This document shows positions 1 through 42,641 of a stretch of 42,641 bases of DNA, piece by piece; within the stretch, counting starts at the first letter, position 1; each line of letters opens with the position of its first letter. Origin of the DNA: Candidatus Uhrbacteria bacterium RIFOXYB12_FULL_58_10. GTDB lineage: Bacteria > Patescibacteriota > Patescibacteriia > UBA9934 > GWF2-40-263. The notes under the pieces were generated by a model. The model was not told the origin of the DNA. It did no database searches and worked only from the letters and a program-made list of their open reading frames with translations. Location of the stretch: contig CALRHL010000007.1 of NCBI GenBank assembly GCA_943359455.1, positions 1 through 42,641 of the forward strand. The letters run 5' to 3'. The position numbers were made by a program, and so were the translations under genes.

Positions 1-164
1 CCATCAACCAAATTCTGCACAAACCCACCATCATCAAACTCTGGCGCAAATTCTGCGCGGTTAAACGCGATAACTTCAGGAAGTTTTGTGTCGTCCTGAC
101 CTAAAAAATCCCACTGATATAAGGACTGCATGGCGATCGTTCGAGCAAGATGACGATTGGACAT
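1..164 (-). CDS. nusB: NusB transcription antitermination protein, N-terminal part (truncated by window edge)
   Basis: Reverse strand reads MSNRHLARTIAMQSLYQWDF..., typical NusB N-terminus; adjacent to rpmF. Confidence 0.8.
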   Translation of the reverse strand, partial: MSNRHLARTIAMQSLYQWDFLGQDDTKLPEVIAFNRAEFAPEFDDGGFVQNLVD

Positions 165-203
165 AAAGAACGAAGGTGAATGACTCAACGACTTAACAAT
201 ACC

Positions 204-236
204 ACAAAAGGCAGAGCTTGCGCTATGCCTTTTTCT
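204..236 (-). terminator. Candidate hairpin terminator overlapping the rpmF stop
   Basis: aaaggca...tgccttt inverted repeat flanked by A/T runs. Confidence 0.45.
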
Positions 237-537
237 TTTCGTCGTGATCCTTTGCGTGATCGTGGCCAGCGTGGTCGTCTTTTGCAACGACAACCTTTGC
301 AGATCCTGCTTTTGCAGAACCAGCCTTAGCAGATGTCCGTTTGACAAGACGTTTAACAGCGCGAGTTGTGTCGATCACGGTTCGGCCGCGGTAAAACCCA
401 CAATTTTTGCACGCGCGATGTGGCAAAACTGGCAGTTTACACTTCAAACATCCAGAAGAAACCGATTCCGCAAGCGCAAAATGCGACGCGCGTCGGCGTT
501 TATGTGAACTTGTCCGTCGATGTCCAGGGAGGCCCAT
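223..537 (-). CDS. rpmF: 50S ribosomal protein L32 with His/Asp/Lys-rich C-terminal extension
   Basis: MGLPGHRRTSSHKRRRASHFAL... with CxxC...CxxC zinc motif (CLKCKLPVLPHRACKNCG); start trimmed from ORF-track 591 to 537. Confidence 0.9.
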   Translation of the reverse strand: MGLPGHRRTSSHKRRRASHFALAESVSSGCLKCKLPVLPHRACKNCGFYRGRTVIDTTRAVKRLVKRTSAKAGSAKAGSAKVVVAKDDHAGHDHAKDHDEKKKA

Positions 538-631
538 ATGAGTTTGAAAATTCGAAGGTTGAAGTTCGAAATTCGAAAGATGGAAATACATTAATTTGAT
601 GCCGGGAGTGTACCAAAATCATTGGAACGGG

Positions 632-3600
632 TCAAGAACCCGTGGAAAGTCCAAGAAAACCAGCAAGCATTGGCAGACGAGGAGCGAGAGGGAGAAGTTT
701 TTGGATATCCGGATTTTCCATGAGGACTTCGAAAGGAGCGCGATTTTCGACCTGTGCGCGAACCATGCCTTCCATGATTCCTGTGCTTAAACGATCACTC
801 AAAATCTGTAGGTGACCACCAGCTGCAGAGAGCGCTTTAAATAGCATGCGCAAATCGTGATTCACGTTTCCTTCACTTTTTTTGAGCACGAGTGCAAGCA
901 CATTTGTGAACACCTCTTTTGCATCACGGGCTCGACTTACGGTTTGTTCAATGTCCGATTTCCATGACTCAACATCTTTCTCTTCTGACAAACCGGAAAG
1001 AATCTCGGCAACACGCGTCGAATTCCCAATTCCTTGTTTAAGCAAAAGCACCTGTACGGTCAGCTCTAAAAAATCTGGATGACCTTCGCCAGCACTTCCA
1101 AGATCGATGAGTGTTGCCTGTTCTTGATTTGCCGTAAGGTTGATCATGATGTTTCCTGCGTGCAAATCGGCATGAAAAACATCTCCGCTCGCAATTTGAT
1201 AAAGCAATTCGATTCCGATCTGCGATTGAATTTCCTCCAGATTGAATTTTGCGTATTGCTTCTCGATCGCAGGAGCAGCGGCACCATACAATCGATGCAA
1301 CTTCTCGCGAATTTTCTCCTGTGTTTTCTGAATTTCCTCACGTGTTCCTTTTCCTGTCTCTTGCAAACGACGAATATCCTCAAGAGTCAGTCCGTGCACA
1401 AACTCTTCCATGATCAATTGCATCGGACGACGCGGATTCGTTTCCTTTGTGTGGAGCGCGAGAATTTCTGGGACACGCAAAACAAGATCTTTACCACCGA
1501 CTCGCAAACTCGCTCCGCGTTCACGAAGAGATTCAGACATTTTCTTCGAAGCACTCGCTTCAAATCCAAAATCCATTTCGCGTTCAACAGCCTTTTCTAC
1601 TTCTTGAACGAGCCACTCTGGCACATCATACTCAAAATCACGCAATCGAGTCACCACGGCACTCAACACACGCATGTCTTCTCGAAAATTTCTTGTAATA
1701 TTTGGACGCTGAACTTTTAATGCAAGATCCTTTCCATCAACCGTCCGCGCCAAATGCACCTGCTTAATCGATGCACTTCCAAGCAAGGCGCCAACTTCTG
1801 CGATCACTGGTCTCCCTTCCTCTGCGTCATACCACCCAGCCGCCCGAACATAGCTAAACACTCCTTGCTTATCAAACGGCTGTGCCCCATCTTTTAGCTT
1901 GGATAATTCCTGTCGCGTGTTCTCATCTAAAATATCTGGCTGTTCCGCAAGAACCTGCCCTGTTTTTACTCCAACGACACCAACCTGTTCAAGCAAAAGC
2001 CGCATCGCCTCACCGGAGGAAAATTTCTTTCCATGAAGTTTAAATTCACGCAACCGCTCGGACATGGAACAAAACAATTCAACACGCCGCGCCGGAGAAT
2101 ACTGACAAAAAACTTCCTTAAAAATAATGGTGAACGTTTTTTTCCATTCCGGATCTTCAAATGCGTCTTCAAACGCAACTTCAGAAAACTGTGTCACAAA
2201 ATCATTCAAGACAATTTCGTTTGATATAACGTTACGATCCGAAATAAACGGTTCGGTCTGAAACAACCCGCCTTCTCCAAGCAACGCGGAATAAAAAACC
2301 GTGCGACGTTCCTCACTCGACAGTGCCCAAAACGCTCGTACTTTTTCCTGTTCATTTACCTGAAACGTCTTCCCTTCCAAATAGCGATCTTGTGGCATCA
2401 CCCCACCAAAAAACCAAAGCAGAACATCTTTTCGCGTATGACGATCCGTAAACAGGGCAAGATAATCTTTCATTGTTTCTGACGCGGAAAAAGTATTTTT
2501 CTCAACGGAATCTGGATCGACAGACGGATGTCGCTCGTGATACGTGAAGGTAAGCTTCTGCAATCGATCTGTTTGCTCACTTGTCGTTGCAATATCCGTC
2601 ACGAGTGTTCGCAACACAGAATCTCGATGATGACTTGGTTCTGGAAAATGCTCAAGGACACGTTCGAGGACTTTATCAAACGCCTGTTCATTCATCGTCA
2701 CACGCATCTCTCTCGTCATCGACGTATGTGTCTGCTCAAAATGTTCACGTCGCTTGCGATATTCATCCTTCAACAAATCCATTTCGAGTTCTGACGCGAT
2801 ACGTTCGTACAGAGCGCGTGTCGCCGGTGAAAAACTTTCTGTGAAAGAAAAAATTAAATCTGTAAACTGGCGCTTTTCCTCAATCGTAAATCCATGCACC
2901 GCTGAATCAAGTCCACGCACACGCGCGAGTGGATACTCTCTCATATACCCCCCCTCAAGAACCGTTGGATCAACGACTCCAAACACCTCCTGTAATTTTA
3001 CCGTCCGAACGGTAAGATGTATCCCTTCTTCCAACAATCGTTCTTTGGAAAAAGTCGCGCGCAACCATCGATCCAGTTGCACATGCGCCGCATTTTCAAG
3101 AAAAAAATCTCGAAACGCGTTTGCCTCTGGCGCAAATCGTAAAACATCCTTTGTAAACCCCTGCACATCCTGACTCACAAACTCCCCATTCACCGCCCGC
3201 GTTGCCATTATTTCAAAGCGCGGATTGAGCGCGGCACACATGAGCCGCGCTGCGTTCGAAGGGATCGTTGAAACCGCTCGACCTTGCTCGTCTTTTGCTT
3301 GATCGGTAAATACATACAGATCTTGCGCGGATTGATAGTTTTTTGAAACTTCCTCAAACGACATCCGTTCTTCAAGATGCCAAAGGTCGAATTCGTGCAG
3401 CATTGGTTCTGGTCCGTTCTCTAATCCTTTTTCTTTTTTCACCTGAGTTTGCCATGATGAATCGTAAGCGCCTCCTTCCATGTAATGCTCTCGCACGTAC
3501 TGATTCATGCGACCATGTGCCTGGTTGATCTCACATCCTTTTCCGAATAAAGCATCCATCCGTTCGAGGAGGCGATACGCGACCTCTGGTGTTTTGTTTA

Positions 3601-4879
3601 CGTTCGAATAATACGCATATCGCATGAAGTCCTTGTACGGCCCGTCTCCAAGTGAGGAAAGATTGTTAATCGCACCCGGGTCATGTACGGCACGATCGAC
3701 TTCTGTAGAAACGGGTTCAATGATCTGGTCCCAGGCCCAAGCATTCAGTGCTTCGCGAAATGATTTTAGTCCATCCAACTGGACTGTTCCGTACCGATTG
3801 ACAACACGTTGTCTTTCATTTTCTTTTCGAGCGTTTTCAATTAATTTTTCTAATGATCCATCTTGTTTATCTGTACGACCATCGAGTTCACGTAATACTG
3901 CCTGTCCATTGTCTGAGCGCCAATCATATTCACGTCCAGGAAATAAGATTTTGAGTTCTGAAATAAAATCCCTAAATGCCAACTGTACTCGAACATCCTG
4001 AAATGGGTTCAAATGATGAAATGCGGTTGTTAATCGAACAGAATGATCACTCCATCTTTTTTTCAGTGCATCCTTATTTGTCGTAAGCTCTTGCAAAAAT
4101 GTCGTCCATGACGCAACACCATTATCTAGAAAAAAACGACCGAATACTTCAAAGGAATCATTTGCAACAGAAATAACAGCTCGACCTTTTTCATCAAAAG
4201 CCGAATTCAATCGATGCCACTCCAAATGTGCAATCGCATCGCGTTGTTCTTGTGTTCGTCTTGGATCGTTCCAGTGTTTCTCATTGAGTGCAACACCCGC
4301 ACGAAGCGTCGGAAGCAAACGAGCGAGTTCTTCTCTATCTGTATAACAGTATGTCTGGAAAACCGAATCTGGAACACCGAACCCGTTCAAAAAAAGAATG
4401 GCAACTTTTTCACTTTCGCGAAATCCTGCTTTTGGCAGTTCCTCATATTGAGAAGCGGTTGGATCATCCATGCGATACATCAAATCCTCAAAGCGCTCCG
4501 ATGTTGCTACCAAAAGTGCGAAAATCGGAAAATCTTTTGCGAGATCAGGATGGGACTGAATCCACTGACGCATCTCAACGAGCACATTTGCAGACTGACT
4601 CACACTGTCTGAACGGAGCCGCATTTCCCAATTCGGAGACTGTCCTAAGTCGGGCTGACTCGCAAGGACAAAAGTGAGCTGTTCACGTAACCGACTCCAC
4701 GCCATCTGAACAATCTCGAGAGTTAATTCATTATCCGTCACCCGAAATCCAGGCTCTCGCAACGCATCAACATCCTTCTCACCATGAAACCAACCCGACG
4801 TAAAATCTGTCTGTCGGGCAGTTTCCTTTCCGAGGATACGTTGAAACAACAAGTTTGATTGTTCAGAATTATAAGACAT
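632..4879 (-). CDS. Large protein with C-terminal UbiB/ABC1 (AarF) atypical kinase domain
   Basis: KTGQVLAEQPD (KxGQ), LGSASIKQVHLA, LALKVQRP, GDVFHADLHAGNI, LIDLGSAG motifs in C-terminal third; long N-terminal region without recognised domain. Confidence 0.8.
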   Translation of the reverse strand: MSYNSEQSNLLFQRILGKETARQTDFTSGWFHGEKDVDALREPGFRVTDNELTLEIVQMAWSRLREQLTFVLASQPDLGQSPNWEMRLRSDSVSQSANVLVEMRQWIQSHPDLAKDFPIFALLVATSERFEDLMYRMDDPTASQYEELPKAGFRESEKVAILFLNGFGVPDSVFQTYCYTDREELARLLPTLRAGVALNEKHWNDPRRTQEQRDAIAHLEWHRLNSAFDEKGRAVISVANDSFEVFGRFFLDNGVASWTTFLQELTTNKDALKKRWSDHSVRLTTAFHHLNPFQDVRVQLAFRDFISELKILFPGREYDWRSDNGQAVLRELDGRTDKQDGSLEKLIENARKENERQRVVNRYGTVQLDGLKSFREALNAWAWDQIIEPVSTEVDRAVHDPGAINNLSSLGDGPYKDFMRYAYYSNVNKTPEVAYRLLERMDALFGKGCEINQAHGRMNQYVREHYMEGGAYDSSWQTQVKKEKGLENGPEPMLHEFDLWHLEERMSFEEVSKNYQSAQDLYVFTDQAKDEQGRAVSTIPSNAARLMCAALNPRFEIMATRAVNGEFVSQDVQGFTKDVLRFAPEANAFRDFFLENAAHVQLDRWLRATFSKERLLEEGIHLTVRTVKLQEVFGVVDPTVLEGGYMREYPLARVRGLDSAVHGFTIEEKRQFTDLIFSFTESFSPATRALYERIASELEMDLLKDEYRKRREHFEQTHTSMTREMRVTMNEQAFDKVLERVLEHFPEPSHHRDSVLRTLVTDIATTSEQTDRLQKLTFTYHERHPSVDPDSVEKNTFSASETMKDYLALFTDRHTRKDVLLWFFGGVMPQDRYLEGKTFQVNEQEKVRAFWALSSEERRTVFYSALLGEGGLFQTEPFISDRNVISNEIVLNDFVTQFSEVAFEDAFEDPEWKKTFTIIFKEVFCQYSPARRVELFCSMSERLREFKLHGKKFSSGEAMRLLLEQVGVVGVKTGQVLAEQPDILDENTRQELSKLKDGAQPFDKQGVFSYVRAAGWYDAEEGRPVIAEVGALLGSASIKQVHLARTVDGKDLALKVQRPNITRNFREDMRVLSAVVTRLRDFEYDVPEWLVQEVEKAVEREMDFGFEASASKKMSESLRERGASLRVGGKDLVLRVPEILALHTKETNPRRPMQLIMEEFVHGLTLEDIRRLQETGKGTREEIQKTQEKIREKLHRLYGAAAPAIEKQYAKFNLEEIQSQIGIELLYQIASGDVFHADLHAGNIMINLTANQEQATLIDLGSAGEGHPDFLELTVQVLLLKQGIGNSTRVAEILSGLSEEKDVESWKSDIEQTVSRARDAKEVFTNVLALVLKKSEGNVNHDLRMLFKALSAAGGHLQILSDRLSTGIMEGMVRAQVENRAPFEVLMENPDIQKLLPLAPRLPMLAGFLGLSTGS

Positions 4880-7565
4880 ACAAGTCTGTTGGTTGTATCG
4901 TCGTTGATGTTATGACTCTTAGCTCACCTGCATGATCCGCAAAATATCTCGCAAACATTTCAGATGCGAGAAATTCAACGGCACGATTCAATTGATCAGC
5001 ATCCTTTCGATCTCTCTGTTGTTTTTCCCACTCGCTTCGTTGTCGATGATATTCTTGTTCTCGGATTTCATACTCCTCATGCCCTGGATTCATCCATCGC
5101 ATGCCAAGATTCACTGCGCGGGCATGGAGTTGCTGAAACCAATTTTGGTCTGGATCAGAAGATTGCCGCGCTTCGCTCGCAATGACAGGACTGTCAGATT
5201 TTTTCTTCGATTCAAAAAACTCTTCTGCGGACGTCTCACGCAATCCTAAACGAATCCACTGTTCAAACAATTTCTTCTTTGCCTGAAACAATGTGTCATG
5301 TGCATTTGAAATCGTCGTCAAATGTGGAATGTTTGCCATCTCTCGAATGAGGATTAACCGTTTTCCAATTTCTGATACATCGATTGTCTCCAGAGATTCG
5401 AGAAAAACTGTGCTGATCTGTGTCGCAACTTCATCACGCGTGATGTGTGTTCGTTCACTGTGTTTCTGAATATCCTCAGGCAACCCCGCATTGCGCGCTT
5501 CCTCTAAAATAGGCAGATGTCGATACAGTTCGATCATTTCCTTCCACACTGCTTTCGGAAACTCCGTAGGTTTTTGCTGAAAAAAAAGTTCGTTTATTTT
5601 TGATGATAACAGCCATTCAGCCTCCTCTGACCTTCCTGCCTGTTTTAGAAAAAGATCGCGAGCAACTGCACGAAGTTCGAATAACTGACCGTGATCCTGC
5701 TCCTCTTGACGAATAAATTCAGATTCTGAGGCCAACCACACGGTGTGAAGTTTTGGAACATGCCTGGTCTGTCTTGGTTCAGAATAGGTCACGGAATTCC
5801 CAAGAACAGAACGAGCAATCGGTCGCAAATCAAATGCAGGAATTTTATCTTCAATCGCTTTTCCTCGCAAAGCCATTTCTTCCTCGTTTCGGGCGATATG
5901 AATGTATTGTCCATTTCCGATAATTTTTGCGAGCACCATGAGGACATACTCGCGTTTGTTTTTCGGAGCAATTCCATCCATCGACAAATTATCCCAAAAA
6001 AGCTTTGAGGCTTTCGTCGTTCCCTCAATGATTTCTTGTAATGATTGAATGGGTTGTTCCGAAGGCGTGAGAGGAATGAGCGACGACTCTTCATGCAGAA
6101 CATCGTTTAATTTTTTCATCAGCTCTTTTTGTCGATCAGAATCCAGTGGTGTTACTGTTGGAAGATTATCTTCATTAAGTGTCCTTAAGTGATTTTTTAC
6201 CATTCCATGTACACGTGTATTCTTACCTTGGTACTCATTTGTTATAAACGGTTTAAAAGACCAAATGGAAACATCCGACGATCGTTTACTTTTGGAAATA
6301 AACGCATTCGCCGCGTAAACGAGTGCCTTCGACAACCCAAGACTCCCTGTCTGTAATTCCTGTAGAGCAGCGATCGTCCACGATTCTGAATCCAAAAAGA
6401 CCGTATACGCCTTCATCGCGAGCTCTGCATCTTGGTACGTGGCGCGTGGGTTATCTTTCAAAGATTGAATGATCGCATCCCAATCTTCGGTTGTGCGTGC
6501 TTCGTCCAGTTTTTTTAACAGTTCTTCTCGACAAAATTCACGAGCTTCTCCCACAGACAACTCCCCGAGCGGTTCTAGTATCACCTCAGCAGAAAACCAT
6601 ACGCGTTCCGGACGCTGAAATTCGCCTTCAAGGGCTTTAACACGATTTTCAGAAATAGGGTGTTTTCCAAAAAAATGTGAGATGAGTTTATCTTCTTTGT
6701 TTTTTGAAAGCGTTTCGAGTGCTTGATACAGCTCAATCGCCGCGCGTGGATTGTATCCTGCTCGATCCGCCGCTTCCATTCCCGCAAGATCTGAGTCGTA
6801 CTCAAAACGTTTCGAGATATTTAGATCTGTTGGTGGTTTATCAAGATCGTATTCAGGTTGGATCACATGCTGAAGTTCGTGACCGAGTAATCCAGCGAGA
6901 TGATCTTTCGATATTCCTTCTTTTCCCATCTTTTTTAAAATCAAATCGAGCCTCGACACAAGTCCAGAATGAACAAAGATACGAACAGGATCGTTTGACG
7001 GGGTCGAATACAACTCTCCTTCTTTATCAACCTGAAAAATAAACGCGTTCAGTTCCGGCGATCGAGTAATTTCTAAAACGACCGGACGGCGAAATCCCAT
7101 TTCACGTGCAACGTCTTGGAGAACTTCATTCATTTCGCGGAACAGTTCTGACGATTCTTTTTCACGATCGGACATGAGTTCTTCCATTCCATCGACATAT
7201 TCTCTCAGTCCGCGAGACCTGATATCCTTCACAAATTTCTGCGTTTCCTTTCGTGCTTCCAAAAATGCCTTCCGTTCTAGAACGTCCTGATCGCCCATCA
7301 GTAACCGCTCCCGGTCGATTTCGGTCAGCAATTGCACAACATGTTCGTCCTCCACCCCAAGATCTTTCGCAGATAATTTTATTTCCTTTCCTTCCTCCGC
7401 TCGATTCATGGATTGAAATGCCCGTGACGCAATCTCAAACAATTCTGGCTTTGTAAACGAAATGCGATGCAGTAACTCAAGCGATCGCGTCGAACGCAAA
7501 AGCCGCACCTCCGGCCGAGCGCGATACTGCTCCTGTTGTTGGATACGTTCAACGAGAGTGGACAT
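4869..7565 (-). CDS. M48-type zinc metalloprotease domain in a large protein
   Basis: LLGHELQHVIQ (HExxH) and downstream FEYDSDLAGMEAADRAGY; ATG at 7565 preferred over upstream extension; overlaps the UbiB-like start by 11 nt. Confidence 0.75.
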   Translation of the reverse strand: MSTLVERIQQQEQYRARPEVRLLRSTRSLELLHRISFTKPELFEIASRAFQSMNRAEEGKEIKLSAKDLGVEDEHVVQLLTEIDRERLLMGDQDVLERKAFLEARKETQKFVKDIRSRGLREYVDGMEELMSDREKESSELFREMNEVLQDVAREMGFRRPVVLEITRSPELNAFIFQVDKEGELYSTPSNDPVRIFVHSGLVSRLDLILKKMGKEGISKDHLAGLLGHELQHVIQPEYDLDKPPTDLNISKRFEYDSDLAGMEAADRAGYNPRAAIELYQALETLSKNKEDKLISHFFGKHPISENRVKALEGEFQRPERVWFSAEVILEPLGELSVGEAREFCREELLKKLDEARTTEDWDAIIQSLKDNPRATYQDAELAMKAYTVFLDSESWTIAALQELQTGSLGLSKALVYAANAFISKSKRSSDVSIWSFKPFITNEYQGKNTRVHGMVKNHLRTLNEDNLPTVTPLDSDRQKELMKKLNDVLHEESSLIPLTPSEQPIQSLQEIIEGTTKASKLFWDNLSMDGIAPKNKREYVLMVLAKIIGNGQYIHIARNEEEMALRGKAIEDKIPAFDLRPIARSVLGNSVTYSEPRQTRHVPKLHTVWLASESEFIRQEEQDHGQLFELRAVARDLFLKQAGRSEEAEWLLSSKINELFFQQKPTEFPKAVWKEMIELYRHLPILEEARNAGLPEDIQKHSERTHITRDEVATQISTVFLESLETIDVSEIGKRLILIREMANIPHLTTISNAHDTLFQAKKKLFEQWIRLGLRETSAEEFFESKKKSDSPVIASEARQSSDPDQNWFQQLHARAVNLGMRWMNPGHEEYEIREQEYHRQRSEWEKQQRDRKDADQLNRAVEFLASEMFARYFADHAGELRVITSTTIQPTDLYVL

Positions 7566-7764
7566 AGTTCGACTTCGCTCACTACAAGTAATTCGACTGT
7601 AGTATATCAAAACCATCACAAGTCGTCTTGACTTTCTCACCCCTACATGGTTTTCTATAGCTGCAACCAACTTCCTGCCACACTTCCTCATCGTGTTCTT
7701 TCAATCCCCTGTTACGAAACCCCACCTCGGAGAACTTTAACCATGGTTGTCAAAGAGAGGCTAC

Positions 7765-8568
7765 ATGGACCCTTCCATCGATTGGAAGAGAGTCCGCGGG
7801 GCACTCTTCCAAAAATCGCATCGTGAATCGTTCGCCGAAGCGCGGGTGCTGGAGGTACTTGATGTACTTCCAAAAATCATTGCTCTGTGCGGAAATTACT
7901 CTCAAAGCCGGAAAATGGCGGTACGAATTGGGCAGACGCTACTCGCACAAGAACGTCCTGAAATAATCGTGCCGACCTGTCCGGCCTATCCACACCGTGG
8001 TGGGCATTACCATCGGATATGGACTCTTGGAAGCGGAGTATCGCTGTTAACGCGATTGCACATCCCACTGCTCGAACAGCTCGTCACGTTGATCCCATCG
8101 CTTCGAGTCACCATTCTCATCGCTGACACGGAAGCGGAAGATCGCGTCATACGGAAAGCAACTGGTCTCACGCGTGAAGCATTTATCGCTCGAGTCCACA
8201 GTACGGAGGCGGCAACACAGGCATGTGTTAAAGCAAATGGATGGGATGTCAAACTGCTCACACATTTTATGCCGACCTTCTTTCAAGATCGTCAGCAGAC
8301 CATGCAGTGGATCGTGTCAAAAAAGGAGTTCCATCCGCAAATCCGCGCAGACACCGAAACTCGTCGGCCATTCTACAAACTGTATTATCCGAACGGATCG
8401 TTCCATCGGATGATGGATAGGACGATCAAGGTGGCAGCTGACTACATGGTCCTTGGTTGTGAGGCCGCGAAGCGAAATATCATCATCGTAAACCACACGA
8501 CGACGAGCCTCGCCTGGTACTTGCGTACCGAAGCTGCCTTTCTTCATAACCCAATCCGAGCATACTGA
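7765..8568 (+). CDS. Hypothetical protein (GC-richer orphan)
   Basis: Open frame MDPSIDWKRVRGALFQ...; ATG 7765 preceded by aaagagagg SD. Confidence 0.7.
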   Translation: MDPSIDWKRVRGALFQKSHRESFAEARVLEVLDVLPKIIALCGNYSQSRKMAVRIGQTLLAQERPEIIVPTCPAYPHRGGHYHRIWTLGSGVSLLTRLHIPLLEQLVTLIPSLRVTILIADTEAEDRVIRKATGLTREAFIARVHSTEAATQACVKANGWDVKLLTHFMPTFFQDRQQTMQWIVSKKEFHPQIRADTETRRPFYKLYYPNGSFHRMMDRTIKVAADYMVLGCEAAKRNIIIVNHTTTSLAWYLRTEAAFLHNPIRAY

Positions 8569-8597
8569 CCGAAGGTAGTCACTTCGGTCATTTTTTT
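8567..8597 (+). terminator. Rho-independent terminator
   Basis: gaccgaag-N7-cttcggtc followed by a-ttttttt. Confidence 0.85.
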
Positions 8598-9631
8598 ATG
8601 AAAACCTCTGGAAAAACTTTTTCACAAAAACCATCAAACGAATCGAGCATCCATTCAATACGCTGTGCATGCCGTTCATACAAATCCAGATGACTGTCGA
8701 TTCCATACACTAAATAACGAGCCTCGATCCAATCCATGTGAAACAACTGTGTTCGATATACGTTTACTCCTTCTACAAAGGTTTCAAATGAGAGTGGGAT
8801 GTGCCGTTGATATTCTTGAAGAAACGTGCGACCTAATTCGAAATTTTTTTCAGAAAGTCCGTTGTCGAAACAATTGATAATCAGACTACGAGCAAGCTCA
8901 TAACAACTCGGACCGATACATGTTTTTTCCAGATCATACACATCCGTGATTGATTTTCGATTATCCATAAACAAATTATTATAGATAAAATCCCCATGCA
9001 GCAGACTATCGTAAGGAGCTTGGATTTGATACGCCATTTTTGTGTTTGTTTGAACAAAACGAACTTTACGCGACAATATTTCCGCCATACGCTTTTCAAG
9101 ATCGGACAGAGGATCACGACGTAAAAATACTTGTTCAAGTTCGATATATTCCATCATGAATTTTCGTCGATCCCACAATTGGAGCGGTTGAAAATGACGA
9201 TCCTCAAATACACGACCTGCAACATGAAATTTTCCAAGTAAATCACCAAGCTGACGCGCAAATGAAATATCAATATCTGAAAATGCTGGAGTTCGACGGT
9301 CGGTAATGAATGGGAAGAGCGAGATCCAGTGGCCGTTTAACCAAAAAGCTGATCTGCCGAATCGGTCGCGGATCGGAATCAAGACAGGGAGATCATGATG
9401 AGCAAAAAATTCTTCCGCGTGTTTAATCTCATGAACGATCGTGCTGATTTTATTGCGGTATTGTTTTAAAAAAAAAGTTCCACATTCTGTTTCGAGACGA
9501 TAGTTGTGACACATGAACCCACCGTACACAAACGAAAGGTCGAGCACCCTTCCAAAATCGAAATACAATCTCAGCCGATCAGCAAGTTCGGCCGAATCCA
9601 CATGAGGGCGGAGTGGGTGTGAATCTTTCAT
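8588..9631 (-). CDS. Phosphotransferase/kinase of the APH/CotS/homoserine kinase II type
   Basis: FFLKQYRN, LLHGDFIYNNLFMD, ITDVYDLEKTCIGPSCYELARSL motifs. Confidence 0.65.
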   Translation of the reverse strand: MKDSHPLRPHVDSAELADRLRLYFDFGRVLDLSFVYGGFMCHNYRLETECGTFFLKQYRNKISTIVHEIKHAEEFFAHHDLPVLIPIRDRFGRSAFWLNGHWISLFPFITDRRTPAFSDIDISFARQLGDLLGKFHVAGRVFEDRHFQPLQLWDRRKFMMEYIELEQVFLRRDPLSDLEKRMAEILSRKVRFVQTNTKMAYQIQAPYDSLLHGDFIYNNLFMDNRKSITDVYDLEKTCIGPSCYELARSLIINCFDNGLSEKNFELGRTFLQEYQRHIPLSFETFVEGVNVYRTQLFHMDWIEARYLVYGIDSHLDLYERHAQRIEWMLDSFDGFCEKVFPEVFIKK

Positions 9632-9636
9632 ACAAG

Positions 9637-9664
9637 AAAAGTCACAGGTTTCCCTGTGACTTTT
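9637..9664 (-). terminator. Terminator hairpin downstream of gyrA
   Basis: Perfect 12-bp stem aaaagtcacagg/cctgtgactttt with 4-nt loop. Confidence 0.85.
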
Positions 9665-9667
9665 GTA

Positions 9668-12151
9668 TCATACGATAACGGATGTCGCAACGGTGTCGTT
9701 TTCTTTTTTGAAACGCATGATGCGTACGCCTTGGGTCGCGCGGCCGAGAACAGAGATCGACACGAGCGAGGAACGTACGACTTGGCCAGCACCCGAAACG
9801 ACGAGGAGGTCGCGTTCGTCCTTGGCATTCATAATGAATGCCGCGACGATTTGTCCTGTTTTTTTTGTAATATTCGCTGTTTTGATTCCAGATCCACCAC
9901 GACCTTGCAATTTGTATTCGGTGACATCGGAGCGCTTGCCGTATCCGTTATGCATCACGATAAGAAGATGAAGCAATCCGGATTTTTTTGCGGTTCCGTC
10001 TTCAATCACGTCCATTCCAACAATCATGTCAGATCCTTTCAGTTTCATGCCGCGAACACCTGCGGCGGTGCGTCCCATCGGACGAACGGTCTTTTCGCTG
10101 AAACGAATCGCTTGGCCTCCTTCGGACACAAGCATAATTTCATCCTTACCTGTGGTTGGTCGAACCCACTGCAAATTGTCGTTGTCTTTCAGTTTGATGG
10201 CAATGAGACCATTTGAACGGACATTTTCAAACTCGGTGAGATCCGTTTTCTTAATCGTTCCTTTTGTTGTCACCATCAGTAAGTGTTTATACGATTCCAT
10301 ATCTTCCATCGAAAGCGTGGCTGTCACATTCTCGCCTGGAGAAAGTGACAAAAAGTTTACGAGCGCCTGACCTTTTGCGGTACGGCTCGATTCTGGTACG
10401 TCGTACGCCTTCATCTGAAATACGCGTCCACGGCTGGTGAAAAACAATAAATCTTTATGGGTCGTTGTGGTAAACACCTGCTCGATGACATCTTCTTCTT
10501 TTGTCGTGATTCCCGATACCCCTTTTCCGCCTCGATTTTGAATCTTGAATGTTTCTGGTGGCATACGCTTGATGTACCCATCGCGCGTAATCATCACAAT
10601 CGTTTCAGAATCTGGAATAACATCTTCCATCGAAAACTCCTTCACTCCTCCAACAACAATTTGTGTCCGACGAGGTGTTGCAAAACGCTCTTTTAATTCT
10701 TTTACTTCAACAGCAATCACGCTGAGCATTTTCTTTTCTGATTTCAAAATCGATTCGAGTTCTTTGATGATCTTCATTTTTTCCTCATACTCTTGCTCAA
10801 TCTTCAACCGCTCGAGGTTCGCAAGCTGTTGCAAACGCATTTCCAAAATCGCGACGGCCTGAATTTCAGACAGCTTAAATCCTTTCATCAAATTGACACG
10901 TGCTTCTTCCTTATCACTCGACTTTTTAATCGTCGCAATAATCTTGTCGATGCTTTCTAAAGCGATTCTCAACCCTTCCAAAATATGTGCGCGTTCTTGG
11001 GCACGAGTCAGTTCAAACTGTGTGCGACGCTTCACGACTTCTCTTCGGTGCTTCAAATACTCATCGAGAATCATTTTCAAATTCATGACGCGCGGCTGAA
11101 TTCCATCAACGAGCGCGAGCATGTTGTAATGAAAACTTTCTTGAAGTTGTGTTGTTTGATACAAACGGTTCAAAACCTTTTTTGGATACGCGTCCTTCTT
11201 CAACTCAATCACAATGCGCACCCCGTCCTTGTTGGACTCATCACGCAAATCACGAATCCCTTCAATTTTCTTATCCCGAACATTGTCCGCAATACGTTCA
11301 ATAAGCGTCGATTTGTTCACCTGATACGGAATTTCATGCACGAGAATAACAAAATTTCCTTTTTTATCCTCAACAATTTCTGTCTTGGCACGAACGACGA
11401 TTCCTCCCTTACCCGTTGCATACGCCTGTTTCAAATCCTTCGCTCCATACACGATCGCACCCGTTGGAAAATCAGGACCTTTTACGAACTGAGTCAGATC
11501 CTCAATAGCCGCGTCAGGATTCTCGATGAGGTGCAAGACGGCATCACAAACCTCTCCCAAATTATGTGGGGGAAGATTCGAGGCCATACCAACCGCGATT
11601 CCGACCGTGCCGTTGATAAGCAAGTTTGGCAATTTTGCTGGAAGGACTTTTGGCTCTTTGTGTGAACCATCAAAGTTTGGAATAAAATCGACCGTATCTT
11701 TTTCAATATCCAAAAGAAGCGTCTCAGAAATTTCAGAAAGTTTTGCTTCCGTATAACGATACGCCGCGGCGCGATCTCCATCGAGCGAACCAAAGTTTCC
11801 CTGCCCGCGCACAAGCGGATCGCGCAAAGAAAAATCTTGTGCCATACGAACAAGCGATTCATACACTGCTGAATCTCCATGTGGGTGATATTTTCCAAGC
11901 ACGTCTCCAACCACGGTCGCGCACTTTTTGAATTTCGCGCTTGACCGTAATCCTGTCTGCCACATCGAATACAAAATACGACGATGCACTGGTTTCAAAC
12001 CATCACGAACATCTGGCAGAGCACGACCAACAATCACCGACATCGCATAGTCGAGATACGACGTGTTCATCTCCTCAACAATAGAGCGTGGGTCAACATG
12101 TCCAAGCAAGTTATCTTCTGGATCGCGTTCGTTTTTCTGTGTTTTCGCCAT
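9668..12151 (-). CDS. gyrA: DNA gyrase subunit A
   Basis: [71 protein letters not shown] GyrA-box-like motif. Confidence 0.97.
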
Positions 12152-12160
12152 AATAAATAG

Positions 12161-12496
12161 TTATTCAGTGACCTCTAAACCTTCTTTTATCTTCTCTGCC
12201 ATCGCTCCAATAATCTCTTGCTTTTGCTCCAACTCTGCAATCTTTGGGCCAACCAACTCTTTCAACCCATCTTTAACCGCCTGAACAGATTCTTCTTGCG
12301 GTGCAACCTGTTGCCGCGCTGAACTTGCTGTTTCTCCTAGATCAGACAACAACGCTTTTGTTCCAACAACTCCTGAGTTCACAACAGACATCACCGACCA
12401 AATCCACATCCCTACCACGATGAGCAGGGCGAGAGAGGTGCAGGTGATAAACGCGACACGATCGCGATGTTTGAGATGGTGTATTGTGGAAGACAT
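12161..12496 (-). CDS. Hypothetical small protein with one TM segment
   Basis: Single hydrophobic stretch VAFITCTSLALLIVVGMWIWSVM; directly downstream of the next CDS. Confidence 0.6.
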   Translation of the reverse strand: MSSTIHHLKHRDRVAFITCTSLALLIVVGMWIWSVMSVVNSGVVGTKALLSDLGETASSARQQVAPQEESVQAVKDGLKELVGPKIAELEQKQEIIGAMAEKIKEGLEVTE

Positions 12497-12500
12497 AGTC

Positions 12501-13124
12501 TCATGCTCTTGTCAGTTCCATAATCATCATGTCTTCTTCCGGCAAATCTTTTCTCGACACTTTATACTTGCTCGATGTCTCTCGTCGACAGGTACCGATT
12601 GCTTTGCAGAAATCATCAGCTGTTGCAAATTTTTCTTTCATATTTGCAATACCGTGTGTCATTGGAATCACAACGCGCGGTTCTATTTGCGCGATCACGA
12701 CAGAAGCAAGTTTTGGGGACAGCACACGGCCACCTCCAACGGGAATCATCAAAATATCAATCGTGCCGAGCTGTTCGAGCTCCTTGTCAGTCAACTCACG
12801 ATTAAGCGATCCTAAATGTGCAATGTGAAGTCCTTCCGACTCAATACGAAACACGCGTGTTTCTCCTACCTGACTCGCATACACAAACACATCTTTCACT
12901 TCGTACTCCCCAGGCATCGCAACCACAAATGGATCTCCTCCAACGGCAGACAAATTATTTGCATCTCCTTCCGCATGCGACACACAAACAACATCCGCTT
13001 CGAGTGACCGCGGAAACCGAAGGCCAGTCTCGTTATCATACGGATCCGTCACCACCGTTACTTCCCCATTCGCTGTATTGGTCGTTATCTCAAAACACGA
13101 AAGCCCAAGCCAAGAAATTTGCAT
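12501..13124 (-). CDS. MBL-fold (beta-lactamase-like) metal-dependent hydrolase
   Basis: MQISWLGLSCFEITT...VVTDPYD...ADVVCVSHAEGDANN...MPGEYEVKDVFV pattern. Confidence 0.75.
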   Translation of the reverse strand: MQISWLGLSCFEITTNTANGEVTVVTDPYDNETGLRFPRSLEADVVCVSHAEGDANNLSAVGGDPFVVAMPGEYEVKDVFVYASQVGETRVFRIESEGLHIAHLGSLNRELTDKELEQLGTIDILMIPVGGGRVLSPKLASVVIAQIEPRVVIPMTHGIANMKEKFATADDFCKAIGTCRRETSSKYKVSRKDLPEEDMMIMELTRA

Positions 13125-13179
13125 ACATCATTCATGATTAACGCCAAGATCGTACCATGTTCAACACAAACTCACAAGA

Positions 13180-13857
13180 TCATACTTCATCCCCAAACGT
13201 TCCTTTCCAGTACTCGATTTCGTGTTCAACTTCGTCTTGCGTGACGTCTGGTTCGGTCACGAGAAACCCCTCGCGGAGGCGACTAACTTTCCCTTCAATT
13301 TCTTCGCGCCATTTTTCGTCACGCGATTTAAGCGCATCAAGCTCAGCAATTTTTGTCACGATCGCATCACGCGTTCCTTCCCATTTTTTCACAAGCACGT
13401 CGTACGTCTTTGCATCAGCTACCACTTCTTTACCAAACTCTTCTTTGATGTGAATATCAGCATCAAGGAGAGCATCTTCAATTTGATGACGCTCTTCAGG
13501 CGTAAAATCCGTCTCGAACAATTGACTTTTCACAAGCTCGTTGATCGTCACTTGTGACTCAATAAATTTTTTCACTTTTTCTGCAACCTCTGGCTCCACA
13601 TGCTCAAACACAATCTCGACTCGTCGCGCTTCCACGTCGCCTGATGTCATCTCCTTAAACGCATGCCGATGAGGGTACTCAGCGATCCCCGTCTGAAACA
13701 GAGCTGAGTCGATTTCCTCGTCTGTCGCAGACAGATTCGCAAGCAAAGCATTATGCATTTTTTGTGCTTGTTCCTTGATCGCTGTCGGCACCGTCGGAGC
13801 AAGATGATCGATGGCGAACTGATATTCCTTTAGGTGAGAATCAAATGGATGGGACAT
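13180..13857 (-). CDS. Hypothetical protein
   Basis: 225-aa open frame with coding-like composition. Confidence 0.6.
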   Translation of the reverse strand: MSHPFDSHLKEYQFAIDHLAPTVPTAIKEQAQKMHNALLANLSATDEEIDSALFQTGIAEYPHRHAFKEMTSGDVEARRVEIVFEHVEPEVAEKVKKFIESQVTINELVKSQLFETDFTPEERHQIEDALLDADIHIKEEFGKEVVADAKTYDVLVKKWEGTRDAIVTKIAELDALKSRDEKWREEIEGKVSRLREGFLVTEPDVTQDEVEHEIEYWKGTFGDEV

Positions 13858-13880
13858 ATACGAAGATCATACCCGATTCA

Positions 13881-13909
13881 TTGACAATCTGCTAGCAAGC
13901 TGGTATCTT
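13881..13909 (+). promoter_or_regulatory. Sigma70-type promoter upstream of the 13936 CDS
   Basis: TTGACA-17 nt-TATCTT. Confidence 0.65.
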
Positions 13910-13935
13910 TCTGGAGCCTAACGGCGGGAGTCTAC

Positions 13936-14634
13936 ATGGATGAAGTGGAAACGAGTGGCGTGTCTGGTGGAACAATCGAACCCATGCGACGCAAACTTCG
14001 CGGCGGTTCATCGCGTGATCGACGGGTCGAAATCGACCTTCGGGCGATCACAAAACGAATCGAAGCCGCGGCGGTCGGTGCATCAGTCAAACTGACCGAT
14101 GCCAATCCTGGCACGCGCTTCGACGATCTGTACAAGGAACTGTGTGACCATCCGCTCATGCTCCGTCCGACAGGACGTCGTGCTGGGGACAACCTCATCA
14201 ACGCGATCATCGACAACGGCGGTCCGTACTTTGTCGACGACGACGGTATCTTGCGCAAGCACGAGATGAGTGACGTGACTCGCATCCACAGGCAGCTCCT
14301 CAAGAAAGGAAAATCGGAACACGAATTGGCTCGCCTGTTCCCCAAGGAGCAGCTGGATACCTTTCTCGAGAAGCGAATCGTCGGCAAGGTGTCTGGAGTG
14401 CTCTTCTGGTTCGTCCCCGTCCGCCATGTCGAAACTCAGTTCAACGGAACCGATCCGAACTCGGGTCGTCCGACGTTCTGGAAAAAGTCCGAAACGTCAT
14501 ACCGACAGGACGCAGCACTCGCACCCGAAGAGATGACGTTCTTCAAAGCTCTCCCGGAGCTCATCCAGCGAAACATCCTCGCTCGCGCCCCTGTCCGTGG
14601 CAACTTCGCCGCGACTCCGATCATCAAGGAATAA
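13936..14634 (+). CDS. Hypothetical protein, paralog-like to the 14817 CDS
   Basis: ATG 13936; shares LC...FxVDDxGxLR...RxVxxxxGVLxW layout with the next gene. Confidence 0.75.
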   Translation: MDEVETSGVSGGTIEPMRRKLRGGSSRDRRVEIDLRAITKRIEAAAVGASVKLTDANPGTRFDDLYKELCDHPLMLRPTGRRAGDNLINAIIDNGGPYFVDDDGILRKHEMSDVTRIHRQLLKKGKSEHELARLFPKEQLDTFLEKRIVGKVSGVLFWFVPVRHVETQFNGTDPNSGRPTFWKKSETSYRQDAALAPEEMTFFKALPELIQRNILARAPVRGNFAATPIIKE

Positions 14635-14659
14635 AGGCTCATCGAGCTCAGCTCGATCT

Positions 14660-14709
14660 GCTGACGATTGACTCCGGGCTCAGCTCGGTTGACAATCGTC
14701 AGTTTTTTT
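14660..14709 (+). terminator. Rho-independent terminator
   Basis: ctgacgattg...caatcgtcag followed by ttttttt. Confidence 0.75.
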
Positions 14710-14738
14710 GTTATTATTTGACTCTGAGTTCTATCCCA

Positions 14739-14776
14739 AACTACCAACTACCAACTACCAACCCCCAACTACCAAC
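14739..14776. repeat. Short tandem repeat (ccaacta-like)
   Basis: aactaccaactaccaactaccaacccccaactaccaac. Confidence 0.7.
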
Positions 14777-14790
14777 AATCGGAGGTGCAC

Positions 14791-14805
14791 ATGAGTACTC
14801 TATAA
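14791..14805 (+). CDS. Candidate 4-codon leader ORF (MSTL*)
   Basis: cggaggtgcacATGAGTACTCTATAA; stop overlaps the aaaggaggt SD of the next CDS. Confidence 0.4.
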   Translation: MSTL

Positions 14806-14816
14806 AGGAGGTTCTC

Positions 14817-15593
14817 ATGGCCGTCAAAAACCTCGCTCGCGCCATCATTCAGGGCGGGCGAACGAACTACAACAAGTGGCAACGCCGGTACTCGACGAGG
14901 GTCGAGCGGCGACAGGTCAAGCGGTACGTCGCAAAGATGATCTCAGAATACGATGGCGAAATTCTGCACCCGCGACTCGATTTCGAGCTCGGAGTGATCG
15001 TGATGGAAACCGAATCGGTCGGCGGAAACCTCGTCGAACCGGTCCGTGAGCACATCTCCCCCGAATTCGACGACCACTTGGGCACGCTCGAAAGCTGGCT
15101 CGACGCACACGTCGGAAAAGACTGGGAGGAAGTCTGGCACAAGCTGTGTCGCTTCGACCGTAACTCGATCGCCGGGCGGCACTTGGTCAACGACCACGCA
15201 CGCGGACAGGTGAGCTTGATCTCTGATCACCACAACGGAAGCAGAGACTTCATCGTCGACGACGAAGGAAAGTTCTGCCGAGCATCGGACTTCAAGTCCG
15301 AACGGTCGAACGTCTTGCCCCGGTACTACAAAGAACTGAAATCCGACCGATTCGCAAACGACCGCAAGGTCGTCGACCGCTGCGGAGTCCTGTACTGGAA
15401 AGACGGCGAGATCCAGACCGCGATGAGCGACGAGGAAAGCGAATACTTCCACTCGCTCACGGGCCACACCCAGCGCAAGCTGAAAGGCTACCACCGATCC
15501 TACCGAGGCCAGCGGCGCAAAGACCGCCCGCTCCCGAGCGAGGCAAAGTACGACGCGCAACAACGCGCACTCGGCCGCAAGCCGTACATCTAA
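14817..15593 (+). CDS. Hypothetical protein, paralog-like to the 13936 CDS
   Basis: taaaggaggttctcATGGCCGTCAAAAACCTC; DFIVDDEGKFCR and VVDRCGVLYWKDGE match the 13936 product layout. Confidence 0.75.
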   Translation: MAVKNLARAIIQGGRTNYNKWQRRYSTRVERRQVKRYVAKMISEYDGEILHPRLDFELGVIVMETESVGGNLVEPVREHISPEFDDHLGTLESWLDAHVGKDWEEVWHKLCRFDRNSIAGRHLVNDHARGQVSLISDHHNGSRDFIVDDEGKFCRASDFKSERSNVLPRYYKELKSDRFANDRKVVDRCGVLYWKDGEIQTAMSDEESEYFHSLTGHTQRKLKGYHRSYRGQRRKDRPLPSEAKYDAQQRALGRKPYI

Positions 15594-15602
15594 GCCTATC
15601 TT

Positions 15603-15635
15603 CCTGATCAGACAATTGATCAGGATTTTTCTTTT
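15603..15635 (+). terminator. Rho-independent terminator
   Basis: cctgatca-gacaat-tgatcagg followed by attttt. Confidence 0.8.
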
Positions 15636-15644
15636 CAAGTATCA

Positions 15645-15680
15645 GTCATACGTTTCAATCACCTGATCGAAACGTATGAC
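15645..15680. repeat. Perfect 12-bp inverted repeat
   Basis: gtcatacgtttc-N12-gaaacgtatgac. Confidence 0.75.
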
Positions 15681-15683
15681 GAA

Positions 15684-15717
15684 TAAGAAAACAAAAAGAG
15701 CCGACGATTGTCAGCTC
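15684..15717 (-). terminator. Rho-independent terminator of the 15716-16072 CDS
   Basis: Reverse strand GAGCTGAC-AATC-GTCGGCTC followed by TTTTTGTTTTCTT. Confidence 0.75.
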
Positions 15718-16072
15718 AGCAGCTAGAGTTGTCGAGTTCGTGGAAGAGGTCGCTGAAGTGATCGAAGGAATCGGCCATGAGGATCGCATCAAGCGAATTC
15801 CATCCGCCGAGATCTCCAAGCGTTGTTCCAGAACCGATGTTCGCGCGACCGATGCGCAAACGACCTGATTCCATAGTCGATGCTTGGTCCGCACGCTCGA
15901 AACTTGCACGAAGTCTTTTGGTGAGCCGCAGAAACTCATCAATGCTCCCATGCCGTGCGGCGTTCACAAGCAGCGTGTGGCAAGGCGCCGCTCCTGCACC
16001 AAACATCACCCGTTTCGCTTCCTCTTCTCCGCTCACCAGTGTCACGAGAACATTTGCCTGTGTGAAATGCAC
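15716..16072 (-). CDS. Hypothetical protein (GTG start)
   Basis: SD ggag upstream of GTG; promoter and terminator on the same strand. Confidence 0.6.
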   Translation of the reverse strand: MHFTQANVLVTLVSGEEEAKRVMFGAGAAPCHTLLVNAARHGSIDEFLRLTKRLRASFERADQASTMESGRLRIGRANIGSGTTLGDLGGWNSLDAILMADSFDHFSDLFHELDNSSC

Positions 16073-16093
16073 TTTTTACTCCAAAGCATCAGC

Positions 16094-16121
16094 ATTATAT
16101 ACATTTTCATAAAAAAGTCAA
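16094..16121 (-). promoter_or_regulatory. Sigma70-type promoter
   Basis: Reverse strand TTGACT-16 nt-TATAAT. Confidence 0.7.
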
Positions 16122-16143
16122 AGGTGCTACGCTTGTATCAACT

Positions 16144-16737
16144 ATGAACTGGCATCTGCTCACTGGCATCACCGCGGGACTGATCCAACTGTACGCAATC
16201 ATCCCGTACGTAAAAAGCATCCTGAAACGGGAAACAAAACCGAATATCATTTCTTGGACTCTTTGGACACTCATTCAACTCGTCGCGATTTGGATTCAAG
16301 CGAGCTCCTCTTCAGGATTCTCCTGGTCTGTCATCCTGCTCATCGCCATGACGTTTAACACAAGTTTCGTCGTGATATTGTGTCTGATGGGTTATGGTTC
16401 CAAAGAATTTGGCTGGATTGAAAAATCTTGCCTCGCCATCGCGCTTATCGCCATCGCCTTCTTTGCCTTCACGAAAAACGGTCCGATCGCCCTTGCCTTC
16501 GATATCACCGCTGATTTCATCGCCGCCATCCCAACCATCATCAAAACTTGGCGCAACCCCCGTTCCGAAGCATACGGTCCTTGGCTCATCATCACGGTTG
16601 CTGCCGCTCTCGCTGTCTTCTCAAACGAAACGTTCACCGCTGAAAATCTTTCCTTCCCAATCTATCTCACCTGTGTCAACGCTCTCATCGCCGGAATCGC
16701 CTATTTCGGAAGAAACAAGCCAAAACCGCTCATCTGA
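16144..16737 (+). CDS. Multi-TM membrane protein (PQ-loop-like layout)
   Basis: Repeated hydrophobic segments; IIPYVKSILKRETKPNIISWTLWTLIQ resembles PQ-loop/SWEET-type proteins. Confidence 0.6.
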   Translation: MNWHLLTGITAGLIQLYAIIPYVKSILKRETKPNIISWTLWTLIQLVAIWIQASSSSGFSWSVILLIAMTFNTSFVVILCLMGYGSKEFGWIEKSCLAIALIAIAFFAFTKNGPIALAFDITADFIAAIPTIIKTWRNPRSEAYGPWLIITVAAALAVFSNETFTAENLSFPIYLTCVNALIAGIAYFGRNKPKPLI

Positions 16738-16766
16738 GTGGTTTTTTCATACAGAACACCAAATCA

Positions 16767-16795
16767 TTGCCAAATTCCGTCTATTCCTTTATACT
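16767..16795 (+). promoter_or_regulatory. Sigma70-type promoter upstream of rpsA-like gene
   Basis: TTGCCA-17 nt-TATACT. Confidence 0.6.
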
Positions 16796-16865
16796 CTTCG
16801 CACTTACTTATTATTAGCACCTGTGGGCCACTCGATTTTTGTCGAGTCTCCTGCCGGAATATTTT

Positions 16866-18023
16866 ATGTCATCTACAGACACAGCAACCACCGCCGATCT
16901 CACAGAATTTCAACAACTCATGGAGGATGGAGAATATCTCAAAATTCCTAAAATTGGAGATGTTGTAAAAGGAGAGATCATTTCTGCAGATCGACGCGAA
17001 GTTCGTATTGATATTGAAGGGATGACAACCGGAGTGATTCGCGGACGCGAAATTTTTTCTGAATCTGCACAGTACGATGATTTGAACGTGGGAGATAAGG
17101 TAGAAGCAACGGTCATTGATCTTGAAAATGAAAATGGCGAGATGGAACTTTCGTTCCGCTTTGCTGGTCAAAAACGCGCATGGGAAGACTTACGTGAGTT
17201 GTTTACGACAGGAAAAATTATTGATGTTAAAATTACCGAAGCAAACAAAGGTGGATTGATCGTTCGTGTGAATCATGTCACGGGTTTTCTTCCTGTCTCT
17301 CAACTTTCACCAGATCATTACCCACGCGTCACCGGTGGCGATAAGAATAAAATTTTTGAGAAGTTAAAGTCGTATGTTGGCGCGACATTCCCCGTAAAAG
17401 TGATTGATGTAAATGAGCAGGACGAAAAGCTCATCGTCTCTGAAAAATCTGTTTGGGAAGATCGCCAGAAGAGTGTCATTGCTCAGTACCGCGTTGGCTC
17501 ATCGGTCGAGGGAGAAATCACCGCGCTTGCCGACTTCGGCGCATTTGTTCGCTTTGGTGCGCTTGAAGGCCTTGTACATATTTCTGAAATCGCCTGGCAA
17601 CGAATTGATCATCCTCGCGATCTATTGAAGATCGGCCAGACTGTTTCTGCAGAAATCATCGGTATTGAAGGATCAAAAATATTTCTCTCCATGAAAAAAC
17701 TCGTTCGTGATCCATGGGCGGACATTGAAAAGCGTTACAAAGTTGGCGATGCGGTCGAAGGAACCGTGCTCAAAGTAAATCCATTCGGCTTTTTCGTGGA
17801 ACTCGATCCAGAAATCCACGGCCTTGCGCACGTTTCTGAAATCATAGACAAGCCAGGAGTCGATGTAAATACGATTGCAAAATCTGGCGATAAACTCACA
17901 TTCAAAATTATCTCTATAGAACCAAATGAACATCGGTTGGGGTTGTCGTTGAAAGCGCTGAAGGAAACTTCTGATGCGGAGGAAATTCCAACTCCTGAAG
18001 AAATTAAGGAAATTGCTGAGTAA
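16866..18023 (+). CDS. rpsA: 30S ribosomal protein S1-like, multiple S1 domains
   Basis: Repeated S1 signatures (VGDVVKGEI, VEGEITALADFGAFVRFGALEGLVHISEIAW, VEGTVLKVNPFGFFVELDPEIHGLAHVSEI). Confidence 0.88.
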   Translation: MSSTDTATTADLTEFQQLMEDGEYLKIPKIGDVVKGEIISADRREVRIDIEGMTTGVIRGREIFSESAQYDDLNVGDKVEATVIDLENENGEMELSFRFAGQKRAWEDLRELFTTGKIIDVKITEANKGGLIVRVNHVTGFLPVSQLSPDHYPRVTGGDKNKIFEKLKSYVGATFPVKVIDVNEQDEKLIVSEKSVWEDRQKSVIAQYRVGSSVEGEITALADFGAFVRFGALEGLVHISEIAWQRIDHPRDLLKIGQTVSAEIIGIEGSKIFLSMKKLVRDPWADIEKRYKVGDAVEGTVLKVNPFGFFVELDPEIHGLAHVSEIIDKPGVDVNTIAKSGDKLTFKIISIEPNEHRLGLSLKALKETSDAEEIPTPEEIKEIAE

Positions 18024-18029
18024 TTCCTT

Positions 18030-19835
18030 ATGAAGCCACTCTCAAAAAACATCATAATCGGAATCCTTGCCATCATTGTTGTTGGGGCATTGTTTTCTCA
18101 ACAGTCAGTCAAAACAGCAAAGACAGAAGAAATTTCTGTTGGCCAGCTTGTTGATCGACTTGAAAAAGGGACGGTTAAATCACTTTCCGTTGAGGGAAAT
18201 GAGATTACGGCGGAAATGCAAGATGGCGTGAAGGCAAAAACATCCACGCAAGGATCTGGAACCGTCGAGGAACTTCTTACAAGTTACGGAGTAACACCTG
18301 ACCAGCTGAAAGCGGCAAATATTTCCGTTGCGGATCGTTCGTTCAAGAGTTACATGATCGGTTATATCATCCCTTCTCTTCTCCCGATAATTCTTTTGCT
18401 CGTGCTGTTCCTGTTCATGTTGCGCCAAATGCAAGGAGCAAACAAAAGTGCGATGTCATTTGGAGAATCACGTGTGAAAGAATTTAATAAAGAAAACAAA
18501 AAGGTAAACTTCACGAACGTCGCGGGTGCAACAGAAGCCAAGGAAGAGCTTTCGGAAATCGTAGAGTTTCTAAAAAATCCAAAAAAGTTTGCTGATCTTG
18601 GAGCAAAAATTCCAAAAGGTGTTTTGCTCATGGGTCCTCCAGGAACAGGTAAAACTCTTTTGGCTCGCGCGGTTGCTGGAGAAGCTGAAGTTCCTTTCTT
18701 CTATATTTCAGGTTCCGAATTCGTTGAAATGTTCGTCGGTGTTGGAGCTTCACGTGTTCGTGATCTGTTTTCGAAAGCAAAAAAAAGCGCACCGTGTATT
18801 ATCTTTATTGATGAAATCGATGCGGTCGGTCGCCAGCGCGGTTCTGGTCTTGGTGGATCACACGACGAACGCGAGCAAACCCTTAACCAGATCCTCACCG
18901 AGATGGATGGATTTGAACCAAACCTTGGAGTGATCGTTATTGCGGCGACAAACCGTCCAGACGTTCTCGATCCTGCCCTCCTTCGTCCAGGTCGTTTCGA
19001 CCGTCGCGTCACCCTCGATCTTCCAGACATCAACGAACGTGAAGCGATTCTCAAAGTGCATGCAATTGGCAAACCCCTTACCGAGGATGTCGACCTGCGT
19101 CGTGTCGCACAAAGAACTGTTGGATTTTCTGGAGCAGACCTCATGAACTTATTAAACGAAGCGGCAATTCGCGCAGGACGCATTAACGCAAAAGTCGTCA
19201 CAGGGGAAGATGTTCTCATCTCGATTGAAAAAGTACTGCTCGGACCAGAACGAAAAAGCTACGTCATGAACGCGGAGGAGAAAAAAATTACGGCCTATCA
19301 TGAAGCGGGACATGCACTCGTTGCAAAAATGCTTCCAGACGCTGATCCGGTTCACAAAGTTTCGATTATCAGTCGTGGGACCGCAGGAGGATACACGATG
19401 AAACTCCCAAGTGAAGACCGTCGCTTGCATCGCCGCAAACAGTTCCTTGCAGACCTTGCGATGTCGCTTGGTGGATACGTCGCCGAATCAGAAACGTTTG
19501 GAGATATTACAACGGGTGCCAGTAGCGATCTCAAACATTGCAATCAACTCGCACGACAGCTCGTCGTCCGTTACGGAATGAGCGAACTTGGGCCTCGCAC
19601 ATTTGGTGAACGAGAAGAAATGATCTTCCTTGGAAAGGAATTGCACGAGACACGCAACTATTCTGAAAAGACGGCGCAAGACATCGACGAACAGGTCACC
19701 AAGCTTGTACATGGCGCAATGGAAGTCGCTCGTGGTATCATTCAGAAAGAAAAGAAATACCTCGACGCGATTGCAAACATCTTGCTCGAAAAAGAAACGA
19801 TTGAGAAAGATGCCTTTGAAGCGATCTTTGCGTAA
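18030..19835 (+). CDS. ftsH: ATP-dependent zinc metalloprotease FtsH
   Basis: GPPGTGKT Walker [19 protein letters not shown] region, HEAGH zinc motif, N-terminal TM. Confidence 0.96.
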
Positions 19836-19854
19836 AGGTTCATAGAGGAGGACT

Positions 19855-20835
19855 ATGGCCAAAAAATTACCCACATCTGTTTATCGTACTTTGTTTGTTG
19901 ACGCGTGGCGTTTGACGATCGAGCGAAAGGCGTTGTGGGTTTTTGGTTTGTTCGCCGCGGTGTTATCAACAGGAGGAGTGTGCGAAATGGCGGCAAAAGG
20001 GTTTCGTAATCTTGTCGTGATTCGCGATGTGTATCTCGATATTTTACGCGGAACATTCACGGGCGCAGAAGTATTTGGCCAACTGGTGAAACACGTTACC
20101 GCATTCGATCCAAACCGTCTGACCGGAGCCGCAACGCTCGTCATCTTCATCGGTATCGTCATTATTATTGCATCCATTGTTTCTCAAGGAGCACTTATTG
20201 CAGGATGCGGACCCAAACCCATTTCTGACCGTAACGCCTATTTACACGGGAACCACACCTTTTGGCATCTGCTTCCACTTAACGTACTGCACAAATTCAT
20301 TCACGCTCTACTCACACTCATTGCCGCCGTTCCCCTTCTTCTGCTCATTCAAACAGGAGGAGCAACAGGAATCTTTGTGAGTCTCATCACATTCCTCATC
20401 ATTCTTCCACTCACGATTATCGTCGCAACGCTCTTTATTCTTGCTTCTATTCACTCTGTCCGAACAGGCGACCATACCTTCGATTCCATTCACCATGCCG
20501 TAAACCTCTTTCGGTCTCATGCGCTCGCCACCTTCGAAACAGGCGCCATTCTTTTCGCCGCTGTTCTCGCTGCCATTGTCGGGTTTCTCGCAACGATCAT
20601 GATTTTCTCTCTCCCATTCGCCGTTCTCGCCACCGTCGCCCTCGTGTCAAAAAGCGTTTTCTTCTTTACCGTCCTGAACATTCTCGGAGTCATCGCTCTT
20701 TTCTTTCTGCTGGCTGTCTTTGCAGGAGCCACCACAACGTTCCAATACGCCGTCTGGGTCCGTTTCTACGAACACGCGGTTGCACCAAGAAAAAAGATCA
20801 TCTCAAAATTGCATCGAATTTGGATTGGGAAATAA
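19855..20835 (+). CDS. Multi-TM membrane protein
   Basis: ggaggactATG start; several long hydrophobic segments. Confidence 0.7.
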   Translation: MAKKLPTSVYRTLFVDAWRLTIERKALWVFGLFAAVLSTGGVCEMAAKGFRNLVVIRDVYLDILRGTFTGAEVFGQLVKHVTAFDPNRLTGAATLVIFIGIVIIIASIVSQGALIAGCGPKPISDRNAYLHGNHTFWHLLPLNVLHKFIHALLTLIAAVPLLLLIQTGGATGIFVSLITFLIILPLTIIVATLFILASIHSVRTGDHTFDSIHHAVNLFRSHALATFETGAILFAAVLAAIVGFLATIMIFSLPFAVLATVALVSKSVFFFTVLNILGVIALFFLLAVFAGATTTFQYAVWVRFYEHAVAPRKKIISKLHRIWIGK

Positions 20836-20843
20836 AAACAGTT

Positions 20844-20890
20844 GGCCAGAAGGCTTTAGGCTTTAGGCACGGAGGAAAAACCTTCTGGCC
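20844..20890. repeat. Inverted repeat ggccagaagg/ccttctggcc within a gccttctgg-rich intergenic region
   Basis: Perfect 10-bp arms; further cttctggcc/cctggcc copies downstream. Confidence 0.65.
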
Positions 20891-20944
20891 TTCTGGCCTA
20901 TTGCCTCCTGGCCTTTTCCGTTCCTGTGCTATAATGCAGATGAT

Positions 20945-22681
20945 ATGTCCAAACTCACCCAATCGATCGAAGATCTGATTGCCTCGTCTGGCGGAAAAAC
21001 CGTCAGTAGTGGAAAGACGGGTCCAGAATCTTCTGTACAAGAAAAATTTGATGAAAAAATGAAAGAGGTTCGCTTGCGTGAGTCCGAAGATGAAACAAAG
21101 CGTAAAGCAACGTCTGCGGGGAGACAATACGTGAATCTCAAAGGATTCCCAATTAGTCCGGAGGCGCTCATGCAAGTTCCTCAGGAGCAAGCTGAGACAC
21201 TTAAAGCGGTCTGTTTTTTGAGCACAGGATCCGATTTTCGTATTGCAGCTGTGAATCCTGATGATGAAAAAATCAAGGAGCTTATTTTTCAAATTGCTGA
21301 GCGTACACAAGCGGCAGGTGGAGTGTATCAAATTTCTGAGGAGTCTTTGCGTGTCGGCATCAAAATGTATGAAACACTCCCGAAGTTTAAAATTGTCATG
21401 AAGGGGGTCCGTGTTAGCGACGAAGAGCTCGAACGATTTCAAAAAGAGCTGAAGTCTTATGCGGATATTCAAAAAGTATTGAGTAGAGCGTCCGTGTCTG
21501 ACATTATGACAATCGTCATGGCCGCAGCGATTGAGTTCGGAACGTCCGACATTCACATCGAAGCAGAAGAAAAGCGTGTGGTCATCAGCTTCCGCATCGA
21601 CGGTGTCCTCCAAGATGTTGGCGAACTTCCACATGAGTTCTGGAAAAAAATTATTGCACGCATCAAACTTATTTCTGGTTTGAAAATCAACGTAACCGAA
21701 CGCCCACAAGACGGTCGTCTTACTATCTTTCTCAAATCTGGTGACACAGACGTTCGTGTTTCAACGATTCCAACGGCTTGGGGTGAATCCGTTGTTATGC
21801 GTCTTCTGCGTCCAAGTTCCATCGCGGTTGAATTCTCTCAGCTCGGTTTCCGTCCACTCGTTGAAAAAAAACTCATTCATGAAGTCGACAAACCACACGG
21901 CATGATTATCACGACCGGTCCAACAGGATCTGGGAAAACAACAACGCTCTACGCGGTTCTGCGTAAACTCAACACGCCTGATGAAAAAATCATCACCCTT
22001 GAAGATCCTGTTGAATACAAACTTGCGGGAATCAACCAGTCCCAAATCGATCACACAAAAAATTACACATTCGCAAGTGGATTGCGTTCTATTTTGCGCC
22101 AAGATCCTGATGTCGTAATGGTCGGTGAAATCCGCGACCTTGAGACAGCCGAGACAGCAATCAATGCAGCGCTCACTGGACACTTGATGCTTTCAACACT
22201 CCACACCAACGATGCTGCCGGAGCTTTGCCACGTTTTATCGCGATGGGCGTAAAACCATTTTTGCTTTCCCCTGCTCTCAACTGTGTCATTGGACAACGT
22301 CTCACACGAAAAATTCACCCTGCGTGTAAGGAAGAAACAAAACTTGATCCTGAAACGTATGAACGGGTGAAAAAGATTTTACTGGATATTCCAAAAGAAT
22401 CAGGAGAAATTATTGCAGAAGAAAGTCAGTGGAAATTCTACAAAGGAAAAGGGTGCGAAGTGTGCAATAACACCGGCTATAAAGGCCGTGTCGGAATCTA
22501 TGAAGTCCTCATCATGACCGACATCATCCGTGCTGCCCTGTCAGAAAAAATCGACGAGTACCAAGTCCGCGTGTTGGCGAAGCAACAAGGAATGTGTACG
22601 ATGCAACAGGATGGAATGCTAAAAGTACTAGATGGACTCACGACCGCTGATGAGGTATTAAGAACCGCAGGAGAAGGATAA
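20945..22681 (+). CDS. pilB: PilB/GspE-family type IV pilus/type II secretion ATPase
   Basis: GPTGSGKTTTLYAVL, EDPVEY, RQDPDVVMVGEIRDLETAETAINAALTGHLMLSTLHTNDA. Confidence 0.9.
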   Translation: MSKLTQSIEDLIASSGGKTVSSGKTGPESSVQEKFDEKMKEVRLRESEDETKRKATSAGRQYVNLKGFPISPEALMQVPQEQAETLKAVCFLSTGSDFRIAAVNPDDEKIKELIFQIAERTQAAGGVYQISEESLRVGIKMYETLPKFKIVMKGVRVSDEELERFQKELKSYADIQKVLSRASVSDIMTIVMAAAIEFGTSDIHIEAEEKRVVISFRIDGVLQDVGELPHEFWKKIIARIKLISGLKINVTERPQDGRLTIFLKSGDTDVRVSTIPTAWGESVVMRLLRPSSIAVEFSQLGFRPLVEKKLIHEVDKPHGMIITTGPTGSGKTTTLYAVLRKLNTPDEKIITLEDPVEYKLAGINQSQIDHTKNYTFASGLRSILRQDPDVVMVGEIRDLETAETAINAALTGHLMLSTLHTNDAAGALPRFIAMGVKPFLLSPALNCVIGQRLTRKIHPACKEETKLDPETYERVKKILLDIPKESGEIIAEESQWKFYKGKGCEVCNNTGYKGRVGIYEVLIMTDIIRAALSEKIDEYQVRVLAKQQGMCTMQQDGMLKVLDGLTTADEVLRTAGEG

Positions 22682-22685
22682 AAAT

Positions 22686-23429
22686 ATGGCAAAAGATATT
22701 CAAAAATTACTTGCAAATGTCGGTTTGCTTCCGAGTGAATCGAAAGTGTATTTGTCTACTCTTGAACTCGGTCCTGCAACTGTTCAACACATTGCCCAGA
22801 AAGCAAAAATATCACGTACAGCTGCTTACGAAGCAATTGAAATGTTACAAAAACGTGGGCTCATGTCTTCATCTTTGTCTGGAAAGAAACATTTGTTTGC
22901 TTCTGAGGATCCATCACGGATCGTTTCCTATTTGAAGGAGGAGCAACAAAAATTTTCTTCCACTCTTTCTGATATTGAAGGAATGGTCGGAACACTCCAA
23001 CTCATGACGGGAGGAATCAAGCCTGTGGTAAAAGTGTATGATGGAGAAGAAGCTCTTCCTGCGTATTTTGATCAATTGTCAAAAGCAAACCCTGACACCA
23101 TGTTTGAAATTTCCAATCTCGATGATGTCTATAAACACTTAACCTCAGACACCATTCAAAAATCTCGCAAATCTGTTTCATGGAAAAGTATTAAAACACT
23201 ACGTCTCTTGCATCGTGGAGAAATTCGCAATCGTCGAGACGATGTAGAGTATTGCAAACTCGATGAAACGTTTGGTGAGTTTCACGGCGACATTTCTATC
23301 TACGGAGATTTTGTTTCACTCATGACGTTTATTGGACACCCCGTGGTTGTCGTATTAGAAAGTAAATCTGTTGCAGATACCATGCGAACACTCTTTATGG
23401 CTGCATGGGCGTCTTCTTGCCATTCATAA
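22686..23429 (+). CDS. TrmB-family transcriptional regulator-like protein
   Basis: N-terminal wHTH LPSESKVYLSTLELGPATVQHIAQKAKISRTAAYEAIEMLQKRGL. Confidence 0.75.
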   Translation: MAKDIQKLLANVGLLPSESKVYLSTLELGPATVQHIAQKAKISRTAAYEAIEMLQKRGLMSSSLSGKKHLFASEDPSRIVSYLKEEQQKFSSTLSDIEGMVGTLQLMTGGIKPVVKVYDGEEALPAYFDQLSKANPDTMFEISNLDDVYKHLTSDTIQKSRKSVSWKSIKTLRLLHRGEIRNRRDDVEYCKLDETFGEFHGDISIYGDFVSLMTFIGHPVVVVLESKSVADTMRTLFMAAWASSCHS

Positions 23430-23450
23430 TATTAAAAAAATTTTGAATTC

Positions 23451-23478
23451 AAAACAACGGCTTATCGCCGTTGTTTTG
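23451..23478. terminator. Bidirectional terminator hairpin
   Basis: aaaacaacggc-ttatc-gccgttgtttt perfect stem with A/T flanks. Confidence 0.85.
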
Positions 23479-23855
23479 CTTACTCTAAGGACGTCAGTGA
23501 CATCCGTACAATAGGATGTTGATCGCCGCAGAACGCGTACCGATCAACAGAGCCCGACTGTTACCACATGCGCACCTCCGTGGAAGACAGTTTGATCCTG
23601 ACAAGTCTCCTGAGACATGTCGCTCAAGTGACGACCAATCGCCATGTAGAACACTGCTACCGGCCGTCATACTCTCATTCATCTTTGTGATTGTGAGTTC
23701 TTGTTTTGGATCTTACTGTTCAGCCACGGATTCGTGGGTGCTTGCTGAACGGTCGGGGATCTCCTTGGGTTTTGACTAGAACATGGGCACCTCCGTACCC
23801 TTCATTGTGATCGCAAACCGCGTTGCTAAACGAAATGCCAAGCCTCACGATTGCA
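23479..23855 (-). ncRNA. Candidate RNA of about 375 nt on the minus strand carrying tiny SD-led ORFs
   Basis: Minus-strand promoter at 23861-23889 and terminator at 23451-23478; two copies of cggaggtgcNcATG followed almost at once by a stop. Confidence 0.45.
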
Positions 23856-23860
23856 AAAAT

Positions 23861-23889
23861 AGTCTACCATAAAACTGGTAACTTGTCAA
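23861..23889 (-). promoter_or_regulatory. Sigma70-type promoter
   Basis: Reverse strand TTGACA-17 nt-TAGACT. Confidence 0.65.
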
Positions 23890-23993
23890 TCCTGATGGAT
23901 AGAACTCATTCATTTTAACCTTTTACATTTTACTTTTTACTTCTACTTTTTCTCTAAACTCAGCCAAATATATATACTTTGTACACCAACCCA

Positions 23994-24022
23994 TTGACAA
24001 ACTTTTAAAGCTGTGCTACCAT
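23994..24022 (+). promoter_or_regulatory. Sigma70-type promoter, divergent from the one at 23861-23889
   Basis: TTGACA-17 nt-TACCAT. Confidence 0.65.
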
Positions 24023-24028
24023 GCTGTT

Positions 24029-24150
24029 ACGAAGATGAGTTCAGTGATCGGTTAACACCAGAGCTGATCAAGATCGAGAGGAGAGATTCAGAGACACGAA
24101 AATTAAAACCTGGGGCAAGCGAAACAGAAATGTTTACGCCCCGGGTTTTT
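24029..24150 (+). ncRNA. Candidate small RNA or transcription attenuator leader (~120 nt)
   Basis: Starts just after promoter 23994-24022, ends in a strong intrinsic terminator, no convincing ORF. Confidence 0.5.
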
Positions 24151-24151
24151 T
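24109..24151 (+). terminator. Rho-independent terminator
   Basis: aacctggggc...gccccgggtt followed by ttttt. Confidence 0.8.
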
Positions 24152-24154
24152 TGT

Positions 24155-24660
24155 CGGCTCAGAAAAATGATCGCGATTTAGCATCCCCCAGGTGCGATGT
24201 CGTGATCAGTTTCCTGGGTCGACCAAAGGCCCGGATAACGTGGGGTGCTTGCAGGCGCCTTACGAGAAAGCACTAGGGTAGAAAGCTACTGGAGGTTCGC
24301 TCCCAGACAGTCAACAAAGCGGCGCTTTATGGAGTCACCGCCTACGATTGTCGAAATGCGAAAGGACTTCATGCTGTCCCACCACCCCATCAATGTGTGG
24401 CCACACAAAGACGGGAAAGCGGTGAGTGATGGATGAAGTTCTAAGGAGACGATAGGACGCCCCGTAGAGCGTTCCGACAATATCCACTGCAACAAACCTG
24501 TGGAACAGGTAGTGCGAGACCCACGTGGAGATGAGTAACCCCATCCTTCCGCCAAGTCCTGTTGCAAAACAGCAGGGTTCCGCCCTCTACAGCGGAAGAG
24601 TGGACTGGGCTGGGTACGCACTCTAGCTTGAACCTACCACTCGCGGGTATCGGAGTCATC
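24155..24660 (+). ncRNA. Candidate structured RNA segment with no convincing ORF (strand tentative)
   Basis: Many short perfect hairpins: gtag-aaag-ctac, gtgtg-gc-cacac, cctgt-gga-acagg, ctgtt-gcaa-aacag (GNRA loop), tccgc-N8-gcgga. Confidence 0.35.
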
Positions 24661-24677
24661 CGAACCGCACACGCCTC

Positions 24678-24756
24678 GAGGACGCAGTAGATGCATTCTG
24701 ATGCGTCCTCACCTCCCTCCTGAATATGTTCCTAGAGAACATATTCAGGAGGGAGG
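24678..24756 (+). promoter_or_regulatory. Double-hairpin SD-sequestering leader, copy A
   Basis: Hairpin gaggacgca...tgcgtcctc (24678-24710), 1 nt, then perfect 20-bp inverted repeat cctccctcctgaatatgttc/gaacatattcaggagggagg (24712-24756) containing the SD. Confidence 0.65.
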
Positions 24757-24765
24757 AACGTGGCA

Positions 24766-24846
24766 ATGTCGCCGATACGTTCTATCCAGGAGTTCCCATG
24801 CGTTCCATCTCCATTGCGAAGGCGTTGCGTACCCGCAAGCAGTTGA
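24766..24846 (+). CDS. Candidate 26-aa leader ORF (MSPIRSIQEFPCVPSPLRRRCVPASS)
   Basis: ATG 9 nt after ggagggagg, same spacing as in copy B; overlaps the next CDS out of frame. Confidence 0.35.
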   Translation: MSPIRSIQEFPCVPSPLRRRCVPASS

Positions 24847-25304
24847 AGGGCCAGATCTCCGATCTGAGCAAGCGCGCCACCGGGTGTGCGACGTGGATCG
24901 AAGGAGCCTCGCGCGACTTCGACTTCACAATCGTTGACTTGGACCGCAAGGCCAAGATCGACGAGCTGGTGCGCCTCGAGACGGCCATCGCTGTTGCTAA
25001 CGCAACGGCGACCGTCACCTGGCAGGGCCGCGCGATGCCTCTGACCGAGGTGATTCGCCGCCAGGAAGAGCTGAAGGGGGAGATCGTGTATGTCACATCT
25101 CTCTCGACCCGTCGCGGCCCAGAGCGGCAGCACACGGGGGAGTACAGTGCCGACCGCCAGCCCGTCATGGTGACGGTCAACTGGTGCTCTGCCTACTCCG
25201 AGCCGGAGCGCGTCCTGCACCTCGCCTCACTCCGCGCCCAGTGCGAGGAGCTGAACGAGCTGCTGGAGGAGGCCAACCACCGAAATACGGTGGCTCTGGC
25301 CTAG
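24798..25304 (+). CDS. 169-aa coiled-coil-rich protein, possibly DIP1984-like
   Basis: caggag SD before ATG 24798; layout (SIAKALRTRKQLKGQISDLS..., LEEANHRNTVAL near C-terminus) recalls DIP1984 family from memory. Confidence 0.6.
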   Translation: MRSISIAKALRTRKQLKGQISDLSKRATGCATWIEGASRDFDFTIVDLDRKAKIDELVRLETAIAVANATATVTWQGRAMPLTEVIRRQEELKGEIVYVTSLSTRRGPERQHTGEYSADRQPVMVTVNWCSAYSEPERVLHLASLRAQCEELNELLEEANHRNTVALA

Positions 25305-25589
25305 CCCCCTCCGCCCATTTCCCTTTGGGGAAGGCGGCCGCACTGAGGTGAGTAGACCAACTGGAACTGGATCGACTTCGGTCGTGAAGGGGAAGGAAAG
25401 GTCGCGAAAAAATCCCAAAAGGATTTCGATATCCTTAACCGGATATCGATACAACGCTCCCGATAGCGACAGCGAGTTGTAGGATTCAAGGTTTAAAAGC
25501 CTTAGGTCTGAATACTCAAAGCTGAAGCATTAGGAATTAGGGCTTGTATATTCGCCTCACCAACGTCGGTCGCTGACCCCACCCCCTCT

Positions 25590-25660
25590 GCCAAGTACTC
25601 GCTACTTGGCCCCTCCCTCCTCATCATCATGAGCTTGTCGAATGGTGATCGGAAGGGAGG
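25590..25660 (+). promoter_or_regulatory. Double-hairpin SD-sequestering leader, copy C
   Basis: Hairpin gccaagta-ctcgc-tacttggc (25590-25610), 1 nt, cctccctcc (25612-25620) pairing with ggaagggagg (25651-25660), inner stem atcatcat/atggtgat. Confidence 0.6.
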
Positions 25661-25665
25661 AATAC

Positions 25666-26331
25666 ATGAATTCAACGCAAGCTTCTTCTTCGTCCCCTCG
25701 TCAGTGGTTTGTGCTCGAAGGGGACTGGGGCGGACAGATCTACGCCACCGTCCCAGCTCACCTCATGCCCACCTGGGCACGGCGCAAGCGAGTTCGTAAA
25801 GCACTCGCACACATCGACCGGCTCAACTGGAAGCAGCCGGACGGAACTCAGACGTACATCATTCAGGACTTCGGACCGCTCGACGCGACCGCGGTATACG
25901 CCGGGGTCGCGACCGAAGACGAATTGGCAGTCTTTCTCGAGGCGCGCGAGGCGCTCGAACGCGCACAAGACGCCGCTCCGCGCGGCGTACTCGTCGAGCA
26001 CACTCCCGCCAAGCCAATTTCTTGGCGTGACAGCGAGACATACGTCCGAGGCTGGCGGCCCGTCGGCGGCGTCCCCGGAGGGATGGGCGGCGGAGCCCTG
26101 CTGGCTAACGATATTTGGTTGAACGTGTCCGTGCTCATGCACGGCCTCGAGGAGGTGAACCGCGTCCGGGCCATCCTCGGAATCGCCCCACTTGCATCGC
26201 TCAGAGTTCACTGGAGCCAAGAGGACCGCCGGTACGCCGACTATCCTCAATGGCCACACAGACTACCACCCCGACAACGCCCTTCCTTGCGTCGTCTCCG
26301 CGCGCGCATCCGGCCGCGCTGCATCCGGTAG
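25666..26331 (+). CDS. Hypothetical protein (GC-rich orphan); C-terminus possibly frameshifted
   Basis: ggaagggaggaatacATG start; Arg-rich tail after RRYADYPQW looks atypical. Confidence 0.6.
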   Translation: MNSTQASSSSPRQWFVLEGDWGGQIYATVPAHLMPTWARRKRVRKALAHIDRLNWKQPDGTQTYIIQDFGPLDATAVYAGVATEDELAVFLEAREALERAQDAAPRGVLVEHTPAKPISWRDSETYVRGWRPVGGVPGGMGGGALLANDIWLNVSVLMHGLEEVNRVRAILGIAPLASLRVHWSQEDRRYADYPQWPHRLPPRQRPSLRRLRARIRPRCIR

Positions 26332-26446
26332 CCCTTCCATTCGCGACTCGATCGTGATGTGGAAGGCAGATTAGGCTCGGTACGTACAATGCACGACAAG
26401 CCGGCTTGCGGAATCAAAGCGATTCGAAACCGCACGCCCTTTTCTC

Positions 26447-26521
26447 GAGGACGTAGTAGACGCATTCTGATGCGTCCTCACCTCCCTCCCCGTCGCGACT
26501 GAGTCACGGCTGGAAGGGAGG
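26447..26521 (+). promoter_or_regulatory. Double-hairpin SD-sequestering leader, copy B
   Basis: Hairpin gaggacgta...tgcgtcctc (26447-26479), 1 nt, cctccctcc (26481-26489) pairing with ggaagggagg (26512-26521), inner stem ccgt/acgg. Confidence 0.62.
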
Positions 26522-26530
26522 AAAACAGCA

Positions 26531-26644
26531 ATGTCTTCTCTGAGGTGCTTGGCACAACTCGTGTGCTGGCCCTCTGGGTCGGCATGCAAAGATAAACCCG
26601 GTAACGGGCATAAACTCTGGGGCGGCAAAAACCAGGGGAGCTGA
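26531..26644 (+). CDS. Candidate 37-aa small protein (MSSLRCLAQLVCWPSGSACKDKPGNGHKLWGGKNQGS)
   Basis: ATG 9 nt after ggaagggagg of leader copy B. Confidence 0.4.
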   Translation: MSSLRCLAQLVCWPSGSACKDKPGNGHKLWGGKNQGS

Positions 26645-27215
26645 CGCAAGTCAACTTCATAGCGCCACGTTCTGAGATATGTGCCGGAAATTGCTCCGGA
26701 TGCAACACATGTTAAGGAATGTTCAAAAGGGGTGGTACCCTTGCGAAAGTTAGTTGTCCAAGTCGATACCAAAGACAAAGACAATGCGTTGGTTTGGGTG
26801 AGTCACCCTCTGCGTTCGAGACCGACAATTGCCACCAGCCAATGTAGCTAAGCTGGAGCATACGTCGAACGCGTTCACGGGAATTGATGAGCCTCCTCTG
26901 GCGTAAAGTCGGAGTAAAAAATCGGATGTGTGGGCAGCTCCCCCACATGTCCGACCTGCCAACCATCTAGGTCGTACAACCTGGGTGGCGAAGCGGAGAA
27001 GGTTCCCGTGTCCTAAGTCGGGGTAGCTCCTGACGACAGAATTCCATCTGGTCATCGCCGTGAGGTGGGTGACATACGGAAAGGTTAAAAGCACGGTCGG
27101 GGTCGCAAGCCCTTACGTCCGCCCCTAAAAAGGCGACTGTGCAAGGTGAGAAGATGTGTCGTTTAATCTCACCACTTTCTAAAAGGGACAATGATGGCTT
27201 TGGCCTCTTGTCCCT
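26645..27215 (+). ncRNA. Candidate structured RNA / 3' region ending in an intrinsic terminator
   Basis: tcggatgtgtggg/cccacatgtccga 13-bp stem with G-U pairs, ctt-gcga-aag, ccgga-N6-tccgg, ggtgaga...tctcacc, then terminator; no convincing ORF. Confidence 0.4.
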
Positions 27216-27222
27216 CTTTTTT
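27184..27222 (+). terminator. Rho-independent terminator
   Basis: agggacaa...ttgtccct followed by cttttttatttc. Confidence 0.8.
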
Positions 27223-30200
27223 ATTTCTTTTCCCACACCACCACAACCCCATGCTGACCTTTTGGATCTGTCAGATCGTACCCATTAAATGCCGTCTCTG
27301 GAGATCGTTTCAATGCAATGCGTTGATTTGTTCGAAAATGTTTTTTATATAAGACACTTACCTCTTTGCGGTTCGACGAACTTTGTCCTGCTTCATCCAT
27401 AGGAAGAACAACAAAATCGAATCCACCACGCTTCGCAACACGTATGGCTGCTTGAATTGTTTGCTCTACCAAATCATCCACTGACACAACACTGAGCAAA
27501 TTTTGTCTTGGATTGTTTGCACGAATCACCAACACTCGTTTTCCATCTTTTGTCTCTGCTTCAATAAACAACACACTTCCAACCAGACGTTCTTTACCAT
27601 CTCCGCGGTGCGTGACAAACATGAGTGAGCGAACACCAGGATATTCTCCTTTTGCAAGCTGTTCATGTTTGCTGTTGTAACACGCATCACCAACATCTCC
27701 AGAAAACAAACGCAACACACCACCTGTCGCGACGAGATCGATGCGTGTTTCATCATCATACACAATCGTCTCAAGTTGGGAACTTAACCGGTTAATTTTT
27801 TCCATCATCACAAACGCCGGATGATTTTCTTGTTGTGAACGATCCAGCTCCCACGCGTTTTGCAAAACACTCGTCAGTTTACGACTAAAAGGTAGATGTC
27901 CGACATCATGGCCGACCTGATCATCTGCCAGATAATGTTCAAATAAGTAAAATCGCAACGCATCCGTAATCTGCTCCAGTCGCTCTTGAGCCAAACCTCG
28001 TTTTTGACGGACAACATGAACCAAATCTTGAGCCCAATCGTTTCCTTTGATAGATAACAAATGACGTAACGATATGGCAAGCCAATCATCTTTTGAAAGC
28101 ACCGTTTCATTTTCCACAAGAACTTCCATCTGCTCTTGTAACCACACTCCGCGTTCTTCTGCATTGGTGAGGTGCTCTATATCTTCCCTCCTGATGTTAT
28201 TAAGCGCATGAATTTTCTCCAGGATCCCTTCTTCGCCTTCCTCATTCCATGCAAGCTCAGCCGCACGCTCAAGGCGTTGAAAAAATCCCTTTTCACCTGA
28301 CGAAGAATCTTGTGTAAGAATCCTGTCTATGTCTGTTTGAATTCGTTTTCGATCCTCACGTGGAGCACGACGTTTGTGTGCACGACGAACGGTTAGTTGC
28401 ATTCCGGCTCTTTGGGGATCTCTGCTATCAAAATACGCATCTGGTGGAATGAGATCATAAGATGAAACCAGCATCGTTTTTCGTAATTTTTCGACGAGTG
28501 CATCTGGCCGGTCTTCTTCTCGCTTCCATCTCGTCACGCCGACGGTTGCATTAAGCATCTCGATCCCGAGTTCCGTTGAAAGCCTTGATGGCATCTTATC
28601 TGCAAGAAGATCATTCACGAGCCGCTGTTTTGTTAACTTTAATTCATTCACGAGTTGATCATTCGACATGCGTGCCACACGCGTTCCGATCGTTTCAATC
28701 AGTCGTTGCTGTTGAGGATGCGTCAATTGTAAAAATATCCTTCCCTGTTTCAATTCAATGAATAATTCTGCAAGCAATGGAGTATTTACCATCCCAAATA
28801 GTTTTACAAACTCATAAAGGAACAGACCATGCTCCTTACTGTTTCGATCAATCATTAGAGAGCTCGTCAGTTTCTCTACCAGTGGATCAAGATCTGTTAC
28901 CCAAGGATCGTGCTCGAACCGAGAACTTCGCCCTTGAATTTTCACGAGACGTTTTAAGGAAGGTGTCCATGGATCTGTTTCGAGAAGTGAATGCAAAGCA
29001 ACGGGAAGTTCACGCATCAAAACGCTTGGTGGTAACATCTGTTGAAAATCATCTGGCTGAATTTCATACAACTCAATCAATTCCTCAACCTGCTCATCTC
29101 CTCGTTGGATCAATTTGATAAGGTCGTCAAGACAATACGCCTTCTCTCGCTTCGCCAAAGATATTATTTCCGTTAACATCTGTGTCTGCGTCGTTTGTTC
29201 CAATAATCGCGCTTGATCGATAGAAAAGGAGTTGACGCATTCCGTCAGTCGTTCACGAATCATTTTTTTTAAATGTGATTCAGAAAAAATTTGATGGTCT
29301 AATTGGTGAGTTTTCAAAAACTTTTCAATTTTTTTGACTTGATGTTCTCTGAGTCGACCTTTCAGAAAGAATGCTAAAACGCGTATGTGTACTATCAGAA
29401 TATCTTTTGGAGAAACAGACAGTAATTCGGCAATTCGAAAAAAATCCTCACGACCTGCTTGACTCAATCGATGACAAATAACTTCTTCTTTCTTCTCTTT
29501 CCAAAATTCTGACTGGGAACCTTCTGCAAAAGCGTCAAATATCCAAAGCTCGCCCTGTTCTAAACGATCTCCTCGAAATCGAGTGTAGATGCTTTGTAAA
29601 AAAAGTTGGTCTTCGGTGAAACCTGGATTATTTGTGAATCGAAAATCAACGTCTGGAAATAAACCAATTAATTTTTCGAGTAATGGCTTCCATCTCGTAC
29701 GTATCTCCACCACACCTTGTTTGACCTCTGAAATATCGGACGGATTAATTGGATGAAATGTCCCTAAGTAGTCAACGAAACCGTTTGCAATACCGATCGA
29801 ACGTGCCTGTTCAGAAAAATGAAAACGATCGACAAGCCGCTTTACCTCTTCCCATGCCCCTTGTTTTCCAAGTTCTTCCATCACACGAACACCGATACCT
29901 CGACCTCCTTCCTGACCTCCTATCAATTCATCGGTAAGTTGTAATCGATCAAGAACGTATTGAAAACGGTCGTCATTTTTTTCCAACCATAACTTCGCAA
30001 GCGCTTCGCCTAGTCCTTTCGGACCACGACCTGTTTCCGATACAACACCTTCATACCCAAATCGATCGCAGAATTCAAAAAGTTTATCAAACGAATGTGT
30101 TGTTAAGATCGTTTCAGCGGCTTGTCGTCGTTCAGATGTTGTCGGAACCACGATTTTCAAATCAAACAATGTCTGATATGCATCGATCGCAGAGATGTCG

Positions 30201-30391
30201 GCCGCAACAAACATTTTATGTAGTCCAATCCTTGCGCTTTTTTTTGAAGTCTGTGATTCAAGTGCCGAACGCAAAACAAGGCCTTTTTGTACATCCTCTA
30301 AAAGCTGTTGAAATGAACCAGCTCGCAAATATTGATCTGTTGGATAACGATTCCCTGGTTCCTCAACAAAAACTACTTGATCAATCGCCAT
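27221..30391 (-). CDS. Large hypothetical protein (about 1056 aa)
   Basis: Long open frame; ATG 30391 (MAIDQVVFVEEPG) preferred; TATACT 8 nt upstream of ATG. Confidence 0.8.
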   Translation of the reverse strand: MAIDQVVFVEEPGNRYPTDQYLRAGSFQQLLEDVQKGLVLRSALESQTSKKSARIGLHKMFVAADISAIDAYQTLFDLKIVVPTTSERRQAAETILTTHSFDKLFEFCDRFGYEGVVSETGRGPKGLGEALAKLWLEKNDDRFQYVLDRLQLTDELIGGQEGGRGIGVRVMEELGKQGAWEEVKRLVDRFHFSEQARSIGIANGFVDYLGTFHPINPSDISEVKQGVVEIRTRWKPLLEKLIGLFPDVDFRFTNNPGFTEDQLFLQSIYTRFRGDRLEQGELWIFDAFAEGSQSEFWKEKKEEVICHRLSQAGREDFFRIAELLSVSPKDILIVHIRVLAFFLKGRLREHQVKKIEKFLKTHQLDHQIFSESHLKKMIRERLTECVNSFSIDQARLLEQTTQTQMLTEIISLAKREKAYCLDDLIKLIQRGDEQVEELIELYEIQPDDFQQMLPPSVLMRELPVALHSLLETDPWTPSLKRLVKIQGRSSRFEHDPWVTDLDPLVEKLTSSLMIDRNSKEHGLFLYEFVKLFGMVNTPLLAELFIELKQGRIFLQLTHPQQQRLIETIGTRVARMSNDQLVNELKLTKQRLVNDLLADKMPSRLSTELGIEMLNATVGVTRWKREEDRPDALVEKLRKTMLVSSYDLIPPDAYFDSRDPQRAGMQLTVRRAHKRRAPREDRKRIQTDIDRILTQDSSSGEKGFFQRLERAAELAWNEEGEEGILEKIHALNNIRREDIEHLTNAEERGVWLQEQMEVLVENETVLSKDDWLAISLRHLLSIKGNDWAQDLVHVVRQKRGLAQERLEQITDALRFYLFEHYLADDQVGHDVGHLPFSRKLTSVLQNAWELDRSQQENHPAFVMMEKINRLSSQLETIVYDDETRIDLVATGGVLRLFSGDVGDACYNSKHEQLAKGEYPGVRSLMFVTHRGDGKERLVGSVLFIEAETKDGKRVLVIRANNPRQNLLSVVSVDDLVEQTIQAAIRVAKRGGFDFVVLPMDEAGQSSSNRKEVSVLYKKHFRTNQRIALKRSPETAFNGYDLTDPKGQHGVVVVWEKK

Positions 30392-30421
30392 ACCAAAACA
30401 GTATACACCAAGTCTGAACGG

Positions 30422-30450
30422 TTGACATGAGAAAAATTTTCTGATAACGT
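30422..30450 (+). promoter_or_regulatory. Sigma70-type promoter upstream of sigma-like gene
   Basis: TTGACA-17 nt-TAACGT. Confidence 0.65.
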
Positions 30451-30479
30451 TGCTCTCCACCCATTACCAAGGAGGGGGT

Positions 30480-31010
30480 GTGACAGTAGAAACAAGTATT
30501 TTGAAAGGGATTATCTCGACGAAGATTCCGATTGCGCCAACCAGAGGTGAGCTCGATCGCATGATTCGAAAAACAAACACGAGGGCAACGGAGAGCTTCA
30601 TCGACCTTGCCTTCACCATTGGTCGTAACTGGGCGATCAGCAAGGCACGTCGTGCTACCACAGAATTGAACCGCTTAAAGGATGCTTCTCTTCACAAAGA
30701 AAACGTGCGAGCAGAACGAGCTGCATTCAACACAGCGAAACGACAAGCGCGTCGGCTCATTGCTTGGCTCACACCAGATATCAAGCCAACACAACAGGTC
30801 CAGCTCCAGATTGTTTGGTGGCGCGTTTTTGAAAAAAAATCAGCTGAGGAAGTCGCGTCTCTTCTTCCTCTGGTATCCCGCGATACTCGCATCAAACGAT
30901 ACCAACGTGGTCGTGATTTGCTTCTCCGTCACGCCGGACCTGTTCTCACCGAATACTTGTCCCACCGAGTCTCGCCTACAGGCGGCCTGACCAGCACAGA
31001 ACTTCCCTGA
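30480..31010 (+). CDS. Sigma-70/ECF-like protein (divergent)
   Basis: GTG after aaggaggg; ESFIDLAFTIGRNWAISKARR (region 2-like) and FEKKSAEEVASLLPLVSRDTRIKRYQRGRDLLLRHA (region 4 HTH-like). Confidence 0.5.
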   Translation: MTVETSILKGIISTKIPIAPTRGELDRMIRKTNTRATESFIDLAFTIGRNWAISKARRATTELNRLKDASLHKENVRAERAAFNTAKRQARRLIAWLTPDIKPTQQVQLQIVWWRVFEKKSAEEVASLLPLVSRDTRIKRYQRGRDLLLRHAGPVLTEYLSHRVSPTGGLTSTELP

Positions 31011-31016
31011 CCCATG

Positions 31017-31041
31017 CGCTCGATCCATCGAGCGTTTTTAT
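31017..31041 (+). terminator. Rho-independent terminator
   Basis: cgctcgat-cc-atcgagcg followed by ttttta. Confidence 0.8.
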
Positions 31042-31095
31042 TTTTGAAAGAATAGGATAGACTATCTTCATCTCTTATTCACATTCAGATTATAT

Positions 31096-32094
31096 ATGAC
31101 AAAACGCCAACCTCCAGGTGGTCCGCCAAAAGATCCAAGTCATGGAGATCCACACGAATTAAGACAAACACCCTTTGCTTCCATCGCAGGAGTGTTTCAG
31201 TCAAAAAAAGACAGGGCTCATGGGGCTGCGATTGAAGCAGTTCATTTGGAGGAGCGAACGCGGATTGCAAAGGAAAAACGTGACGAGCGAGATCGTGAAC
31301 GCCCCGCAGATCGTCAGGCAGCCGAAGAGCGACTTCGTCTCGGACCAACGCTCGATGTGCGTTTTACGGCAGCATTGAAAAGTAACTTTAGACAGTACCC
31401 ACCAAAATCCTACGAAACACTTCTTCCAGGTCTCAAACTCATGGGGGTGCGACCAAATTTCAATGGAACAGAATTGTATGTCAATTTGATTCCAGAAAAT
31501 AATCCTCCTGTTACCAAAGATTATCCTGGTTATGTTTCCCTGATCGTAAATAATGCAGGTGAACTCAAAGGAAAAATTCCTGATGAACTAAAAACTGAAG
31601 GGCTATCCATGGATCTCATCAAAGACGAATTAATCCATCGTGCAGAAGAAATGCGCATTGGTTTTTGGATTTTTAAAACGGTTGATGGTGTCGCTGGAAT
31701 GGGTGACCCTCGTGAATTTTCAGGAGATTCTTCTGAACGAAACGAAATCTCTCGAGAAGAAGTAGAGCGTCTTAAATTTCTAAACAAAATTGACGATGCG
31801 ATATTTGGTGCAATGGTCTCTTCAACGAAAGGATTCGACGATTACAACGCGATTTTTCTTGCGCAAGGTGTTGCCGTCTTCGATAATAAACAGGTTGGAA
31901 ATGCTGTTTATATCATCCGCGATCTGCCACCTATTTCAAAACCTGTTCTTTCGGAAGCAGAAAAAAATAAATATTTCGATGAGCATGTCAAACCACTCAT
32001 TCAAGGCGGAAAACAACTGGCACGTCAACTCGGCGCCATCCGTATTCCCCATCAAGGCGACAACTGGAAAGACACGATCCTTGCGAACATATAA
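31096..32094 (+). CDS. Hypothetical protein
   Basis: 332-aa open frame MTKRQPPGGPPKDPSHGDPHEL... Confidence 0.75.
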   Translation: MTKRQPPGGPPKDPSHGDPHELRQTPFASIAGVFQSKKDRAHGAAIEAVHLEERTRIAKEKRDERDRERPADRQAAEERLRLGPTLDVRFTAALKSNFRQYPPKSYETLLPGLKLMGVRPNFNGTELYVNLIPENNPPVTKDYPGYVSLIVNNAGELKGKIPDELKTEGLSMDLIKDELIHRAEEMRIGFWIFKTVDGVAGMGDPREFSGDSSERNEISREEVERLKFLNKIDDAIFGAMVSSTKGFDDYNAIFLAQGVAVFDNKQVGNAVYIIRDLPPISKPVLSEAEKNKYFDEHVKPLIQGGKQLARQLGAIRIPHQGDNWKDTILANI

Positions 32095-32115
32095 AAAGAG
32101 ACCTCAGCAGAGGTC
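32094..32115 (-). terminator. Terminator hairpin of the 32104-32490 CDS
   Basis: Reverse strand gacctc-tgct-gaggtc followed by tcttttt. Confidence 0.6.
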
Positions 32116-32490
32116 GAGAGTTGGTGGAGGTTGAACGTGAAGGAGAGCATGTCGCCACGGCTTGGTGCGCATCGCAATCAGGAGAAATTCTTTCTCGTAG
32201 TGTCGCAGAATTTCACCTGTTTCCGGTCGAACGTACAAAAGTAAAGCGCGGATCTCGACGATGTTTGAATCGATGAACAACGGATCGAAATTGTGACGAG
32301 CAGATGGATCATCTTCTTCTGCACGAAACGCTTCGAGGCGTTGCCAAAATTGTGCATCGACCAGACGCCGACGTGTAAAATTGTCGTACATCTGTTCTGC
32401 AAACCGCCTTACCTCTCGAGCAGAATCTGGTTTTTGCAGGTTTCTCGCAAAACACTCGACGTTTGGATGCCAAAGCGGATCGTAGTCCAT
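32104..32490 (-). CDS. Hypothetical protein
   Basis: tggaggactgATG start; 128 aa. Confidence 0.65.
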   Translation of the reverse strand: MDYDPLWHPNVECFARNLQKPDSAREVRRFAEQMYDNFTRRRLVDAQFWQRLEAFRAEEDDPSARHNFDPLFIDSNIVEIRALLLYVRPETGEILRHYEKEFLLIAMRTKPWRHALLHVQPPPTLDLC

Positions 32491-32503
32491 CAGTCCTCCA
32501 CAA

Positions 32504-32538
32504 AAAAAGACTATGGTGATCTCACCATAGTCTTTTAA
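32504..32538 (-). terminator. Rho-independent terminator of the 32567-34174 CDS
   Basis: gactatggtga-tc-tcaccatagtc perfect stem with T-run on the minus strand. Confidence 0.85.
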
Positions 32539-32566
32539 GATTGTCAATCCCGTCGACGTGACCCAT

Positions 32567-34174
32567 CTATTCGACCTGATCCTTTCGTTTCACGAAATTT
32601 GGACCATCCATGAGAAACTCTTTTTTCGCTGCTTCGCGAAGAAAATACGGAGCGTTCAGTAAATCTCTTGTGTACACCATTCCAACTTTTACTCCGTCAG
32701 TTTTTCCATGAACTTCCGCAACTTTCCATGTTCGCATCATTTTTTTATCTTGTGTTTCTTCTAAACGAACCACGATAGGCTCCTTTCCAACCAAATGCGA
32801 TCCACTCGCTCCTTGCTGATACACAGGTGCTTCTACGACAAATCCACCACGAGCAAGCACATCTTTTGCCGACTCCATAAAATCTGCCAATTTTTTATCT
32901 GCCGCTGCCTTTTCTGCTTTCAACCGCACATCCCGAGCTTCCTTTTCTTTTTTCGTCCGTGCCTCTGCCTCTGCTTTTCGTGCTCCTGCATGTTTCCGTT
33001 CTTCAAACAAATTCCAAAATGGGCCTGGAAATTTTTCTTTTGTCTTTGGATTAAATGACCACTTCGGACCAAAAAGCTTTCGTAAAACTTCATTTTCTAG
33101 CATGAGTTGGCTGCGCAACTCCAATAACTTCTGTGCCTTTGCATCCCCCGCATCTCCTGCATGCCGAAGAGTATCCTCAACTATTTTTGACTTCAAAAAA
33201 GTAATGGATTCCCCGTAATGAACGGACGTCTTATTTTCCCAAGGAACAACCTCGCTTGGACTTTTAATCTGTTCCGCGCCTTCCTTCTCTAAAACAGCCG
33301 CCTTCAAAGCACGCTGTGTCTCCACAAGCACTTTTTCTGTTTTTTTAGGATCGTCGCTCTTCTGTAAATGCTCAACGGCAAGGTTATAAGCAAGGTCTGG
33401 ATCTTTTGTAATCACTCGCAGCCTATCAAGCGCGTTTCTATGGCGAGCAGACAAGGACTGAATAGTCGTTCCTGCCTCCTTCAAAATTTCTTCCGCTTCT
33501 TTTTTATTCTTTTCTTCTTCACGTACAGATACTTCTTCCATCTCTGTCTGCAACTGATCGATCACTCGTGGATTCGCCATCACTTCTGCAACAATCGCTT
33601 CCATACGATCAGATTTTTCCTTGAGAGATTGGATCACCGACTCCTTCAGCAGTTCTCGCCGTGCGCGAATTTCTTCTTGTTTTCCTTCAATCACTTTCTC
33701 TATTTGTTTTGTTTGCGTATTCAATGTAAGAACAACTCTTTCATAATGAGCAAGGGCAACACTCGATGGATTTTCTATCTTCGCAAGATCATTCAGCATT
33801 TTAAAAACTTTCTTTAGATCTTCTGCAAGTTTTTTGTTGATAACTCCTTCACTTAACAATCGATCAAGATCCACTTCTGTGACGCTCCCATTCATAAATG
33901 GGTTCTCTTCTTCGATCCGCTTCAATTCTTGGTCCATCAATTTTTCCGCATCCATCACCGTTGTAATCGCCTCATGTTGTCGTCGAATCATGGCATCGAC
34001 TTCTGCTTTTGTCATGGCGGCCAATTGCGCATGACGTGCTTCGTCCTTCAGAATTTGCTCACCAGAAGCAAGAAGATCGCTTAAGTCAAATTCGACATCT
34101 GACTCGATCTCACTGTGTTTCTCTTCTTGATGTGAAGCACCAGTTTCTATTGAACGTGACTTTGAGTTTGGCAT
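32567..34174 (-). CDS. Coiled-coil-rich hypothetical protein
   Basis: Glu/Lys-rich heptad-like sequence; start trimmed to MPNSKSRSIETG at 34174. Confidence 0.75.
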   Translation of the reverse strand: MPNSKSRSIETGASHQEEKHSEIESDVEFDLSDLLASGEQILKDEARHAQLAAMTKAEVDAMIRRQHEAITTVMDAEKLMDQELKRIEEENPFMNGSVTEVDLDRLLSEGVINKKLAEDLKKVFKMLNDLAKIENPSSVALAHYERVVLTLNTQTKQIEKVIEGKQEEIRARRELLKESVIQSLKEKSDRMEAIVAEVMANPRVIDQLQTEMEEVSVREEEKNKKEAEEILKEAGTTIQSLSARHRNALDRLRVITKDPDLAYNLAVEHLQKSDDPKKTEKVLVETQRALKAAVLEKEGAEQIKSPSEVVPWENKTSVHYGESITFLKSKIVEDTLRHAGDAGDAKAQKLLELRSQLMLENEVLRKLFGPKWSFNPKTKEKFPGPFWNLFEERKHAGARKAEAEARTKKEKEARDVRLKAEKAAADKKLADFMESAKDVLARGGFVVEAPVYQQGASGSHLVGKEPIVVRLEETQDKKMMRTWKVAEVHGKTDGVKVGMVYTRDLLNAPYFLREAAKKEFLMDGPNFVKRKDQVE

Positions 34175-34231
34175 AGGTCTCTGGTAAATTTTATCAAATA
34201 GCTTTGCAATAATACTATCACAAATACTTCC

Positions 34232-34260
34232 TTGACGCATGTGCCAACCACCCGTAAGAT
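34232..34260 (+). promoter_or_regulatory. Sigma70-type promoter
   Basis: TTGACG-17 nt-TAAGAT. Confidence 0.6.
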
Positions 34261-34288
34261 CCGTTCGCCCCTCCGGAGCAGAATCCTC

Positions 34289-34939
34289 ATGCCTCCAAAA
34301 CCCCCGCCTTTTCCTACCCGATTCACTCTCACCTTGGTTTGCACCAAAGAACAAGGGCAGCCAATGTATGTGAGTGGATCCACAAATCCGCCACACGTCG
34401 TCATCGACAAATATCTTGATGCCATCGCTGAGCTTGGTGAGTTACTTGGTCTTGAAGAAGGACTACTTCATGTAACCATTGCCGAGAACCAACGTCACGT
34501 GCGTTTCTCATCCTTGATTTCTAATCGCCCTGTTCGACGACTCCTTGTACAACTCACCATTATCGGAAACGATGATTTGTGTGAAGTGCGTCGTCAAGTG
34601 GATGGATATCCATACGAAGCGATTGCAACACTGTATGCATCAAGCGTTATACAAAATGCACTCGTGCGTAGAAATCTCCCGGTGATCAATCTCAACACAA
34701 CTCCGATGCTCGCCCTTTCTGTTGCAGAAGTGCTCGGAGGCCCTGCAACAACGATCCGTGTTGGAACAAAAAAAGATACGGTGACACTGCGTGGACTTCC
34801 ATTCAATCAACCGTTCGCACGACTCGTCAATGACGAACTCATGCGCCGCACAAAAGGCGCTATCAAAAAACATCTCCCGATCATCGGAAGACCCGACCGC
34901 CGCACCAAGGCGGGTCGACTCTTAGCTCCCATGCCTTAG
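34289..34939 (+). CDS. Hypothetical protein
   Basis: ATG 34289; followed by a terminator. Confidence 0.7.
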   Translation: MPPKPPPFPTRFTLTLVCTKEQGQPMYVSGSTNPPHVVIDKYLDAIAELGELLGLEEGLLHVTIAENQRHVRFSSLISNRPVRRLLVQLTIIGNDDLCEVRRQVDGYPYEAIATLYASSVIQNALVRRNLPVINLNTTPMLALSVAEVLGGPATTIRVGTKKDTVTLRGLPFNQPFARLVNDELMRRTKGAIKKHLPIIGRPDRRTKAGRLLAPMP

Positions 34940-34958
34940 GCTGGGAGTTTTTTTAAAA
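34923..34958 (+). terminator. Rho-independent terminator
   Basis: agctccca...tgggagttttttt. Confidence 0.7.
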
Positions 34959-34970
34959 AAAGACAGCGTT

Positions 34971-35237
34971 TTATTCGCTGTCATGTGCCTGTATGTCGGT
35001 GAGTAGATCTCCAAAGAGAACGTTGTACTCATCTTTCGAAATTTCCTGCGCCGAGAGGCGAGCAAGGAGAGCTTGTCCAGCAACAGACTGCTGAGCACGG
35101 TCCATAGCCTCCAGTGTTTGAACGATGATCGAATTTCTACCGAAAGAAACCAATGGATCGACGGGAGTTGCTCCCATCACTGCCATAAGTCCTGCTGTTT
35201 GTGTTCTCACGAGTTGTTGTCCTATCTGTACATTCAT
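34971..35237 (-). CDS. Small hypothetical protein
   Basis: MNVQIGQQLVRTQTAGLMAVMG..., start trimmed to 35237. Confidence 0.5.
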   Translation of the reverse strand: MNVQIGQQLVRTQTAGLMAVMGATPVDPLVSFGRNSIIVQTLEAMDRAQQSVAGQALLARLSAQEISKDEYNVLFGDLLTDIQAHDSE

Positions 35238-35279
35238 ACTTGCAAAAAAATTACGATTTGTCAAGCCAGCTGAGCTGGC

Positions 35280-36464
35280 TCAAGCAGCAGACAGTCCACG
35301 AGATAATCCGAACGGAATAACCATAACTTTTGATGGAGACATTGAACCATCTTCAATAACAGAAAGGATTTCAGGAATCTCTAACAGAGTATGTGTTGAG
35401 GTCCAATCCGGATAGAGATTTAACAAATCTGTTGGTGTTACAGGTTGCTGATTTGACCATTGCTGAAAACGCGTCAACAGTTGCGCAACGATAATATCTC
35501 GTTCAGAGGAAGTAAGATGAGGTTCTCGACCAATTACCGGCATGATCACCGTTCGAGAAGCAGGAAGTCGAAAAAATATTTGTAAAAAAACAGGAGGAAT
35601 TTTTAGGTAACGAACAAATTTTTCAATCTGGTGATCTTGAATCAATGAGGGATTCCCTTTTTTTTCATGTATCATTTCCAAATACATATTTTCTACAAAT
35701 GGCTCGAAAAGATCTGTGATTAATTGTGCGCGTGAACGTGTATCTCCCAATTTTCTCATTTCTGCTTCAAGAAATTCTAAAGAATCCACATGGGTAACCA
35801 CCTGTTCAAGCCGCTCTATTTCCTGAAACTCTGCGCGAGCAAGTAAGTTATCTGTAAACTTTTGATGTTGTTGACGCACTCGAACGACATCTGTAAGACT
35901 CATTGGAGAGGACTTTACTTGGACAAGCTGTACACGAGAGATTTGTTTGGTGACAGCTCCCCCAACAGAATCAACGACGATAAGATCGATTTCATTTGCC
36001 GCATCAAGGACATCGTTCATCCCAATGTCACGCACAATATTCGCTTGTCGTGCCTGCAGATGATAGGTCCCAATCACATTCACCACGGATTCTATTCCAA
36101 GAAAAAGACTGTCTAGGTACTGAGAGATGTGTTTACCTCCGATCGTGACGGGAAGATGTGGTCTCTCTGCGAGGATTAAATTTATTTCATCTTTAAAATC
36201 CCGTTTGTATTGAGAAAAATTTGGAATTATTTTGTTCAAAACAGCCCTCACAATTCTATTTTGAAACCTTGCCTCTTCCAATCGCAACATTCCTCGACGA
36301 TCTGCGACGGCTAAATTTAGTACTTGCTCCGCATCCTGTCGCATGGAATTTATAGGTGTTACTCGCGTACTCTCAACAAGCGGAATCGGCACCGCCTTCA
36401 GAACATCTTGTGGAAATGCTGGAATCTTTCTTGACTCTCTGCCAAACAAAGTAATTTTTGCCAT
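35280..36464 (-). CDS. Hypothetical protein
   Basis: 394-aa open frame MAKITLFGRESRKIPAFPQDV... Confidence 0.7.
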   Translation of the reverse strand: MAKITLFGRESRKIPAFPQDVLKAVPIPLVESTRVTPINSMRQDAEQVLNLAVADRRGMLRLEEARFQNRIVRAVLNKIIPNFSQYKRDFKDEINLILAERPHLPVTIGGKHISQYLDSLFLGIESVVNVIGTYHLQARQANIVRDIGMNDVLDAANEIDLIVVDSVGGAVTKQISRVQLVQVKSSPMSLTDVVRVRQQHQKFTDNLLARAEFQEIERLEQVVTHVDSLEFLEAEMRKLGDTRSRAQLITDLFEPFVENMYLEMIHEKKGNPSLIQDHQIEKFVRYLKIPPVFLQIFFRLPASRTVIMPVIGREPHLTSSERDIIVAQLLTRFQQWSNQQPVTPTDLLNLYPDWTSTHTLLEIPEILSVIEDGSMSPSKVMVIPFGLSRGLSAA

Positions 36465-36531
36465 ACCCAGGACTATTTACAATAATTTTTCATTCTGCTA
36501 TCATTCTCCCATTCTCATCTATCCCTTTGTT

Positions 36532-36607
36532 CGGGCCGTGGCGCAGTTGGTAGCGCGCCTGGTTTGGGACCAGGAGGCCGTGGGTTCGAGCCCCGCCGGC
36601 CCGACCA
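36532..36607 (+). tRNA. tRNA-Pro (TGG) with encoded CCA
   Basis: cgggccg/cggcccg acceptor stem, anticodon loop tttggga, ggttcgag T-loop. Confidence 0.95.
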
Positions 36608-36633
36608 AAGGAATGGATGGGATTTTTTGTTTC

Positions 36634-37812
36634 CTAAAAGGGATAGGCAATTTCAGGATCTTCTTCAAGTTCCCCACCATCTACATAAGACGACAAAGTG
36701 GATTCTGTAATGGAGATGTAGTAATCCGTATTGAATCGCATGTACTCACCTATTCCAGATCCAAGTGAAAAGTATTCATCTGCGGACAAATAGAGAACTT
36801 CCCCAGTGGAGGAATTCACTGCAATCGAACCATCTGTCGGGGTCGCTGATGTAATCGCATCTCCGACCGTATAGTTATTCCAAAAAATATCTGACACATC
36901 AACGACACGCTCTGCCCAGTCAGATCCATACAACGCAATCGCGATCTCTTCGCTTGCAACCCAGCGCAACACTCCACCAGGTTCAACAGCATAAACTTTT
37001 GGATCGGTCGTGATTTTTACGAGATACGTTCCCGGACGAATTGTCACGTTATCGCCAAGCTGGTAACTAGCCAAATTTGTAGGGTCGATATACGCCACGT
37101 CCTCAAAATCTTGAAACCAGCTTCGATACACGGTCTCGGACGAAAACGCGTGTCGCATTCCATCTTCTCCAATCACATACACCGCTGCATCGACCGTCGT
37201 TATCGCATCACCGTCATCAACCAGCTTTACAAGCATCCCTCGTGCAGATGATTCTTCTTCCTCTTCTTCGACCGGTTCTGTAATTTCTCCATCCGTCTCA
37301 TCTCCACTTGTCACTTGCTCCTCACTCGGTTCCTCCTCAACAACGACTTCCTCTTCTTCGCTCACACTTGCAGATGTCACGGAATCAAGTCGCCATAACT
37401 CATCTTCGATACATGTCACTTTTACATATCGATAGGCTGTCTCAGCAGTATAATCAATGGATGTTTCTGTAGAGTAAGTTGCAAACGTTCCTGTCGAAGT
37501 TTGTAACACCGTTAAATCCACATCCATAAATTCCGTCTTGTACGCTGCACCAATTTCTTGAATAAGGTACGTGAGCGTCAAATCGCCTGTCCCTTCTTCG
37601 TCTTCACCCATGTCGAGCGTGACATACGCAAGCTCATCAAAAAAATCCGCATATGCACCATCTGGCGCTCCAAGGCTGTTGCTTGGTTGATACACCGTCG
37701 CAGACGAAACGGCGTAAATCGCATCTGCGTACAGGTCAGACGGAGCTTCGGCGTGCGCGAATGCCGGAGTAAAAAAGAGCGAGAAAATAAAGATAAGATT
37801 GATGATTTTCAT
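36634..37812 (-). CDS. Secreted protein with signal peptide and acidic Glu-rich linker
   Basis: MKIINLIFIFSLFFTPAFAHAEA signal sequence; EEEEVVVEEEPSEEQ linker; KVYAVEPGGVLRWVASEEIA segment. Confidence 0.75.
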   Translation of the reverse strand: MKIINLIFIFSLFFTPAFAHAEAPSDLYADAIYAVSSATVYQPSNSLGAPDGAYADFFDELAYVTLDMGEDEEGTGDLTLTYLIQEIGAAYKTEFMDVDLTVLQTSTGTFATYSTETSIDYTAETAYRYVKVTCIEDELWRLDSVTSASVSEEEEVVVEEEPSEEQVTSGDETDGEITEPVEEEEEESSARGMLVKLVDDGDAITTVDAAVYVIGEDGMRHAFSSETVYRSWFQDFEDVAYIDPTNLASYQLGDNVTIRPGTYLVKITTDPKVYAVEPGGVLRWVASEEIAIALYGSDWAERVVDVSDIFWNNYTVGDAITSATPTDGSIAVNSSTGEVLYLSADEYFSLGSGIGEYMRFNTDYYISITESTLSSYVDGGELEEDPEIAYPF

Positions 37813-37845
37813 ACTTCAAAAGAATAGCAGATTCCTGAAATTTAA

Positions 37846-37915
37846 AACAGTCCGTCGAGCTCAGCTCGATGGACTGTTTTGGTCGAGCTCAGCTCGACAT
37901 GTCGAGCTGAGCTCG
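37846..37915. repeat. Cluster of tcgagctcagctcga palindromes, including a terminator-like hairpin
   Basis: aaaacagtcc-gtcgagctcagctcgat-ggactgtttt followed by tcgagctcagctcgacatgtcgagctgagctcga. Confidence 0.75.
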
Positions 37916-37916
37916 A

Positions 37917-37991
37917 TGGTGCCTAGGGTCAGAATTGAACTGACGACACGTGGATTTTCAGTCCACTGCTCTACCACTGAGCTACCCAGGC
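37917..37991 (-). tRNA. tRNA-Phe (GAA) with encoded CCA
   Basis: Reverse strand gcctgggtagctcagtggtagagcagtggactgaaaatccacgtgtc...cctaggcacca. Confidence 0.92.
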
Positions 37992-38003
37992 TGATGTTGA
38001 CTG

Positions 38004-38201
38004 AACAGAGCCCCACTTCGCTTTGCTCAAGCTTCGTTAGGGGCATCCCACTTCGCCTGTTCTGTGGGATACATCCCCAACGTAGCTCGAAGAGCGAAGG
38101 ATAGAAACAGAGCCCCACTTCGCTTTGCTCAAGCTTCGTTAGGGGCATCCCACTTCGCCTGTTCTGTGGGATACATCCCCAACGTAGCTCGAAGAGCGAA
38201 G
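38004..38201. repeat. Two tandem ~96-bp direct repeats, each an imperfect inverted repeat, between two tRNAs
   Basis: aacagagccccacttcgctttgctcaagcttcgttaggggcatccc...gaagagcgaag at 38004-38099 and 38106-38201. Confidence 0.85.
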
Positions 38202-38206
38202 TGGGA

Positions 38207-38283
38207 TGGTGGGCGTGCCAAGAGTCGAACTTGGGACCTCGACATTATCAGTGTCGCGCTCTAACCATCTGAGCTACACGCCC
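38207..38283 (-). tRNA. tRNA-Ile (GAT) with encoded CCA
   Basis: Reverse strand gggcgtgtagctcagatggttagagcgcgacactgataatgtcgaggtc...cacgcccacca. Confidence 0.93.
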
Positions 38284-38390
38284 GTAATTTGTGTCGTTAT
38301 TCTAATGAAATCACGAGGAATGGTCAAGGTGGCGTGATTGTGATAATTATAGCGTGAATCTCGGCATTTTAACATATCCACAGACGTTTT

Positions 38391-40787
38391 ATGAGGATCT
38401 TAAAATTTGGCGGAAGTTCGGTTGGAAGCGCGGAACGCATTTTGAATGTTTGCAACATCGTTGAAACGGCTGCGACATCACGAAGACCTGTTGTTGTTGT
38501 TTGCTCGGCTGTTTCTGGAGTAACCGATAACCTCATCGCCATGGCGAAAGCAGCAGCAAGCGGAGATTCTACCTATCTCGCTTCTTTGCAAAATGTAAAA
38601 ACACGTCACGAAGAAATCGCGCATACGCTCCTTGGAGCACACCTCGCTATATAAACCGAACTACATACACGGTTTGGAGAGCTTGGTGATATTTTGCGTG
38701 GCATATTTCTCATCCGTGAATGCACCCCTCGTACACTCGACCTCATCGCAAGTTTCGGTGAACGTCTGTCTTGCCTCCTCGTTGCTGCCACCCTCACCAA
38801 ACAAGGACAACATGCGGAATTCATCGACGCACGAGACATCATAAAAACCGACACACGTTTCGGTTTCGCACGCGTAGACTTCCCTCTCTCAAACAAACTC
38901 ATCGTCGATCGATTGTCATTCCGGCTCTTAGAGCCGGAATGGGGTTCGGAACAAGCACGGACTGTTCCGATTGCGGTCGTAACTGGGTTTATTGGGTCAA
39001 CGGCATCTGGAGAAACGACGACACTTGGACGTGGAGGATCAGATTATACAGCTTCCATTCTTGGAGCAGCGCTTCAAGCAGACGAAGTTGAAATTTGGAC
39101 TGATGTGAGCGGAGTCATGACGGCGGATCCACGCAAGGTCAAAACCGCATTCGTTCTTGAACGCATGAGTTACGAAGAAGCCATGGAGCTGTCACACTTT
39201 GGGGCAAAGGTTATACATCCCCCAACCATGGTTCCAGCAATGAATGCGCATATTCCTCTGCGAATAAAAAATACATTCGCGCCAAATGATCTAGGCACAC
39301 TCATCACGCACGAGACCAATGGGAAGTTTCCAATCAAGGGGATTTCTTCGATCGACTCCATTGTTTTGATCCGCGTAGAAGGTCCAGGAATGGTAGGGGT
39401 TCCTGGAATCGCTGGACGCGTATTTGGATCACTTGCGAAGGCCGATGTCAATGTGATTCTCATTACGCAAGCATCGTCCGAACACTCCATCTGTTTTGCC
39501 ATCAAACCTGAGGATGTCAAACAAGCACGCGAGGCTCTTGAAAAGGAGTTAGAACGAGAGGTTGAGAGTGGGCAAATCTCCCCCTTGATTATAGAACCAG
39601 ATCGTTCGATCGTCGCCGTTGTCGGAGAACACATGCGACAAACTCCAGGAATTTCTGCACAAGCATTCACCTCTCTTGGAAACGCTCACTTGAATGTCAT
39701 TGCCGTTGCACAAGGATCAAGCGAACGAAACATTTCGATTGTCGTTGATGCGAAAAATGTCACGCGTGCGCTCACGATTTTACATGCAGCCTTTTTTGAA
39801 ACAGAACGCATCTCTGTTTTTCTCATCGGAACAGGACTCGTTGGGTCAACGTTGCTTAAACAGATGTGCGATCAAACCCATAATCGATTCGTTGTGAAAG
39901 GAGTGATGAATTCACGTCAGATGATTTTTGATGCACAAGGATTGAACCCGGCGACCGCGCTCGATCAACTTTCTACAAATAGCGTTGCGGCAGATATCAT
40001 TGGATTTTTTGAATCAATCGAAACGATGCGTGTTGGTCGAACGGTTGTCATTGATTGTACAGCGTCAGAGGTCATTCCTACGTATTACAGAGAGCTCTTG
40101 CGTGGAGGAGTGAATGTTGTGACATCAAATAAAAAAGGATTGGCTGGACCACAAAGTTTGTTTGATGAAATCCGTGCCGCAGAATCTTCATCCGTTTGTT
40201 TGCATGAGACAACGGTTGGCGCGGGATTACCAACGATCAGAACCGTCCAAGACTTTGTACGAACAGGAGATCGTGTGATCCGAATCGAGGGAATTCTTTC
40301 TGGAACGATGAGTTACTTGTTTAACACCTTTCGTGCAGGAATGTTGTTTTCTGAACTTGTCGCGGATGCAAAAGCAAAAGGGTATACGGAGTCAAATCCA
40401 CGAGATGACTTATCAGGGATGGACGTCGCTCGTAAACTTGTGATCTTGGCACGCGAAATTGGATTAAAAATGGAACTGTCTGACGTTGTGGTAGAAGCGA
40501 TTTTGCCAGAAAATGGATTTACAGATGAATCACTGACTCAACGCCTGAGCATTGCTACGCGTGACGGAAAAGTACTTCGCTATATTGCAAAGCTCGAAGA
40601 AGGTCGAGCGTCTGTCTCTCTCCAATCGGTCGGACCAGATCATCCATGCTATTCCCTCTCTGGCGCAGATAACGTATTCTCATTTACAACAGAACGCTAT
40701 TCTCCCCATCCACTTGTAATCCGCGGACCAGGAGCAGGTGGGGAAGTCACGGCGGCAGGACTCCTTGCGGATTTATATCGAATTTAA
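38391..40787 (+). pseudogene. thrA: Aspartokinase-homoserine dehydrogenase fusion interrupted by one in-frame TAA (38652-38654)
   Basis: MRILKFGGSSVGSAERI...[45 protein letters not shown]...; both parts in the same frame; HSD domain VFLIGTGLVGSTL...SNKKGLAGP...EGILSGTMSYLFN. Confidence 0.85.
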
Positions 40788-40805
40788 TCTCAGAGCTCTT
40801 CTTAT

Positions 40806-41852
40806 ATGCATGTTGAAAAGAAAATCCCCGTCGGAATTCTTGGCGCGACCGGCTCCGTCGGACAAAAATTTGTTGAGCTTTTGCAAAACCATCCATGGTT
40901 TGAAATCACCGCTCTCGCGGCATCTGAACGATCTGCAGGAAAAAAATATCGCGAAGCGGCTGGGTGGTTTTCGGGAGTACCGCTCGATCCAAAAATTGCA
41001 GACATGATCGTCTCAGATTGCACCCCAACGCTTCCCTGTCGCATTGTATTTTCAGGACTCGACGCATCCGTCGCTGGTGAAATCGAAACAAATTTTGCAA
41101 CCGAAGGATATGTTGTCGTATCCAATTCAAAAAACCATCGCATGGACACCGACGTTCCTCTTCTCGTTCCAGATGTGAATCCTGAACAGCTTGATCTCGT
41201 CAAAACACAATCGTATGGCCCTTCGACAAGCTCAGGATCTACGACAGGAATGATCATTACAAATCCAAACTGCACAACCGTTGGTCTTGTGATGGCACTC
41301 AAACCTCTCGTCGATGCGTTCGGAATTGAGTCTGTGATGGTGACAACGATGCAAGCACTCTCAGGCGCTGGATATCCGGGCGTGTCGAGTCTTGATATCA
41401 TCGATAACGTCATTCCGTTCATCGGAGGCGAAGAGGCAAAAATGGAAACAGAACCTCAAAAAATTCTTGGGGTCCCACTCCGAATAAGTGCACATTGTAA
41501 TCGCGTTGCGGTCATCGACGGACATACCGAATGCGTGTCGATCAAGCTCTCAGAGACAGCAACCGCGGAACAAATCGTAAACGCCTGGCGCAGCTATCGC
41601 TCTGTCCCGCAGGAACTTGATCTTCCCATGGCACCATTGCAACCGATCCACTATTTTGACGAAGAACGCTACCCGCAGCCACGTCTCCACCGCATGCGCG
41701 ACAAAGGGATGGCGTGCTCGATCGGACGATTGCGTCCATGCAATCTGTTCGATTGGAAATTCGTCCTCATGTCTCACAACACGATCCGCGGTGCCGCAGG
41801 CGGAGCGATTCTGAACGCAGAGTTGATGGTGGCAAAAAATATGATTAACTAG
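40806..41852 (+). CDS. asd: Aspartate-semialdehyde dehydrogenase
   Basis: VGILGATGSVGQKFVELLQNHPWF, NPNCTTVGLVMALKPL, LSGAGYPGVSSLDIIDNVIPFI. Confidence 0.93.
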   Translation: MHVEKKIPVGILGATGSVGQKFVELLQNHPWFEITALAASERSAGKKYREAAGWFSGVPLDPKIADMIVSDCTPTLPCRIVFSGLDASVAGEIETNFATEGYVVVSNSKNHRMDTDVPLLVPDVNPEQLDLVKTQSYGPSTSSGSTTGMIITNPNCTTVGLVMALKPLVDAFGIESVMVTTMQALSGAGYPGVSSLDIIDNVIPFIGGEEAKMETEPQKILGVPLRISAHCNRVAVIDGHTECVSIKLSETATAEQIVNAWRSYRSVPQELDLPMAPLQPIHYFDEERYPQPRLHRMRDKGMACSIGRLRPCNLFDWKFVLMSHNTIRGAAGGAILNAELMVAKNMIN

Positions 41853-41894
41853 CTTCCAACTTTCAGATTTCGTCCTTCGAATTTCAAACTCTTT

Positions 41895-42416
41895 ATGCAT
41901 CTTTCCTTAATCGGCATGTCGAACGTTGGAAAAACATACTGGTCGAAAAAACTTGAACCGTTGGGGTTTACTCGTTTTGGTTGCGACGATGAAATCGAGA
42001 AAATTCTTGGGGTCGCTGATCTGTCAAAATGGATGAGATTTCCGGACACAGATGGATATCGTGATCGAGAAGGTGAATATCTAAATGCCGAAGAGCAGAC
42101 ATTACAAACTGTTCTTAATCAACTTCCAGATGGAGATGTTGTCATCGATACGACAGGGAGCGTCATTTATCTGAATCCTGATCTGTTAAACGAACTCAAA
42201 GCAAAAACAAAAATTGTTTATCTTCAAGCAAAGGAAGGCATGGTGGAGCTGATGATTCAAAAATTTTTTTCAAACCCAAAACCACTCGTATGGGGTGATC
42301 ACTTTCTTCCTCTGGACGGAGAGAATCGCGATGAAGCGCTCAGGCGATGTTACCCAGAATTGCTAAAATGGCGGCAGGAACAATACTCCCAACTCGCAGA
42401 TCTGACCATCCCGTAA
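41895..42416 (+). CDS. P-loop kinase, shikimate-kinase-like
   Basis: GMSNVGKTYWSKKL Walker A, FGCDDEIEKILG, YRDREGEYLNAEE. Confidence 0.65.
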   Translation: MHLSLIGMSNVGKTYWSKKLEPLGFTRFGCDDEIEKILGVADLSKWMRFPDTDGYRDREGEYLNAEEQTLQTVLNQLPDGDVVIDTTGSVIYLNPDLLNELKAKTKIVYLQAKEGMVELMIQKFFSNPKPLVWGDHFLPLDGENRDEALRRCYPELLKWRQEQYSQLADLTIP

Positions 42417-42420
42417 CCAC

Positions 42421-42501
42421 CCCCAACCCCTCCTTGAAAAGGAGGGGAGTCAAACAATAAAATCCGCTCCCCTCCTTTTCAAGGAGGGGCTAAGGGGTGG
42501 T
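42421..42501. repeat. Paired inverted cccctccttgaaaaggagggg elements
   Basis: accacccccaacccctccttgaaaaggagggg ... cccctccttttcaaggaggggctaaggggtggt. Confidence 0.85.
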
Positions 42502-42518
42502 TACTGATTCAGCAGCCT

Positions 42519-42641
42519 ATGCAATTTTACAGCACAAACAATCCATCTCACCATGCAACGCTCCGTGATGCCGTCCTCAACAGTCTTGCGCCAGACGGCG
42601 GTCTGTACATGCCGTGTGAAATTCCTCAAATCGAGTGGGAT
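42519..42641 (+). CDS. thrC: Threonine synthase, N-terminal part (truncated by window edge)
   Basis: MQFYSTNNPSHHATLRDAVLNSLAPDGGLYMPCEIPQIEWD. Confidence 0.85.
   Translation, partial: MQFYSTNNPSHHATLRDAVLNSLAPDGGLYMPCEIPQIEWD

Follow-up and report, generated by a model that had tools for sequence, protein, structure and literature searches.

What is the role of a pair of abutting hairpins that occurs three times on the plus strand of the window (the whole stretch of 42,641 nucleotides from Candidatus Uhrbacteria bacterium RIFOXYB12_FULL_58_10 that was analyzed)? The original prediction placed these double hairpins at 24678-24756, 25590-25660 and 26447-26521, and inspection of the sequence, folding and a structural scan locate all three. 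In copy A, hairpin 1 (24678-24710; near-identical at the same junction in the related genomes G041 and G040) is followed by stem 2 (24712-24756), in which CCTCCCTCC pairs with GGAGGGAGG. The corresponding structures of copy B are located at 25590-25610 and 25612-25660, the position of hairpin 1 matching that of the hairpin following the P0001 gene in G040, G041 and G014, and those of copy C are located at 26447-26479 and 26481-26521. The spacing between hairpin 1 and stem 2 is exactly 1 nt in each copy, as had been proposed. Two finer details were corrected: the G-U pair attributed to hairpin 1 of copy B is found in copy C (hairpin 1 of copy B is an unrelated sequence), and the "bulged A" of copies B and C is, on folding, part of a 1x1 C-A mismatch (most relatives have U-A at this site, and copy A has C-G). 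Fold-energy z-scores against dinucleotide shuffles are -8.75 (A), -3.81 (B) and -4.04 (C), and 0 of 200 shuffles folded as well; across the copies, fold energies of the double hairpins range from -31 to -68 kcal/mol (37°C). CCTCCCTCC occurs 13 times with at most one mismatch (4.8 expected). Copies A, B and C are the only plus-strand matches in the window at the threshold of the double-hairpin scan, a loose threshold at which shuffled sequences of the same length yield 0-4 weaker-looking matches; homologues in other genomes are the stronger proof of these structures.

A covariance model was built first from four copies and then from fourteen. With these models and the structural scan, approximately 20 additional copies were found, in each of the five genomes sampled from the genus and, in diverged form, in two related genera. 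Homologues therefore exist in the related genomes in which a covariance-model search had been suggested, and their pairing is preserved. G040 has eight copies (two on a second contig), G041 has seven (including those found by the scan), G039 has two or three and G042 has one; the diverged copies, in G014 and G021, came from a structural scan of this locus in a further 20 genomes of the family, combined with the model. Nearly all copies lie downstream of one gene for a TrmB-type regulator, which is found widely across the family (for the second contig of G040, its own link to the TrmB gene is not visible). In G021 (L063, reverse complement 3850-4650), two diverged copies flank a 163-aa ORF, and each is preceded by an extra hairpin (GCTCGAG..CTCGAGC), making a triple arrangement in that genus.

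Beyond this, nothing else convincing was found in a class sample of 381 genomes and a phylum sample of 380 genomes, and model R2 matched its own genome alone across the 380 phylum genomes. Model matches in G158 and G371 were rejected as they resemble chance GC-rich palindromes. G393, from another family, has a similar hairpin-1 core and a GGAGGAGAGAAACATG start, with an E-value (1.7e-4 per genome) that is too weak over 381 genomes; this sequence (L035, reverse complement ~1007-1090) consists of a GTAGATACATTCTG hairpin core, then CCTCTTCTC..GGAGGAGAG and AAACATG, and may be a very distant copy, if a statistically weak one. In IMG/VR, P0001 has no relative, the exact stem-2 arm pattern occurs in a single contig, where the hairpin context is missing, and the core of hairpin 1 does not occur. 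The statement that no named family has this layout agrees with our searches of Rfam 15, in which the window contained only tRNAs at the gathering threshold, and the window region and three related loci had no relevant match at permissive E-values. The papers searched contained nothing on such elements in these bacteria. This distribution bears on whether the element is a REP-like palindromic repeat that has no specific function at the locus. The palindromes are indeed repeated and more alike within a genome, but REP-type repeats are scattered in many copies between genes genome-wide, and here whole-genome matches are confined to the one or two contigs carrying the locus. The copies are, furthermore, always between units, always an abutting pair and always in operon orientation, and the arrangement that follows them is conserved according to the downstream gene (see below). 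A REP-like repeat with no specific function here is very improbable.

Across 14 copies, 97.5% of cells are paired compared to 86.0% in shuffles, and 12 of 23 pairs show two-sided changes (0 of 500 shuffles), these counts being inflated by the use of an alignment fitted to the structure. When partners were shifted by 1-3 columns, pairing fell to approximately 50-58%. Hairpin 1 is the most variable part, with 10 of its 13 pairs changed on both sides, and the CCUCCC/GGGAGG base of stem 2 is nearly invariant. Entire hairpins have been swapped for unrelated sequences that still pair. P0001 homologues in two genomes of the genus bear the same leader with CCUCCCUCC/GGAGGGAGG replaced by CCUCCCUUC/GGAAGGGAGG, and their inner stem is wholly different in sequence with its pairing kept. 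The element thus shows the compensatory, helix-preserving changes that are the general mark of a structured RNA. Of the proposed cis-regulatory RNA family, the genuine structured family with covariation is supported, and the general translational function is not. The plus strand folds better than the minus strand in only 6 of 20 copies, and wobble-pair asymmetry shows no bias towards the plus strand. Because the helix is about equally stable on the minus strand, folding alone does not prove that the element acts as RNA.

It had been proposed that the buried run of stem 2 serves in each copy as the Shine-Dalgarno sequence (SD) of an ORF. This is correct for copy B only, where GGAGG of the stem 2 3' arm is the only SD of P0002, a 221 aa orphan (25666-26331, plus strand) with two homologues in G041 and one in G039; the SD is similarly buried for the homologues at G041 10587 and in G039. 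In copy A, the coding ORF at 24798-25304 (plus strand; P0001, 168 aa, weakly DUF6847-like, with homologues in six further genomes of the family and a third-codon-position excess) has its own SD, CAGGAG, immediately 5' of the ATG. This SD follows a third small hairpin, GAACGT..ACGTTC, the two together occupying 24757-24797, and a similar segment is found in other copies of this type. By eye, the stem 2 3' arm of copies of the A type could alternatively pair with a downstream CGTTCCATCCC, in a helix much weaker than stem 2. The 37-codon ORF following copy C was rejected as a gene: it changes at all codon positions, mostly non-synonymously, and lies inside a conserved structured RNA (the C-RNA, described below). 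P0001 shows a coding pattern and this small ORF does not.

Approximately 22 copies can be divided in the same manner. In six (window B; G041 8920, 9217 and 10496; G040 5571; G039 8067), GGAGG of the stem 2 3' arm is the sole SD, 5-11 nt before the ATG. In about nine (window A; G041 3878 and 9739; G040 1837, 4868, 5840 and two on contig C63; G021), a separate free SD comes after either a spacer or a third small hairpin. In about seven (window C; G040 2807 and 3555; G014; G041 4855 and 5726; G042), there is no ORF at the stem 2 arm. The arrangement tracks the downstream gene in each genome seen: P0001 is always of the free-SD type, and P0002 and the MKDL ORF are always of the sole-SD type. Three genomes keep the buried sole SD for their P0002 homologues, and two genomes keep it for their MKDL homologues. 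Translation gating of small orphan ORFs therefore fits about 6 of 22 copies, while the rest precede non-coding RNA or free-SD genes; the buried run is not the downstream SD in the copies generally, and SD sequestration is not supported as the general role of the element.

These counts also weigh on the possibility that each pair is a single cis-regulatory leader (a riboswitch, a thermometer or a protein- or sRNA-controlled element) that hides the SD until a signal is received. The six sole-SD copies, conserved for the P0002 and MKDL homologues, are as this predicts, and the family has a canonical anti-SD that the buried sequence matches (CCTCCTTTC can be seen at a 16S 3' end in L066). It does not account for the nine or so copies that precede free-SD genes or the seven or so without an ORF. 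RNA thermometers have marginal stability and melt near physiological temperature, and stem 2, at tens of kcal/mol, is beyond the stability of a simple thermometer. A conserved ligand-type core was not seen. Hairpin 1, moreover, goes with the upstream unit. Its cross-genome similarity is 0.55 where only the upstream unit is shared, 0.28 where only the downstream unit is shared and 0.30 where neither is shared. Among 18 informative pairs, a small sample with unit labels assigned by us, none of 2000 permutations gave as good an association with the upstream unit, and that with the downstream unit (p 0.01) arises from pairs sharing both units. As hairpin 1 tracks the upstream unit, the pair is not one co-inherited leader, and we consider the single-leader explanation rather unlikely.

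Could the element instead act as DNA, either as single-stranded or cruciform hairpins that border exchangeable modules (as attC sites do) or as plain repeats for homologous recombination? The arrays differ between genomes by module changes, and their break falls inside stem 2: G041 3873-4900 is similar to G040 1834-2852, and from 4929 onward G041 is similar to G040 from 3643 onward. Stem 2 is homogenised within genomes (similarity 0.58 within compared to 0.44 between), and both strands fold equally well. Ordinary recombination between repeats, however, predicts identical breakpoints, and the location 5-11 nt before start codons is left unexplained. No integron integrase (TIGR02249) scored above the cut-off in any of six genomes; matches below the cut-off are Xer-like background that is also seen in all 14 control genomes. 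By eye, attC boxes (RYYYAAC/GTTRRRY) are absent from the element ends of the listed copies. An action as DNA is improbable.

A likely sigma-70 promoter (TTGACA-17-TACCAT with an extended -10, by consensus match) is located at 23994-24022 on the plus strand, and by eye G039 and G014 have similar promoters in the corresponding position. It is followed by an attenuator-like hairpin of the operon leader (ACCTGGGGC..GCCCCGGGT, then TTTTTTT; 24106-24155, plus strand; -21.6 kcal/mol), homologous to hairpins in G039 and G014. The whole of 24022-24670 is a long ORF-free leader with stretches conserved in G039, G040, G041 and G042. At the other end, directly after copy C, lies the C-RNA (26522-27182, plus strand), a conserved structured non-coding RNA of ~650 nt that is also found in G040 and G014. 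Its three-genome consensus fold is -450, shuffled columns give -332 (sd 10), and 35 pairs covary on both sides across the three sequences. It has no Rfam match and was not found in phage records; a match in G164, a 25-bp stretch within the coding region of a HIT-type-like gene, was judged to be coincidental. The C-RNA is possibly more interesting than the hairpins. In the window it is the last unit of the array, and the place of a hairpin 1 after it is taken by an intrinsic terminator (27184-27220, plus strand; -17.6 kcal/mol followed by TTTTTT, supported by alignment); in G040 and G014, this place is occupied by a GAGGACG-type 3' hairpin. One G041 junction (L030, 10587-11216 to 11312) has such a hairpin 15 nt past a stop codon, without stem 2 and with a free SD. 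Judging from orientation, the one promoter-like site and the terminal hairpin, the units are probably co-transcribed. A second conserved non-coding stretch, ncRNA2, was observed in three genomes of the genus (L030 4948-5400; L032 reverse complement 3661-4111; L031 3959-4291). The G041 array also encodes a Ro60-like protein (L030 7351-8898; TROVE 5e-8, Ro60 vWA 2.5e-13) beside long structured RNAs; Ro60-like proteins elsewhere bind non-coding RNAs.

The copies stand at junctions before ORFs and non-coding RNAs alike. Our preferred explanation, although held with somewhat less than even confidence, is that the element is the punctuation of one operon transcript and also gates the translation of a subset of its genes. 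A single long transcript, starting at 23994-24022 and ending at 27184-27220, would contain several ORFs and several long structured RNAs, with each copy marking a junction at which hairpin 1 would be the 3'-terminal hairpin of the upstream segment and stem 2 the 5'-terminal hairpin of the downstream segment. The long helix of stem 2 would be both a candidate processing site for a double-strand-specific RNase of the RNase III type and a 5' protector, and cutting would divide the transcript into separately stable RNAs. For ORFs of the P0002 type, expression may also be blocked by this helix and begin only once the helix is opened or cut, as in adhE mRNA. In E. coli, RNase III unmasks buried SDs, as established for adhE and lambda cIII, and its cuts leave stabilising hairpins (PMC5371410). 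Stem 2 is a plausible RNase III site, of compatible length and position; the near-invariant CCUCCC/GGGAGG is more conserved in sequence than such a site requires, which counts against processing. A broader proposal, to which we give a low probability, is that this would be a modular array of a kind not described before: orphan genes and several large structured RNAs would be exchanged as whole units, with the double hairpin, a dedicated module, acting as RNA processing mark and crossover point in one. The locus offers a testable case of a bacterial operon in which coding segments and large non-coding ones are set apart by an RNA element that has two parts, covaries and is repeated; little is known of RNA regulation in this small-genome lineage. 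At least one new structured RNA, ~650 nt long, also comes from the locus.

Several known systems resemble parts of this arrangement. In RNA thermometers and translational riboswitches, the SD is paired to a local anti-SD arm, as in a subset of the copies here; in contrast, the helices described here are much too stable, there is no conserved aptamer core and most copies are away from a start codon. In integron cassette arrays, structured palindromes of variable sequence (attC) lie between small orphan genes that all share one orientation. The present arrays similarly have small orphan genes in the same orientation, variable palindromes between them and modules gained and lost, but they lack an integron integrase and attC boxes, a TrmB gene and a promoter stand at their head, and the element is in a 5' leader position. 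In polycistronic operons, intercistronic hairpins stabilise or process RNA. Like these, the element lies between cistrons and would form the end of one RNA while shielding the one after it; unlike these, it is double, its two hairpins abut, it has a near-invariant CCUCCC/GGGAGG base, and it recurs at many junctions of one operon with large non-coding RNAs. As in the adhE and lambda cIII leaders (PMC5371410), an SD is hidden by a helix, and cleavage of both strands could release this SD or leave behind hairpins that stabilise the RNA, but those are single leaders, while here a two-hairpin junction is repeated and most copies do not hide the only SD of a gene. What is new is an element of two parts that is repeated and confined to one locus, and that would work in the manner of known intercistronic hairpins combined with RNase-controlled SD masking.
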